A DNA stretch of 59,629 nucleotides, from assembly GCA_039679385.1 (NCBI GenBank), contig JBDKVB010000094.1, positions 1 through 59,629 of the forward strand, given 5' to 3'. Positions 1 through 59,629 of this stretch are shown piece after piece. This stretch comes from Armatimonadia bacterium. Its GTDB lineage: Bacteria; Armatimonadota; Zipacnadia; Zipacnadales; JABUFB01. The notes below the pieces were generated by a model. It was given only the letters and a program-made list of their open reading frames with translations, ran no database searches and was not told where the DNA came from. Position 1 is the stretch's first letter. Every line of letters starts with the position of its first letter. The position numbers and the translations under genes were made by a program.

Positions 1-366
1 GTCGGCGACGGCGTCGTGGAGATCGACATCTTCGAGCAGCAGGGCCGGTACATCACCGACTCCGCCACCAGCATCGACCTCAACGTGCACTTTACCCGCG
101 ACGCTCACAGCCGCCCCGAGGCCGGCATCGACGCCTCCGCCGACTTCCACGTCTGGGCGATGGAGTGGCAGGAGGGACAGATCGACTGGTACCTCGACGG
201 CGAGGTCATCCACACTTACAGGGGCCCCACTCCGCAGGAGAAGATGTTCATCCTGGTCGCGCTGTTCCAGTACTCCGGCTGGATCGGCCAGATCGACCCG
301 AACATGACCTATCCGCGCGACTTCGAGATCGACTACGTCCGAGTCTACGCGCGAGACGAAGGATAG
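1..366 (+). CDS. Glycoside hydrolase family 16 glucanase, C-terminal part
   Basis: The gene enters from the left edge and is open from base 1, so only about 121 C-terminal residues are present. The first residues carry E-I-D-I-F-E, matching the GH16 catalytic signature E-x-D-x-x-E (nucleophile and acid/base glutamates). It is followed by the typical GH16 tail: a W-x-x-G-x-I-x-W-Y-x-D-G strand pair and a final D-Y-V-R-V-Y strand. GH16 enzymes cleave beta-1,3 or mixed-linkage glucans and related galactans, usually outside the cell. The signal peptide and any carbohydrate-binding modules would lie outside the window, so the substrate cannot be told. It is convergent with the next gene. Confidence 0.88.
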   Translation, partial: VGDGVVEIDIFEQQGRYITDSATSIDLNVHFTRDAHSRPEAGIDASADFHVWAMEWQEGQIDWYLDGEVIHTYRGPTPQEKMFILVALFQYSGWIGQIDPNMTYPRDFEIDYVRVYARDEG

Positions 367-423
367 GGGACTGGGGGACGACGCGGACCCCACCGGCCCT
401 TCGGTGTAGGGCTGTCCTGCGAC

Positions 424-455
424 GGAGCGCCGACCAACCACGGGGGCGGCGCTCC
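424..455. terminator. Hairpin between convergent genes
   Basis: A perfect 9-bp inverted repeat (424-432 with 447-455) with a 14-base loop lies between the stop of the GH16 gene and the stop of the convergent membrane protein gene. There is no T tract, so it may be a bidirectional or weak terminator. Confidence 0.4.
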
Positions 456-497
456 GACCGGGCTCGCCTTGCCCGTCGGAAGGGAAGCCGGTTCGCG

Positions 498-2426
498 CTA
501 GATGAAGATCTTGTAGGTCTTCACGCCGAAGGCCGGACCGATGATGGCCCAGATGGCACCGATCGTGTAGTCTCCAGCTAACAGTCCGAGGAAGAACCAA
601 ATCCCCTGCCGGTGCGCTTTCTGGCCACCGTAGCGCATGAGCACGACCTTGATGAGCCAGCTCACAAAGAAAGCGAACCAGAAGTAGTCCATCGCAAAGG
701 AGATCGCCAGCGCATACCCGGCCGGATGGAAGGGCAGGCCGCCGTAACGGAACCGCAGCGCCTTCAGCGCCCACACGATCACCCCACCCACAACCATGGC
801 GGCGATGGCGCTGTAGTCCGTCGGCTGGGGCGAGAGGATCCACGTCGACAGCCGATCGTAGGTCTCCCGGCCCACCCACGACTTGAACCCCATGCAGCGT
901 GCCGCAGCACCCTCCCGCATCGTGATATGAAGGTTCGCCCAGAAGCTGAACACGATCGCCCCGACCGTAGCGATCATGATCGCCCCGGCCAGCCACTTGC
1001 GGTCCAGGTCGGCGAACTCGCTCATCTTGAAGGCCTCGAGCTGGCAGGGCATCGGGTGGCAGCGGTATCCGCGGTTGAACCAGTAGGTGACCGAGAGCGC
1101 CGTCAGGTTGCGGGCCCCAAAGGCCCCGGCACCGGCGATCTGTACCATCAGGCGGTGGGGGTTGACGAAGTAGATCTCGTGGGGCGTGCCCAGTTCGGCC
1201 CGCACCCGGGTGATGGCGATGGATAGGAGGAAGAAGATCAGAAAGAAGCTCAGCGTGACCGCCGGGGACATCCCTGCGTAGCCGAAGAAGATGCACAGGG
1301 CCACGCTCCCCAGGACAATGCCGGCAATCGCCGTTCGGTAGCTGATCGGCTCCTGGCGGTCATCGAGGTCCGTCGGCAGGCCCTGGACATGGTCCCACAC
1401 CTTGCGCAGATGCCCGCGCAACGCCCACAGGGACACCAGGGCAATCCCGATCCACGCACCACCGGCCTGCTCGTTGAGGTAGGGGAAGCCCTGGGCCGAC
1501 TGCTGTCCCATCATCGCACCGGCGACGCGCTCGAACTTCGACACCACATAGAAGAACCAGCACGAGAAGCTAAGGTCGGAGGGAAGAAAGAAGGCCAGGC
1601 CAATGGCGAAGGGGTACATGCCCAGACGTGTCGAGCCGGTGGCGTTCCAGGGCCGACTGGGCCAGTGCTGGGCCAGTTCATACAGCTTGATGTAGCGGAT
1701 CTCGGGGATCTGCGGCCACAGGGCATGGCAGCCGTTCACAACATCGATGACCGTCGCGATCCCAAAGCCGATCCACATGAGGTGGTTGCGGAAGAACCGC
1801 GCCGACTCCTGGCCGCGAGTCAGCTCCAGGGGCAGCAGGATCAAAGGGTAGGAGAGCTTCTCCTGTTCGGTCCAGGGCTTCCGAACCAGAACATTGATGC
1901 ACAGCATCACAAAGATCAGCACAAACAAGAAGCCGCCCCACGCCGCGAGTGGCACCAGGAAGGGGCCGTACATCTGGGGCTGCCAGAAGCTCTCGCGCCC
2001 CTCGTACAGACCGCGGAGCGCGATCTCATCCGACACGGTGAGCCACCGGGGGATGTACTGCCAGAACAGCTCCTCCCAGCGATTCTCCGGGGTTGCGAAG
2101 CGGAAGGGGTGACCGATGGTGCCGAAGAGATTCTGGACGAAGTCGTGTCCGGCCAGGGTCTCCGAGATCACGACCATCAGGTAGATGACCAGCAGTTCGG
2201 CCTGGCTGAAAGCCTGTCGGGGGGCGAAGCGCAGCAGGAGCAGGTTCAGCAGGGCCAGGGCGAAGAGCATGAAGACGGGCGTGATGAACAGAGGCAGACA
2301 GGAGCCGTCGAGGGTGTACCAGCGGACCTCGACGAGCGTGACCCAATAGACATTGACCGGCATCAGCAGCAGGCCGATCAGGATGCAGCGCGGCGTGACG
2401 CCGTGTCGACGGGGTACCTCTTGCAC
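498..2426 (-). CDS. Large multi-pass membrane protein, DUF6785/OPT-like
   Basis: A 642-residue polytopic membrane protein with about a dozen hydrophobic segments: near residues 14-34, 45-65, 75-90, 155-180, then several pairs to the C-terminus. The segment R-K-P-W-T-E-Q-E-K-L-S-Y-P around residues 183-195 and the general layout resemble the DUF6785/DUF6784 proteins common in Armatimonadota and Planctomycetota, which look distantly like oligopeptide-transporter (OPT) proteins. The substrate is unknown. The chosen start is a GTG with only a weak GGGA upstream, so the exact N-terminus is uncertain. It stands alone on the minus strand. The family name is from memory and was not tested by a search. 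Confidence 0.7.
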   Translation of the reverse strand: MQEVPRRHGVTPRCILIGLLLMPVNVYWVTLVEVRWYTLDGSCLPLFITPVFMLFALALLNLLLLRFAPRQAFSQAELLVIYLMVVISETLAGHDFVQNLFGTIGHPFRFATPENRWEELFWQYIPRWLTVSDEIALRGLYEGRESFWQPQMYGPFLVPLAAWGGFLFVLIFVMLCINVLVRKPWTEQEKLSYPLILLPLELTRGQESARFFRNHLMWIGFGIATVIDVVNGCHALWPQIPEIRYIKLYELAQHWPSRPWNATGSTRLGMYPFAIGLAFFLPSDLSFSCWFFYVVSKFERVAGAMMGQQSAQGFPYLNEQAGGAWIGIALVSLWALRGHLRKVWDHVQGLPTDLDDRQEPISYRTAIAGIVLGSVALCIFFGYAGMSPAVTLSFFLIFFLLSIAITRVRAELGTPHEIYFVNPHRLMVQIAGAGAFGARNLTALSVTYWFNRGYRCHPMPCQLEAFKMSEFADLDRKWLAGAIMIATVGAIVFSFWANLHITMREGAAARCMGFKSWVGRETYDRLSTWILSPQPTDYSAIAAMVVGGVIVWALKALRFRYGGLPFHPAGYALAISFAMDYFWFAFFVSWLIKVVLMRYGGQKAHRQGIWFFLGLLAGDYTIGAIWAIIGPAFGVKTYKIFI

Positions 2427-2595
2427 GATTCAGTCCCGTAACCGTGAGGTCACAGCATTGTAGCGGTCGCGTTGCAGAAACGTCAACCGGGAGAGGGTGT
2501 CTAAAGACGCAAAGGGGGCATGCTACCGGGGTTGTCTGCACGGTCGGTACCCCCGGGCAGGACCAGGCCCTGCCTTCCGCCAGCCTCGGCAAGCA

Positions 2596-2625
2596 TTGCA
2601 TTGCCCGGTTGGGGTTGTGTATAAT
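2596..2625 (+). promoter_or_regulatory. Sigma-70-type promoter for the mqnE-like gene
   Basis: TTGCAT at 2596-2601, an 18-base spacer, and a consensus TATAAT at 2620-2625. Transcription would start near 2632 and give a leader of about 70 bases before the ATG at 2702. Confidence 0.6.
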
Positions 2626-2701
2626 CCGCAGGAGACGGCACGATGTGGGTAAACTGACTATACAAGCCGTTCATTTCGCTGAGGACGTGTCGTGACCCAC
2701 T

Positions 2702-3793
2702 ATGACTGAGTTGCTGTACGCAGTAAAGGACTGCATCGCCGGCGGCCGCCCACTCACGGTGGCCGAGGGCGAAGAGCTATATGCCTGCACCGACTTGCTT
2801 GAGTTGGGCAGGCTTGCCGAGAGTGTGCGTCATCGCCTGGCCGACGGTAACTGTACCCTGATCAGGACTCGCCGTATCCGATACAGTAATGTGTGTCGCA
2901 ATCAGTGTTCATACTGCGCCAAGGCCAAGCGGCCTGGTGAGGAGGGCGCCTACCAGCGCACCGTCGAGGAAGTCGTCGATCTGGTCGACGAGGCCATATC
3001 TCTGGGCTTCACCCAGTTCCAGCTAGCAGGCGGCTCCAGTCCCTCGGACGAGCTGGACTACTTCCTTGAGATGCTCTCCACTCTCCGCGCTCGTTTCCCC
3101 AAGATACACCTCCAGGGCTTCGCACCCGCACAGCTTGTGAACATCGCCAATGCTGCCCGCCTGCCGTCGACTGAGGTTCTTGCTCAGCTTCGTGAGGCAG
3201 GGCTCGACTCTCTGCTGGAGGACGGGGCCGACATCTTCGACCCGGCCATCCGCAGGGTCCTGTGTCGGACCAAGGCTACTGGTGGGCAGTGGCTCCAGGT
3301 CATGCGCGAGGCCCACGGGATGGGTATGCTCGGCGGTGCCAGCATGCTCTATGGTCACTACGAAGGTCGCGAGGAGAAGATTGAGCACCTGTGCCACCTG
3401 CGCGACCTCCAGGACGAGACCGGCCGGTTCACCTTCTACGCACCCCGGACCTTCCGTGCTGAGAACAGTCTCGCCAATGCCGGCGCACTCGTCGGCGGCG
3501 TTGAGGACCTGCGGGAGTTTGCCGTCGGGCGCATCTTCCTGTCCACCTTCCCGCACCTGCGTTGTTACGCCAATGATCTGGGCATGAAGACTACGCAGAT
3601 CGCGCTCAACTTCGGAGTAGATACGGTAGTCGTGGTGACCCACGACCATGAGCCGCTCAAGGACGAGGATCGTGCTGAGGCCGGGCTCCCGAACCTGCCG
3701 CAGTTGCGAGAACTGGTCGAGAGGGCCGGGCTGGAGATCCGCGAGGGTACCCTCGACCAGCGGCTTTCGCCCGTGGCTTCTTCCGGCTCCTAG
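2702..3793 (+). CDS. mqnE: Radical SAM enzyme, probable aminofutalosine synthase
   Basis: A 363-residue radical SAM protein with the cluster motif C65-x3-C69-x2-C72 in a Y-S-N-V-C context. MqnE joins the enolpyruvyl chorismate derivative to SAM-derived adenosyl carbon in the futalosine menaquinone pathway. Family-like segments include a G-F-T-Q-F-Q-L-A-G-G stretch, E-D-G-A-D-I-F-D-P followed by R-R-V-L-C, S-M-L-Y-G-H-Y-E and L-R-D-L-Q-D-E-T-G. The order and spacing of these resemble MqnE more than MqnC, but MqnC or a CofH-like enzyme cannot be fully excluded. Length fits the family (about 360-390). No other menaquinone gene is nearby, as is common for scattered mqn genes. Confidence 0.75.
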   Translation: MTELLYAVKDCIAGGRPLTVAEGEELYACTDLLELGRLAESVRHRLADGNCTLIRTRRIRYSNVCRNQCSYCAKAKRPGEEGAYQRTVEEVVDLVDEAISLGFTQFQLAGGSSPSDELDYFLEMLSTLRARFPKIHLQGFAPAQLVNIANAARLPSTEVLAQLREAGLDSLLEDGADIFDPAIRRVLCRTKATGGQWLQVMREAHGMGMLGGASMLYGHYEGREEKIEHLCHLRDLQDETGRFTFYAPRTFRAENSLANAGALVGGVEDLREFAVGRIFLSTFPHLRCYANDLGMKTTQIALNFGVDTVVVVTHDHEPLKDEDRAEAGLPNLPQLRELVERAGLEIREGTLDQRLSPVASSGS

Positions 3794-3821
3794 CTGCTCT
3801 TGCAGCCATCACAGATCCCGA

Positions 3822-3874
3822 CTGCCCGCTTCCGCCTGTGCGCTGGAAGTGGGTAGTTTCACTTCCGCGGGCAG
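3822..3874. terminator. Nested hairpin between convergent genes
   Basis: Outer stem 3822-3829/3867-3874 (8 bp) and inner stem 3845-3851/3860-3866 (7 bp) lie between the stop of the mqnE-like gene and the stop of the convergent lipoprotein gene. No T tract follows on either strand. It probably acts as a bidirectional terminator. Confidence 0.45.
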
Positions 3875-3925
3875 GTAGCCGGGCCCTTGTGAGCCGGGAG
3901 ATGGCGATCGCCTGTCGCGTGCTCG

Positions 3926-5086
3926 TCAGGGCGTGAGGGTGTAGCCGGAGCCCTGGCGGTCGTAGGTGAAGGGGCGGCCCGTGAGGGGATCCGCCGGAAC
4001 CCTTGCCAGATACTGTGGCGTCAGAGCGCTCAGTCCTGCCGGGTAGCGGTCGTCGGCAAGACGGGATAGCTCCAGCGCCGTCACGATCCGCAGCCGCTGG
4101 AGTACCTGCAGGCGTGTGTAGCGGCACTCAAGGATCTTGCTGGCAGGGATGGAGAACACCTGCTCCAGCGGGTCCCGTGGGGGCTCCAGGGCCCGCTCCA
4201 TCGCAAGGCCCTGTGGCGCCGGGAGTGCAGTCGCCCGCAGCAAGGTCTGCCACTTGTCCCAGGCGGTCTTCATCGACCCCGCCGGATCGCGGCGCGGGTC
4301 AAATCGCCACAGGGTCCGGACCGTCTGCGACCAGTCCTCCGTCGACATCGCCCGGTACGACTCCACTGCTGTCGTCAGCCCCTGCCGCAGGATCAGGTCC
4401 AGCGCCGGCACCTTCTGCAGCGCCTCCGCGGCCAGCCGATCCACCTTCACCAGTTCGTCGCGTCGGAAGGAGTGCGAGGTGATGCCGGTGGTCAGGACGG
4501 CTGCCGCAGCGCGCTCAAGGCGGACTGCATCCTTCTCGGCTTCAGGATCGGGGCAGGCGCAGAGAAAGGCCGCCAGGCGCACGGCGTCGGTGCACACTGC
4601 CAGACATTCCGCCGTGTCACCCGCCTTGAGCTCGGCACAGGCAACGACGGCCACTGCGTCGGCGAGTTCAGCCACAGCCTGCGCGTCGTACTCCCAACTG
4701 CCCATCGTCCCCGGCCAGCGCTCCGGTTCCTCGGCGAGCGCCGCTCGTAGACTCGAAAGGGCCGAGGCCAAAGACCGCGCTGTCTCCTGGAGTTGAGTTG
4801 GCGCCGGGATGATGCCACCGACGATCCCTTCAGCCTGGCGGCGGTAGTCGGAGATTTGGGGTAGCGCATCGGCGACCCTGCGGAAGGACTGCGAGAGCCC
4901 TCCATAGGCCGCGGGCGGCACCTTCACCAGTAAGTCGCTGGGCGGCAGCGGCATCTTCCCCTTGGGCGGGATCATCCGCTCGCAGCCCGTCAGCAGCGTG
5001 AGCAGGCACAGGGCGACAAGGCCCCGAAGGGCCCAGCGGGGACCTTTGGTGAGGGTGCCGATCCGGCCGCGACCGCGCTTCCGCAT
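3926..5086 (-). CDS. Lipoprotein of unknown function
   Basis: 386 residues from an ATG with AGGAGG six bases upstream. The N-terminus is basic (M-R-K-R-G-R-G-R), followed by a hydrophobic stretch and the lipobox L-L-T-G-C, so it should be lipid-anchored outside the cytoplasmic membrane. The middle is alanine- and leucine-rich and mainly helical. The C-terminus (R-Y-P-A-G-L-S-A-L ... V-P-A-D-P-L-T-G-R-P-F-T-Y) resembles the tail of many secreted proteins in Planctomycetota-like genomes, where it follows a helical body. No catalytic motif is recognised. It lies 13 bases after the preceding minus-strand gene and is probably cotranscribed with it. Confidence 0.75.
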   Translation of the reverse strand: MRKRGRGRIGTLTKGPRWALRGLVALCLLTLLTGCERMIPPKGKMPLPPSDLLVKVPPAAYGGLSQSFRRVADALPQISDYRRQAEGIVGGIIPAPTQLQETARSLASALSSLRAALAEEPERWPGTMGSWEYDAQAVAELADAVAVVACAELKAGDTAECLAVCTDAVRLAAFLCACPDPEAEKDAVRLERAAAAVLTTGITSHSFRRDELVKVDRLAAEALQKVPALDLILRQGLTTAVESYRAMSTEDWSQTVRTLWRFDPRRDPAGSMKTAWDKWQTLLRATALPAPQGLAMERALEPPRDPLEQVFSIPASKILECRYTRLQVLQRLRIVTALELSRLADDRYPAGLSALTPQYLARVPADPLTGRPFTYDRQGSGYTLTP

Positions 5087-5099
5087 CCGTTCCCTCCTC

Positions 5100-6224
5100 T
5101 CAGAGCCGCCTCCCGGGTGGGCAACCGAGTAGCAGGTCGATGCCCGCCGGTACCCGCGCGCTGAAAACCACTGTGACCTGATTGTACTGCGCCCCTGCAC
5201 TCCTGACCTGCACCGCACCCAGCGGCTGCGAAGTCGAGCAGGACAGGGTCAAGGTTCGGTCAGACTCAGCAAGCCACAGGCCGAGAGACCAGGCCTCCAT
5301 GGGCGGCAGCGCGTACTGCAAGCCCGCATCCCGGACCGTCTCGAACTGGGCCGCCCCTGGAGACAGTGCGAACTCGTCCACCCCCGACTTCGATCGCGAC
5401 GTGATCAGGCAGAGCGGCGGCGGAGGACCGTCGAGATCACCGGAATCGAGGGTCAGCCGCAGGGCGCTGTCGTCATCGCCCAGAAGTGCCGCAAACCGCA
5501 GCACGCGGCCCTTGTAGGTGGTCCGGAACTCACAGCAGGCGGCCCTCTCCCCGACGGAGGGTTTCGACCAGAACCACCGGCCTGTCCCCGACCACAGAAG
5601 GCCGAGTGGCAAGTCGCCTTCGACCAGCAAGTCCTGCCCCGTCTCTCGCGGCACCAGGGCATAGAGACACCCGATGTCCGCGATGAACTCGGCACGCAGA
5701 CGGGGGTTCTCCAGGCACAGGACCGTTGCCGCACGGGGCCCTGAGGCGAAGTTGACTACCTGCTGCCGGGAGTAGCTGCAAGCTCCGTGCGCGATGCGGA
5801 GAGGCTTGTCGACGCGAAGCCGATCGGTCCCCGTGGCCATGCTCCGCACATACAGCCTGCCGGTGATCATCCCTTGCGGTCGGGCCTCCGCGAACACCTG
5901 CAGAGCAGTGCCATGCCACTCGCCGTCACCGGTCACCGCAAGGGTGGCCGCCGGGCTTGCCGAGTAGCCGGCTCCGGCATCAGTGAGGTGCACGCCGCAG
6001 ACGAGGCTGACCGGCCCCGGGGTGTGCTTCCGTGCCCTGACGGTGACCACTGCAGGCTTCTCGGGAGTGGGGAACAAGGTGACGTCGGCGCCGACAACCT
6101 GGACCTCGACTGCGCTCTGGATCACGGAGACGAGGGTATCTGACGTAGCCGCCTCTTGGGCCCACGCTGCGGTGCAGGCGAGCGTCAGGATCGCTTTGAG
6201 CAGGAGGGTCAAGGTCGAGTTCAC
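5100..6224 (-). CDS. Secreted protein of unknown function
   Basis: 374 residues from a GTG start. The N-terminal signal peptide (hydrophobic residues 4-18, cleavage likely after A-W-A) marks it as exported. The mature part is beta-rich, with alternating hydrophobic residues and no recognised domain. No clear Shine-Dalgarno sequence precedes the GTG. It is followed after 13 bases by the lipoprotein gene, so the two probably form an operon and may work together at the cell surface. Function unknown. Confidence 0.65.
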   Translation of the reverse strand: MNSTLTLLLKAILTLACTAAWAQEAATSDTLVSVIQSAVEVQVVGADVTLFPTPEKPAVVTVRARKHTPGPVSLVCGVHLTDAGAGYSASPAATLAVTGDGEWHGTALQVFAEARPQGMITGRLYVRSMATGTDRLRVDKPLRIAHGACSYSRQQVVNFASGPRAATVLCLENPRLRAEFIADIGCLYALVPRETGQDLLVEGDLPLGLLWSGTGRWFWSKPSVGERAACCEFRTTYKGRVLRFAALLGDDDSALRLTLDSGDLDGPPPPLCLITSRSKSGVDEFALSPGAAQFETVRDAGLQYALPPMEAWSLGLWLAESDRTLTLSCSTSQPLGAVQVRSAGAQYNQVTVVFSARVPAGIDLLLGCPPGRRL

Positions 6225-6360
6225 CGTGAGGGCGTGGCTCGGCGAAAGTGATGCGGCCAGACACGGGTATTCCTGTCCCGTCGCGTCTCTTCCTGCCTGG
6301 CACAGCGCCTGAGGAGCCAGGTCAGTGGGGTGCCGTCACCCCGGCAGGCCCCGCAAGCAG

Positions 6361-6388
6361 AACGCGCCACCCCGGAGGATGGCGCGTT
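6361..6388 (-). terminator. Hairpin downstream of the FecR-domain gene
   Basis: A perfect 9-bp inverted repeat (6361-6369 with 6380-6388) with a 10-base loop, 22 bases past the stop of the FecR-domain gene on the minus strand. It separates this gene from the two-gene lipoprotein operon. Confidence 0.55.
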
Positions 6389-6410
6389 CAACACAGCCGC
6401 ACGATGGACC

Positions 6411-7295
6411 CTACCGTACGAGGGTACGTTTCTGCACAGACTCAAAGCCTTTGGCATCCACCGCGCGAACCGTGATATCCACTCGATCACTGCCTGCAGG
6501 CACCGGAACCTGGATCGCGAACTTGCCCAAGAGGTTCGGGGTGATCGTCACGCCGTTCACGGTCACTGTTGAGCCCCGCTCAGCCTTGCCGCTTACCGGG
6601 ACTGCTGTGAGCCCGACCGGCAAGGTCTCGTAAGTGGGTTCGATGAGCTCGAGGCTGGGCTTGGCGACCGAGAGTTCTCGATCCCACTGTGCGACCTCGT
6701 CAGGCTTCATCTCGGCCACCTGGTGCGACACAGCACCGGCAGCACCGGCCTCTCCGGCCCCGATGTCAACACTGCCCTGCTTATCCGACAGCGCCACACT
6801 CCCCTTCAGCACCGATACCCGGGTCGCACCGTCTGGCGTGACGGCAACGGAGAAAACCGTCCCACGGACGGCCGCAGTCGCCGTCGGAGTGCGGATCTCG
6901 AACTTCGATTGCTGTGAGAGCGCCTTCAGTACCCGAACCCACACCTGGCCGCTGTCCAGCTTGAAGAGGTAGTCCTGACTGTCGTCGGACCGGTTGACCT
7001 GGCACTTGAGAACCTGGACCGTCGTATCCGGGCCGATTCGGAGGCGTGAATCGTCGACCCAGTTCAGAGTGAGATGGCCGTCTGCCCCGGTGCGCAGGAC
7101 GTCTCCGGCCTTCACTCGCTCCGTGGTTCCCAGGGGGACGAAGCCGGGCGATCCGGCAGGCTGGACGCTGATGCTGCCGCCCGGGTCACTGACGGCGGCG
7201 ACGCGCTGGAGCACCAGTACCGACTCCAGAAGCGAGGCGCCGACGAACACCAGCGTCGCGAAAGAACAGATCAACAGCACGGCCGCTTTTCTCAT
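6411..7295 (-). CDS. FecR-domain protein with C-terminal Ig-like domain
   Basis: 294 residues from the ATG that follows a TTGAGGGA ribosome site; a GTG 21 bases upstream is less likely. One N-terminal membrane anchor (about residues 4-28) is followed by a FecR domain. Its signature pieces are V-K-A-G-D-V-L-R-T-G-A-D-G, L-R-I-G-P-D-T-T and F-E-I-R-T-P-T-A-T-A-A-V-R-G-T. A C-terminal Ig-like domain (V-S-G-K-A-E-R-G-S-T-V-T-V-N-G) resembles glucodextranase-B-type repeats. FecR domains outside siderophore systems are common in envelope proteins, and no ECF sigma factor or TonB receptor is adjacent, so iron signalling is not indicated. Confidence 0.82.
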   Translation of the reverse strand: MRKAAVLLICSFATLVFVGASLLESVLVLQRVAAVSDPGGSISVQPAGSPGFVPLGTTERVKAGDVLRTGADGHLTLNWVDDSRLRIGPDTTVQVLKCQVNRSDDSQDYLFKLDSGQVWVRVLKALSQQSKFEIRTPTATAAVRGTVFSVAVTPDGATRVSVLKGSVALSDKQGSVDIGAGEAGAAGAVSHQVAEMKPDEVAQWDRELSVAKPSLELIEPTYETLPVGLTAVPVSGKAERGSTVTVNGVTITPNLLGKFAIQVPVPAGSDRVDITVRAVDAKGFESVQKRTLVR

Positions 7296-7551
7296 GCTCA
7301 ATCCCTCAACCGCCACTGGCGGTCATAGCTTCGGCATACCACGGGCGGCCCGCAGGGCCGCTCCCCTCTCCCGCGAGGAGGTATACCCGATGGTCTGAAG
7401 CCCTAAACGCCGCGGCCTTCAGGCATCCTTGAGCACCAACAGCACTTCAGCGCGACGTCGGAATCTGCGTGGAGGTGTCCTGAGATGGGCGGGGAATAGC
7501 CCGCCATCGCACGACCAATGACGGGGCATCTTGCCCGATGGAGGCGTTTGC

Positions 7552-8331
7552 ATGTCAGAACCACGGATTTCGGCACAACTCATCGTGTACGCGGGCAGAC
7601 AGGCCAAGGACCTGGCGGGCGTGATTGGCGAACTGGCACAGATCGGGTATGCGGGAGCCGAGATCGGCGCCAACTTCGCCGACGAGGACTGGGGGCAAGT
7701 CAAGGGCGTCTTCGATGACAAGGGTATGGTGATCTCAGGCCTGCATGCCGGCTATGCCGCCGTGGCCAACCCTGAGTGGGGCCCGAAGGCTATCGACGCC
7801 TGCAAGGCAATGGGTGTCAGCTACATCCTATCCTCCGGCGTTGCACCCGGCGAGGGAATCGAGCCCTACCTCCGCTGCGCCGAGCCCTTCAACGCCTTTG
7901 GGGCCAAGTGCAAGGAGAACGGGATCACCTTCTGCTACCACAACCACGGGTGGGAGTTCGAGAGCTTCGACGGCGTCAAGGGCATCCACAAGCTGTGCGA
8001 AGTGACCGACCCGGAGGTCGTCAAGCTCAACGTGGACGTGTACTGGGTGACTGTCGGTGGCGAGAACCCCGCCGAGTTCATCGAGCGCTACAGCAACCGC
8101 GTGGGCTACTACCACTTCAAGGACGGCCCCTACACCCCGACCGGTTCCGTGGCCCCCAAGCCCTATGAGTTCACCGAGCTCGGCTGTGGCACGGTTGACC
8201 TCGCGGGCGCTCTCGCGGCCGCCCGCAAGTTCAGCCCGAGCTGGATTGTGTACGAGCAGGACCGGACTGCGCTTGAGCCCAAGGAAGCCTGCCGGATCAG
8301 CTTCGAGCACCTCAAGTCGCTGGGACTGTAG
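7552..8331 (+). CDS. Sugar phosphate isomerase/epimerase-type TIM barrel
   Basis: 259 residues from an ATG with GGAGG eight bases upstream. It belongs to the xylose isomerase-like TIM-barrel (AP_endonuc_2) superfamily. Visible family features are a Y-H-N-H-x-W-E-F metal/substrate segment in the middle, L-N-V-D-V-Y-W-V, a Y-H-F-K-D strand and a C-terminal W-I-V-Y-E-Q-D. These enzymes isomerise or epimerise sugars or inositols using a divalent metal. The substrate cannot be deduced. It stands alone and is closed by a strong hairpin. Confidence 0.85.
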   Translation: MSEPRISAQLIVYAGRQAKDLAGVIGELAQIGYAGAEIGANFADEDWGQVKGVFDDKGMVISGLHAGYAAVANPEWGPKAIDACKAMGVSYILSSGVAPGEGIEPYLRCAEPFNAFGAKCKENGITFCYHNHGWEFESFDGVKGIHKLCEVTDPEVVKLNVDVYWVTVGGENPAEFIERYSNRVGYYHFKDGPYTPTGSVAPKPYEFTELGCGTVDLAGALAAARKFSPSWIVYEQDRTALEPKEACRISFEHLKSLGL

Positions 8332-8437
8332 ACCTCACACCGTCCCGCAGCCCTCTGACGGTCTTGTGCGGCGGCCTATCTTGGAGGTACAATCCTCAAG
8401 GCCAGGATGGCTGCAGTGTCGGTCGATCTTCCCGCCG

Positions 8438-8466
8438 GGCGCCCCGTGTGATATGCACGGGGCGCC
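8438..8466 (+). terminator. Strong hairpin terminator after the isomerase gene
   Basis: An 11-bp perfect stem (8438-8448 with 8456-8466) and 7-base loop, about 105 bases after the isomerase stop. A TTTTTT run follows only after some 20 bases, so it is not a textbook intrinsic terminator. Confidence 0.55.
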
Positions 8467-8581
8467 AAGCTTGTTCAGGCTCCACTTTTTTGCATGGGGA
8501 TCGAAACCGTAGCGACCTTCACCTGTCTTTAAAGTACACGCCGCAGAAGTCCTTGCGCGGCGTAGTAGTCGAAAGGACCTG

Positions 8582-9391
8582 ATGATGCGCACGTACAGGC
8601 AAGCCGTGGGGACGGTTCTGGTCAGTCTGGTTCTCGCACTTATCGCCCTTTCCAGCTCTTTCGCCCAGCCGGTGCCCGTGTCGGTCAAGGTAGCCCTCGT
8701 AGACATCAGCAAGATCAGTGCCAACTATGAGGCGCTTCAGGCGGCACGCGGCGAAATCGAGCAGTGGCACCAGCAGCAGCAGGTCTGGTATCAGCAGCAG
8801 AAGGCCTATCTGCAAGAGCTTGCCAACCGTTACTCCTACCTGCCCCAGGCGCAGTTCAAGGAAGTCCTGGATATCCTCGCCAAGCCGCGCCCGCTGTCTC
8901 AGGAACTGGCCAAGCGCCGCGATGAGCTGCAGAAGCAGAGCGGCGACTCCGAGGCCCGGCACCTTGAGTTGCAGGCAAAGCTGGGACGCACCGACAAAGA
9001 GCGAGAAGAGTTCGAGCAGCTCCAGGCGATGTACGCCGCCAACATGGAGCAGCTCACTGCGATGGACGACGACCTCAACACTGAGGCCTCCAGTCGCAAG
9101 TCTCAGATGGAGATCGACCTCACCAACAACCTCCTGCAGGCGGTCAAGGACGTTGCGACCGCCGGCGGGTACGCCGTAGTCCTCAACAAGCTGGTTGTGG
9201 TCTATGGCGGAGACGACATCAGCGACACTGTGATCGCCAAGCTCAACGGGAAGGGAGCGCCTGCACCGACGGCTGCGCCGAAGACCGACGCAACCACGGC
9301 CCCGGCAGGCGCGCCGAAGCCCGGAACGGCTCCCACGACCGCTCCGACCGGCCAGCCAAAGCCACCGGCTCCGCCGACCGGAGGCAAGTAG
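8582..9391 (+). CDS. OmpH/Skp-like periplasmic chaperone
   Basis: 269 residues. The signal peptide ends near S-F-A-Q (about residue 29). The mature start V-K-V-A-L-V-D-I-S-K-I-S resembles the Skp/OmpH start (x-I-A-V-V-D-x-x-x-V), followed by a long coiled coil rich in Q, E, K and A. The OmpH tail V-A-T-A-G-G-Y-A-V-V-L-N-K-x-x-V-V-Y-G-G-D-D-I-S is clear. Skp holds unfolded outer-membrane proteins in the periplasm. The last 40 residues are a Pro/Ala/Thr-rich tail not found in typical Skp. Two ATGs lie in tandem after AAAGGA, and the first is used here. Location just upstream of lpxD matches the bamA-skp-lpxD order of diderms. Confidence 0.88.
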   Translation: MMRTYRQAVGTVLVSLVLALIALSSSFAQPVPVSVKVALVDISKISANYEALQAARGEIEQWHQQQQVWYQQQKAYLQELANRYSYLPQAQFKEVLDILAKPRPLSQELAKRRDELQKQSGDSEARHLELQAKLGRTDKEREEFEQLQAMYAANMEQLTAMDDDLNTEASSRKSQMEIDLTNNLLQAVKDVATAGGYAVVLNKLVVVYGGDDISDTVIAKLNGKGAPAPTAAPKTDATTAPAGAPKPGTAPTTAPTGQPKPPAPPTGGK

Positions 9392-9398
9392 GCAGGCC

Positions 9399-10508
9399 GT
9401 GAGAGTGGCCGCCGGCGCGGTGCTCAGGTACCTGTCGGCCCTCGCGGTGATCCTTGCGGTCGCGTCGGTAACCGGCTGCGAGCCACAGGGCGCAGGTGCG
9501 GGAACTGAGGCCGCCACAGGCCAGCGCCGTGAAGGGCATTGCTTCGTCGCACAACTGATTGAGCTCCATCCTCTGTACGAGGACCTTCGCAACCTGGAGA
9601 AAGCAGTTCGGGCTCTGTCGCTGCCCGAGAAGCCCTTGAGTGAGCTGCCGGCCTTCGAGGCCCGGGCTGCCTTGCCGACGTCTCTCACAGCGGGCCCTGT
9701 GGCGCTGAAGTGGCCGGGGAGCCTGCTCACGGAGCATCGGGACCTCGCCCTGGAGGCGCTGGCTCAGAAGCCGCTCGAGACGCCGGACATGCTACCCGGC
9801 GACCTGAAGATCGGCCTCGGCTGGCAACGACGACAGGCGCAGAGCTCGCTGGAGGGTCGCCTGCTCGAGGAGCGCAGTCGGGCCAGTCAAGAGTACGCGG
9901 CAGCCGCCAGAGACCTCTACCAGCGTAACCAGGAAAGGCTGACGTCACCGGGGATGGGGGAGACCGTGGAGGGTGTGCGTCAGGAGCTGGAGGCAGAGCT
10001 CGAGAAGCTCCGGCAGCAACACGAGCAGCGTCTGGCGCAAGTCGAAGAGTCGCTGCGAGGGAGTGCCACCGCAAGAATCGGCGAAGCCGAACGCTCGGTC
10101 TGGGCGCGAGCAAAAGAGCGCTTGCGACCCCCGGCCGGAGCAAACGACCAGGGACTTGCCGAAGCGATGCGCGAGGGGCTGCGTGATTTTGAGGTCCCGC
10201 AGTGGCCGGCGGAGGTCAAAACTGACCTTCCGCTCCCACGAGCAACGCCAACCGAGGGCATGACGCTGGAACAGGCGGAGAAGCAACGGGCGGCGGCGCG
10301 GAAGGTCCAGCTTGAGGAGTTGGCTGCAGCCCGGAACCGCGTGACTGCAAGGATCCTGGCGGCGACGAGACTGGCGGCGGAGAAGGTCGCGCGAGACAAA
10401 GGAATCACCTTGCATTTTGTGCCCGAGGACGATGCGATCGGGCCGGATCTGACGCCTGAGATACGGGACGCGGTACGCATGCTCTGGTCGTCTCCCGGAC
10501 AGTCCTAA
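9399..10508 (+). CDS. Coiled-coil lipoprotein with OmpH-like C-terminus
   Basis: 369 residues from a GTG eight bases after the OmpH-like gene. The lipobox V-T-G-C at about residue 27 predicts a lipid anchor. The middle (about residues 150-240 and 290-330) is a charged coiled coil. The C-terminus (A-A-E-K-V-A-R-D-K-G-I-T-L-H-F-V-P then D-L-T-P-E-I-R-D-A-V) matches the OmpH/Skp C-terminal pattern, in which a v-A-k-e-k-G-y-x-x-V strand is followed by D-i-T-x-x-v. It is therefore probably a membrane-tethered, diverged Skp paralog. That is an inference from pattern and from its position between the Skp-like gene and lpxD. Confidence 0.72.
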   Translation: MRVAAGAVLRYLSALAVILAVASVTGCEPQGAGAGTEAATGQRREGHCFVAQLIELHPLYEDLRNLEKAVRALSLPEKPLSELPAFEARAALPTSLTAGPVALKWPGSLLTEHRDLALEALAQKPLETPDMLPGDLKIGLGWQRRQAQSSLEGRLLEERSRASQEYAAAARDLYQRNQERLTSPGMGETVEGVRQELEAELEKLRQQHEQRLAQVEESLRGSATARIGEAERSVWARAKERLRPPAGANDQGLAEAMREGLRDFEVPQWPAEVKTDLPLPRATPTEGMTLEQAEKQRAAARKVQLEELAAARNRVTARILAATRLAAEKVARDKGITLHFVPEDDAIGPDLTPEIRDAVRMLWSSPGQS

Positions 10509-10595
10509 CCCCCCGAGCTTAGGGAGGTCGGGTGTGGGGACTACCGAAGGGTCGACGACGGGGCCAGGGTAAAACCGCAGGAGGGAACCCAAACG

Positions 10596-11639
10596 GTGCA
10601 TATTGTACAAATACCCTTGGGTCAGTTGGCCGCCTTGCTGGACGGCAGCGTAGAGGGAGACGCCGCCGTAACCATCTCCGGCCCCGGCACGCTGGAAAGC
10701 GCCGAGCTGGGCCAGATCGTCTTTGTTGAGAAACCCGAATTGCTCACGATGGGTGAGCAGAGCGCGGCGTCGGCACTGATCGTGTCGCCGGCTTCCCGCA
10801 CCTCCGCGAAGCCCATCATCGTCACCGAGGACCCGCGTCTTGCCTTCAGCAAGGTGCTCGAGATCTTTGCGCCCAAGCCGCGTGTCTATCAGGGCGTACA
10901 TCCGACAGCGGTTATCGGGCGCAACGTGCACATGGGCGAGAACGTCTCGGTGGGCGCCTACGCCGTCGTCGAGGACAACGTCATCCTGGGCGACAACGTC
11001 ATCGTCTATCCGCTGGCTTACGTAGGCCACGAGGCCACCATCGGCGATGCGACGATCGTCTATCCCCACGTCTTCATCGGCGAGCGCGTCGCAATCGGTA
11101 AGCGCAGCATCCTCCACTCGGGCTCTGCCTTGGGTTGCGACGGTTTTGGGTTCCTGCAGACCGCTCAGGGCCATCGCAAAATCCCGCAGATCGGCACCGT
11201 GAACATCGGCGACGACGTCGAAGTCGGCGCCTGCTGCACGGTAGACCGCGCGACGGTCGGGGCCACTGTGGTGGGCAATGGCACCAAGATCGATGACCAC
11301 GTGCACATCGCGCACAACTGCCAAATCGGCGAGAACTGCCTGTTGTGCGGACAAGTCGGGATCGCCGGCAGCACCAAGGTCGGCAACAACGTTGTCATGG
11401 GTGGGCAGGTCGGCGTGAACGACCATGTCAACATCGGCGACAACGTCGTGATCGGGGCGCAGGCCGGTGTGTTCGGTGACCTCACCGAGCCCGGCATCTA
11501 CTCCGGCTACCCGGCGCGGCCGCATACCAGTCAGCTTCGCGTCTCGGCGGCTTCTCAGAAGCTCCCGGACCTGCTCAAGAAGATCCGCGACCTGGAAAAG
11601 CGCATTGCGGAACTGGAAGCCAAAGGCAAGGACAGCTAG
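10596..11639 (+). CDS. lpxD: UDP-3-O-acylglucosamine N-acyltransferase
   Basis: 347 residues, the usual LpxD length. LpxD adds the N-linked 3-hydroxyacyl chain of lipid A. The N-terminal uridine-binding domain (about 1-100, with H-P-T-A-V-I at its end) is followed by many left-handed beta-helix hexapeptides (I-G-D-x-x-x-V-Y-P, V-G-N-N-V) and a C-terminal helix. The catalytic-His region D-D-H-V-H-I-A-H-N-C is present, as is the family segment S-A-L-G-C-D-G-F-G-F. It starts at a GTG with AGGAGG eleven bases upstream. Its presence means the organism makes lipid A-type LPS. A strong terminator closes the unit. Confidence 0.95.
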   Translation: MHIVQIPLGQLAALLDGSVEGDAAVTISGPGTLESAELGQIVFVEKPELLTMGEQSAASALIVSPASRTSAKPIIVTEDPRLAFSKVLEIFAPKPRVYQGVHPTAVIGRNVHMGENVSVGAYAVVEDNVILGDNVIVYPLAYVGHEATIGDATIVYPHVFIGERVAIGKRSILHSGSALGCDGFGFLQTAQGHRKIPQIGTVNIGDDVEVGACCTVDRATVGATVVGNGTKIDDHVHIAHNCQIGENCLLCGQVGIAGSTKVGNNVVMGGQVGVNDHVNIGDNVVIGAQAGVFGDLTEPGIYSGYPARPHTSQLRVSAASQKLPDLLKKIRDLEKRIAELEAKGKDS

Positions 11640-11677
11640 TTGCGACCTTCCTGAAGGGCTCTTTACGTAAGCCTCAG

Positions 11678-11720
11678 GGCTCGGCTGCCGATCGCCGTAT
11701 CGGGGCCGGGCCTTTTGTTT
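11678..11720 (+). terminator. Intrinsic terminator after lpxD
   Basis: An 8-bp stem (11678-11685 with 11705-11712, one G-U pair) is extended by an inner CCGAT/ATCGG stem and followed by TTTTGTTT at 11713-11720. It ends the ompH-like/lipoprotein/lpxD unit. Confidence 0.8.
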
Positions 11721-11735
11721 GCGGAGATGTTGCTG

Positions 11736-13544
11736 ATGCGTGTTTTGTGGACGCTCATGCTGGCCGCCTCGGTGACGCTGGCCCAGGCAGCCGAGTTCCC
11801 AACCTTCTCTGCCGAAGGTAGCAGCGACGGCAACGGCAAGGTCGCGGCCCTGCACCATGGCGCGGCTGTGCTGCTCCGGTGGCGTGCTGTCGGCAGCGAA
11901 GACCCGCTGCCGAAGGTCCAGAACGTGGCCTCACGCCTGAACCGGCTGGCCTACGAGGGCGTCGCCCCGGCCGACATCGTGGCGCAGACCGTGCCCGCAC
12001 CGAAGTCGGTCAAGAACGGCAAGACACCCTCCTCGGCCGCCATCCTCATCAAGGGTACAGCGGCCCTCACGGTAGACGCGTCCCAGGCCGCTCTTTCGCA
12101 CAGTACCCCTGTGGCCCTGGCGGAGCTGTGGGCTCGGCGGCTCAAGACGAGCTTCGCCGACCCCTACCTGGTCGCGCCGACCTCGACGACCGAGATTCCG
12201 GCGGGCGACACCCGTCCCTTGAAGTACGGCGGTCGATTCGCCGGTGGAGTGACCGCCAGCTCCTACGACCAGTCGGTCGCTTCCGCCTCCGTTGATGGCG
12301 ACGGCCGGACTGTCCGTGTGCGTGGCGTAGCCCCGGGCACGACCCTCATCGGCCTTCGCTCCGGAGCAATTGAGGCCCTGGCGACCGTCGTGGTCCGCAA
12401 GTGGGCCGCAAGGATGCAAGACCCTGTGGTTGTGCGAGTTTCCGGCGGACTGGGCCGCAACAGTTGGTACGAGCAGGCAGCACGGGTTGCCGTCACCAAC
12501 AGTCTGGTCCTTGAGCCGGGCGCCCAGGGCGGCGTCCTGGGTATGCGTGCCTCCGGCGCGAATCCGGCGGCGACCGTCGAGGCCTCGGGGCCGGACTACT
12601 TCCACCTCAAGAAGACGGTGCCGATCCGCTACACCGCCTATCCGCGAGCCGTCACCTCGCCGGTGCGTGCGATCCTCAGCAACGATCCCGAGCGCGTCGT
12701 CACGAGCCAGTTGCTGGCGCGATTTCCGCTCTCTGCGCGCGAACCCATCAACTTCCTGTGGCACCACATGAACGACGCGCAGGAGCGACTGGGGCTCGTC
12801 GTCCGCCTGTGCAACGCGGGCGATGGGCCGGCGGCAGTCCACGTGCTCGGCGGCGAAGGCGGACCCTCAAGCGATGAGGTCTTCGTCGGCCATAGCGCCA
12901 TGCAACGCTACATGGCGGCCTGGCAGGCGTCTTCCGGCTCGCTCTTTGAGCTGCCCGCTCGGAGCCAGTGTGAGGTCACCCGCCTGCCCATGCCGCCAGG
13001 GTTGGTCGTCAGCGGTCTGGCACAGTTCCTCCTCGAGCAAGGCAGTGGAGTGTTCGTCGAAGTGGCCTCGGTGCCGCAGTCTTCGACTCCCGGTGCTGTC
13101 GAGCCCGTGCCCGCTGCGCTGCAGCCGAGCTCGCCGTCACGCTTCCTGGAGTTGCCCGGCACGAAGCAGTTGGAGGTCAAGCAGCAGGTCGGCCGAGCCT
13201 GGAACTTCGTGCGGATTGGCCGCACTGCCGAGGACACCAGCCTGCACCCGCGACTGCGCGGTGAGTACGCGGTCCTTCACGACCTCCGCGTCGTCTTCGA
13301 GAACCCCGAGGGGTACGATGCGCGACTGGAAGTGGCGGTCAGGTCCGGTGGTGGACCGGCTCGCGCCGTGGTCGACGTCGATGGGACGACCGTGGAGACC
13401 GGGCTGCTGGGAGAGGGCGATGAGGCGCTCCTGTACAAACGCAACATCACTGGCCTTCGCCAGCAGGTCGCGCATCTTCGGCTGATCCCGCAGGGCGGCT
13501 CGAACTACCCGATGACGCTCATTGTTCGCAGTTTTGCCCGCTGA
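11736..13544 (+). CDS. Secreted protein with Ig-like (BIG2-type) segment
   Basis: 602 residues from the ATG that has GGAG nine bases upstream; an in-frame ATG nine bases earlier overlaps that site and is less likely. The signal peptide is M-R-V-L-W-T-L-M-L-A-A-S-V-T-L-A-Q-A. Around residues 150-215 there is a bacterial Ig-like pattern (Y-D-Q-S-V-A-S-A-S-V-D-G-D-G followed by V-R-G-V-A-P-G-T-T). The rest is beta-rich with no recognised catalytic motif. It is probably a cell-surface or periplasmic structural or binding protein. It follows the lpxD terminator, so it is transcribed separately or by read-through. Confidence 0.68.
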   Translation: MRVLWTLMLAASVTLAQAAEFPTFSAEGSSDGNGKVAALHHGAAVLLRWRAVGSEDPLPKVQNVASRLNRLAYEGVAPADIVAQTVPAPKSVKNGKTPSSAAILIKGTAALTVDASQAALSHSTPVALAELWARRLKTSFADPYLVAPTSTTEIPAGDTRPLKYGGRFAGGVTASSYDQSVASASVDGDGRTVRVRGVAPGTTLIGLRSGAIEALATVVVRKWAARMQDPVVVRVSGGLGRNSWYEQAARVAVTNSLVLEPGAQGGVLGMRASGANPAATVEASGPDYFHLKKTVPIRYTAYPRAVTSPVRAILSNDPERVVTSQLLARFPLSAREPINFLWHHMNDAQERLGLVVRLCNAGDGPAAVHVLGGEGGPSSDEVFVGHSAMQRYMAAWQASSGSLFELPARSQCEVTRLPMPPGLVVSGLAQFLLEQGSGVFVEVASVPQSSTPGAVEPVPAALQPSSPSRFLELPGTKQLEVKQQVGRAWNFVRIGRTAEDTSLHPRLRGEYAVLHDLRVVFENPEGYDARLEVAVRSGGGPARAVVDVDGTTVETGLLGEGDEALLYKRNITGLRQQVAHLRLIPQGGSNYPMTLIVRSFAR

Positions 13545-13692
13545 TCGACGAAGGTCGCAGGCACCTGGGCGCGGAATAGCGTAGTCTCTAGGAGCCGGGG
13601 GCACTTGACGCTGGTAGCCTCGACGCCGGGCGCCGATGGGACGGCATGCACGCCCCGTCGGGCCCTTCACGAACCCATGGGAGGTCCGCCAA

Positions 13693-14037
13693 ATGCCGAC
13701 CGAGCCGCGTGAGTGCGCCAACCGCGAGATCAACCTGCAGATGTGCCCGTGCAAGAACGAAGGCTGCGCCAACCGGGGCATCTGCTGTGAGTGCATACAG
13801 GCCCACTACGCCAAGAACAGCACGACGGCGTGCATGAGGGGAGCACAGCGCGACCCGGCCACCCTGAACCTCATGCACCTGGCAGTGAAGCAGTGCTCGA
13901 CAAACCAGGCCCGCAACGCTGAGTTCTGCACTTGCACCTACGAGGCCTGTGAGCGCAGAGGTCTGTGCTGCAGTTGCGTGCGCAATCACTTTACGGTCGA
14001 CGGAACTGGGCGCACAGCCTGCATGAAGGGCTTCTAG
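13693..14037 (+). CDS. Duplicated cysteine-rich mini-protein (DUF6485-like)
   Basis: 114 residues from an ATG with GGAGG eight bases upstream. It consists of two tandem modules of about 48 residues that share C-x(9-10)-C-x-C-x(4-5)-C-x2-R-G-x-C-C-x-C-x3-H-[YF] and end in T-A-C-M-[RK]-G. Each has eight cysteines and one histidine, a strong zinc- or cluster-binding pattern. The pattern recalls the short single-module DUF6485 family; this assignment is from memory. No signal peptide, so it is probably cytoplasmic. It has its own small terminator and no operon partner. Confidence 0.75.
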   Translation: MPTEPRECANREINLQMCPCKNEGCANRGICCECIQAHYAKNSTTACMRGAQRDPATLNLMHLAVKQCSTNQARNAEFCTCTYEACERRGLCCSCVRNHFTVDGTGRTACMKGF

Positions 14038-14068
14038 AGCACCAACCACGCCTGCCGTCGGCAATCAC

Positions 14069-14093
14069 GGGGAGCTTTGCGGGCTCCCCTTTG
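14069..14093 (+). terminator. Terminator after the cysteine-rich gene
   Basis: A 7-bp GC-rich stem (14069-14075 with 14083-14089), a 7-base loop and a short TTT. Confidence 0.6.
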
Positions 14094-14105
14094 AGGTGAC
14101 ACTCC

Positions 14106-17009
14106 TTGTCTGGGAAACTCGACGCTCAGGGACTTGCCGCATCACTCAACTCCGCTGCCGCTCCACAGGTTACCGCGCTGGATCGGTTCAAGGCCGAAGT
14201 GGACTTCGCTGCCCGACTGGCCGGCACCCGTCCGGAGAAGACCGAGGAATGGGGGAGACTGCTCCAGCAGGCTGTGAGCCTCGTCGCCGAGGGGATCAAG
14301 GCCGGCAAGGGCGCCGAAGGTCTGGTCGCTGAGGCTGAGGCCCTTCTTGCGCCCCTGGGTGCCGCGGCCAAGGAGTACACCATCTTCTGCTGCGGTCATG
14401 CCCACATCGACATGAACTGGATGTGGACCTGGCCGGAGACCGTGTCGGTCACCTACGATACCTTCTCGACCATGGACAAGCTCATGGACGAGTTCCCGGA
14501 GTTCCACTTCTCCCAGAGCCAGGCCTCGGTGTACGAGCTGACCCGCAAGTACGCCCCCGAGCTGTTCGAGAAGATCAAGCAGCGCGTCCAGGCCGGTCTG
14601 TGGGACATCACTGCCAGCCAGTGGGTTGAGGGCGACAAGAACCTGGCCTCCGGCGAGATCCTCTGCCGCCATCTGCTCTACACTCGCCGCTGGTTTCTCG
14701 AGCACCTGGGAATCCCCTACGATCAGATCAAGCTGGACTGGGAGTGCGACACCTTCGGGCACTGCTGGACGCTCCCGGGTATCCTCTCCCGCGGCGGCGT
14801 GACGCGCTACTACCACCATCGCGCCAGCGGGCCTCGGCTGCGTGGCATGTCCAGCGGCGAGCTTTCGCAGGTGTACTGGTGGGAGGGCAAGGACGGCTCG
14901 CGGATACTGGCCTTCGACGACTCACCCAACGGCTACAACAACGAGATCACTCCGCGCATGGCGCACCTGCTCCTTGACCTGGAGCGCAACAGCGGGCTGC
15001 GCTGCATGCTGTGGATCTACGGCGTTGGCGATCATGGTGGTGGCCCGACCCGACGGCACCTGCGAGCGGCGCGGGACATGGTGACCTGGCCCATCTTCCC
15101 GTGCGTGAAGCTGGCGAGCACCGATGACTTCTACACAGAAGCCGAGAGGCAGATCGCGGAGCGGAACCTGCAGATCCCGGTCCACAAGGACGAGCTCAAC
15201 TTCGTCTTCGAGGGCTGCTACACGTCTGAGAGCTGCATCAAGTTCGCCAACCGCAAAGGCGAGAACGACCTCTTCGACACTGAGTTCGCAGCCCTGCTTG
15301 CCGAGAGAGCCTGCGGGGTCGCCTACCCGCAGGAGCAGCTCAACAAGTGCTGGGAACGGGCCATGTTCGTGCAGTTCCACGACATCCTGCCAGGCTCCGG
15401 CGTGCGCGAGACGGTGCAGCACGCCATGGGGCTGTTCCAGGAGAACCTGGCCAACACCGGCGTCATCCGCACTCGCAGTCTGCGCTCGCTTGCCGACAAG
15501 ATCGACACCTCGGCGCTGGCCCCTGCGAAGCCCGGCAGTGATCAGGGCCTCGGCGGCGGTGCCGGCAATGATGCCTGGTGGGGCGGCGTGTCGACTCTTG
15601 GCGCAGGCCAGAGCGGCAGCGATCCCTTCGTTGTCTACAATCCGGCCGCCTTCGAGCGCGATGAGCTGGTTCGCCTCAAGATCTGGGACCGCGAGCTTCC
15701 CGGTGGCGTGGTCGTCCGCGACAGTGCGGGCAACCTCACAGCCGGGCAGGTCGTCGACAAGGGCAACTACTGGGGTCACTCCTTCGTTACCGTGGCCTTC
15801 GTCGCCCGCCGTCTGCCCGCGCTGGGTTGGAGAGCCTACACCGTCGAGGCCGGCGAAGCGCCCGCCGACGGTGAGGGTGCTTACATCCGCGAGACCGGCC
15901 GCCCCATCTACGGGCTCGGCTATGTCAATGCGCAGCTCACCAACCCGGTCGTGATGGGCAACGAGTTCCTTGAGATGACCCTCTCTGCCAAGGAGGGTGG
16001 CATCGTTGAGCTGATGGACAAGGCCTCCGGCGTCGGCATCGCTCAGTCGATGCTGCCTCTGGGCGCCCTGCTTCGCCAGCAGGAGGCTCCCCACGGGATG
16101 ACCGCCTGGCAGCTCGGCGCGATCGTCGACGAGGTCGAGCCCCTGGCTGACGGGACGCTGCGTGTGGTCCAGGCCGGTCCGAACCTTGCGGCCGTCCAGC
16201 TCAGCGGCAAGCACAACGATTCGGACTACCGGCTGACCATCAGCCTTGCCCGCGGTTCGCGCCAGATCAACTTCGACCTCGACGTGAATTGGCTGGAACG
16301 TGGCGAGCCGCAGACGGGTGTGCCCGTCCTGAGGGCGTGCTTCCCGGTCAATGTGACCGAGGGCAAGGCCACCTTCGAGATCGCCTGTGGCTCGATCGAG
16401 CGCAAGGCCGACGGCGAAGAGGCCCCCGCACTGAACTGGGCAGACGTCACCGGAATGTCCTGGGAGGACGTGGACCAGGAGATCGGGGCCACGGTTCTGA
16501 ATGACAGCAAGTACGGTCACCGGATCAGTGAGGATACCGTACAGGTCACACTACTGCGTTCCAGCTACGATCCGGATCCCTTGCCTGAGATTGGCCGCCA
16601 CCAGATCCGCTACGCGGTCATCCCGCACATGGCGGCTCTGGATGTCCCCGAGGCCACACGGCAGGGCTTCGCCTTCAATCATCCCGTGATCACCGTCGGA
16701 ACGACCGTCCATGAGGGAGATCTCGGCGCGGAGATGGAGGGCCTTGCCGTCCTGACGCCGAAGGTAATGCTGTCGGGTGTGAAGAAAGCTGAAGACGGCA
16801 CTGGCCTGATCCTGCGCCTGTACGAGATGACCGGGGAGGCGACGAGCGCCCAGGTGCGGATCGCGCCTTGGCTGGCTGCAGCCGGCTCGCCGGCCCTTGA
16901 GACCGACCTTCTGGAGCGTGCCCTGCCGGAGAGCACGGCGAAGATGAATGGCGACGTGCTGACAGTGACCGTTCCGGCCTACGGGATCACGACGGTGCGA
17001 GTCGGCTGA
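14106..17009 (+). CDS. Alpha-mannosidase, GH38
   Basis: 967 residues, within the range of bacterial GH38 enzymes. The catalytic domain begins near residue 90 with H-A-H-I-D-M-N-W (zinc ligands H100 and D102). The nucleophile region W-E-C-D-T-F-G-H places D215 as catalytic aspartate, and G-D-H-G-G-G-P-T gives a further zinc ligand at H310. The alpha-mannosidase middle helical domain and a C-terminal beta-sandwich region follow. The enzyme releases alpha-linked mannose with retention, using a zinc ion. There is no signal peptide, so it probably acts on imported oligosaccharides in the cytoplasm. Start is TTG with GAGG nine bases upstream. Confidence 0.93.
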   Translation: MSGKLDAQGLAASLNSAAAPQVTALDRFKAEVDFAARLAGTRPEKTEEWGRLLQQAVSLVAEGIKAGKGAEGLVAEAEALLAPLGAAAKEYTIFCCGHAHIDMNWMWTWPETVSVTYDTFSTMDKLMDEFPEFHFSQSQASVYELTRKYAPELFEKIKQRVQAGLWDITASQWVEGDKNLASGEILCRHLLYTRRWFLEHLGIPYDQIKLDWECDTFGHCWTLPGILSRGGVTRYYHHRASGPRLRGMSSGELSQVYWWEGKDGSRILAFDDSPNGYNNEITPRMAHLLLDLERNSGLRCMLWIYGVGDHGGGPTRRHLRAARDMVTWPIFPCVKLASTDDFYTEAERQIAERNLQIPVHKDELNFVFEGCYTSESCIKFANRKGENDLFDTEFAALLAERACGVAYPQEQLNKCWERAMFVQFHDILPGSGVRETVQHAMGLFQENLANTGVIRTRSLRSLADKIDTSALAPAKPGSDQGLGGGAGNDAWWGGVSTLGAGQSGSDPFVVYNPAAFERDELVRLKIWDRELPGGVVVRDSAGNLTAGQVVDKGNYWGHSFVTVAFVARRLPALGWRAYTVEAGEAPADGEGAYIRETGRPIYGLGYVNAQLTNPVVMGNEFLEMTLSAKEGGIVELMDKASGVGIAQSMLPLGALLRQQEAPHGMTAWQLGAIVDEVEPLADGTLRVVQAGPNLAAVQLSGKHNDSDYRLTISLARGSRQINFDLDVNWLERGEPQTGVPVLRACFPVNVTEGKATFEIACGSIERKADGEEAPALNWADVTGMSWEDVDQEIGATVLNDSKYGHRISEDTVQVTLLRSSYDPDPLPEIGRHQIRYAVIPHMAALDVPEATRQGFAFNHPVITVGTTVHEGDLGAEMEGLAVLTPKVMLSGVKKAEDGTGLILRLYEMTGEATSAQVRIAPWLAAAGSPALETDLLERALPESTAKMNGDVLTVTVPAYGITTVRVG

Positions 17010-17049
17010 TTGCGGCAGAGAGTAGTCAGGGGCGTTGGAGGCAGCAACA

Positions 17050-17079
17050 TTGCTTTCTCCCGACTGACTATGCTATACT
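17050..17079 (+). promoter_or_regulatory. Extended -10 promoter for the first secreted paralog
   Basis: TTGCTT at 17050-17055, an 18-base spacer and TATACT at 17074-17079, preceded by TG at 17071-17072. The leader to the ATG at 17219 is about 130 bases and holds no other clear gene. Confidence 0.6.
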
Positions 17080-17218
17080 CGCAAACGGTCGGAACGTCAG
17101 GGCCGTTCCGGCTGCCGCCGCGCGTGTAGCATGACGTGCGGTGATGGCTGTGCTCTGGCGCCATGAGCCCTTCCACCAGCTTGTCATCTAGCCTGTGCAA
17201 CCAAGGGGTCTTCGCGCG

Positions 17219-18121
17219 ATGCAGAAACGCCGCCTGTGTGCAGCAAGCAGCTTGATCGTGCTGACCGTCACGCTCCTGTGCCTCGCCAGTGGCGCTTGGG
17301 CTGCGGAGGTGCAGCTCGCGGGCATCCGCCTCGGACAGCACTTCCTGAGCGTGATTCAGGTCTACGGCCAGCCGGACTGTGTCATCCTCGGCGATCGTGG
17401 TCCCGGGGCCATCAGTGGTGGTGGCGGCGGTGGCGGAGGCGCCCAGACCGGTGGCGCTGCCGCAGCTCCAGGGGCACCTGGAGCTGGTGGAGCCGAAGCG
17501 GGAGCTCCTGCACCTGAGGGCAGTGCCGAACCTGGAGCCAGCGCAGAACCGGGTGCCGGAGGGCAAGCTGGCGGCGCTGCTGCCGGACAGCCCTCCTTCG
17601 GCGGGACCTTCGGCGCAGGTGGGGCAGGACGCTTTGCCGCATCCCGTGACGTGCCGGACTGGGCCAATGTGGTCCAGATCAGCATGACGACCAAAGAGAC
17701 CATGTGGTGCTATCGCCGTGGCGACACCGCCCTTGGTTTCGTGCTGGATCGCGACGGCTACGTGGTGGCGATCACCGCCGGCGGCAAGCAGTGCGCCTGG
17801 GTGCGGACCGCTCTCGCAGAGCCCAAGCGCACGGTCAAGCTCGGCGATACCTACAAGAAAGTCATTGACCGCTACGGGTTTCCCATGGATACTTCCACAA
17901 CGCCCGGCAGCGGATACTCCCGTGACGTGACGCTGCATTACGGGTATGACAACAACATCGACTTCACCCTTCGCGACATGAAGGTGCGGCGCATCTACAT
18001 CTGGGAGTCGCAGTTGCGACGCCCAGAGGCCGTGCGCCTTCCGTCACGGGGCCAGGGCATCAGCGGGTCCCTCGGACCGGCCGGCGCCTCAATGCCGGCC
18101 ACGTCAGGGTTCCGGCGCTAA
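17219..18121 (+). CDS. Secreted protein, paralog A, with Gly/Ala/Pro-rich insertion
   Basis: 300 residues. After a signal peptide (cleavage near A-W-A-A-E) comes V-Q-L-A-G-I-R-L-G-Q-H then V-Y-G-Q-P, then about 85 low-complexity residues of Gly, Ala, Pro and Glu (about residues 60-145). Next come a conserved segment with Y-R-R-G-D and L-D-R-D-G-Y-V-V-A-I, and a second V-K-L-G-D-T-Y-K-K-V-I-D-R-Y-G-F-P unit ending in L-R-D-M-K-V-R-R-I-Y-I-W-E. The L-G-x(5-6)-V-x-x-x-Y-G-x-P pattern occurs twice and resembles a small beta/alpha module. Function unknown. Sixty percent or more of the non-repetitive part matches the next gene. Confidence 0.72.
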   Translation: MQKRRLCAASSLIVLTVTLLCLASGAWAAEVQLAGIRLGQHFLSVIQVYGQPDCVILGDRGPGAISGGGGGGGGAQTGGAAAAPGAPGAGGAEAGAPAPEGSAEPGASAEPGAGGQAGGAAAGQPSFGGTFGAGGAGRFAASRDVPDWANVVQISMTTKETMWCYRRGDTALGFVLDRDGYVVAITAGGKQCAWVRTALAEPKRTVKLGDTYKKVIDRYGFPMDTSTTPGSGYSRDVTLHYGYDNNIDFTLRDMKVRRIYIWESQLRRPEAVRLPSRGQGISGSLGPAGASMPATSGFRR

Positions 18122-18226
18122 GGCGAGGGGAAGCTGCAGACCCACGTGCCAACCGTGTGGTGGTAGCGGGCAACCGGCCCGCTCCGGGTGCGGGAAGATA
18201 CCATCCCCTGAGGGAGCGATAGCCTG

Positions 18227-19246
18227 ATGCACAACCGTCACCTGCTGCCGTCGCGCTGGAGTCTTGTGGCGGGGGCTCTGTTCGTGCTCAGCGCAGCCAC
18301 GGTGTCGGCCAATGAGATCCAGTTGGCCGGTATCCGGTTGGGGCAGCACGCGCTGCATGTCATGGAGGTCTACGGCCAGCCCCAGGGCGTGGTCAAGGGG
18401 TCTGGCGGTGTGACCCTAGCCGGAGGCACAGGAGCAGCCGCCCCGACTGCTGCAACGCCCGGAGCGGCTGAGCCCGGCGCAGGTTCTGCCGAGCCCGGCA
18501 GTGCTGCACCAGAGGCCGGCGGTCCGGAGGGCGCTGCGGGCGGTGCCGGTGGCGCCGTACCCGGAGCTCCTACAGGCACGGGTGCCGAAGGTGTTCCCGG
18601 GGTAGCCGGTGCTGCTGCGGCCGGAGCCGGAGCCGGTGGCGCTGGTGGTGGCGGCGGTGCCGTAGGTGGCGCGCCAACGGGGCCTCTGCCCTTCTTCCGG
18701 ACAGACTGCCCGGACTGGGCAGCTCCCGTCTGGGTGCCGCTCATGACCGAAGAGACGCTCTACGTCTACCGCCGTGGCGACGTGGTCCTGGGCGTCGTGC
18801 TCGACCGCGATGGCTACGTGGTAGCGATTGCCGTGGCGGGGCGCAAGTGCGACTGGGCGCGCACCGCGATGTGGGATCCGAAGCGCTCGATCAAGCTCGG
18901 CGACGACTACACCCGAGTCCTCCAGCGCTACGGCTACCCGGAGACCACCTCTACCTATGCCCGCAACGACCGCTCCTTCGTAAGCCGGCTCTCTCCGGCT
19001 GCGGTGAACGCGGCCTTTGGTGGAATCGCGAATGCGGCCCGCGACCTGGTCCTGCACTATGGCTTCAACGACAATGTGGAGTTCCTGATGCGCGACATGA
19101 AGGTCGTCAGAATCCACATCTGGGAGCCTGACATGAGGCTTCCTGAGACCCGTGCCGGTGGTGGCGGTGGAACAACGGCCGCTCCCGGTGCGGAAGGCAT
19201 GCCTGCCCCGGGTGCTGCCGAACCTGGGTCAAGCTCGCCCCAATAG
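18227..19246 (+). CDS. Secreted protein, paralog B, with Gly/Ala/Pro-rich insertion
   Basis: 339 residues. Signal peptide (cleavage near V-S-A-N-E), then I-Q-L-A-G-I-R-L-G-Q-H and V-Y-G-Q-P as in paralog A. The low-complexity insertion is longer (about 110 residues, rich in Gly and Ala with Pro and Glu). The second module has I-K-L-G-D-D-Y-T-R-V-L-Q-R-Y-G-Y-P and L-M-R-D-M-K-V-V-R-I-H-I-W-E, followed by another Gly/Ala/Pro tail. It lies 105 bases after paralog A and ends at a strong terminator, so the two are a cotranscribed tandem duplication. Both are likely periplasmic or surface proteins. Confidence 0.72.
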   Translation: MHNRHLLPSRWSLVAGALFVLSAATVSANEIQLAGIRLGQHALHVMEVYGQPQGVVKGSGGVTLAGGTGAAAPTAATPGAAEPGAGSAEPGSAAPEAGGPEGAAGGAGGAVPGAPTGTGAEGVPGVAGAAAAGAGAGGAGGGGGAVGGAPTGPLPFFRTDCPDWAAPVWVPLMTEETLYVYRRGDVVLGVVLDRDGYVVAIAVAGRKCDWARTAMWDPKRSIKLGDDYTRVLQRYGYPETTSTYARNDRSFVSRLSPAAVNAAFGGIANAARDLVLHYGFNDNVEFLMRDMKVVRIHIWEPDMRLPETRAGGGGGTTAAPGAEGMPAPGAAEPGSSSPQ

Positions 19247-19272
19247 ATAGGGTTCCCTCTCGACTAGGTGTG

Positions 19273-19299
19273 AAACGCCCCCCGGTCGGGGGGCGTTTT
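19273..19299 (+). terminator. Intrinsic terminator after the paralog pair
   Basis: An 11-bp perfect stem (19273-19283 with 19288-19298), tetraloop GGTC and a TTTT tract that overlaps the stem end. Confidence 0.88.
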
Positions 19300-19448
19300 G
19301 GCTTGTCTGGGGGAAGGAAGAGCGGGGCGTTCGGCGAACACCTTGGCGGCTCCGTGTCCGGCTTGAGGGCTGGCGGGGCGTGTGGAGGTGCGACCCTTTC
19401 TGCGCCGGATAACGTACAAGACCAGCAACTGAGCTGGTAGGACACTCC

Positions 19449-21482
19449 ATGGACTTCGAGTCAGTAAAGGAAGAGATCAAGCGTCGGGTCAAGCTGGAGG
19501 ACATCGTCTCGCAGCACGTGGCCCTACAGCGCGCCGGGAGTCGTCTGCGGGCTCGTTGCCCCTTCCACCAGGAGAAGACCCCCTCGTTCTACGTCAACCC
19601 GGCTCTCGGATTCTGGAAGTGCTTCGGCTGCGGGGCCGGAGGCGACGTCTTCGACTTCGTGATGCGCATCGAGGGCCTCACCTTCAGCGAGGCCGGAGAG
19701 CGCTTGGCCGAGCGTGTGGGGCTGCAATGGCGCGTCGAGCCCGGCGAGGAGGCCAGGGCGAAGCGCCGGGAGCTTGCCCGAAGGGCCAACGAACTGGCAG
19801 TAGACTACTTCGAGAAGCTCCTGCGCACACCCGCCGGCAACGAAGGGCTCGACTACCTCTATCGGCGGCAGTTCACCGATGAGACCATCACGCGTTTCCG
19901 CCTCGGGTGGGCCGCCGATAGCTGGGACCAACTCCTGCGATACTTGCGGCAACAGGGCCTCGACGAAGGTGTGGCGGTGCAGGCCGGGCTCGCCAAGGAG
20001 CGGGCGACCGGCGGCGCCTATGATGTCTTTCGCCGGCGCGTGGTGTTCCCGATCATGGACGTGAGTGGGCGCACCATCGGCTTCGGCGGCCGAGCCCTCG
20101 ACCCGGACGATCCTGCGAAGTACCTGAACACGGCCGACACGCCGATGTTCAAGAAGGGCCACCACGTCTACGCCCTCGGACTCGCGCGACCGGCAATCGT
20201 GCGCGAGAAAAGCGCGGTGATCGTCGAAGGCTATACAGATGTCATCAGCCTCCATCAGGCGGGGGTAGAGAACGTGGTGGCGTGCCTGGGGACGGCACTG
20301 ACCCAGGACCACCTCAACTTGCTCTCCCGCTATGCCGAGGAGATCATCCTGGCCTACGACGCGGACGCGGCAGGAATCGGGGCTGCGGCGCGGAACATAC
20401 CGATGCTGGAAGCCTGCGCGGCCGAGGTCAAGATCGTGCTCTTACCGACGGGTCTGGACCCTGACGACCTCGTCAAGCAGCAGGGGGCGGAAGGATTCCG
20501 CCTGGCACTGGCGAAACGTTCCACGCCGGTCGAATACGAGATCGAGTTGAAGTTCGCCCAGCAGAGGGACCGCGGTCCAGACGGGGTATTGCGGGCGGCT
20601 CGCGAAGCGGTAGAGGTGCTTCTGCGGGTCCCGGATCGCACACGCCGTGACGAGTTCCTCCGACGTGCAGCCGACCTGTGGGGACAAGGGCATCCCGGGC
20701 GAACGGCGGCGATGGAGAGGTCGCTGCGGGAGGAAGTCAAAGTCCGGCTGGGGCAGCGTGAGGCACCATCGCACAACCGCGCCGAGTCTCCCCGCGACCG
20801 CGGGTTCATTACCGCGACGGTGGCGCGCCAGGCCTCTGAGGTGGACGTGGGTGTTCAGGCGGCGGAACGCGAGTTGCTGTGTGCGGCTCTGATGCGGCGT
20901 GAGTGGGCAGTCCAGGTGACCGCCCAGGTCGAGCCCGAGGAGTTCAACCTGGAGCTCCACCAGAGGATCGCGGCGGCGCTCGGTGAGGCTCTGACGGAGG
21001 CGGCAGACTACAGTGCCGCAGAGGTGCTCAAGCATCTGGAAACGGACCAGGAAGCGTGGGAGTTGGCCGCTACCCTGACCCTTGAAGAGCCTCAGCAGGT
21101 GGACGAAGTCCTGTCCACGAACATCACAACCATCAAGAACTATCGCTCAAGTGGAGGCTACCGCGGCCTCTATGAAGTGCCTGCCGAAGAAGAGGATGCA
21201 CCCTTGCCCCAGGTTGCCGACTGGGAGGCGTTGCGCCAACGGGTAACGGAGAAGATCAACGCCGGTACCCTGGATCCAGAGGACCCGGATTACATCCTCT
21301 ATAGGACGTACACGGCGCGGTTCCATGGGAAAGGCCAGTTGGGGTTTGTCGGCGGGGAGAGCGGCACCGTGAGGGGCGAGGGCGCCCAAACGGTCGCCAG
21401 GGACACGGGCCGGCAGGGCCCGGAGGCGCTTGCAGACCTGCTGCCCGAAGATGATGACCCGTTTGCAGAGGAAGGGAGTTGA
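19449..21482 (+). CDS. dnaG: DNA primase
   Basis: 677 residues. DnaG makes RNA primers at the replication fork. The N-terminal CHC2 zinc domain has C37, H40, C58 and C61 in C-P-F-H-x-E-K-T-P-S-F and W-K-C-F-G-C-G. The DnaG catalytic core follows, then a TOPRIM domain with V-E-G-Y-T-D-V near residue 256 and A-Y-D-A-D-A-A-G. The C-terminal third is less conserved, as expected for the helicase-binding domain. The gene sits directly before rpoD with a 4-base overlap, the core of the classical macromolecular-synthesis operon; rpsU is not adjacent. Confidence 0.96.
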
Positions 21483-23557
21483 AGTCTTTGGCCGAGGGGA
21501 AGGAAGCTGAGATCCACGAGCTTCCAGAGGTTCGCGCGCTGCTGCGCAAGGGCCGCCGGACCGGCGTGGTCACCTACGCCGAGATCCAGGACGGCCTTGG
21601 CGAACTTGAGGAACTTGAGGCGGGCGATATCGAGGACGTCTATCGCCTGTTTGTCGAGGCGGGCATCCGCGTGGTGGATGAAGACGAGGAAGAAGAAGAG
21701 GAGGAAGAAGAGCTCAGTGAGGACGAGCTCGATGAGCTGGAGGACGTCCCCATCGACGATTCGGTCCGGATGTACCTGCGGGACATCGGTCGCGTCGCGC
21801 TGCTGACTGCCCGCGAGGAAGTCGAACTCGCCCGGCGCATCCAGAAGGGTGACGGCGAGGTCGCGCTGGATGTCGTCCACAACAGCCTGGTGTTCACGCC
21901 CCACGAACGCCTGGAGCCCAACACCGTCTACACCGTCACCGTCAAGGGCGGCGATAGCGGCGTCTTCGATGTCCAGGGCCAGTCCATGGACAAGGACGCC
22001 GTGTTCTCCTTTCGTGTGGCTTCGGCCGAGTCGGCCCTCCAGGTCGAGACAGTCCGGCCGGCTGACCGTGCCGAGGAGATAGAGGCCGAGGTCGAGATCT
22101 ACGTGCGGTTCAACGACGCCCTCGAGCCTTCCACCATCACCACCGAGAGTGTGGAGTTGGCCGACGACAAGGGCCGGGCCGTTCAGGGATCGGTCAGACC
22201 TGGCGAGCATCCCTGGTGCCTCATCTTCACGCCTGCGGCGCCCTTGCTGCATCGCAACACCTTTACCTTCACGGTCAGGGGCGGCGTTCGTGGCGTGCGT
22301 GGCGAGACCGGCCGCGTCTTGCCCGAGGACTTCACCTCCACCTTCAGCACCGCCCAGCGTAAGGCGGCGCCCCGAGTAGTCGCCTCCTTCCCGGCCGACG
22401 GTGCGACCGAGGTGCCGCTGGGCATTGGCCTTAGCCTGGATACCGACCGTCGCCTGCAGCCCGAAACCGTCAACACCCGGACCGTCCAACTGACCGACGC
22501 CATGGGTACCGGTATGAGCGGGACGGTGCACTATAGCGATGAGTTGCACCGCATCACCTTCCTGCCCGACCAGCCGCTGGAAGCCGAGATGCACTACACC
22601 CTCACTGCTGTGGGCGGACGCAAGGGCATCGTTGGCATCACGGGCTTTGCGCTCCACGAGGCCCAGTCGGTGGACTTCGACACCTCCTCAGAGCACGAGA
22701 GGCCCACGGTGGTCGAGACATACCCCCACCATGAGGGGCGAGGCGTCGCGCCACGGGTAGCGGTTCACGCCGTTTTCAACCAGCGCATCAACCCCAGTAG
22801 CGTTGACGCGGGCAGCATGAAGGTCAAGGATGAGCAGGCTGTGAAAGCCCTCGCCGAGGCCAACCTGCGCCTGGTTGTCAGCATCGCCCGCAAGTACACC
22901 GGGCGTTCGTCCATGAGCTTCCTTGACCTCATCCAGGAAGGCAACATGGGCCTCATGCGGGCGGTCGAGAAGTTCGACTACCGCAAGGGGTACAAGTTCA
23001 GCACCTATGCAACCTGGTGGATTCGGCAGGCCATCACCCGGGCCATCGCCGACCAGGGCCGGATCATCCGCATCCCGGTCCACATGGTCGAGACGATCAA
23101 CCGCCTGGTCAAGACTTCGCGGCAGCTCCTCCAGCAACTCGGCCGAGAGCCGACCCTCGAGGAAGTCGCAGCAGAGATGGACATGCCGCTGGAGCGGGTC
23201 AGTGAGATCCGCAGGATCGCTCCCGAGCCACTCTCCCTGGAAGCCCCGGTGGGCGAGGAGGAGAACAGTCATCTGGGGGATTTTGTCCCAGATGAGGAGA
23301 TCTACACTCCGGTAGATGCTGCCTCGAACCTCGTGCTCCGGGAGCAGCTCGAGAAGGTCCTTGAGACCCTCAGCGAACGCGAGCGTGAGGTTCTGAAGCT
23401 GCGCTTCGGGCTCGAAGACGGGTACTCGCGAACCCTGGAAGAAGTGGGGCACATCTTCGAAGTCACTCGTGAGCGCATCCGCCAGATCGAGGCGAAGGCA
23501 CTCAAAAAGCTGCGCCACCCGGGACGAAACAAGGCACTGCGCGACTACCTGGACTAG
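21479..23557 (+). CDS. rpoD: Primary sigma factor with inserted Ig-like repeats
   Basis: 692 residues. An N-terminal part (1-90, with nine consecutive Glu) leads to region 1.2 at about 91-127 ([12 protein letters not shown]). Residues 128-453 are Big_5/SbsA Ig-like sequence. Canonical regions 2-4 follow: [43 protein letters not shown], and [14 protein letters not shown] in region 4.2. All DNA- and core-binding motifs look intact, so it should recognise normal -35/-10 promoters. Position after dnaG marks it as the housekeeping sigma. The start is TTG overlapping the dnaG stop; a TTG nine bases later, better spaced from GGGAG, is also possible. Confidence 0.95.
21860..22837 (+). other. Big_5 (SbsA-type) Ig-like insert inside rpoD
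   Basis: Codons 128-453 of the sigma factor. Two full repeats and two half repeats are visible through the recurring pieces x-F-T-P-x-x-x-L, Y-T-V-T-V/F-T-F-T-V/Y-T-L-T-A and L-x-P-x-T-[IV]. The G-x-V turn recurs at residues 126, 237 and 348, an exact 111-residue period. Such repeats are normally found in secreted and S-layer-associated proteins. Removing 128-453 would join G-D-G-E to A-V-K-A-L-A-E-A-N, giving a normal-length sigma region 1.2-2.1 link. The reading frame is open through both junctions. Confidence 0.88.
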
Positions 23558-23624
23558 CGGGTGCTGCAGAAGCTCCGCGGTGCACAAGGGCGGATCGGAG
23601 TGCCCTCCCCCTTGCGAGTACCAG

Positions 23625-23654
23625 TTGCGAGGCCCCGTGACGGTTGGGTATACT
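23625..23654 (+). promoter_or_regulatory. Promoter for the CAT tRNA
   Basis: TTGCGA at 23625-23630, an 18-base spacer and TATACT at 23649-23654, eighteen bases before the tRNA. Confidence 0.65.
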
Positions 23655-23671
23655 GTGGGCGCCCTGGCACT

Positions 23672-23747
23672 GGGCCCGTAGCTCAGCGGTTAGAGCAGTC
23701 GGCTCATAACCGATTGGTCGCTGGTTCAAATCCGGCCGGGCCCACCA
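23672..23747 (+). tRNA. tRNA with CAT anticodon (elongator Met, or Ile2)
   Basis: A full 76-base cloverleaf: acceptor stem GGGCCCG/CGGGCCC, D stem GCTC/GAGC, anticodon stem GTCGG/CCGAT around loop CTCATAA, T stem GCTGG/CCGGC with TTCAAAT, discriminator A and encoded CCA. The acceptor is fully paired from base 1, so it is not the initiator. Loop CAT fits elongator Met or the lysidine-modified Ile2 tRNA. The TTGGTCGCTGGTTCAA stretch is also found in E. coli ileX-type tRNAs as I remember them, so identity is open. Confidence 0.95.
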
Positions 23748-23758
23748 GTCTGAAAGCT

Positions 23759-23815
23759 CGCCACTCCGATCCGTGCCCTTCGCGTGTGGGCTCGTTGAGG
23801 GGTGGCGTCTTTGTT
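23759..23815 (+). terminator. Terminator after the tRNA
   Basis: A 9-bp stem with one G-U pair (23759-23767 with 23799-23807) followed by TCTTTGTT. The loop is long (31 bases). Confidence 0.5.
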
Positions 23816-23931
23816 AGCAGCAGCGATGAAACGGTTTGAGGGCGCCTCCGCGTCGGCCGAGAAGTAACCGGGGAGCCCCCGCCACGTGTGACGTGTGCAC
23901 AGGCAACACAGGCCTGACAGGAGATGCGGTC

Positions 23932-26900
23932 ATGATCGGTGTCATCGCAGAACACCTCAAAACGCACCGGCACCAACTGGGCAAGCACGCGCTGTTCATC
24001 GGTTCCGCGGTGAAGATCCCGCCAAAGGACCAGCTCGTTCTCACCTCCCTTGAGCAGATGGCGCTGAAGTGGGCCGGTGACCGTGTGGCCGATCTAGAGG
24101 GCACCGAGCAGATTCTCGCAGCCCTCGATCTGATGGCCGCCGAGGTCACCGATCACCGTGAGCGCTGCCGGTTGCTGCGTGAGGAGGTCGGCGAAGAGGC
24201 GAGGCCCGCCGAGGGGCACGTGCGCCTGTCCCGTCTCGTCAAAGATGGCTACTACTCCACGATCTTCGTCACGGAACCCGACGATATGCTGGAGCGGGCC
24301 CTCCATGCCCAGCATCTCGAGCCCGGTAAGGACTACCATCTCCTGGTTGGCGGCCTCGACGACCCGGAAGAGATCAACGTTGCTCTGGCCGAGTCCACGC
24401 GCCCGGCCCTGGTGAAGTGCGGCGGCGACTGGACGCGTGACTTCCTACCTCTGTCCCGGGCCGAGCTCTCGCGCATCGCCGGCGATATGAACAAGGTGAT
24501 CCAGGGGAACTTCAAGATCTTCTCCGTCTTCGTGGCCATGACCGAGCGGGAGGATGCCTTCCTGGCCCAGGTCCCAAAAGAGGGCGCCCGGATCTTCTGG
24601 ATCAACACCCTCATCCCCATGGCCAATGAGGAGCTCTACGACGAGCTGCGGATTGAGAACCCGGCCAGCGCCGAGTACCACCGCTACCAGCCGCACGTGA
24701 TCGAGCTGCTGGAGGCTCGTCACTCCTCCCGACACCTGCTCTGCCGCGAGCCCGGCTCCTTCAACGAGTTCGCCGCCAAGCTCCACACCCGACTGGTCCG
24801 CCAGCGACACCTGCGGCGTGGCCAGAAGTACGACCTCACCGTCTCGCGAGGCGGTCCCTACCGTTTCCTCGACCACTTCGATGTCGAGGACGGAGACTTC
24901 TACTTCGGCCGCGAGGACGACGTGAAGGCTGTGATGGAGAAGATCCAGACCAGCCCGATCACCGTGGTCTTCGGCCAGGCGGCCATGGGGAAGACCTCGC
25001 TGCTGCGTGCCGGTGTCATGGCCGCCCTGAGGCGCGAGTCCGAGGAAGCGGACAAGAAGGACACGCATCCGTGGCTGGTGGCCTATACCCGCGTCGGCGA
25101 CGAGCCGATTGCCAGCATCCGGGCAGCCATCATCAACTCCCTGGAGCAGCTCGGGTATGAGCCGGGCAAGCTGGCGCAGACCCGGTCCCTGTGCGAGGTC
25201 GTCAAGGGGGCGGCCGAACTCACTGGACGCCAGGTCATCCTCCTCCTCGATCAGTTCGCCGAGTTCCATGTGAAGCTCGGCGATAAGACCAAGGAGAAGG
25301 CACGCGAGGCCTTGCGCGCCTGTTTCGACAACTGCGGCGATCAGTTCCGCATGGTCCTGGCGATCCGTGAGGACTTCGTCGGCGAGCTCTACGAGATGCA
25401 GAGCGACTTCCCGGCGATCATGCACAACATGCACCGCCTCCACAAGTTCACGCCCGAGCAGGCCGCCGACGCCATCATCAAGCCTGCGCAGAACTTCGAG
25501 CTGCAGGTCAAGCGGACTTTGGTCGAGCGGATCGTCGACGACCTCAATCGCGAGGGCATTGAACCCGCGCAGCTTGAGATCGTGTGCCACTCGGTCTACG
25601 AGGCGCGGTCGAAGGGAAGCCATTTTCTCGGCGAGCGACTCTACGACGAGCTCGGTGGCGCGCAACAGATCCTGGACAAGTACCTCGAGCGAGCACTGAA
25701 CCTGCTACTGCCGCCCGAGAGGCGGGTCGCTGCGAAGATGCTCATCTTCATCGCCGGCGGCTCAGAGTTGAAGTCGGCGCAGCCGGTGGAGCGCATCGCC
25801 GCCGAGGCAGAGGCCGATCGGGAACTCGTCGAGCGCGTGCTCGCACGACTGGTTGATATGGGTCTGCTGCGACCGGTCGGACGTGGACGTCGTCGCGAGT
25901 ACGAGTTGGTCCACGAGATCCTGGCCGACAAGATCCAGAGCGATCTCGCCGGTAAGCAGCCTATGACGCGGGATGTCCAGGACCTACTCACACGCGAAAT
26001 GAACAACGCCGCGCAGTTTGGGCTGCTGATTCCGCCCGAAGAGCTGCGGATGATCGATCAGGCACGCGACGAACTCCTCATGGGACCAGACGAGCTGAAA
26101 CTCCTGATCCGCAGCGCCCTGACACAGGAGCAGGAGACTGACTACTGGTTCGACAGAGTCATGGACCTGGGCGACGACAAGGGCGAGTTCCTGGCCCAGC
26201 TCATGCGGGATGAGGCGCCGCAGGTCAGACTCACGACCTACCAAAAGCTCGGCGACCACCTTGAGCCCCGGCTGATCCGCCACCTGGTGCATGGTCTCGA
26301 TGATGATCAGGCCGAGATACGAACCCTTGCTACCGGCTATCTGGGACAGCTTGAGGGCCACCTGGAGGCCATGCTCGAAAACCGGGACTACCGCGTTCGT
26401 GCCCTGGCGGCACGCTCCTTGGGGCGGACCGGCTCCCGGCGGCTGGTCAAGGCGCTCACCGACTCCTTCTTGGAGGGAAGCGTGCCGCTGCGGGATGAGC
26501 TGACGGCGGCGCTGATCGCGATCGACGAGCCCCGTGCACCGGCCATGCTGCTGCGAAGCGTCTCGGCGGCCCCCGAAAGCGCCTGGAGCGCGGCCTATGC
26601 CCTGGGGCGGGTGTCCATTGCCGAGAGCGATCTCAAGGCTCTGGAGAAGGCGGCCAAGGGCAAGTCGCGGCCCGAACTCAGCTACGCCCTGGGAGTCGCC
26701 TACACCTTCCGGCGCAGCTTCCCGGAGGCGGGCGAGGCCCTGAGCAAGGCCCGGGAAGGCGTGCAGGAGGAGGTCGGCATCGCCTCGCTCGACGAGGCTG
26801 ACCGGGAGTTGCGCCGATCAAAGCGACGTGCGGCCGCAGGCGTGGATGCATGGCCCATGTTCGGGCAGATTGCGGCCCATGGCGCCATGACCATGCAGCA

Positions 26901-27900
26901 GGTCACGCCGCCCTTGGAGATCGCCTGGGAGTTCGTGACGAAGGACCAGATCGTCGCCTCGCCGGTGGTCCGCGACAACACGGTCTACATCGGCTCACGC
27001 GACAAGCGCCTCTACGCCATCGACACCGGCAAGGGCACCGCCCGCTGGAGCTTCGATGCACCCGAACGCATTGAGAGTGCAGCGGCTCTCTCGCAGGAGC
27101 TGGTCTGCTTCGGCACCCTGAGCGGGTCGGTCCACGGCCTTGACGTGGCCTCAGGCGAGCAGCGCTGGAAGGTCTCCCTGGAAGGGCCGGTACGGTCCTC
27201 CTGCGTGATCGATGGCGACGGCCTGTACGTCGGTACCCGTGCCGGCGAGCTCGTGCGTCTGGCGGTTCCAACCGGCGAGGAGGTCTGGAAGCGTACGCTG
27301 CCCGGTGAGATCTCCGCAGCACCGGCGGTCTATGAGGACCTCGTGCTGGTCGGCTGCTGGGATGCGGGCATCCATGCTCTGAACACTACGGACGGCAGTG
27401 AGGTGTGGGTCTTCAAAGCGCAGGCCCCGGTTTCCTCCTCCCCGGCCGTAGCCGAGGGAACCGTCTACTGCGGCTCCGATGACCACGGGCTCTACGCCTT
27501 GACCACTCGTGACGGTGAGCTGATCTGGCGCGCCGATCTCAAGGGCCAGGTCCGATCCTCTGGGGCACTGACGGAGGAGCTCGTCATCGTAGGCAGCACA
27601 GACGGCAAGTGCTACGCCGTGTCACGGGCAACCGGCGAGATCGTGTGGGCCACCGAGACAGCGGAGGAGATCATGGCAGCGCCCTCGGTCTCCGGTGAGT
27701 TCGTGTACGTCGGCTCCCGGGATGGCGCGCTCTACGCCCTTTCGGTCCATGATGGCGAGGTCGTGTGGCGCCATCAGACCGCCTATGGTCTGTACTCCGC
27801 ACCGGCCATCGCCGAGCAGACGGTGTTCGTGGGCTTGGACTACTACAACCTGGCGGCCTTCCGGCCCCAGGCGGAACTTGGCGTGGGCAAGAAGCGATGA
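23932..27900 (+). CDS. SIR2-like/STAND NTPase/HEAT/PQQ-propeller protein
   Basis: 1322 residues from the ATG with AGGAG eight bases upstream; in-frame codons further up lack a ribosome site. Residues 1-300 resemble a SIR2-like fold (R-L-S-R-L-V-K-D-G-Y-Y-S-T-I-F then D-D-M-L-E) but lack the Asn and His of active SIR2 (T-E-P-D-D replaces T-T-N-x-D; V-K-C-G-G-D replaces K-L-H-G-D). Residues 330-660 are an nSTAND1-type NTPase: F-Y-F-G-R-E-D-D, Walker A 348-355 (G-Q-A-A-M-G-K-T), Walker B ending D440-Q, I-R-E-D-F, then a winged-helix and V-H-E-I-L-A-D. About 745-900 are HEAT-like repeats. From 993 on is a PQQ-type propeller with repeated V-Y-x-G-S-x-D-x-x-L-Y-A-[IL]. Probably a cytoplasmic ligand sensor; defence is an inference. 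Confidence 0.82.
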   Translation: MIGVIAEHLKTHRHQLGKHALFIGSAVKIPPKDQLVLTSLEQMALKWAGDRVADLEGTEQILAALDLMAAEVTDHRERCRLLREEVGEEARPAEGHVRLSRLVKDGYYSTIFVTEPDDMLERALHAQHLEPGKDYHLLVGGLDDPEEINVALAESTRPALVKCGGDWTRDFLPLSRAELSRIAGDMNKVIQGNFKIFSVFVAMTEREDAFLAQVPKEGARIFWINTLIPMANEELYDELRIENPASAEYHRYQPHVIELLEARHSSRHLLCREPGSFNEFAAKLHTRLVRQRHLRRGQKYDLTVSRGGPYRFLDHFDVEDGDFYFGREDDVKAVMEKIQTSPITVVFGQAAMGKTSLLRAGVMAALRRESEEADKKDTHPWLVAYTRVGDEPIASIRAAIINSLEQLGYEPGKLAQTRSLCEVVKGAAELTGRQVILLLDQFAEFHVKLGDKTKEKAREALRACFDNCGDQFRMVLAIREDFVGELYEMQSDFPAIMHNMHRLHKFTPEQAADAIIKPAQNFELQVKRTLVERIVDDLNREGIEPAQLEIVCHSVYEARSKGSHFLGERLYDELGGAQQILDKYLERALNLLLPPERRVAAKMLIFIAGGSELKSAQPVERIAAEAEADRELVERVLARLVDMGLLRPVGRGRRREYELVHEILADKIQSDLAGKQPMTRDVQDLLTREMNNAAQFGLLIPPEELRMIDQARDELLMGPDELKLLIRSALTQEQETDYWFDRVMDLGDDKGEFLAQLMRDEAPQVRLTTYQKLGDHLEPRLIRHLVHGLDDDQAEIRTLATGYLGQLEGHLEAMLENRDYRVRALAARSLGRTGSRRLVKALTDSFLEGSVPLRDELTAALIAIDEPRAPAMLLRSVSAAPESAWSAAYALGRVSIAESDLKALEKAAKGKSRPELSYALGVAYTFRRSFPEAGEALSKAREGVQEEVGIASLDEADRELRRSKRRAAAGVDAWPMFGQIAAHGAMTMQQVTPPLEIAWEFVTKDQIVASPVVRDNTVYIGSRDKRLYAIDTGKGTARWSFDAPERIESAAALSQELVCFGTLSGSVHGLDVASGEQRWKVSLEGPVRSSCVIDGDGLYVGTRAGELVRLAVPTGEEVWKRTLPGEISAAPAVYEDLVLVGCWDAGIHALNTTDGSEVWVFKAQAPVSSSPAVAEGTVYCGSDDHGLYALTTRDGELIWRADLKGQVRSSGALTEELVIVGSTDGKCYAVSRATGEIVWATETAEEIMAAPSVSGEFVYVGSRDGALYALSVHDGEVVWRHQTAYGLYSAPAIAEQTVFVGLDYYNLAAFRPQAELGVGKKR

Positions 27901-28751
27901 ACCGTCACGTACCGCTGATGATCACTCTCGGGCTACTGGTGCTTGCTGTGTCCCTGCTTGCGGGGCTGCGGCAGCCGGTCCTGCGTAGCCTGGACCAGAT
28001 GCGGACCGAGTACGTGGCCCTGGGGCATCTCAATGAGGCCTTCCTGTGCGCCCACAGTCGACCGGCCAGGCGGCAGGAGGCCATCAGCCACATGGACCGC
28101 GCGCTGGCTCTCGGACCTTCACAGGCCAACGTCGTCGGTGCGGCAGCGGAGATCTATGTCGCTGCCGGAGCCTATGACCGCGCGCTCCAGATGATGTCGA
28201 AGCAGATGAACCCCAATCCGTATCTGCTCGCCCAGTGTCGCCTGCACGAGGGCAAAGTCCGTGAGGGCACACAGATACTGGTGGGGATTGGTCGGGCGGC
28301 ATCTCGATCCCTTGAGAGCAGGCGGAGCGACGACCCCCTGCGTGCAGCAACGGCCATGGAGCTCAACAACGCCGGTTACCTGCTGGCCGATGCTGGTGTT
28401 GCGCTCCCGCAGGCCCAGCGGATGCTGGAGACCGCCGTCGACGTCCTGCCGCTGGATGTCAACTGCGTCGACAGCCTTGGGTGGCTGTTCTACCGCACGG
28501 GCGACTACCGGCGAGCCATATTCTTCCTTGAGCGCGCGGTGCGATTGCAGGCGTCACCGGCGGAACCAGAGCTGCTCTACCACCTCGGTGCCGCCTACGC
28601 TCGCCAGGGCGACCGCAGGCGAGCCGTGAAGATGCTGATGAAAGCCCAGGCGCTCGACCCGGAGCATCCGGAGGTCCGCCGCGAACTCAGAACAATGCGC
28701 TGGCTGCTGCCGAGCCCGGCCATGGCCTGCGCCGAATCTGCAGCTTCCTGA
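27897..28751 (+). CDS. Membrane-anchored TPR protein
   Basis: 284 residues. The ATG overlaps the stop of the STAND gene (ATGA), so translation is coupled. An N-terminal transmembrane helix (about residues 6-25) anchors the protein, and the rest is made of TPR-like helical pairs: A-I-S-H-M-D-R-A-L-A-L-G-P near 60-75, a D-S-L-G-W-L-F-Y-R-T-G-D-Y-R-R-A-I repeat near 195-215, and L-Y-H-L-G-A-A-Y-A-R-Q-G-D near 230. TPRs bind partner proteins. The overlap suggests it works with the STAND protein, perhaps bringing it to the membrane, which is inference. Confidence 0.8.
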   Translation: MNRHVPLMITLGLLVLAVSLLAGLRQPVLRSLDQMRTEYVALGHLNEAFLCAHSRPARRQEAISHMDRALALGPSQANVVGAAAEIYVAAGAYDRALQMMSKQMNPNPYLLAQCRLHEGKVREGTQILVGIGRAASRSLESRRSDDPLRAATAMELNNAGYLLADAGVALPQAQRMLETAVDVLPLDVNCVDSLGWLFYRTGDYRRAIFFLERAVRLQASPAEPELLYHLGAAYARQGDRRRAVKMLMKAQALDPEHPEVRRELRTMRWLLPSPAMACAESAAS

Positions 28752-28907
28752 CGCAGGTGCTGCGCCCTAACAGCGCGAAGGCTACGCCCTCGGGCGTGCG
28801 CAGGGGATAGTTTCCCGCTTCGCTGCACCGCCGAGACCGGCCGACCTGCCCAGGAATGACGCGACCCGGAAGGCGCTTCCGGCTCACTGACTCAACGGGA
28901 GGCACAC

Positions 28908-30104
28908 ATGGAGGATCTGCGCATCATCTCGGACTTCGCGCTGTCGCTGGAAGCCTCACCCACGATGGCGATGGACACTCTGGCCAAGAAGATGAGAGCG
29001 GAGGGGAAGGACGTCCTCTCCTTCGCCATCGGCGAGCCCGACTTCCCGACACCGGCGAACGTCTGTGAGGCCGCCAAGCGTGCCATCGATCAGGGCCTGA
29101 CCAAGTACACACCCGCGTCAGGGACGCCCGATCTCAAGAAGGCCATCGTCGCCGCTGCCGAGCGCGACCTCGGACTCACCTACGAGCCCGATCAGGTCGT
29201 CGTCAGCAATGGCGGCAAGCACGCCCTGATGAACATCTGGCGCACGCTGCTCAACCCCGGCGACGAGGTTCTGCTCTTCGCGCCCTACTGGGTCAGCTAC
29301 CCCGAGCAGGTGCGGATGGCTGGCGGCGTCCCGGTAGTGATCTCCACCTCCGGCGAGACCGACTTCCAGCCCGACCTCGACGAGGTGCGGGCGAAGATCA
29401 GCAAGCGAACGGTCGCCATGCTCATCAACAGCCCCTCAAATCCCACCGGCGGCGTCTTCACTGCCGAGACCCTTGAGAGCTTGGCGCACATCGCTCAGTC
29501 AAACGGCCTCACCATCATCTCCGATGAGATCTACAAGCACATCCTCTTCGACGGTCGCAAGCATGCGAGCGCCGCTCAGCTCGACGCCGACCTCAAAGAG
29601 CGCACCATCATCGCCGACGGTGTGGCCAAGACCTACGCAATGACCGGCTGGCGCATCGGCTGGATGATCGCTCCGAAGCAGTTCGCCAAGCGCGCCGGCA
29701 ACCTCCAGAGTCAGGAGACCTCCAATCCCTGTTCCATCTCGCAGGCCGCCTCCATCGAGGCGCTGTCCGGTCCCCAGGACTCCGTCACCACCATGCGCAA
29801 CGCCTTCCAGGAGCGCAGGGACTACCTCGTGCCGGCGCTGAACGCGATCCCCGGCATCAAGTGCCCGAATCCCGGCGGCGCCTTCTACGTCTTCCCGGAC
29901 ATCACCGCACACTTGGGCCGGACGCTCAAGGGCACGCCCATCAACAACTCCAGGGACTTCGTAGTCTACCTGCTGCAGAACGCCGGCGTCAGCACGGTCC
30001 ACGGCAGCGCCTCCGGATCGGAAGGCTACTTCCGCATCAGCTTCGCCTGCAGCATGGAGCAGCTCAAAGAGGGTGTGCGGCGCATCGCCGAGGCCCTGCA
30101 GTAG
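28908..30104 (+). CDS. Class I pyridoxal-phosphate aminotransferase (aspartate-type)
   Basis: 398 residues, usual for the AspB-type fold-type I enzymes. Key segments are F-A-I-G-E-P-D-F-P-T-P near the start, Y-T-P-A-S-G-T-P-D-L, N-S-P-S-N-P-T-G, D-E-I-Y-K, and V-A-K-T-Y-A-M-T-G-W-R with K241 as PLP Schiff-base lysine. The C-terminal R-I-S-F-A holds the substrate-carboxylate arginine. It likely interconverts aspartate/oxaloacetate and glutamate/2-oxoglutarate, but close paralogs act on other amino acids. GGGAGG lies five bases before the ATG. Confidence 0.92.
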   Translation: MEDLRIISDFALSLEASPTMAMDTLAKKMRAEGKDVLSFAIGEPDFPTPANVCEAAKRAIDQGLTKYTPASGTPDLKKAIVAAAERDLGLTYEPDQVVVSNGGKHALMNIWRTLLNPGDEVLLFAPYWVSYPEQVRMAGGVPVVISTSGETDFQPDLDEVRAKISKRTVAMLINSPSNPTGGVFTAETLESLAHIAQSNGLTIISDEIYKHILFDGRKHASAAQLDADLKERTIIADGVAKTYAMTGWRIGWMIAPKQFAKRAGNLQSQETSNPCSISQAASIEALSGPQDSVTTMRNAFQERRDYLVPALNAIPGIKCPNPGGAFYVFPDITAHLGRTLKGTPINNSRDFVVYLLQNAGVSTVHGSASGSEGYFRISFACSMEQLKEGVRRIAEALQ

Positions 30105-30136
30105 CGCTCGCTTCTCCCTTCTCCTCAGGCAACGAA

Positions 30137-30181
30137 AAGGCCGCGGGTCATCGCCCACTTAATGGACGTGCCCGCGGCCTT
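30137..30181. terminator. Bidirectional hairpin between convergent genes
   Basis: An 11-bp perfect stem (30137-30147 with 30171-30181). AAGG and CCTT flanks give short A/T tracts on both strands. It lies between the aminotransferase and the convergent oxidoreductase. Confidence 0.65.
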
Positions 30182-30207
30182 CTGTACTATCCCCAGGGTT
30201 ACCCGGG

Positions 30208-31212
30208 TCAGTCCTCGTACGGCACCTTCACCGTCTTGCCGGTCTCCGAGGACTTCTCCGCGCACTCCATGATGGCAATGACCCGTCGTGCCTCCTCTGG
30301 CTTGACCTCGAGTCCGGCACCCCGGAGGAGGTGGTCTCCCAGGTTCTTGTAGTAGGTCGGCCAGTCCGACTCCTGGTACTTGATCACGCCCTGCACCGGC
30401 ACCCCGTTCTTCTGGGTGTGGTAGGTGAACTGCCCACCGGCGTCGACGATCGCACCTTCGGTCCCCAGGACGCGCCACCGGGGCTTGCCGACCATCGCAA
30501 TCGTTGACTGCTGGACGTTGGCCACCGCGCCGTTGCGGAAGCGGATGATCGCCTCAACGTGGTCCTCGTTGGTCATCTGGTGCCAGACGCGCTTGTGGAA
30601 GTGCCCCGTCACGTAGTCGATCTTCTCGGGGATGATGTTCAGCAGCCAGTCGAGATAGTGAGCGCCCCAGTCGTAGAAGGCACCACCCGAGATGGCCTTG
30701 TCCGCTCGCCACCAGTTCCGCGGAGCGTTGAACCCGCCACCCCACATCTCGACATGGAACACCTGCCCGATGAGCCCCTTCTGCACCGCGTCCCGCAGCG
30801 CTTTGAAGTCGCCATCATGGCGGCGGTTGTGGAACACGGTAAGCATCTTGTCGGCCTTCTTGGCCGCCGTGATCATCGCTGTGGCTTCCTTGATCGTCAG
30901 GCACATGGGCTTCTCAGTCACCACGTGCTTGCCCGCCTTGGAGCACTCAATCGCCACCGGAGCATGGAGGTTGTGCGGCAGGATCACGACGCACAGGTCC
31001 ACGCCGTCGTCCTTCAGCAGCTCCTTCACCTCGTTGTAGGTGCGGATGCCGGGCAGGTCCCTTTCCGCCTGAGCGGTCCGGGCCTTGTCCAGGTCGCACA
31101 CTGCCACGACCTGCATCCCCTCGACCTGGTTGATCGAGTTCGAGTGGTGCAGGCCCATGTTGAAGGCGCCGCCGTACCCGATAATGGCACAGTTGACCGT
31201 CTGCTTGGACAC
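30208..31212 (-). CDS. Gfo/Idh/MocA family oxidoreductase
   Basis: 334 residues from a GTG with GAGGGG upstream. The N-terminal Rossmann fold begins C-A-I-I-G-Y-G-G; the family motif E-K-P-M-C lies near residue 97. The C-terminal domain carries G-G-G-A-F-Y-D-W-G-A-H-Y-L-D, the usual catalytic His region. Such enzymes oxidise or epimerise sugars or inositols with NAD(P). It lies 75 bases upstream of nothing else on its strand but follows the Hyi-like isomerase gene, so the two probably form a sugar-catabolism pair. Confidence 0.9.
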   Translation of the reverse strand: MSKQTVNCAIIGYGGAFNMGLHHSNSINQVEGMQVVAVCDLDKARTAQAERDLPGIRTYNEVKELLKDDGVDLCVVILPHNLHAPVAIECSKAGKHVVTEKPMCLTIKEATAMITAAKKADKMLTVFHNRRHDGDFKALRDAVQKGLIGQVFHVEMWGGGFNAPRNWWRADKAISGGAFYDWGAHYLDWLLNIIPEKIDYVTGHFHKRVWHQMTNEDHVEAIIRFRNGAVANVQQSTIAMVGKPRWRVLGTEGAIVDAGGQFTYHTQKNGVPVQGVIKYQESDWPTYYKNLGDHLLRGAGLEVKPEEARRVIAIMECAEKSSETGKTVKVPYED

Positions 31213-31287
31213 CGTGAGTTCCCCTCTCGCGTGACACAGACTCAGACTACTGCGGTCGAGCCATAGCGCGTCGCAGTCGACCTCGGC

Positions 31288-32058
31288 CTAGCCTCCGGCC
31301 AGCTTGAGCGTCGTCTTGCAGGCCTCGGTGTGGCAGCCGGTCGGAGCGAACTCCATGCCGACGTAGCCCTGGTAGCCCGTGGCTGCGATGGCCTTGAAGA
31401 TGTTCTCGTAGTTGAGTTCGCCGGTGAGCGGCTCGTGGCGGCCCGGAACGTCGGCCATGTGGAAGTGGCCGATGAGGTCGATGTTCTCGCTGAAGGTCTG
31501 GATGAGGTTCCCCTCGGTGACCTGCTGATGGTATGCATCGTACAGGAGCTTGACCCGCGGGCTGCTCACCTCGCGCAGGATCTCGAAGCCTTCCTTCGAG
31601 GTGGACAGGTAGTAGCCGGCGTGGTTGACCAGAATGTTCAGCGGCTCCAGAACGATGGTAATGCCTTGTGCCTCGGCAACCGGCGCGATGCCCTTGAGGC
31701 AGGCGACGATCGCGGCATGCTGGATCTCGCGCGCGATCGGCAGCTCATTGCCGGTGGTGGCGATGAGGCTCGGGCAGCCGAACTCCTTGGCCTTGGCGAT
31801 GGACACCTCGGCATCCTTGATCCACTGGGCGGTGCACTGGGGGTCGACCATCGGGGCGGAGGATGCGCCACCGAAGCAGGCGAGGTCGATGCCGCACTTG
31901 TCAGCGCGCTCGCGAATCGCCGGGAGGTCCTTGTTGCTCCAGCCCCAGAACTCAAAGGCCTTGAGGCCGGTCTCGGCTACCTTGTCGATGCGGTCCACGA
32001 ACTCGGGCACGTTGCGGAAGATCATTTCCACGCAAGCAGAGAGTTTGACGACAGCCAT
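31288..32058 (-). CDS. Hydroxypyruvate isomerase-like TIM-barrel protein
   Basis: 256 residues from an ATG with AAGGAGA upstream. It is a xylose isomerase-like TIM barrel with Hyi-type features: F-E-F-W-G-W near residue 36, V-L-E-P-L-N in the middle (metal-binding Glu), L-L-Y-D-A-Y-H and G-H-F-H-M-A-D-V-P-G-R-H-E. The last pieces match hydroxypyruvate isomerase and related epimerases. Start and order suggest cotranscription with the downstream oxidoreductase. The true substrate may be another ketose or ketoacid. Confidence 0.85.
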   Translation of the reverse strand: MAVVKLSACVEMIFRNVPEFVDRIDKVAETGLKAFEFWGWSNKDLPAIRERADKCGIDLACFGGASSAPMVDPQCTAQWIKDAEVSIAKAKEFGCPSLIATTGNELPIAREIQHAAIVACLKGIAPVAEAQGITIVLEPLNILVNHAGYYLSTSKEGFEILREVSSPRVKLLYDAYHQQVTEGNLIQTFSENIDLIGHFHMADVPGRHEPLTGELNYENIFKAIAATGYQGYVGMEFAPTGCHTEACKTTLKLAGG

Positions 32059-32185
32059 CGTGGGTCTCCTTCTCGGGAGTTGTTGTGGGACACACGCAAA
32101 AGCGGTCTCCCTTCGCGACCGTATGCCGACAATGTCGAGCAAGTCGCGGCTGGAGGCCGCCCGGGGTCACGTCCTGTAGGTTTCG

Positions 32186-33211
32186 CTATCCTGCGGTCTT
32201 GAACCTTCGCCCGCCGAGAGATAGGGCGTGCGGATCGTTGAGAACCGCCTCAAGTCCAAGAATCGTGCAGGACGGGGGATCGGTCGCCACCTTCACCGGA
32301 ATGCCCAGCATCTCGGCGAAGTAGCTGTCAATGCCGCCGAGCAGAGCCCCGCCACCAGTGAGAACCGCGCCGGTGGCTGCAACCTCGCTCTGCTGTCGCG
32401 GCGGAAGCTCCTCGAGCAGCCAGGCAATCTCACTGACCACCCGGTTGAGCGACCGGGCCAGCAGGTCGGGAATGTCGGTGAGGCTAATATCAGCGCCCAC
32501 AGCCGGCTCACCATTTGCGCCCACACCGTCTACCCGCATCGATTCACTCTGGTCCGGCGGCAGTAGCGTGCCCACGTGGAGCTTCACTTGCTCCGCCGAG
32601 GAAGGGCTGATGCGGATCCCCTGCGTGCGCTTGATCGCCCGACGCAGCGATTCATCGAGGTCGTCGCCACCGTACCGAATCGAGATGCCCGTCGTCGCCA
32701 GGCCCATGGCAACGACACTGACATTGGTGATCCCCGCCCCGAGGTCAATGACCAGCTGGCTCGCGTCGCCGCTGATCTGCAGCCCACCACCGAGGGCGGT
32801 TGCCAGGGCTCGCTGAACGCTCAGGAGTTGGCCGCCACCTGCAGCCCGCACCGCATCCACCAGTGCTCGCTGCTCGACAAGGGTAGCATCGTTGGGATGG
32901 GAGATGATGACCAGGGGGTTGAACAGAGGGCGATGGCCGAGGGCCTGCTGGATGAAGCTGCGAAGCATGGCCACGGCCGCATCGAAGTTGGCAACGACAC
33001 CGCTGCGGATGGGACGCACCACAACGACGCCCTCGACATCACGCTCCAGCATCCGCTTGGCCTCGAGGCCTACGGCAACAGGGCGCCTACCTCCGGCGTC
33101 GAAGGCGATCACCGACGGCTCACGCACGACCACACCTGCGTCCTTGACGCAGATGTGCGTGTTAGCCGTACCGAGGTCAATGGCGAGCTCGTCGCCCCAG
33201 GGAAGTCGCAT
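32186..33211 (-). CDS. mreB: MreB/Mbl-like actin homolog
   Basis: 341 residues, the usual MreB length. MreB filaments guide sidewall peptidoglycan synthesis under the cytoplasmic membrane. Actin-fold motifs are visible: phosphate-1 A-I-D-L-G-T-A-N-T, phosphate-2 L-V-I-D-L-G-A-G-I-T-N, and adenosine T-G-G-G-A-L-L-G-G. Divergence from typical MreB is clear: the E-P-M-A-A-A-I-G segment reads V-Q-R-A-L-A-T-A-L-G, and the V-P-x-x-x-T-x-V-E-R-R-A region reads S-H-P-N-D-A-T-L-V-E-Q-R-A. No mreC, mreD or rodA is adjacent, so it may be a second, specialised copy. There is no clear ribosome site. Confidence 0.88.
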   Translation of the reverse strand: MRLPWGDELAIDLGTANTHICVKDAGVVVREPSVIAFDAGGRRPVAVGLEAKRMLERDVEGVVVVRPIRSGVVANFDAAVAMLRSFIQQALGHRPLFNPLVIISHPNDATLVEQRALVDAVRAAGGGQLLSVQRALATALGGGLQISGDASQLVIDLGAGITNVSVVAMGLATTGISIRYGGDDLDESLRRAIKRTQGIRISPSSAEQVKLHVGTLLPPDQSESMRVDGVGANGEPAVGADISLTDIPDLLARSLNRVVSEIAWLLEELPPRQQSEVAATGAVLTGGGALLGGIDSYFAEMLGIPVKVATDPPSCTILGLEAVLNDPHALSLGGRRFKTAG

Positions 33212-33320
33212 GGTGTAAGAGTCCCAGACTGGTCCAGCCCGATGGCACCCCCAGCAGAACCACGTTCACATTTTACCACAGCTATGGTCTTCGAAGCAAC
33301 GGGCGACCGCGGGACGGCCG

Positions 33321-36300
33321 CTATTCGCCCAGCGTGACGTCCAGGTACAGCGACGGGTCCTTCGTCCAGCCGATGCCGCCGCCCCACTCAATCCAGCCGC
33401 GTCGTCCTCCGCCGTCGTTGTCATTGGCGAGCAGCGAGAACCCCAGGCGCAGGCCTGCCGCGGGCTTGATGCCCAGTTCCGACCAGGGCACCCGCACCGT
33501 GTACACTCGTCCGTCCGTCCGCTCCTCGACGGTGGCCTTCGCGGTCGTCCGCGCGGTGACCCCGGGTGCAGCGGCCTCGCGGTACACCTCTGAGCCCTGC
33601 TGCGTCAGCGCTACCGCGTACTCGAAGTAGGCCGAGGTCGGTGTGTGCAGGTAGCCGGGGTCCACTGCGAACTGGAGGCCGTCGCCTTGCCAGGTGTTCT
33701 CGCCCAGGAAGGGCTGCACCGAATGGTCATCCCGCACCACCGCTCGCACCACCAGGTCCTTCTCCGTCCACAGGACCTGTGCAAGGGCGCTGAGGTCCTT
33801 GACGCCGCCCCAGTTGGCGATCTGCTGGACTTGCTCCTTGTAGCGCAGCGGCAAGACTCCGGGCATGGTCGCATCCAGCGGCAGTGCCAACAGTGCCTCG
33901 GTGGCTCGCGGAGCCAGGGCGCCGCTGAACCGCGTGGTGTAGGACGCAGGCGGCATCTCCAGCGTGTCGATCTTCAGCAGCAGAGACCAGTAGGGCGCCG
34001 CCGTCGCATGGGGCACCCAGGACTCCGGAACCTGCACGGTCACCGGCTCACCAGGGCGGAAGAGCTCCCAGCGCTGACCGCCATCACCCCGACCGCCCGC
34101 CAGGTAGCCAGGGGCTGCCCAGTATGCGGACGCTCGGACCGAGTGATCCAGTAGGTTGGTCACCTCCGCCGCCAGTCTCACCGAGGCGCCCTCGTGGGTG
34201 GTCGAGTACTCCACCTTCCATGGGGCCTTCAGCTCAACCGATGCCGCCTCCGTGTACCGCAGACGCCTTGAGCCCGCCCAGCCCGTGAAGGCGAAACGCA
34301 ACTCGTAGGGACCATAGGCTGTGTCGGGATTCGCCGCGCACTCCAGCCGGAAGGTGCGAGTCTCTCCCGGCGCAAGCTGCACTCGACCAGCGAACTTGCC
34401 GATGGTCCAGCCGCCGGGAAGCTCCGCATCGACGACCCCCTCCAGCGGTGCCGAGGTCGGGTTGGCAACCGTCACCGTCACCGGCATCGAGGTCGTCGGG
34501 AAGACCTCCGCGGCGGACACCTCCAGCTTCAGCGGCACGATCGACGAGATCACCGGCGCCTTGCCTGAGCTGATGAACACCGGAGAACCGTCCAGTTCCA
34601 GCCCCACAGCCTCCTCGGACTTGAGCACCCTCGTGTTGCCCATCAGGTCCGTCAGACGTGTCGCACCGGCCTGCAGCAGGGAGACGGTCGCCCGGTCCTT
34701 GACCGCCCACAGCGCCAGGACCTGGGTGCCGTCCGTGCGGCGGAACAGGTAGGCGGCAACTCCCGGAGGCGCGGCCGGCTGCTCCACAAACCGTGCGTCA
34801 CCCAGCAAGTCGGAGATCGTCTTGAGGGCGAAGTAGCACGGCTTCGGCCGGTTGTCGGAGAAGACCACGCCGAAGTTGGCCTCGTTGTAGTAGGGGTCGT
34901 TCCCGTTCTGGTAGTCGTACCAGAACACCTTCTGCACACCCATCCCGAGCATGCACAGGTACGTCCGTGCGAGACACTCTGCCTGCCGGTGGAGGGTCAC
35001 GCCGTTCGAGGCCAGGTGATTCGGGTACCCGACCTCCGTCACCCAGATCGGCTTCGTGCCGTCCCCGTAGCGGTTCATGACCTCCCAGACCTTGCGGACG
35101 GCCTGGGCCATGCCCTCATCAGGAACGCGCGGGTACTGGTACGGGTGGACGTTGACGATGTCCATGAAGTCCTTGCAGCCGGCCTTGTACAGCATCTCGA
35201 CATAGGAGGGCGGAGCACCCGCCGTGCCGCCCATGAGCACGGTTGCCGTCGGGTCAACCTGCTTGATGGCGGTGTAGGTCTCCTTGAGCAGCCTCACGTA
35301 GTCCTCGTTGCTGCTGAGCCAGAAGCCGATGTTCGGCTCGTTCCAGACCTCCCAGTAGTGGATGCCCTCCTTGTAGCGCCCGACCACAGCCTTCACATAG
35401 GCGAGCCACGCCTCCATCCTGGGGATGTAGCGAGTGGCGTCGCCGGTACCGCCCTCGGGCTTCGTGCTGGCCCAGGGCACACCGTAGCACAGGATCGGCA
35501 GCAGGCTGATTCCAGCCTTCCGCGCGGCCTCATAGCGGCTGTCAAGGGTCTTCCAGTTGAAGTCCCCGGCCTGTGGCTGGCATACGCTCCACAGCCAGTC
35601 GGCCCGCATCCACTTGATCCCGCCGCGTTGCATCATCTCCATCTCAGCGGCGCTGGCCAGGTGGCCGTTGATCCCGATGGAGGACTCGGGATTGAGCTCC
35701 GTTTGTGCCGATGGCCGCAGGATACGCAAGGGCAAGCTGCTCCGGTACGCGACGCCCTCAATCTGCGCCACCGCCGACAGCTCGAAGTACCCCTGCTCGG
35801 CCAGCGTCAGGCTGAGAGGGATCTCGACCACTCCTGAGGCGGGCACCTGCACCGTCTCCCGACCGCTCTCGATGCGTCGGTCTCGGTAGTCCACCAGCCG
35901 CCAGGTGACCGCCGCCTCAGCGTCCTTGGAGTAGGCGCTCAGCACGCTCACCTTTGCCTTGATCGTCTGCGGCCGGGCTGAGGCGCTGATCGTGAGGCCG
36001 GGAGCATCGATCTTGACGTCGTAGCGGTCTTCGGGGGCCATCACGGTGGTGAGGGCGAAGTCGTCCAGGTAGAGGACGCCGGTCGCGGGTGCAGTCTCGG
36101 AGGCTTTGTCGACGATGATGTCCGTGAGCCTGACCGGCAGGTCGAGCACGCCTCGGGTCTTGTCCTGTGGACCGCCCCAGGAGAACGCGCCCTGGCTTGT
36201 CATGGGCACAGTCACCCTGCGCCAGTCAGTGAAATCGAGTTGCCCCACGACTCGCTGCCAGACCTCTCCTCCGGCCTCTGTCAGGCGCACCGTCAGCGGA

Positions 36301-36620
36301 CGCCGCGAGCCGTCTCCCTTGACCCAGAAGGTCAGCTTGGAGGGCGTGCCGCGCAGAGCCAGGTTCGGCTGTACCCGCGCATAGAGGAAGGCCGTGCCCG
36401 TCGTGCCGCTGAAATCGTAGTGGAAGGCGAGGCACTGCTTGCCACCGTGGGCCTCCGTGGCGACGATCTCGCCCTTGCCGACGCCACCCTTGTCCCCTGA
36501 TCCGCCCGGCCAGGCAGAACCGGACTCGAAGTCGGCGACAGTCAGGGTCACTTCCTCGGGTGTCTGAGCATGGCTCGTCGAGACCAGGGCCAGGAGCACG
36601 AGTGGCAGCAGTCGACGCAT
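33321..36620 (-). CDS. Secreted multidomain glycosidase with CBM9-like tail
   Basis: 1099 residues from an ATG with GGAGG eight bases upstream. A signal peptide (M-R-R-L-L-P-L-V-L-L-A-L-V-S-T-S-H-A) is followed by a carbohydrate-binding-like beta domain (to about 200) and a linker domain. A clan-A (beta/alpha)8 glycosidase spans about residues 330-640, with acid/base E428 in W-N-E-P-N and likely nucleophile E529 in W-V-T-E-V-G-Y-P. The fold recalls GH39 or GH5-type enzymes, and the substrate is unknown. Further beta domains (about 700-900) lead to a C-terminal CBM9-like domain (W-Q-G-D-G-L-Q-F-A-V-D, V-P-W-S-E-L-G-I). It probably attacks plant or microbial polysaccharide outside the cell. Confidence 0.85.
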   Translation of the reverse strand: MRRLLPLVLLALVSTSHAQTPEEVTLTVADFESGSAWPGGSGDKGGVGKGEIVATEAHGGKQCLAFHYDFSGTTGTAFLYARVQPNLALRGTPSKLTFWVKGDGSRRPLTVRLTEAGGEVWQRVVGQLDFTDWRRVTVPMTSQGAFSWGGPQDKTRGVLDLPVRLTDIIVDKASETAPATGVLYLDDFALTTVMAPEDRYDVKIDAPGLTISASARPQTIKAKVSVLSAYSKDAEAAVTWRLVDYRDRRIESGRETVQVPASGVVEIPLSLTLAEQGYFELSAVAQIEGVAYRSSLPLRILRPSAQTELNPESSIGINGHLASAAEMEMMQRGGIKWMRADWLWSVCQPQAGDFNWKTLDSRYEAARKAGISLLPILCYGVPWASTKPEGGTGDATRYIPRMEAWLAYVKAVVGRYKEGIHYWEVWNEPNIGFWLSSNEDYVRLLKETYTAIKQVDPTATVLMGGTAGAPPSYVEMLYKAGCKDFMDIVNVHPYQYPRVPDEGMAQAVRKVWEVMNRYGDGTKPIWVTEVGYPNHLASNGVTLHRQAECLARTYLCMLGMGVQKVFWYDYQNGNDPYYNEANFGVVFSDNRPKPCYFALKTISDLLGDARFVEQPAAPPGVAAYLFRRTDGTQVLALWAVKDRATVSLLQAGATRLTDLMGNTRVLKSEEAVGLELDGSPVFISSGKAPVISSIVPLKLEVSAAEVFPTTSMPVTVTVANPTSAPLEGVVDAELPGGWTIGKFAGRVQLAPGETRTFRLECAANPDTAYGPYELRFAFTGWAGSRRLRYTEAASVELKAPWKVEYSTTHEGASVRLAAEVTNLLDHSVRASAYWAAPGYLAGGRGDGGQRWELFRPGEPVTVQVPESWVPHATAAPYWSLLLKIDTLEMPPASYTTRFSGALAPRATEALLALPLDATMPGVLPLRYKEQVQQIANWGGVKDLSALAQVLWTEKDLVVRAVVRDDHSVQPFLGENTWQGDGLQFAVDPGYLHTPTSAYFEYAVALTQQGSEVYREAAAPGVTARTTAKATVEERTDGRVYTVRVPWSELGIKPAAGLRLGFSLLANDNDGGGRRGWIEWGGGIGWTKDPSLYLDVTLGE

Positions 36621-36740
36621 GGGAGAGACCTCCGACACACAGCGGCAGGTAGCCAACTTTGCACGAATACGTGTAGTTGGCCGCAGACCACCTTCTGACC
36701 TCCCGACAGCGCACCTTCAGACCGCCTCAGTCGTGCTTGC

Positions 36741-36770
36741 TTGACAATCCTCAGAGCCCCCCTATAGAAT
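36741..36770 (+). promoter_or_regulatory. Strong promoter for the zinc-ribbon micro-operon
   Basis: A consensus TTGACA at 36741-36746 followed by TATAGA (36763-36768, spacer 16) or TAGAAT (36765-36770, spacer 18). The predicted start site lies about 33 bases before the GTG of the zinc-ribbon gene. This is the best -35 box in the window. Confidence 0.7.
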
Positions 36771-36809
36771 CGGTCATAGTGGAGGAGAGCGACAGAGAGA
36801 AGACGGAAT

Positions 36810-36956
36810 GTGACCTGCAAACGTTGTCGAGTGACCATGAAGCAGACGCGAGGCGTGCATCACGGCCAGCGCAAGTTCCGTTGCCCGGTGTGTGGACGCG
36901 TAGCCATGCAGCGAAACCACGGGCTGCGAGCCGCCCGTTTGGACCGAGGAACATGA
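36810..36956 (+). CDS. 48-residue zinc-ribbon mini-protein
   Basis: An open frame of 48 codons from GTG, containing C-K-R-C near the start and C-P-V-C-G-R about 22 residues later, the two knuckles of a zinc ribbon. It is very basic. Support beyond the motif: it sits about 33 bases behind a strong promoter, and its TGA overlaps the ATG of the next gene as ATGA, typical of coupled translation. The ribosome site is weak. The function may be nucleic-acid binding, which is a guess from charge and fold. Confidence 0.5.
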   Translation: MTCKRCRVTMKQTRGVHHGQRKFRCPVCGRVAMQRNHGLRAARLDRGT

Positions 36957-37213
36957 GTTCACAGCAAGCGAGCAAGGATCCTCAGGAAGCCCGTAGGCAG
37001 CGGCTCCGCAGTTGGACGCTGACCTTGGCGGCAGTGCTGGTCGTAGCCTTCCTGTGGCATCAGGTGTTCACGATGACCGGCCTCCTGTGGTGGAATGCGC
37101 AGGCCCAGGGGCCGGCTCTGGCCCGTCCCGCTCCCCCAAGACTCCCCGCGATTGACACCAGTTGGGTGGATGTTGACGCATACCTGAGGACGCATCCAAC
37201 CTGGGAGCCCTAG
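36953..37213 (+). CDS. Small single-pass membrane protein
   Basis: 86 residues. A short charged N-terminus (Q-E-A-R-R-Q-R-L-R) is followed by one transmembrane helix (about residues 20-40) and a Pro-rich tail with D-T-S-W-V-D-V-D-A-Y-L. GAGGAAC precedes the ATG, and the start overlaps the stop of the zinc-ribbon gene. No family is recognised. The basic flank before the helix suggests a C-terminus outside the cytoplasm. Confidence 0.6.
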   Translation: MSSQQASKDPQEARRQRLRSWTLTLAAVLVVAFLWHQVFTMTGLLWWNAQAQGPALARPAPPRLPAIDTSWVDVDAYLRTHPTWEP

Positions 37214-37406
37214 GGAAAGCCCTCTGACTGGAGCCCGGGAGCCGGTGCCGTGTCACCTGACTTCTGCAGGAGCCGTGCCCGGGATAGGCCTTTGCGGCCA
37301 GGCAGTCTGAGGGCTCAACCGTGCCTGCAGGGCCAACGGGTCGCTAGTTCCGGCGGGCCTGCGTCGCAGTCATCACCGGTCACCCTTGTGACCGAAGGAG
37401 ACAGAT

Positions 37407-38771
37407 ATGTCCCACAACAACACCGTGACGATCATCGGCGCAGGTCTGGCCGGTTCTGAGGCTGCCTGGCAAGCGGCACAACAGGGCGCCCAGGTTGTCC
37501 TCTACGAGATGCGGCCCGACACCATGACGCCCGCACACAAGACCGGCAAGTTCGCGGAGCTCGTCTGCAGCAACTCGCTCAAGTCCAACTCGCTGGACCG
37601 TGCCGGTGGCGTCCTCAAAGCCGAGCTGCGGCGCCTGGGTTCCCTCATCCTGCGCTGTGCCGATGCCACTTCGGTTCCGGCAGGCAGTGCGCTTGCCGTC
37701 GACCGTGAGCGCTTCGCCGACATGATCACCGAGGCCGTCGCCGGGCACCCCAACATCGAGGTCCGCCGGGAAGAGGTGAAGCAGATTCCCGAGGAGGGCC
37801 TGACCATCGTTGCCTCAGGGCCGCTGACCTCCCAGGCCCTGGCACGCTCGCTCTTCGGCCTCACCGACCAGAAGTACCTCTTCTTCTACGACGCCATCTC
37901 GCCCATCGTCGATGCTGCCTCGATCGACCGCGACAAGGTCTTCCTGGCCTCGCGCTATGGCAAGGGCGAAGCGGCCTATCTCAACTGCCCGATGAACGAA
38001 GACGAGTACAACGCCTTCTACGATGCCCTCATGTCGGCGGAGATCAGCCTCCATGCGGATGTCGATCCCAACGAGCTTTTCGAGGGTTGCCTGCCGGTGG
38101 AGGTCATCGGCGGACGCGGACGCAAGGGCCTGCTCTTTGGCCCGATGCGCCCCGTGGGCTTGATCGACCCGCGAACCGGGGCCCAGCCCTACGCCGTGGT
38201 TCAACTGCGCGCCGAGAACCAGGAACTGACCATGTATAACCTGGTTGGCTTCCAGACCTCGCTTAAGTACGGTGAGCAGGACCGCGTCTTTCGCATGATC
38301 CCGGGGCTCGAGAACGCCGAGTTCCTGCGGCACGGTCAGATCCATCGCAACACCTACATCAACGCCCCGACGCTGCTGCGGCCGACCTACCAGTTCCGCA
38401 AGCGTGACGACCTCTTCTTTGCCGGTCAGGTCACCGGCGTCGAGGGCTACATCGAGTCGACGGGCTCCGGTCTCTTGGCCGGCCTCAACGCGGCACGCCT
38501 CCTGCAGGGCAAGGAACTCCTGGAGCTGCCTCGGGATACCGTACTCGGAGCTTTGGCCCACCACATCTGCGCCGCCGATCCCGAGCACTTCCAGCCTATG
38601 AACGCGAACTTCGGCGTCCTCCCGCCCGTCGACGAAAGTCAGTTCAAAGCGCCCGAGGGCAGGAAGCACCTGACCAAACTGGAGAAGAAGGAAGCACGCG
38701 GAAGGCTCTGCCTGACGGCGCTGGAGGCGTGGATGTCCAGGGTGGGGATCACGTCGCAGTCTTCGGGATAG
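37407..38771 (+). CDS. trmFO: Folate-dependent tRNA m5U54 methyltransferase
   Basis: 454 residues. TrmFO methylates U54 of tRNA using methylenetetrahydrofolate and FAD. The N-terminal FAD fold I-I-G-A-G-L-A-G-S-E-A-A is followed by the family signature E-L-V-C-S-N-S-L-K-S-N. C54 and C228 (in E-G-C-L-P-V-E-V) align with the two cysteines reported as important in the B. subtilis enzyme. The C-terminal Y-I-E-S-T-G-S-G-L-L-A-G and other NAD-like segments are intact. GAAGGAGA precedes the ATG. It leads the trmFO-xerC-hslV-hslU cluster, an order also known from Firmicutes. Confidence 0.95.
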   Translation: MSHNNTVTIIGAGLAGSEAAWQAAQQGAQVVLYEMRPDTMTPAHKTGKFAELVCSNSLKSNSLDRAGGVLKAELRRLGSLILRCADATSVPAGSALAVDRERFADMITEAVAGHPNIEVRREEVKQIPEEGLTIVASGPLTSQALARSLFGLTDQKYLFFYDAISPIVDAASIDRDKVFLASRYGKGEAAYLNCPMNEDEYNAFYDALMSAEISLHADVDPNELFEGCLPVEVIGGRGRKGLLFGPMRPVGLIDPRTGAQPYAVVQLRAENQELTMYNLVGFQTSLKYGEQDRVFRMIPGLENAEFLRHGQIHRNTYINAPTLLRPTYQFRKRDDLFFAGQVTGVEGYIESTGSGLLAGLNAARLLQGKELLELPRDTVLGALAHHICAADPEHFQPMNANFGVLPPVDESQFKAPEGRKHLTKLEKKEARGRLCLTALEAWMSRVGITSQSSG

Positions 38772-38852
38772 GATCTCTCTCACGGGGGGCATGAAGCTCG
38801 CGGAAGACGCAGGCCGACATCCGCACTCGCACTACCAGACAGGTGATGGAGG

Positions 38853-39854
38853 GTGACAACCGAGACGCAGAACTCTGGGGCAGGCGGCAGCGCCTGGAAC
38901 GTCGACGGGTTCCTACGCTATCTCACCCACGTGAGGCGCGTCTCACCACGCACCGCCGAGGCCTATGCCAGGGACCTGGCCGACTTCTCCGATTTCCTGG
39001 CCCACCTGTGGGGAGAGCCGCGGGCCTACGACTGGGCGCAGGTGGACTATCCCGTGGTTCGTCGGTACCTGGCCCACCTGAATCGCAAGGTTTTCGCGAA
39101 ACCCACGCTTTCCCGGAAGCTATCTGCGCTCCGAGCGTTGTTCAGGTACTTGGTGGACGAAGGAATCGTGGAGCACAACCCCGCGGCACTTGCATCGTCC
39201 CCGCGTCAGTCCCATCACCTTCCGGAGATACTCCACGACTACGAGCTGACCGAGTTGCTTGCAGCGCCCGATCCCTCCACACCCGACGGTACTCGCGACC
39301 GGGCCCTGCTGGAGCTCTTCTACGCCACCGGGATGCGGCTCTCCGAGGTGCACGGTCTCGACCTGGATCAGGTGGATTTCGTCGAGCGGCAGATCCGGGT
39401 GATCGGCAAACGCAACAAAGAGCGAATCGTGTTCTTCGGCGATCCCGCGGCGGAGGCGCTGGAGAACTACGTCGACCACGGCCGGCGAGCCTTTCTGGCC
39501 CGGCGCAAGGGAGAAGGAAGCGAAGCGGCACTGTTTCTCAACCGGTCGGGCGGCCGACTCTCCACGCGAGGCATAGCACGAGTGGTAGACAAGCACGTGC
39601 TGCATACGGCCTCTGCGCACCGAATCTCGCCCCATGCCCTGCGTCATACCTTTGCGACGCACCTTCTCGACAATGGCGCAGACCTGCGGGCGATCCAGGA
39701 GCTGCTGGGCCACGAGAGCCTGGCGACGACCGGCATCTACACCCACGTCACGGCAGAGCGGCTGCGGAGCAGCTATGAGCAGGCACACCCGCTAGCTGCC
39801 GCGAAAGAACACCAGACAGGGGACGAGCCCGGCGAACCGGACTCCGAAACCTGA
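38853..39854 (+). CDS. xerC: Tyrosine recombinase XerC/XerD type
   Basis: 333 residues from a GTG. The N-terminal SAM-like DNA-binding domain covers about 15-110; the catalytic domain has R162 (T-G-M-R-L-S-E), K186, H261 and R264 (H-A-L-R-H-T-F), H287 (L-L-G-H) and nucleophile Y296 (T-G-I-Y-T-H). Xer recombinases resolve chromosome dimers at dif. Its place between trmFO and hslV fits XerC rather than an integron or phage integrase. A charged tail of about 30 residues follows the catalytic domain. Confidence 0.9.
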   Translation: MTTETQNSGAGGSAWNVDGFLRYLTHVRRVSPRTAEAYARDLADFSDFLAHLWGEPRAYDWAQVDYPVVRRYLAHLNRKVFAKPTLSRKLSALRALFRYLVDEGIVEHNPAALASSPRQSHHLPEILHDYELTELLAAPDPSTPDGTRDRALLELFYATGMRLSEVHGLDLDQVDFVERQIRVIGKRNKERIVFFGDPAAEALENYVDHGRRAFLARRKGEGSEAALFLNRSGGRLSTRGIARVVDKHVLHTASAHRISPHALRHTFATHLLDNGADLRAIQELLGHESLATTGIYTHVTAERLRSSYEQAHPLAAAKEHQTGDEPGEPDSET

Positions 39855-39877
39855 GTGACGAGCCTAGGAGAAGACCT

Positions 39878-40411
39878 ATGAAGAGTCGATCGACAACAAT
39901 CTGCGCAGTTCGGCGCAACGGTCAGGTTGCCATCGCCGGAGACGGCCAGATCACCCTTGGCGATATCATGGTCAAGCAGCAGACCGTGAAGCTGCGCACG
40001 GCGCGCAACGGTCAGGTTCTGGTCGGCTATGCAGGTGCGGCCGCTGATGCCCTGGCCTTGTTTGAGCGTCTGGAGGCCAAGCTCGACGAGTTCTCCGGCA
40101 ATGTGCAGCGCGCCTCCGTCGAACTGGTCAAGCAGTGGCGCATGGACCGCGCCCTCCGGCGTCTCGAGGCGATGCTGATTGTCGCGGACCGTGAGACGCT
40201 GCTGCTGGTCTCCGGCACTGGCGATGTCATCGTGCCTGACGGCAACGTCCTCACCGTTGGATCAGGTGGCGGCTATGCTCAGGCGGCCGCTGAGACGATG
40301 CTGCGCCACACCGAGATGTCGGCCGAGGAGATCGCCCGCGAGGCCGTGCTGGTCGCCTCGAAGATCTGCATCTACACCAACGACCAGATCACCGTGGAGG
40401 TGCTAAAGTGA
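39878..40411 (+). CDS. hslV: HslV/ClpQ protease subunit
   Basis: 177 residues. The peptidase subunit of the HslVU ATP-dependent protease. Thr6, in T-T-I-C-A-V, is the expected N-terminal nucleophile after removal of five residues (M-K-S-R-S), a slightly longer propeptide than the usual single Met. [18 protein letters not shown] and V-G-S-G-G-G-Y-A follow the family. The end overlaps hslU by four bases (GTGA). Confidence 0.95.
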
Positions 40412-41829
40412 TCGCTGACGAGCTCACCCCCCGGCAGATCGTAGCCGAGCTGGACAAGTACATCATCGGGCAGCACAAGGCGAAGCGCGCCGTCGCCATC
40501 GCCCTGCGCAACCGTGCTCGGAGACGTGAGATCCCCGAGGAGTTGCGCGACGAGGTCATCCCCAAAAACATCCTCATGATCGGGCCGACGGGCGTCGGCA
40601 AAACCGAGATCGCCCGCCGCCTTGCCAACCTTGCCCACGCACCCTTCATCAAGGTCGAGGCGACCAAGTTCACTGAGGTCGGCTATGTGGGCCGTGACGT
40701 CGACTCCATGATCCGCGACCTGGTCGACACCGCCTACCGACTCGTGGAGGAGGAGTACTTCGACGATGTCTGGGAGGACGCCGAGAAGAGCGCCGAAGCG
40801 CGCCTGCTCGACTACCTGGCAGGCAAGGGAGCGCCGGCCCCAACGACCCGTCCCGCACCCTTGGTGAGTGCCGTAGAGGCCCTGGACGGCCCGACCCAGG
40901 ACGAACTCGCGGAGGCCCGTCGGCGCTCCGAGGATATCCAGCATCAGGAGGAGCGCGTCAGGGACTTCACGCGCAAGCGCCTCGCCGCTGGCGAACTAGA
41001 GGAAGAGGAGATCGAGATCGAGGTCGAAGAGTCCGCGATGCAGACCATGCAGGTCTTCTCCGGCGCCGGTCTCGAGGAGATGGGCTTCAACATGCAGGAC
41101 CTGCTGGGGAACCTGTTCCCCGGCAAGAAGACTCGCAAGCGCATGACCGTTGCCGAGGCCCGGCGCGTACTGACTTACCAGGAGGCCGAGAAGCTCGTTG
41201 ACCAGCAGGAGGTAACCCGCGAGGCCCTGGAGCGCGTCGAAGAGAACGCTATCATCTTCCTGGACGAGTTGGACAAGATCGCCGGACGCGAATCCGGCCA
41301 GGGCCCCGACGTCTCCCGCGAGGGCGTCCAGCGCGACATCCTGCCCATTGTCGAGGGTAGCACGGTGATGACTAAGTACGGCCCCGTCGACACGAGCCAC
41401 ATCCTGTTCATCGCCGCCGGAGCCTTCCATGTCGCCAAGCCCTCCGACCTCATCCCAGAGCTGCAGGGCCGGTTCCCCATCCGCGTCGAGCTGACCAGCC
41501 TGACCCAGGAAGACTTCCGCAAGATCCTTGAGGAGCCCCAGAACTCCCTTGTGAAGCAGTACACCGCCCTGCTGGCCACCGAGGGCGTGGAGCTGGAGTT
41601 CTCCGACGACGCGCTGGACGAAATCGCCCGGCTGGCGCGGGCAGTCAACGACACCACCGAGAACATCGGCGCTCGGCGCCTCTACACCATGATGGAGCGG
41701 CTGCTTGACGAACTCTCCTTCGAGGCGCCGGAGGTGGGGGAGCAGAAAGTGGTGGTCGACGCCGCCTACGTCCTTACCCAGCTCAAGGAGGTCGTCGAGA
41801 AGCAGGACCTGGCCCGGTATATGCTCTAG
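40408..41829 (+). CDS. hslU: HslU/ClpY ATPase subunit
   Basis: 473 residues. A AAA+ unfoldase that feeds substrates to HslV. Walker A is G-P-T-G-V-G-K-T (59-66), preceded by the family start L-D-K-Y-I-I-G-Q. The G-Y-V-G-R-D-V-D pore motif is present (G-Y-V-G). An inserted I domain (about 110-240) precedes Walker [11 protein letters not shown]. The C-terminus ends L-A-R-Y-M-L, close to the conserved tail that docks into HslV. Start is a GTG inside the hslV stop. Confidence 0.96.
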
Positions 41830-42155
41830 CGCCTCTCGGCTCCCAGGCAGCCCCACCAACACCACGACACAGCCTGCAGCAGGCTTGGACCACAAGGTCT
41901 GGGCCTGCTGCTCCGATTCCAGCCGCCAGTCACGGAATGGAGGCTTTGCGGGAACGTTACGCACCTGACGGGTGTTTGAGGAACAAGAAGGTTGGTTACA
42001 CAGTCTATAGTAGTAGAAGATGCGCCGCGCAAAGCTGCACACGCCTTGACAGCCATGAAGGACACCCACGTGAAGGGGTCTCGCCGACTGCGGCTTCCAT
42101 CACACCCAGGCGAGAGGTGTGGTGGAAACCGCCCGCAGAAAGCGAAGTGAGGCAA
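41830..42155. other. Intergenic region after hslU
   Basis: 326 bases with no supported gene. The right half is AT-richer than its surroundings (around 41980-42015) and holds a TATAGT hexamer at 42006-42011 without a convincing -35 at proper spacing. The open frame that runs through it into the next gene lacks a ribosome site upstream of the chosen ATG. Confidence 0.4.
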
Positions 42156-42653
42156 ATGGGGGCGATCCTGCAAACCGACAAGTTCACGCAGGTCCTGGTC
42201 AGCGCAGTTCGGCGGGGCACCTCGGTTGGTGTTGGTCTGGTGTTCCGGAGGCGTGACGATACCACGGTACGCAGAGTCGGGTATCTGGTCCAGAACCTCT
42301 CCACGGAGCAGGCCACCTACGACGCCATTCTCTCCGCCCTGACCGACGCCCGGCAGCAGCGGGTCCGTGGCCTCACGGTCTACGTCGACAGCGCCCCGGT
42401 CCTCGACCAGCTCGGTCGTCGCGTCCGCGTCCCCTACGAGTTGATGCCGGTCTTCGTCCAGGTGCGCTGTGCCGCCAACGGTCTGCGGCGAGTTCGCTTC
42501 GAGCCGGCCTCGGGGGTCCAGGGCTTCTCAGCCCGCCGACTGGCACGAGCCGCCCTTGTCGGCAAGGAGACCATCGACGTCCGCTACGAGACGCCTCTGC
42601 TTCCCCTGTCCTTCGGCGATGACCTTGCGCCGCGTCCCCGTTCAGCAGCCTAG
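42156..42653 (+). CDS. RNase H-like fold protein, catalytic residues incomplete
   Basis: 165 residues from an ATG just after GTGAGG. The pattern (V-G-V-G-L-V-F strand, T-Y-D-A-I-L-S-A-L helix, L-T-V-Y-V-D-S strand with D-S, later helix ending L-A-R-A-A-L) matches the RNase HI/RVT_3 fold. The conserved D-S of strand four is present, but the N-x-x-A-E-Y glutamate reads T-E-Q-A-T-Y and no D-G-x-x-x-x-N-P-G start is seen. It may bind nucleic acid without cleaving it. It follows hslU after 326 bases and ends before a strong hairpin. Confidence 0.55.
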   Translation: MGAILQTDKFTQVLVSAVRRGTSVGVGLVFRRRDDTTVRRVGYLVQNLSTEQATYDAILSALTDARQQRVRGLTVYVDSAPVLDQLGRRVRVPYELMPVFVQVRCAANGLRRVRFEPASGVQGFSARRLARAALVGKETIDVRYETPLLPLSFGDDLAPRPRSAA

Positions 42654-42682
42654 ACGTCGCGCTGCCCAATCGCTTCAACCAA

Positions 42683-42706
42683 CGAGCCGCGGCAAGCCGC
42701 GGCTCG
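42683..42706 (+). terminator. Hairpin after the RNase H-like gene
   Basis: A 10-11 bp perfect inverted repeat (42683-42693 with 42696-42706), 29 bases past the stop. No T tract follows, but stem strength is high. Confidence 0.55.
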
Positions 42707-42872
42707 GAGTTCTCCGCGGTTGCCTGCCCAGGTCGCACTATCCCCTGTCGAAGACTTCGACCTCCTATCCTCGTGCTCCCCAGCCTGCGCCCTGGACAGC
42801 TCCTGTGCCCTGAAGGGTTTGCGGACCCTCGGGAGGAATTGCCCGTCGGATCGCCGCGCTACGGAGGATCAC

Positions 42873-44714
42873 GTGTCTACTATGATGGGAGTGATGTTGT
42901 TGAGCACCTTCCACCTGGTGCCCGCTCAACCGCTTCTGACGCCTGCCGCCGACTACGGTCGTTCCTACATTGCCACTCCGGGACCAGGGAACTCGCCGGC
43001 CTTCCTACTGGAGTCTCGCTGCCGCATCATCGATCCCGCGGCGAAGGTGACCCGCGACTACTACCAGTGTGCCCTGTGCAAGGCCGAGCGCACCTTTGCC
43101 TCCGAGGACCTGTTCGTGGTCCCCGGCTACGACTTTCTGCCCGTCTTCTCTGAGGGCGAGGTCGTCGTGTTCCGCCGTGGCGTCACCGCCGGCGACGGCT
43201 ACCGCGAGGTCTCCAAGCCCAAGTGGGGCGGAATGACCCCCAGGATCGTCGAGGGCAAGTACCAGGTCTGCGCGGACGCCGCGCAAGTGGTCACGGCAAC
43301 GAAGGAAGCCGGGCTGCTCGTCGGCCAGACCGAGATCCGCGATGAGGCAAGCGGGCGCATCGCGATCCTCGAGTACCCCATTAAGACCATGAACGTCGAT
43401 GTCGCCAAAGGGGTCTGGCAGAGCGACACCGGCCCGGTGCTGTTCCCCGACCTGACCGTCCCGCCGGAGGAGTGGTCGGCGAACCTGAAGCTCGCCTACC
43501 TCGCCGCCAATGCGCCGGACTGGGCCGAGTTCACCGTCGAGGAGCCCACGCCGATCGAGGTGGGGGATAAGGAGGTCGCGAGGGTCTGGCACAACTCCCG
43601 CAGCCTTCGCCTTTCCGTCCGCAACCAGATCCTGGCTCCAGCCGAGGTGCAGCTTGTGAAACCGCCGAAGGTCATCGAAGAAGGCGGGCTGCTCCGTGTT
43701 CGCCTCCTGCCTCCGAAGCCCGGCAATCCGCGCAACTCCGAGGGCGACTTCGTCCAACTGAAGGATGGACGGATACTCTTCGTCTACACACATTTCACCG
43801 GCGGTGGGGGAGACCACTCAACCGCCTACCTGGCCGGGCGCTACTCCACCGATGGCGGACGAACCTGGACCGCCGAGGACGTCACTGTGCTCGCGAACGA
43901 GGGCAAGATGAACATCATGTCGGTGTCCTTGAACCGACTGCCGAGCGGCGAGATTGCCCTCTTCTACCTGCGCAAGAACGGACTCGAGGACTGTCGCCCT
44001 TACGTCCGCTTCTCCACCGACGAGGCCCAGACCTGGAGCGACCCTATCGAGTGCATCGCGACGCCGGGCTACTACGTGGTCAACAACGATCGGGTGATCC
44101 AGCTCAAGAGCGGGCGCCTGGTCATGCCGACCGCGCTGCATCTGTACACCGATGCCCATCTGCGCCCCGGAGTGGCGATGTGCTATCTCTCGGACGACAA
44201 CGGTCGCACGTGGTACAAGAGCCAGAGCGAGTTGCACGCCCCGGCGAAGTCTGGTTCAGGCCTCCAGGAGCCCGGTGTGGTCGAGCTCAAGGACGGGCGA
44301 GTGATGATGCTGTCGCGAACCGATCAGGGCTGCCATTTCCGGTCCTACTCAAGCGACGGCGGAGTGACCTGGACCGAGGCCGAACCCACGGATATCCTTG
44401 CGCCCTGTTCTCCGGCAACCTTCAAGCGCATCCCCAGTACGGGCGACCTGCTGCTCGTGTGGAATGACCACTCGCAGGAACGCACCCTGGGCGGCAAGCG
44501 CACGCCCTTGACCGCCGCCATCTCCCACGACGACGGCGTAACCTGGGAGCATCGGAAGATCCTCGAGGACGACCCGGACGGCTGGTTCTGCTACATGGCC
44601 ATGGAGTTCGTCGGGGACAACGTGCTCCTCAGCTACTGCGCCAGCGACAAGGGGATACCTGCGCTGGCGCAGACCGGGATTGCGTTGTTTGGAGTGGACT
44701 GGCTCTACCAGTAG
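42873..44714 (+). CDS. Sialidase-like BNR/Asp-box protein
   Basis: 613 residues from a GTG with GGAGG five bases upstream. The N-terminal third is a beta-rich domain. The C-terminal two thirds form a sialidase-type propeller with at least five Asp-box variants: S-T-D-G-G-R-T-W, S-T-D-E-A-Q-T-W, S-D-D-N-G-R-T-W, S-S-D-G-G-V-T-W and S-H-D-D-G-V-T-W. Proteins of this class act on sialic acids or other glycans, and many are only annotated as exo-alpha-sialidase. The N-terminus is only weakly signal-like, so location is uncertain. It is convergent with the KaiC fusion, with a 25-base gap. Confidence 0.85.
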   Translation: MSTMMGVMLLSTFHLVPAQPLLTPAADYGRSYIATPGPGNSPAFLLESRCRIIDPAAKVTRDYYQCALCKAERTFASEDLFVVPGYDFLPVFSEGEVVVFRRGVTAGDGYREVSKPKWGGMTPRIVEGKYQVCADAAQVVTATKEAGLLVGQTEIRDEASGRIAILEYPIKTMNVDVAKGVWQSDTGPVLFPDLTVPPEEWSANLKLAYLAANAPDWAEFTVEEPTPIEVGDKEVARVWHNSRSLRLSVRNQILAPAEVQLVKPPKVIEEGGLLRVRLLPPKPGNPRNSEGDFVQLKDGRILFVYTHFTGGGGDHSTAYLAGRYSTDGGRTWTAEDVTVLANEGKMNIMSVSLNRLPSGEIALFYLRKNGLEDCRPYVRFSTDEAQTWSDPIECIATPGYYVVNNDRVIQLKSGRLVMPTALHLYTDAHLRPGVAMCYLSDDNGRTWYKSQSELHAPAKSGSGLQEPGVVELKDGRVMMLSRTDQGCHFRSYSSDGGVTWTEAEPTDILAPCSPATFKRIPSTGDLLLVWNDHSQERTLGGKRTPLTAAISHDDGVTWEHRKILEDDPDGWFCYMAMEFVGDNVLLSYCASDKGIPALAQTGIALFGVDWLYQ

Positions 44715-44739
44715 GCCACCGGCACTGCTCGTGCTCGGC

Positions 44740-47376
44740 TCAGGCCTGTGCGAGCAGCGCCCTGGTTTCGGCCTCAATCGTGGCAAGGGCGGCTTCCGGC
44801 TCCGCCTTCCCGGTAAGGACAGCATGCAACTGGCCTTGCATCACCCGCGTGATCTTGCTGTAGTGCGGGATGTTCTCGCGGCATCGTGCATGGTCCAGAA
44901 TCGCCTGCAGGTCACGGTAGTGGGGATGGAAGGCGAGTAGCTCCTGGTCTTCGTAAACGGTCTTCAGAGTGGGGAGCGGGCCTCCGCGGAGCGCCCGCTC
45001 CTTCTGTATGTCATAGCTGGTCATGAAGCGGATGAAATCGCGGGCAGCGGAGGGTGCCAGGGCGCTGCGCGGCACTGCGTAGTGCCAGCCGCCAAGATAG
45101 GTGTAGGAGGTGTGACCCGAGGGCCCGATCGGCGCCGGTGCAACTCCCACTCGCTCCCGGATCGGCGAGTCCGGCTGCTGCGATCCCTGCAGCACGCTCG
45201 GCAGCATCCACAGGAAGACCGTGCGTCCTGCCAGGAAGTTGGCCTGCGGCTCAACGCCGCCGATGTGGTCGGTGATGCTCAGCGGGCTGATCTTGTGGAC
45301 GTAGATGCAGTCGTGCAGGAAGGTGAGAGCCTCCAGTGCCGCGGGCGAACCGATCTCCACCTCGCCTGTGTCGTCATCGAGGACTCGGCCGCCGTTGCTC
45401 CACAGGTTCACCAGGAAGCTGGTGCTCAGGCCCTCGTACAGGTACGCCGGGAACTCAAACCCCAGCAAGTCCCCGTTCCCCGGAGCGCTGCAGATCGTCT
45501 GGGCCTGGTGTACGAGTTCCTCCCAGGTAGCCGGCGGCGCGCTGAATCCGTGCTGCTCCAGGAGGTCCTTCCGGTACATCAGCACCCCGCACAGCGCGAT
45601 GGCCGGAGCGGCATAGAGATGATCTTGCGAGACCGCCGGCCACACCAGCCCGTCGAGGTGCTGCTCCCATTGCGACGCAGGCAGGACGTCATCCAGCGGA
45701 GACAGTCGGCTCGGGTCAATAACGTCGGGCATCCAGTACATGCACAGCGGCACGACGCTGAGGCTGGACCGGCGCGAGCTCAGGGCCATCGCTACCACGT
45801 CACGAGCCTCATCCGGGTTATACGGAATGTTCAGGGGCACAGGCTTGACCCGTGGGTGTAGCTGCGAGAACCGGTCCATGAGCTCCCGGTTGAGCTGTTC
45901 GTCGAACTCGGAGAAGCTGCGGACCGCCAGCTCGATGGTGGTTGCACGCGGGGTGCCGGCCATCAGTCCCTCTGTGCCTTCGAACCGCCCCCTCACCCGC
46001 ATCCCGTGCGAGGAGATTGTGAAGCGCCGAATCCCCTTGTCGTGGTCGCTGCCTCGCATCTTGAGCACCGAGACGGCCCGCTGGATCTCGCTCTCCATCT
46101 CGATGTACTTGAGCAGGATGATGCCGTCGACGATCACCGAGATGTGCTCACCGGTGATCTGCGTTTGTCCGAACACCTCCGGAACTTCTGCGATCAGCAG
46201 CGAGGTGGCTGCCGAGGCTTCGAGGCACTCGACCATGGAGTACACGGACTCGCGAAGGCTCAGGTGCTGCGAGCTGGCCATCTCCAGGTCTGTGATGCTG
46301 TCGATGACCACTCGCTTGGCGCTGGTGGCGCGCAGTTCGTTGACCAGTTCCTGGGTGAGCTTCTCCTGCCTGACCTCCAGGGGAGAGCGGTACAGGATGC
46401 TGATCATGCCCTTGTCGATGTACTCTGCCAGCGGCAGCCCATAGCCCCTCGCAAGCTCCGCGAGCTTCGTCGGCGTCTCCTCGAAGCTGACATAGACGCC
46501 CTTCTCGCCCTCCTCAGCGCCCTTGCACATGAACTGCATCGCCAGCGTTGTCTTCCCGACGCCGGCGCTTCCTGCCACGAGAGTGGAGAACCCGCAGACC
46601 AAGCCGCCTCCGAGCATGTCATCCAGGCCGGGGACACCGGTCGGCGTGCGGCAGAGACCGTGTTCCCAGGCGAGTTTGGTGCGCGAGACCGGCTGACGAC
46701 GTGGGTAGACCTTCACGCCGTTCTCGGCGAGCTCCAGCATGTGCTTCCCGGGTATGTGTGGGGCTCCACGTGACTTGAGGATCTCGACGTAACGCCGACG
46801 CTGCCCATCTGTCTCCAGGGTGTAGTGCAGACGCAGGGCGGCGTCGGCCAGGTACTCCTCGAAAGGCACGCGGTTGATGTCGACCTGCTCGAGTTCCTTG
46901 GTGATCACGCTGGTGAGACCCGCGCGACGCAGGCCGTTCATCATGCTGTAGACCTGGGCCCGCAGTTCGCTGGCACTGGCCCCGGTCTGCCCAAGGTGGG
47001 AGACACTGTCCAGCAGGAGGCGCACCGCGCCGGTCTCGGCAATGGACCGCTCGATGAGGCCGTCCACTTCCTGAAGCTGGTCGAGAAATACTTCGGGGGA
47101 GGTGCAGATGGTGCGCAGCACGCCCTTGGCCTCCAAGTCCGCCAGGTCCCAACCGAAGTTGAGGGCGTCGCGATGCATCTGCTGAGGAAACTCTTCAAAG
47201 GTGATGATGATTCCGGGCTCACCGGCGACCGCGCCGGCATAGACGAACTGGATGCCGACCGTGGTCTTGCCGGTGCCTGGTACGCCCTCAACCAGATTAC
47301 AGCTCCCTCGAAGGAAGCCGCCGGAGAGAAGCTCGTCGAGGCCGGGGATGCCGGTGGAGAGCGGGGCTGCCATCAT
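44740..47376 (-). CDS. Double-KaiC ATPase fused to a sugar-binding protein
   Basis: 878 residues. Two KaiC-type RecA-like domains occupy about 1-235 and 240-470. Walker A motifs are G-V-P-G-T-G-K-T-T (31-39) and G-S-A-G-V-G-K-T-T (269-277); paired catalytic glutamates lie at 61-62 and 299-300; Walker B aspartates at about 123 and 359. From about 478 to the end the protein is an ABC-type extracellular solute-binding domain (SBP_bac_1/8 class): L-A-V-R-S-F-S-E, V-L-M-Y-R-K-D-L-L-E, P-P-A-T-W-E-E-L, L-G-G-W-H-Y-A-V-P and G-G-P-L-P-T. No signal peptide or membrane segment occurs, so the binding domain should be cytoplasmic. The ATG overlaps the upstream regulator's stop. KaiA and KaiB are absent. 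A ligand-gated ATPase or signal integrator is the likeliest role, by inference. Confidence 0.9.
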   Translation of the reverse strand: MMAAPLSTGIPGLDELLSGGFLRGSCNLVEGVPGTGKTTVGIQFVYAGAVAGEPGIIITFEEFPQQMHRDALNFGWDLADLEAKGVLRTICTSPEVFLDQLQEVDGLIERSIAETGAVRLLLDSVSHLGQTGASASELRAQVYSMMNGLRRAGLTSVITKELEQVDINRVPFEEYLADAALRLHYTLETDGQRRRYVEILKSRGAPHIPGKHMLELAENGVKVYPRRQPVSRTKLAWEHGLCRTPTGVPGLDDMLGGGLVCGFSTLVAGSAGVGKTTLAMQFMCKGAEEGEKGVYVSFEETPTKLAELARGYGLPLAEYIDKGMISILYRSPLEVRQEKLTQELVNELRATSAKRVVIDSITDLEMASSQHLSLRESVYSMVECLEASAATSLLIAEVPEVFGQTQITGEHISVIVDGIILLKYIEMESEIQRAVSVLKMRGSDHDKGIRRFTISSHGMRVRGRFEGTEGLMAGTPRATTIELAVRSFSEFDEQLNRELMDRFSQLHPRVKPVPLNIPYNPDEARDVVAMALSSRRSSLSVVPLCMYWMPDVIDPSRLSPLDDVLPASQWEQHLDGLVWPAVSQDHLYAAPAIALCGVLMYRKDLLEQHGFSAPPATWEELVHQAQTICSAPGNGDLLGFEFPAYLYEGLSTSFLVNLWSNGGRVLDDDTGEVEIGSPAALEALTFLHDCIYVHKISPLSITDHIGGVEPQANFLAGRTVFLWMLPSVLQGSQQPDSPIRERVGVAPAPIGPSGHTSYTYLGGWHYAVPRSALAPSAARDFIRFMTSYDIQKERALRGGPLPTLKTVYEDQELLAFHPHYRDLQAILDHARCRENIPHYSKITRVMQGQLHAVLTGKAEPEAALATIEAETRALLAQA

Positions 47377-47765
47377 GGGTTGTCACCCCCGGTGGCCGGC
47401 GGCTGCACCTGTGTGGCCCGTTCCTCATGCTGAATGCTGATGAGCAGCCGGACGATTTCCTTGCGCGAGGTGGGGTCGTCCAGGTACGCCTCGCTGACCA
47501 TGCACAGAAGGTCCCAGATGTCGGGGTCTTTGGCGAGGGCATAGCAGGTATATCGGCCCTCGCCGCGGGTGTGGCGCTCCACGATACCGCGCTTGGCGAA
47601 TCGCTCCAGTGCGGGGCCTACCTCGTCAACGGCGCGGTGCGTACGCAGAGCAATACCCCGGGGCGTGTCAAAAGCGCTCGGGTTGGCCTGGAAGAACAGG
47701 GCGACGTCCAGGCCCACGATGCTCCGAGCGGACGTGGCGATGAAGTCGCGTATTCTGTCGTCCAT
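47373..47765 (-). CDS. Winged-helix DNA-binding protein
   Basis: 130 residues from an ATG with a GGGGGG ribosome site eight bases upstream. Residues 17-75 fit a winged helix: V-A-L-F-F-Q-A-N-P-S-A-F-D-T-P, V-G-P-A-L-E-R-F-A-K-R-G-I-V-E as recognition region and a R-G-E-G-R-Y-T-C-Y-A-L wing. The C-terminal part is helical (dimer or partner contact). Its stop overlaps the KaiC fusion start, so the two are made together. It may be the output or local regulator of the fusion. Confidence 0.72.
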   Translation of the reverse strand: MDDRIRDFIATSARSIVGLDVALFFQANPSAFDTPRGIALRTHRAVDEVGPALERFAKRGIVERHTRGEGRYTCYALAKDPDIWDLLCMVSEAYLDDPTSRKEIVRLLISIQHEERATQVQPPATGGDNP

Positions 47766-47837
47766 ATGCGCATCCCCCCTGCACTGGCATCGGGGTGCGT
47801 CCTGACGGCGAACCGCACAATCCTCCCACTCTTCTAC

Positions 47838-47866
47838 ATTCTACCTGTCATCTTGGTTTCCTGCAA
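47838..47866 (-). promoter_or_regulatory. Promoter for the winged-helix/KaiC-SBP operon
   Basis: Read on the minus strand: TTGCAG (47866-47861), a 17-base spacer and TAGAAT (47843-47838). The start site would be near 47831, giving a leader of about 65 bases. Confidence 0.6.
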
Positions 47867-48322
47867 GGATTGTCGCGCCTGTCCCAGAGTAGTACCGCCC
47901 GGTCCTCAGCTCAGGGCCGACTGACGTCTCCCGATTCGCGAGTCGGCGAAAGCGGGTGTTGTGAAGAGCAAACGTTGATTTGGAACAGAGTGTAACTTTA
48001 CCTTTATGCCAATATAATGTAGTATAAGACTATTCGACCGATATCAGGAAGGCGCAAGCACTGTGGACCATATCAGGGCCTGCAAACCAGGCGTGCTGCT
48101 GGCCGACAAGCGAGAAGCCGGCTCTTTGGCCGCCGTGACGGTGGTCCTGGCGCGGGGCTGGTCTGGCCGGTTGGCCGAGGACGGCTTGGCCTTGACCCTT
48201 CGGCTCTCGCTCTGTTTGTCAGCTCTGATCTGGGCTTGTGTCTCCTGGCATTTTGGTCGAACTTCGAGTACAATACAATGGTACGGAAAATCATCGTCTC
48301 ACTGGACCGGCCACACCAGCCC
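47867..48322. other. Divergent intergenic region with AT-rich core
   Basis: About 450 bases between divergent units. An AT-rich block at 47990-48040 (including TATAAT at 48013-48018) stands out from the GC-rich surroundings. A GTG-initiated frame begins at 48063 after AGGAAGG but overlaps the next gene by about 160 bases in another frame and has no recognisable domain, so it is not called as a gene. Confidence 0.45.
48245..48274 (+). promoter_or_regulatory. Possible promoter for the QatB/QatC-like pair
   Basis: CTGGCA at 48245-48250, an 18-base spacer and TACAAT at 48269-48274. A start near 48281 would exclude the upstream ATG at 48278 and support the ATG at 48323 as the real start. Confidence 0.4.
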
Positions 48323-49075
48323 ATGGGTACGTCTACCGCGCAGCGCTCGCCACGGTCTCCTGAATGGGAGAGCGTGCGCGAGCTATACCGAGAAGGAGTG
48401 CGAGACGCTTCGGAGATCTCCCGAAGAGTGTCTCGTGCCCTCGCCCCTCCCACCCGCCTTCAGATGCAGGGGCCGGGCGTTGTGACGTGCCTGGACACCT
48501 TGCTTCAGGGAGCCCAAGAGGTGGGAGGAGGTCCTGCACAGGGCCTCCTGACGGGTGCCGGGTCCCTGCTGGAGGTCGCGGCGAGGCTGCGCACCGAAGC
48601 GGAGCGAAGGCTGGCCACCAGCGGAAGGGGGTCCAGGTTCAGTGACCTCGCCCTCGACGCCCTGGGCAGTTCCGTGATGGGGCTCGCGCTTCAGGCACCG
48701 GGGACGATGGACCTGCAGACGCTGAGTGCGCTGTCGCCGAGCGTGCTGGGGAGCTACCGCGAGTCTGGGCGGCTCTCCGAGCTGGCCTCCGAGTTCGTGG
48801 GATGGGACCTCGACCGATGCTTCCGCTATCTCGTAACGCGCGACCTGTCTGAGTACGTGGGGACCAGTGCGATCCCCACCGTTCTTGAGGCACGGAAGGT
48901 CGCTGACGCCGTCGGTGCTCACTGCCGCCGTGTAGCTTCACAGATCACACCTGCACTGCACGAAGACCGGTTGCTGGAACTGGAGGGCCAAGCCCCGCCG
49001 GAGCGCGTTCAGCGGCTGGCAGAGCCCTTCAATGAGATGTTGGACGCTGGCCTGAGCAGTATCGCCGGGAGGTAG
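48323..49075 (+). CDS. QatB-like protein
   Basis: 250 residues from the ATG that gives M-G-T-S-T-A at the N-terminus. QatB proteins of the QatABCD anti-phage system, as I remember them, start M-G-T-S followed by a Pro/Ser/Gly-rich stretch. Here the next residues (Q-R-S-P-R-S-P-E-W) fit that style. The body is helical and otherwise featureless (L-L-Q-G-A-Q-E-V-G-G-G, L-A-S-E-F-V-G-W-D-L). The ribosome site is weak. It is followed after four bases by a QueC-like gene, the normal qatB-qatC order. Assignment rests on N-terminus and neighbour, not on a search. Confidence 0.6.
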   Translation: MGTSTAQRSPRSPEWESVRELYREGVRDASEISRRVSRALAPPTRLQMQGPGVVTCLDTLLQGAQEVGGGPAQGLLTGAGSLLEVAARLRTEAERRLATSGRGSRFSDLALDALGSSVMGLALQAPGTMDLQTLSALSPSVLGSYRESGRLSELASEFVGWDLDRCFRYLVTRDLSEYVGTSAIPTVLEARKVADAVGAHCRRVASQITPALHEDRLLELEGQAPPERVQRLAEPFNEMLDAGLSSIAGR

Positions 49076-49079
49076 CTGT

Positions 49080-50435
49080 TTGGCCGCACGTTTCGTTGTC
49101 GCTCACGGGATGCCGGGGGGCCCCGTGCCGGACGCCTCAGAGGACAACAGCGCCCTGTGGATGCTGGACTGGACCTCTGATCGTCGCAACGCGATCGCTG
49201 ACGTCACTGGGCTACCAGGCTCGGCGCCGAGTGCGAAGTCACCACTCCTCGCTGACCTGATGGACATAGTGGCGGCCGCCTACTTTGCCGACGTCGCCTC
49301 GCCGCGCGGACGGCTTGAGGAGTGGGTCCGCGACCTCGAGATCGAGGTGCCGGTCAGAGACCCGGGGTTCTGGCGTAGCGTCAACGGACTCCTGTCCCAC
49401 CTGCTGTACACCCTCACCCGCGACAATATCCGCCTCACCTTTCCACCACATTCCTCCGTGGAGCAGGCGGAGCCGCCCACAGCCGCCACTCCGGAGGTGG
49501 ACGCCGACTGTGTCTCTCTCCTCTCTGGTGGTCTGGACTCCATGGCGGGCGCCGCGATGTTGCTGCACACCGGCCGTCGTCCTCTCCTGATAAGCCATGT
49601 CTCCGGCAACCCCACAGTCGAGTCCGCACAGCGCCGCGTGGTATCGCATCTCAGCAAGCTGGGGGAGTGCGCCCACGCCGTTGCCCGAGTCTTGCCCGGC
49701 GCCCATGGACACCAGCCCTTCGCCTATCCGCCCCCTGAGATGAGGGAGCCGTCGCGACGGGCGCGCTCGCTGCTGTTCATGACCCTTGGCGTCGTTGCAG
49801 CCTGTCGCGCCGGTGTCAGCGATGTCTACCTGTGCGAGAACGGGATCCTGACGGCAGCCTTGCCCTTGACGCCTGCCCGAAGCGGGAGCCTGTCGACACG
49901 AAGCACTCACCCGATGGTGCTCAAGCTGTTCAGCGAATTGCTCGAACTAGCTGACATCCCGTGTCAGGTTGTTAACCCCTTCCTGTACCAGACTAAGGGG
50001 GAGGTAATCCGTACCTTCCTGCGTCCCCTGCTGCGGCCCGACGAGATCGCCGGCTCGGTTTCCTGCTGGTCTGCGGGCCGCCAGAACCGGCCCTGTGGCG
50101 GGTGCATCCCCTGTCTGCTCCGCCGCATCTCCATGCTCTCTGCAGGCCTTCCCGACGAAGCCTTCATGATGGACCTTCTCGCGACGCCGGAGCAGTACCG
50201 GGGCACCGACGCCTTCGGGAATCTCGTCGACCTCCTGACCCAGGCCGGAACTCTCCTGACACAGACGGAGTTCGAGCTGCTCCTCGACTACCCGCAACTC
50301 CTGGATATGGAGGCGGCCGACGTCAGCGTGCACGACGTCATCAGGACACTCAAGCGACACGCCAGCGAGGTCTACCACGTGCTCCAGACCCACTTCCCTG
50401 CTGCGTACCGGCTTATGGCCGGGCTGATGCCTTGA
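49080..50435 (+). CDS. QatC-like (QueC-type) PP-loop enzyme
   Basis: 451 residues, much longer than QueC (about 230). Start is TTG, eight bases after GGGAGG inside the end of the upstream gene. The PP-loop S-G-G-L-D-S lies at 149-154 and the QueC-type zinc site is C329-x9-C339-G-G-C342-x2-C345-x2-R. QueC turns carboxy-deazaguanine into preQ0 with ATP; QueC-like enzymes in defence loci have been reported to attach deazaguanine to partner proteins. The N-terminal 140 residues are extra, as in QatC. Queuosine genes are absent nearby, which favours a defence role. Confidence 0.75.
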
Positions 50436-50463
50436 GACGGACCTCTCCTGCGACGCACAACGA

Positions 50464-50493
50464 TTGTGCGGCAAGGGCCTGATGGGTTACAAT
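50464..50493 (+). promoter_or_regulatory. Promoter ahead of lepA
   Basis: TTGTGC at 50464-50469, an 18-base spacer and TACAAT at 50488-50493, located 28 bases after the QatC-like stop. Confidence 0.6.
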
Positions 50494-50507
50494 GATGATA
50501 CGGCAGG

Positions 50508-50555
50508 GGCGACCACGGTCGGTCGTGGCACGACCACGGGGGTCGCCTCTTTTTC
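50508..50555 (+). terminator. Terminator or attenuator in the lepA leader
   Basis: Outer stem GGCGACC/GGTCGCC (50508-50514 with 50541-50547) encloses an inner GGTCG/CGACC hairpin and is followed by TCTTTTTCT. It lies immediately downstream of the lepA promoter start site, so it could end the Qat-like transcript or attenuate lepA. Confidence 0.65.
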
Positions 50556-50616
50556 TGGGTGGTCGGGCCCGGTAGCACGGGGACCAGCCGGGGTTGAGAG
50601 GGCTAAAGGACAGGAT

Positions 50617-52416
50617 ATGACGCGCAAAGACCTAATCCGCAACTTCTGTATCATCGCGCACATCGACCACGGGAAGAGTACCCTGGCAGACAGGCTGCTG
50701 GAGCGTACCGGAGCGATCAGCGAGCGCGACATGAAGGACCAGGTTCTCGACAGCATGGACCTGGAGCGTGAGCGTGGCATCACGATCAAGGCCAGCGCCG
50801 TGCGCATGAAGTACACGGCACGCGATGGTGAGACCTACACCCTCAATCTGATCGATACACCGGGGCACGTGGACTTCCAGTACGAGGTCTCCCGGGCTCT
50901 GCACGCCTGCGAGGGCGCGCTGCTTCTGGTAGACGTCAGCCAGGGCGTCGAGGCGCAGACTGTCGCCAACGCCTACCTCGCTACGGGGGAGGGGCTCGAG
51001 ATCGTCCCGGTCGTCAACAAGATCGACCTGCCACTCTTTGACCCCACGAGCGCGGCGGAGGAGATCGAGAAGGACCTGGGATTTGCCGCCGAGGATGTGC
51101 TGTTCACCTCGGGCAAGACCGGCGCCGGCGTCGAGGAACTCCTGGAAGCTGTTGTCTCTCGCGTCCCAGCCCCGAAGGGCTCCGACGATGAGGCCTTGCG
51201 GGCGCTCATCTTCGACTCGGAGTTCGACCAGCACCGCGGGGTCGTGTCCTACGTGAGGGTCGAGACCGGCACCGTCAAACGCGGCGACCGCATCCTCATG
51301 ATGGCCACCAACAAGGAGTTCGAAGTCACCGAAGTAGGCGTGTTCTCGCCGAAGATGGAGCCGGTTTCGCAGCTTGCCGCCGGCGATGTAGGCTATATGA
51401 TGGCCAACATCAAGGGCGTCAAAGATGCGCGGGTCGGCGACACCATCACCGGGGCCGATCAGCCGGCTGCGGAGCCCTTCCCGGGCTACCGTCCGGCAAA
51501 GCCCATGGTCTTCTGCGGCCTGTACCCCAGCGACAACGCCGACTACAAAGCGCTGCAGGACGCCCTTGACAAGCTCTCACTAAACGACGCTGCCCTCAAG
51601 TATGAGCCGGAGACCTCCGCCGCCCTGGGGTTTGGCTTCCGGTGCGGCTTCCTGGGCCTGCTGCACATGGAGATCGTGCAGGAGCGTCTGGAGCGCGAGT
51701 ACGACCTCGACCTTGTCGCGACGGCGCCCAGCGTGGTCTATCGGGTTCTGTGCACCAACGGGAAGGTCCTCGACGTGGAGAACCCGGCCCAGATTCCGGA
51801 CCCCGGCGAGATCGAGTTGCTCGAAGAGCCCGTCGTCGCCGCAACGATCATGGTCCCGCAAAAGCACGTGGGGCCCTGCATGACGCTGTCGGACGAGCGT
51901 CGGGGCGTCTTCCAGAAGATGGACTACCTGTATGGCGACCGCGTCGCCCTTCACTACAAGCTGCCGCTGGCCGAGATCATCGTCGACTACTTCGACGCGC
52001 TCAAGTCGCTGAGTCGCGGGTATGCGACGCTGGACTACGAGCTTACGGGATACGAAGATGCGGCCCTGGTGAAGGTGGACATCCTCATCAACGGCGACTC
52101 CGTGGATGCCCTGGCAATCATTACGCACCGCGACTTCGCCGAGCAGCGCGGACGCGCCATCTGTCGCAAGCTCAAGGAGACGATCCCTCGGCAGATGTTC
52201 GAGGTGCGCATGCAGGCGGCCATCGGCGGCCGCATCGTCGCCTCGACCCGCAACGCCCCGCTGCGCAAGGACGTACTGGAGAAGTGCTACGGCGGAGATA
52301 TCACCCGCAAGCGGAAGCTGCTTGAGCGTCAGAAGGCCGGCAAGAAGCGGATGAAGCAGGTCGGTGTCGTGGAGGTGCCGCAGGAGGCCTTCATGTCGGT
52401 GCTGCGGCTTGACTAG
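50617..52416 (+). CDS. lepA: Elongation factor 4
   Basis: 599 residues, the usual LepA length, from the ATG after AAAGGACAGGAT. A ribosome-bound GTPase that back-translocates or rescues stalled ribosomes. G1 A-H-I-D-H-G-K-S at 14-21, the effector R-G-I-T-I-K-A, D-T-P-G-H, N-K-I-D, and the LepA-specific C-terminal domain with [20 protein letters not shown]. All motifs are intact. Confidence 0.97.
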
Positions 52417-52523
52417 CTGCTCCTTGGCCGGGTCAGGGGAGAGCCAGGTCCCTTTGCACGAGCCGGTGTATTCTGGCGAGCTTGAGGACCTCGCTCGACC
52501 TGCTGCAGACCACAACAATCTCG

Positions 52524-52559
52524 CCAGGCTCGGCCCGCCGACATGCGGGCCGAGCCTGG
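52524..52559. terminator. 15-bp perfect inverted repeat after lepA
   Basis: 52524-52538 pairs perfectly with 52545-52559 around a 6-base loop, about 110 bases past the lepA stop. No T tract. The stem is longer and more perfect than any other hairpin here. Confidence 0.6.
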
Positions 52560-52585
52560 TAGACGAGCTTCGGGTACGGATCGAC

Positions 52586-52762
52586 ATGACCACTTGGCAT
52601 CAAGTCAGACGTATCATCGCCGGCGTTGTCGCCGGCGTTGCTGCCTGCGGAGGGGAGAGGGCCGGCCTTCCCCTTGGGTGGGCGATTGCCGTCGGCGTCG
52701 CCGCCGCAATCATCGCGGCCAGCCTGTTGCTGCCGCTGCTGTGGAAGCCACCCAAGCAGTGA
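52586..52762 (+). CDS. Possible 58-residue membrane protein
   Basis: A short frame with two hydrophobic stretches (I-I-A-G-V-V-A-G-V-A-A, and I-A-V-G-V-A-A-A-I-I-A-A-S-L-L-L) and a charged K-P-P-K-Q end. The ribosome site is weak and the composition is biased towards Ala/Gly, so it may be chance. It would end 13 bases before the stop of the convergent gene. Confidence 0.3.
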   Translation: MTTWHQVRRIIAGVVAGVAACGGERAGLPLGWAIAVGVAAAIIAASLLLPLLWKPPKQ

Positions 52763-52775
52763 CGTAGAGGCTGCG

Positions 52776-53633
52776 CTACCCTGTCCCGCCTCCGAATTGC
52801 ACTGAGCTGACGATCTTCTGGGCGACCGGCTGGAACTTGGCCCAATGCTTCTCCGGGGCTTCCGCAAAGACTACATAGCCGAAGTCGCCCTTGAAGGCTC
52901 CCCAGCGGATCCCCTTCATTTTGATGGGCAGCAGGCCGACACGCTTAGTATAGGTGTATTCGGCAGAGGCGGCCTTACTGCCGCCGAAGTCCCAGACCTC
53001 CTTCATGGTCCCCTGCTTGAAGCCGGGACGCTGGGCGGTGAAGGACGCCGTGCTGCCGGCCAGGACGGCTCCCTCAGCGCTCCGCTCCACGGAGACCGTG
53101 CCCCCTGCGGCTCTTGAGGCGGCGGCGGCGACGTCACCCATAGCGCCGGCTTTCTGGGTGCCCTGTACCTGCACCCAGCACAGCTTACTCGCGCGGAAGT
53201 CAACGGACACGTAGGATCCCGACGAGCCGGAGTTGCTGGGCTTCGTCCAACCGCCGGGGTACTGGGCTGTGAACTGCTTGTCCTTCTCGACGAAGGTCTT
53301 CCAGGTGCCTGGATCCGGCGGTGCCCCGGAAGCTGCGATGCCCACCACGAGCAGGATGACGACCAGCAGGACAATGAGCCCGCCTCCCACGATCAGCGGC
53401 ATCATCCATGCGGGCTTCTCGGGTGGCAACTCCACGGGCTCCGGTCGGCGCGCCGCGCGCGGAGCACTGGGCGTCGACGGCGCAGCTGTCGACCCGGCGG
53501 GAACCTGGGATCGGGTCGCGGTCGTTTGCGCCTTAGGTTGAGCCTGTTTCGGGGGCCGCAGATCCGCGCTGCACCAGGTGCAGATGTCATCTCGATCGCT
53601 TTCCATGCCGCATTTCTTGCAGAGCTTTCCCAT
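52776..53633 (-). CDS. Zinc-ribbon/TM/PsbP-like membrane protein
   Basis: 285 residues from an ATG with GGAGG six bases upstream. The N-terminus has a zinc ribbon (C-K-K-C ... C-T-W-C), then a Pro/Ala-rich linker, a transmembrane helix (about residues 75-102, I-V-G-G-G-L-I-V-L-L-V-V) and a C-terminal domain (Y-P-G-G-W-T-K-P and F-Q-P-V-A-Q-K-I-V-S-S-V) that resembles PsbP-like/DUF1795 domains. The ribbon should be cytoplasmic and the PsbP-like part outside. Function unknown; such proteins are common in large-genome bacteria. Confidence 0.75.
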   Translation of the reverse strand: MGKLCKKCGMESDRDDICTWCSADLRPPKQAQPKAQTTATRSQVPAGSTAAPSTPSAPRAARRPEPVELPPEKPAWMMPLIVGGGLIVLLVVILLVVGIAASGAPPDPGTWKTFVEKDKQFTAQYPGGWTKPSNSGSSGSYVSVDFRASKLCWVQVQGTQKAGAMGDVAAAASRAAGGTVSVERSAEGAVLAGSTASFTAQRPGFKQGTMKEVWDFGGSKAASAEYTYTKRVGLLPIKMKGIRWGAFKGDFGYVVFAEAPEKHWAKFQPVAQKIVSSVQFGGGTG

Positions 53634-53803
53634 TTGTGCCCTCCAACTGTGGCGAATACATGAGACGGCGGCTCGCAGTCCTATTCGCGCCACGAGTAGT
53701 GACTCCTGCTACTTCGGCCGGACTTGCAGGAATGATGAGTGGAACTGAAGAACCTGGCGGTAACCAGATCGTCCAGGCGTGACATCCTGGGGAGGTATCA
53801 GGC

Positions 53804-54241
53804 ATGTACAAGGACATTCTTGTAACCCTCGACGAATCGGCACTGGCGGAAAGGGCCTTGCCCCATGCCGTGGCTCTGGCCAAGGCCTTCGGGGCGACCA
53901 TTCACCTTGTGTCCGTCATTCCGGTGCTGGACGCAGAGACGATGTTCGCGGCAGGGGTGTCCATTGACTGGACCGCCCAAGTCGAGAGTGCCCGGGACTA
54001 CATGGGCGGTATCCGGAAGCGCGTCATGGGCGAGGGCGTAGAGGCCGAATGGGACGTCTGTCAGGGCGATGTGGCTGAGGAGATCCTGCGCTACTGCGAC
54101 CAGCAGGACTGTGACCTGATCGTCATGTCAACCCATGGCCGGTCGGGTCTGGGACGCTGGGTCTACGGCAGCATCGCCGACCGAGTACTACGTCACGCGA
54201 AGGTTCCGGTGTTGTTGGTGCGCGCCACGGAACGCGAGTGA
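53804..54241 (+). CDS. Universal stress protein, UspA family
   Basis: 145 residues with GGGAGG nine bases before the ATG. One Usp domain: I-L-V-T-L-D-E-S start, G-D-V-A-E-E-I-L in the middle and the ATP-binding G-R-S-G-L-G-R-W-V-Y-G-S-I-A near the end (G-x2-G-x-x-x-x-x-G-S type). Usp proteins bind ATP and help survival under stress. It stands alone upstream of the kinase-like gene and may be cotranscribed with it (51-base gap). Confidence 0.93.
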   Translation: MYKDILVTLDESALAERALPHAVALAKAFGATIHLVSVIPVLDAETMFAAGVSIDWTAQVESARDYMGGIRKRVMGEGVEAEWDVCQGDVAEEILRYCDQQDCDLIVMSTHGRSGLGRWVYGSIADRVLRHAKVPVLLVRATERE

Positions 54242-54292
54242 TCCGGCACCCGTGGTAACCTCCAGGCACTACGCTGAGATCGAGGCTCGTCG

Positions 54293-55396
54293 ATGAAGAG
54301 CGAAGGCAAGCACCGCGCACGGAAGTCCGGCGACACAGGCAGGGGCCTCAGCAGCTATGAGGTCACCGAGGTGCTGCGGGCCTACAATGTCGGCAAGCTC
54401 CAGTTCACACGGCCCGGTGCAGGCACGGCCAGTCCGGCCGTCATCGTGGTCACCAACCGTGGCACCTTCTTCCTCAAGCGGCGCAATCCCCGGTACTGCT
54501 CGCGGGGGCAGCTCAACTACGACCACTCGGTGGTCCGGCATCTGGCCAAGTCCGGCCTGCCGGTGGTCACGCCGGTCCGCACCCTGGACGGCAGTCGCTG
54601 GCTGGAGCGCGAGGAGAGCATCTACGAGCTCTACCCCTTCATCGTGGGCAAGGCTGCGCAGTTGGGGAACGTCGACCAGGTGAAAGCGGCCGGCGGACTC
54701 CTGGGCCGGTTCCATCGCGCCACCGAGGACTTCGCACCCAAGGGCGAAAAGCCCCAGGTGCGCATGCACGACCCGCGAGCGACCCTGGCCGGTCTGCGAG
54801 AGGCGGGCCAGGAGCTGCAGACCCGGCAGCGCAGGGCCGAGGACCCGCCCGAACGCCTGGACAGTTGGGCCTCTCAGTTGGCGGAGTTGGAGGACACGGC
54901 GCACGACATCCTCCAGCGGCTCCCGGATGCCGCCTACTGGGGCCTTCCGCAGTGTGTCATCCACGGCGACTACCACCCGGCGAACCTCAAGTACCAGGGC
55001 AACGAGATCGTGGGCCTGTTCGACTTCGACTGGGTGGGGAAACAGCCGCGGATGGTGGACGTTGCAGACGGGCTCATCTTCGGATGCGGAGTCCGGAAGG
55101 CACCCATGGACGCCGGCGACATTCGGGCACTGACACAGACCTTCCGGTTCGATCGGGCGCTTCTTGGGTCCTTCGGGCAGGGGTATGGGGCCGAGATAGA
55201 GCCGACTGCCGAAGAGTTGCGCGCTCTGCCGGATCTGCTCCGGGCGCGCTGGCTCTTCTGCCGGGTCGACGCGATGCAGCGCAAGGTGGCACAGAGGGAG
55301 CGGCTGTCCTACCTGCTGGAGGACGCCGGTGAGCCGCTCGCGCAGATCAGCCAACTCGAGGAAGGGCTACAAGCAGGTGAGTGGCTGCGGGGTTAG
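54293..55396 (+). CDS. APH-family phosphotransferase
   Basis: 367 residues. A protein-kinase-like fold: N-lobe strands with F-F-L-K-R-R (ATP lysine), catalytic loop H-G-D-Y-H-P-A-N and the metal aspartate in F-D-F-D-W. This is the aminoglycoside-phosphotransferase/CotS/homoserine-kinase-II class. The substrate may be a small alcohol or spore-coat-like target, unknown here. Its TAG overlaps the stop of the convergent HNH gene by four bases. Confidence 0.82.
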   Translation: MKSEGKHRARKSGDTGRGLSSYEVTEVLRAYNVGKLQFTRPGAGTASPAVIVVTNRGTFFLKRRNPRYCSRGQLNYDHSVVRHLAKSGLPVVTPVRTLDGSRWLEREESIYELYPFIVGKAAQLGNVDQVKAAGGLLGRFHRATEDFAPKGEKPQVRMHDPRATLAGLREAGQELQTRQRRAEDPPERLDSWASQLAELEDTAHDILQRLPDAAYWGLPQCVIHGDYHPANLKYQGNEIVGLFDFDWVGKQPRMVDVADGLIFGCGVRKAPMDAGDIRALTQTFRFDRALLGSFGQGYGAEIEPTAEELRALPDLLRARWLFCRVDAMQRKVAQRERLSYLLEDAGEPLAQISQLEEGLQAGEWLRG

Positions 55397-55929
55397 TCAG
55401 AGATCAGCTGTGGCGCAAAGGGCTCCAGGTAGTCGCGCCACTCCTGGTGCCGCAGGGCGTCGGTGAAGGTGGCATAGCTCAGATAGGGGATGAAGCGCGG
55501 TCGCCGTGGGGGCCGCGCCAGTGTCATCTGGGCATCCTCAAGCGTCTTGTTCCCCTTCTTGTTGTTGCACTCAACGCAGCAGGCGACGAGGTTCTCCCAG
55601 GTGTGCCCGCCGCTGCGCTCCTTCGGGATGACGTGGTCCAGCGTGAGGTTCTTGGCCTTCTTGCCACAGTACTGGCAGGTATAGCCGTCGCGGGCCATGA
55701 TGCTCGAACGCGAGATCCTCACCTCAGGCAAAGGACGCCGAACGTGGTAGTTGAGCCGGACCACCGAGGGCATGCGAAGGCTCTTCGTGCAGGAGCGCAG
55801 GACCTTGCCATCCGGCTGGACAGTACTGGCCTTTCCCAGGTAGATGAGGGTGACGGCCCGCTGCCAGCTAGTGACATTGAGCGGTTCGTAGTTCTGGTTG
55901 AGGACAAGCACGCGTCCGTTCGTAGCCAT
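55393..55929 (-). CDS. HNH endonuclease-like protein
   Basis: 178 residues from M-A-T-N-G-R-V. The N-terminal half has V-L-N-Q-N-Y-E-P-L-N and W-Q-R-A-V-T, as in common stand-alone HNH proteins of many bacteria. The HNH domain follows: R-D-G-Y-T-C-Q-Y-C-G, L-T-L-D-H-V-I-P and C-C-V-E-C-N-N-K-K-G. Two C-x2-C pairs bind a structural zinc. Its biological role is not known. Upstream sequence has no clear ribosome site. Confidence 0.88.
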   Translation of the reverse strand: MATNGRVLVLNQNYEPLNVTSWQRAVTLIYLGKASTVQPDGKVLRSCTKSLRMPSVVRLNYHVRRPLPEVRISRSSIMARDGYTCQYCGKKAKNLTLDHVIPKERSGGHTWENLVACCVECNNKKGNKTLEDAQMTLARPPRRPRFIPYLSYATFTDALRHQEWRDYLEPFAPQLISD

Positions 55930-56035
55930 GGTTGATGTCTCTGATGCCCGCGATCGGGTGGACCAGGGTGGGTTCGCAAGAGTTGACAGGCGACGTCTGC
56001 GCATGGGTGGCCGCCTATCTGGTGCACATAAACGA

Positions 56036-56072
56036 AACGCCCCGCCGGGAAGGACTCCTTCGGCGGGGCGTT
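56036..56072 (-). terminator. Terminator for the minus-strand oxidoreductase unit
   Basis: A 12-bp perfect stem (56036-56047 with 56061-56072) with an inner AAGG/CCTT extension. On the minus strand it is followed by a T-rich TTCGTTTATG, so it ends transcripts coming from the oxidoreductase gene. Confidence 0.75.
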
Positions 56073-56299
56073 GTGTTACGCATGCAGGTATGGATGTATC
56101 GCCAGTGGACACGGAAAGCCTAAGGCAGCGTGTCTGCCTCGTCGCAGGAGCTTAGTCGTCACTGCCGACCAGCGTCCACAAGACATCGGATACACCCTTT
56201 GGCCAGTGTCAAGTTACATGCAGAGTGTAACAAAGGGCCTGCGAGCAAGTCAAGTCAGGGCTCAACGGGCCCCCTTGAAGCGGCTGAAAAAGCCGTCGA

Positions 56300-57424
56300 C
56301 TACTCAAACCAACTGCTGGTGGTGCTGGGTTCGATGCCGGGGCCATCGTCCTCGTAGGCCAGAGGGAACTCGACGGTCGCGCCGCCCTCTCGGCTGGACT
56401 TGTAGATGGCCTTGATGACCTCGACGGCCCTGCGGGCCTCGGAGCCCGGGATCTCGACTTCGCGGTCCTCACGGATGGCCTGGACGAGGTCGGCAACATG
56501 CTGGGTGTGGCCGGTGGCGGTGAGGCCGGCAGTCGGGTCGGCTGCAGTCCCCTTGCCGCCTTCGCCCTGGACCTCGGCGCCCTCTTCGCCCTTGACGTCC
56601 CAGACAGCGATCTTGTCGCCCTTGAGCTTGATGGTGCCGTTGTCGCCGCTGATCTCGATGTCGCAGCCGTAGCCCGGGGTGACGGAGGTGGTGCCCTCGA
56701 TCACGCCGACGGCGCCATTGACGAACTCAACGATGGCGACGGCTGTGTCTTCAACTTCGATGTTGCGGACGAGGCGCCGGCAGTAGGCGCTGAGGCGCTT
56801 GACGTCACCCATGAGGTAGAGGAGCAGGTCGATACCGTGGACGCCCTGATTCATGAGTGCGCCGCCGCCGTCGAGACCCCAGGTGGCGCGCCAGTCGCCA
56901 CTGGCATAGTACTGGTGGCTGCGGAAGTACTTCTGGTAGCAGTCACCAAGGACGAGCTTGCCGAGCTTGCCGCTGCGCACGGCCTCGCGGACCTTCTTGG
57001 ACTGCGCGTAGGTGCGGCGCTGGAAGACGCCGGAGAGCTTGCGGTTGCAGGCCCTGGAGGTCTCGACCATGGCATCGATCTTGGCCAGGGTGATGTCCAT
57101 GGGCTTCTCGCACAGGACGTGCTTGCCGGCTTCCATGGCCATGATCGCGACGTCGCCGTGGAGACCGCTGGGGACACAGACGCAGACGGCTTCGACGTTG
57201 TCCTGGTTGAGCATGTCTTCCACGTTGCGGTAGGCCTTGACGCCGGTGCCGCTATCGTCGGCGAACTTCTTGGCCTTGTCGAGGACGATGTCGCAGCAGG
57301 CTACGAGCTTGGCACCCGGTGCACCCTTGATTGCGTCACGGTGCGTCGGCGCGATCACGCCGCAGCCGATGATCCCGAATCCGATGTCACTGCTCTTGGT
57401 CGACGTCTTCTTGGTGGTGGGCAT
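56300..57424 (-). CDS. Gfo/Idh/MocA family oxidoreductase
   Basis: 374 residues from an ATG with a GGGAGAGG site upstream. Rossmann start G-F-G-I-I-G-C-G-V-I-A, family motif C-E-K-P-M-D near residue 95, and C-terminal domain with G-A-L-M-N-Q-G-V-H-G-I-D-L-L (catalytic His). A sugar or inositol dehydrogenase; substrate unknown. A Ser/Thr/Lys-rich extension of about 12 residues precedes the Rossmann fold. Only 30% or so similar by eye to the oxidoreductase at 30.2 kb, so not a recent duplicate. Confidence 0.9.
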   Translation of the reverse strand: MPTTKKTSTKSSDIGFGIIGCGVIAPTHRDAIKGAPGAKLVACCDIVLDKAKKFADDSGTGVKAYRNVEDMLNQDNVEAVCVCVPSGLHGDVAIMAMEAGKHVLCEKPMDITLAKIDAMVETSRACNRKLSGVFQRRTYAQSKKVREAVRSGKLGKLVLGDCYQKYFRSHQYYASGDWRATWGLDGGGALMNQGVHGIDLLLYLMGDVKRLSAYCRRLVRNIEVEDTAVAIVEFVNGAVGVIEGTTSVTPGYGCDIEISGDNGTIKLKGDKIAVWDVKGEEGAEVQGEGGKGTAADPTAGLTATGHTQHVADLVQAIREDREVEIPGSEARRAVEVIKAIYKSSREGGATVEFPLAYEDDGPGIEPSTTSSWFE

Positions 57425-57565
57425 ACACTGCCTCTCCCTTCGAACGGTGTAGAAGGATTGCGACGAGCGTCTCATACGGTGTGTCGTTCGCGTCGGATAG
57501 TCATGTGATAGCGCGCGGCGACGGGCCTGGGTCAGCACCCGCGGAGCCGCCCAGGGGACACAGGT

Positions 57566-58561
57566 CTATTCTCCGGCGCTGAGCCCCTCGACGATCTGGG
57601 TCATGCACAGGATGCCCTCAGCGGTTCCGTCCACCACGTCGGAGGTCAGGTCCTCGCCCATGGACATCTTGAGCCAGCTCCCATTGGCCAACTGGTTTGC
57701 CAGCAGGCCGTCAGCGACGGAGATGGCAATGCGCCGGTAGTTCTGGTTGCCGGTGGCTGCGTAGAGCAGGGCGGCGGCCCAGCCGAGAAACCCGCTCTTG
57801 TCACTGGTGTAACGGTCGGCGCCGCAGGAGTCGGTGAAGTTCACGAGCTTCTGTGCGGTCTCAAGGTATTCCTTTGCGCCGGTGGCTTCGTGCAGCTTGG
57901 CCAGGAAGCCCGCTGCGAGCCCGGGAACGTGATACCACTGGTCACGCTTGCCGACGACCAGCATGGACTGCTCTGCGTTCTCCTCCGAGAACTCCGTCAC
58001 GAGCGTGCTGCCCTTGACGGTGCGGTAGAACAGGCGCGCCGAGGAGGAAGGCTGTGCATCCCAGATCTTGGCGATGTACTGCCCGGCGAGCACGGCCTCC
58101 TCGACCCTACCGCAGTACAGCAGCGCGAGGCCGCAGACGGCAGTGGACAGCACGTCCTGCTCACTGTCAAGGGTTGCGGCCGGCCCGGCAGTGAAGAACC
58201 CACCGGTGGGGTGCTGGAAGCTGCCGACGAAGTCCATGGCCCGCAGCGAGACGGCGAACTCCCCGAGGCGCTGAGCGCCGGCAATCAGCCAGGCATTGGC
58301 GAGCAACTGGTAGGTCTTGTGGAGCGGCGAGCGTGGAAAGTGGCCGGTGAAATCGCCCTCTTCATCGAGGACGTTCTCGGAGATGTACATGCAGAGCCGG
58401 CCGGCACGCTCCGCCTGCCCCATGATGGCCAGTGCGTAGGGCACCTTATGGTAGGTTGCGACTCCGTGGTCGACAGGGTTGAAGGAGCCGTCTTCGTTCT
58501 GCTGCGAGAGAAGGAACTTCACGCCCTGGATGGTTGACTGCCGGTACGCTCGGATATCCAT
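57566..58561 (-). CDS. Alpha/alpha-toroid protein (prenyltransferase-like)
   Basis: 331 residues. Repeated helical pairs with QW-like starts: F-L-L-S-Q-Q-N-E-D-G-S-F, M-D-F-V-G-S-F-Q-H-P-T-G-G-F and L-A-N-Q-L-A-N-G-S-W. This fits an (alpha/alpha)6 toroid such as terpene cyclase-like or glycosidase-like proteins. The catalytic D-x-D-D of cyclases is not seen. No signal peptide. It may be a sugar or lipid enzyme partner of the oxidoreductase downstream. Confidence 0.7.
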   Translation of the reverse strand: MDIRAYRQSTIQGVKFLLSQQNEDGSFNPVDHGVATYHKVPYALAIMGQAERAGRLCMYISENVLDEEGDFTGHFPRSPLHKTYQLLANAWLIAGAQRLGEFAVSLRAMDFVGSFQHPTGGFFTAGPAATLDSEQDVLSTAVCGLALLYCGRVEEAVLAGQYIAKIWDAQPSSSARLFYRTVKGSTLVTEFSEENAEQSMLVVGKRDQWYHVPGLAAGFLAKLHEATGAKEYLETAQKLVNFTDSCGADRYTSDKSGFLGWAAALLYAATGNQNYRRIAISVADGLLANQLANGSWLKMSMGEDLTSDVVDGTAEGILCMTQIVEGLSAGE

Positions 58562-58604
58562 GTGCCAACTCTACCTTTCAAACCGTAGAGGCCTGGAGGG
58601 CTGA

Positions 58605-59372
58605 CTAGTCATTCCCGGAGGGTTCCCAGGCCCGGCCGTAGTGTTTCCTCTGATAGGCGCGGATGGCCCTGAGGTTGGCGGCCTCGACCTCAGAGGCTGA
58701 GCGGGAATGCAGCGCGCCCTTGTAGTACCAATCCTGCTCGTCGAAGTGCTGCTGCCACGCAGGGTTGCTGAAGGAGCGACCCTGGCGAGCCTCGATCTCG
58801 GCGGCCATCTGTGATAACTGTCGGTTCGAGTAGTGCGAGAGCGTGCCGGAAGAGACCTTCACCTCCGAGGCCCAGGGGTACCTGCCCTCGTTTCCCCACT
58901 CCTGGTCCTTCACGCGGCGCCAGGTGGGGTCACTGTTGTCGGGCCGGGGACGCCTGGTCTCACTGCGGCTGGACGCCCTGGTAGTGGAGCCTTCGGATCG
59001 TCTCGAGGCGGAAGCGGAGGTCCTGGCGGAAGACGTCCGGGCCTCCTTCGTCTCGCCGGGCTTGGCCTGGGACTCGCCTTGAGCAGGGGCCGGACCCGAC
59101 GCTGCCGGCGCAGCGTTCGAGCTGGGCTCCGGGAAGGCGCTCAGGTCAACGGCATTCGCGGCCTCGGGAACTGTCGTCGGTGGTGCGGCAGCCACGGCGG
59201 AGTTCTCGGGAGCCAGGTTCTCCATCGGCGGCGCTGTCTCGGACGGGGAGGCCTCAGACGGGCTTGGCTGCGGGTTGTCGGCCACCGGATAGCCGGGTGG
59301 TGGCTTGACGCAACCTGTGAGGGAGAGCAGAACGGCCGCGAGCACCAGGAGCACAGGATAGAGTGGTTTCAT
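58605..59372 (-). CDS. Lipoprotein with C-terminal YARHG domain
   Basis: 255 residues from an ATG with GGAGG eight bases upstream. Lipobox L-S-L-T-G-C, then about 120 residues of Pro/Ser/Ala/Thr-rich linker and a basic Ser/Arg stretch. The C-terminus matches the YARHG extracellular domain: L-S-Q-M-A-A-E-I-E-A-R-Q-G-R-S-F, then F-D-E-Q-D-W-Y and S-E-V-E-A-A-N-L-R-A-I. Probably binds peptidoglycan or a surface component. Confidence 0.8.
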   Translation of the reverse strand: MKPLYPVLLVLAAVLLSLTGCVKPPPGYPVADNPQPSPSEASPSETAPPMENLAPENSAVAAAPPTTVPEAANAVDLSAFPEPSSNAAPAASGPAPAQGESQAKPGETKEARTSSARTSASASRRSEGSTTRASSRSETRRPRPDNSDPTWRRVKDQEWGNEGRYPWASEVKVSSGTLSHYSNRQLSQMAAEIEARQGRSFSNPAWQQHFDEQDWYYKGALHSRSASEVEAANLRAIRAYQRKHYGRAWEPSGND

Positions 59373-59539
59373 GGGCTTTCCTCCCCCGGACTGAGCTGTG
59401 CAGGCGCAAACAGCCGCACGGGCCGCTAGTCGCAGCCCGTGAGACAATCGCCATACAACGCTATTCTAACCTTCTCGGTTCGTCCCTGCAAGATACACTC
59501 GACCTGGCGCTTACCCACTTTTGTAGATAGAAAAGGAAG

Positions 59540-59603
59540 TGACCGAGGCTCGATGTGGAAATGGGATTGCGCTGACAAACCCGTCCACAGGAGACCTCGG
59601 TCA
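59540..59603. repeat. Inverted repeat around the start of the right-edge gene
   Basis: TGACCGAGG (59540-59548) and CCTCGGTCA (59595-59603) are perfect 9-bp partners with 46 bases between. The right arm overlaps the spacer between AGGAG and the ATG, so folding would bury the start codon. Confidence 0.45.
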
Positions 59604-59629
59604 TGGCTCAGTTCGCCTTTCGAGACGTC
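59603..59629 (+). CDS. Start of an unidentified gene, cut by the window
   Basis: An ATG nine bases after AGGAG, reading M-A-Q-F-A-F-R-D-V up to the last base. Too short to identify. Only the ribosome site and open frame support it. A transposase is possible. Confidence 0.4.

Follow-up and report, generated by a model that had tools for sequence, protein, structure and literature searches.

The inputs and targets of non-clock KaiC proteins are largely open, and a gene that joins a KaiC to a solute-binding protein (SBP) raises the question of what a transporter binding protein might do at the end of a cytoplasmic ATPase. The gene lies on a contig of an Armatimonadia bacterium (JBDKVB010000094.1, assembly GCA_039679385.1), which was analysed over its 59,629 nucleotides (hereafter the window). 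The original prediction held that the binding domain may sense an internal sugar or oligosaccharide and gate the ATPase or autokinase activity of the KaiC, all within one protein.

The gene (44740–47376, minus strand) is a single unbroken open reading frame of 878 codons that encodes an 878-residue protein. Residues 1–470 (45967–47376, minus strand; CI approximately 1–230 and CII approximately 240–465) account for two stretches matched by the Pfam KaiC family (PF06745; E = 2.2e-105). Residues 478–878 (44743–45945, minus strand) contain matches to SBP_bac_1 (PF01547; residues 497–791, E = 1.7e-16) and SBP_bac_8 (PF13416; residues 549–812, E = 9.7e-17), with scores of 62.1 and 61.5 bits that pass the Pfam cut-offs of 27 and 26. 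The profile of the fusion family aligns with solved KaiC over positions 3–477 (E = 1e-116) and with the maltose-binding protein MalE3 over positions 497–872 (E = 3.4e-76). In the AlphaFold model of the complete protein (mean pLDDT of 77.7, pTM of 0.48), residues 1–470 superpose on KaiC (Z of 36–41) and residues 478–878 superpose on MalE3, TtαGBP and TMBP (Z of 37–39 over 373–386 residues), the two-lobed SBP fold spanning the full length of its half. The joint is formed by residues 471–477 (45946–45966, minus strand; pLDDT below 50). The low model confidence of the linker (approximately residues 466–493) means that the relative arrangement of the two halves is not fixed by the model. The domain searches that had been proposed for residues 1–470 and 478–878 thus returned KaiC and SBP_bac_1/8, respectively, and the SBP behind KaiC is indeed in frame and full length.

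The protein opens directly with the KaiC fold and no signal peptide was seen by inspection. It also contains no transmembrane-like segment (the highest 19-residue Kyte–Doolittle mean is 1.48), and on this ground the idea that its SBP half is covertly exported was rejected. No permease of the BPD_transp_1 family (PF00528) is encoded on the contig spanned by the window, and 14 matches to this family are found elsewhere in the same genome. The predicted absence of a signal peptide and, on this contig, of an accompanying permease was therefore confirmed.

The SBP half descends from the trehalose/maltose subfamily. Its nearest solved relatives are MalE3 (6dtq; phmmer E = 2.3e-56), TMBP (1eu8) and the Thermus α-glycoside-binding protein TtαGBP (6j9w), with which it shares 25–32% identity. 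The pocket was mapped onto TtαGBP using the 22 family sequences that are long enough to align over the SBP; the free-standing SBPs of the same genomes belong to other subfamilies and are a poor pocket control, so the three solved relatives were used instead. D118, W287, R356 and R49 of TtαGBP are positions that were mutated by its authors (structure entry titles). The W287 and R356 equivalents (Trp764 and Arg833 in the window protein) are kept in all 22 sequences, and the YEG motif likewise retains its Tyr and Glu in every one. Three positions common to the closest solved trehalose/maltose binders are replaced across the fusion family: the D70 equivalent is Cys in 22 of 22, the D118 equivalent is Leu, Val, Thr or Ala throughout and the W248 equivalent is Leu in 21 of 22. 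New invariant residues (Asn520, Pro521, Asp522, Cys545 and Tyr547) have appeared, two of which adjoin the lost D70 position. Trehalose binding by LpqY requires Trp259, and Asp80 of that protein, the stated D70 equivalent, affects stability (PMC7949145); we tentatively equate LpqY Trp259 with TtαGBP W248 on the basis of a shared Asn-Trp motif. The loss of the D70, D118 and W248 equivalents suggests that the ligand is probably not trehalose, maltose or another plain α-glucoside. Because some cleft residues are kept and others have given way to new invariant residues, the pocket appears to be changed but living rather than dead.

The main rival to a changed pocket is a total loss of binding, in which case the SBP would serve as a scaffold or docking module on the KaiC hexamer for the winged-helix protein described below, a glycosidase or a transporter part. 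The family-wide loss of three sugar-holding positions, one of them equated with a tryptophan that LpqY requires, would fit such a role, and the many family-specific invariant residues could form a protein surface. However, docking needs no pocket residues, and all 22 sequences retain the equivalents of W287 and R356 together with the YEG motif; we therefore regard a scaffold as unlikely.

The prediction of a one-protein device has to give way to a two-gene module. A gene for a 130-residue protein (47373–47765, minus strand) lies directly upstream and overlaps the start of the fusion gene by four bases (ATGA). Its homologue precedes the fusion in every locus with upstream sequence, mostly in overlapping frames, and also precedes the one SBP-less member of the family (G010); at one locus (L060) only two upstream bases are available and the partner position is not covered. 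The partner protein of the window matches no Pfam family. Its AlphaFold model (pLDDT of 94.3) is a winged helix followed by two C-terminal helices, the nearest folds being ArsR/MarR-type regulators (Z of 9–10, Foldseek E = 6e-4), and the partner is thus predicted to be a regulator of the DNA-binding type. No operator motif was seen when the upstream regions were inspected by eye. Weaker homologues of the partner precede SBP-free KaiCs in other Armatimonadota (HMM E of 8e-12 to 7e-3), which suggests that the winged-helix/KaiC pair is probably older and that the SBP was added to it later. The pair is kept without an SBP in G010, and the SBP is therefore dispensable for the core function.

The conserved gene pair suggests that the two products may touch. 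This link comes from gene order, and ligand sensing could be real and have an output other than transcription, for example an enzyme or a transporter ATPase, with the winged-helix protein regulating only the operon. We consider this improbable, somewhat more so than a scaffold, as the winged-helix/KaiC order predates the SBP fusion and is seen with SBP-free KaiCs, which suggests joint work.

In 12 loci (families f4 and f6) the gene immediately upstream of the pair is divergent and encodes a GH2 glycosidase of the β-galactosidase/β-glucuronidase type, which looks cytoplasmic, with no signal peptide seen. The start-to-start gap between the GH2 gene and the pair is approximately 200–260 bases where it was measured (L044, L050 and L054), and in a thirteenth locus the GH2 gene is 4 kb away. 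This link fits the carbohydrate theme and supports it, although it is not universal: the window's own family has no adjacent GH2, and a QatC-like gene occupies that side. The latter (49080–50435, plus strand) belongs to the QueC family and matches NCBIfam QatC with E = 1.8e-63, below the cut-off, and PADLOC QatC with E = 4e-58. It is adjoined by an open reading frame of 279 residues with no Pfam match (48236–49075, plus strand). In three loci of the same family (L039–L041) a QatC homologue stands beside an open reading frame of 442–461 residues, which in L039 contains a Peptidase_S24 domain. On the other side, a BNR-repeat sialidase-like protein (42720–44714, plus strand; BNR_2 E = 3.9e-35) is encoded convergently with the fusion gene.

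The active site of the KaiC half is complete in the window protein, with Walker A Lys/Thr at 37/38 and 275/276, catalytic Glu at 61 (CI) and 299/300 (CII), Walker B Asp at 123 and 359, and Lys/Arg-finger equivalents at 201/203 and 439/441. The Walker A Lys/Thr, the first CI Glu, the Walker B Asp and the finger equivalents are conserved across the family. The second CI Glu is present in the window protein and is Gln in 15 of 22 members, while the CII pair is kept, its first Glu being Gln in two members. The claim of two complete KaiC domains with Walker motifs and glutamate pairs thus held for the window protein. With KaiC residue numbers assigned to the family by alignment, every sequence has Ser at the equivalent of Ser431 (Ser413), and 22 of 23 have Thr or Ser at that of Thr426. 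At the Thr432 position all 23 have Val or Ile, and only half of the Ser431/Thr432 autophosphorylation pair is therefore present. With the serine invariant but the threonine missing, the proposed autokinase activity could occur only in a modified form.

The clock-KaiC cut-offs of NCBIfam are not reached (259 bits against 546 for TIGR02655 and 347 bits against 408 for NF006799), and no match to KaiB (PF07689) was found in the window genome, which is 96.6% complete. By fold and active site the N-terminal half is a KaiC, but it is not the clock protein; its most likely assembly, judged from motifs and fold, is a double-ring hexamer whose ATP sites are intact. A timer, in which metabolic state would feed through the SBP into a KaiC clock or hourglass, would be compatible with the fold and with the conserved Ser431 equivalent, but is very improbable given the lack of KaiB, a Thr432 equivalent that is never Thr or Ser and the sub-threshold clock scores.

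Several other KaiC genes were observed in the genomes compared. Two fusion-bearing genomes, G017 and G020, also have a KaiBC pair, in which a KaiB homologue stands immediately behind a different, SBP-free KaiC (G017:C243:1121-2833 and G020:C24:8417-10145). Near the fusion of L056 (G042), a second KaiC (14918–16666, plus strand) has at its end a segment similar to a HisKA phosphoacceptor domain (E = 2e-4, below the cut-off), which is another C-terminal addition to KaiC. A KaiC frame in L069 (G076; 4957–7335, plus strand) has approximately 310 extra N-terminal residues with no Pfam match and an unconfirmed start, and a KaiC homologue at G103:C446:3616-5013 has one in-frame TGA and adjoins a second KaiC frame.

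The search for the same fusion elsewhere found it, at 50–67% identity, in another 21 genomes from this order and class; the relatives belong to the window's family and order, with one genome from another family of the class. A scan of genome contigs added one full-length record, which agrees with the G001 contig in length and identity and probably represents the same genome. Including the window and the SBP-less G010, the gene is present in 24 genomes, and 23 sequences hold at least part of the SBP half. Four copies (G011, G027, G004 and G023) end at contig ends, and for G011 the SBP end was found at the opposite end of the same contig record. No fusion was found outside this class among 291 Armatimonadota genomes, and the relatives on plasmids were KaiC halves only, none being full length. 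Within the phylum, an 808-residue frame (L072) was rejected as a further SBP fusion, as its N-terminal 430 residues have no Pfam match and probably reflect a too-early start. In a tree of the KaiC half the fusion family forms one group whose subgroups match taxonomic families, which gives a single origin and one later loss of the SBP. The loss is that of G010 (L059), in which KaiC stops just past the linker with no SBP sequence within the 6 kb read downstream, and which is sister to the fused G027 (support 100/100). Among close pairs dN/dS is 0.04–0.20 for the KaiC half and 0.03–0.25 for the SBP half, and the identities of the two halves vary in parallel; these low values indicate that selection keeps both. 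An assembly or sequencing artefact fusing two genes, which might be suspected from metagenome-type assemblies limited to one class, can be dismissed, because the same joint recurs in 21 other genomes, both halves are under selection and the partner gene is conserved; a frameshift or assembly join between residues 470 and 480 is likewise excluded.

The position of the joint bears on how the SBP might act. The alignment of the model with KaiC runs to residues 470–475, corresponding to 488–500 of KaiC, and the SBP starts at residue 478. KaiC residues 488–497 form the A-loop, a switch that KaiA keeps in its exposed state and thereby stimulates the kinase (PMC6378743), and in Rhodobacter KaiC a C-terminal extension beside the A-loop replaces KaiA (PMC10076222). 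The SBP thus begins right past the A-loop equivalent and fills the place of the KaiA-binding tail. The sensor reading gains strength from this attachment at the A-loop end of CII, from which KaiC is known to be controlled.

On balance, we favour the interpretation that the fusion is a cytoplasmic ligand-responsive regulatory ATPase, a KaiC hexamer acting through its winged-helix partner. One SBP would hang off each CII subunit in the position of the A-loop and C-terminal tail of cyanobacterial KaiC, through which kinase and nucleotide-exchange activity are set by KaiA or, in Rhodobacter KaiC, by a C-terminal coiled coil. Closure of the SBP on an internal metabolite, carbohydrate-like but other than the standard trehalose or maltose ligand, would shift the A-loop and alter ATPase turnover or Ser413 phosphorylation. 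The output would pass to the winged-helix protein and so to transcription control, plausible targets being its own operon and, where it adjoins, the divergent GH2 gene. This interpretation draws on the retention of the fusion with its SBP in 22 genomes from a single origin under similar purifying selection on both halves, on the conserved ATPase motifs and Ser431 equivalent, on the SBP at the A-loop with a partly kept pocket, on the conserved upstream gene with its confident winged-helix fold and the divergent GH2 in 12 loci, and on the precedent of SBP-type cytoplasmic sensor domains in SgrR and DsvR. Against it stand the three lost sugar-holding positions, the SBP-less G010, the lack of a GH2 beside the window copy and the limitation of the SBP gain to one class. 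Of the original prediction, a ligand sensor that gates KaiC is still the best reading, backed by the attachment at the A-loop, but the replaced pocket positions make a sugar uncertain as its ligand.

In this group of uncultured Armatimonadota the fusion probably serves as an intracellular nutrient sensor of a kind not described before. It carries its input domain in the same chain, standard screens can find the ligands of this class of domain, and the gene for the likely output protein lies alongside, so that input, ATPase and output of a KaiC could be tested with two purified proteins. We suggest more tentatively, as a possibility that may well not hold, that a transporter-derived binding protein was captured as the regulatory tail of a KaiC hexamer, where it stands in for KaiA and lets a metabolite inside the cell set a clock-type ATPase acting on a dedicated winged-helix regulator, as a new kind of prokaryotic intracellular receptor. 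If true, it would offer a clear example of a binding protein taken from a transporter and put to use as a receptor in the cytoplasm, at the known control point of KaiC.

Non-clock KaiC-like ATPases of Archaea have reportedly been proposed as signal transduction hubs (by Makarova, Galperin and Koonin in 2017, known to us by citation), and the present fusion resembles that proposal in being a non-clock KaiC-like ATPase in a signalling role. The literature searched yielded no fusion of KaiC to a solute-binding domain; SBP-type cytoplasmic sensing and C-terminal control of KaiC each have a precedent, and their union was not seen there. The CI–CII fold, ATP-site residues and Ser431 equivalent are common to the fusion and to the KaiCs of S. 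elongatus and Rhodobacter sphaeroides (8dba), and the latter is also alike in its control through a C-terminal extension beside the A-loop, there a coiled coil (PMC10076222). Unlike these double-domain KaiCs, the fusion has a 400-residue C-terminal SBP and no KaiA-binding tail or coiled coil, has Val or Ile for Thr432, comes from a genome without KaiB and is paired with a winged-helix gene. With TMBP, MalE3 and TtαGBP the SBP half shares the full fold, the W287 and R356 equivalents and the YEG motif, whereas it stands behind KaiC with neither signal peptide nor permease and has D70, D118 and W248 replaced. In SgrR and DsvR (HTH and SBP_bac_5) a binding-protein domain is a cytoplasmic sensor with a DNA-binding output (PMC7786190, PMC13060122); these proteins carry the DNA-binding domain in the same chain and have no ATPase, whereas the fusion combines an SBP of a different family with an ATPase.
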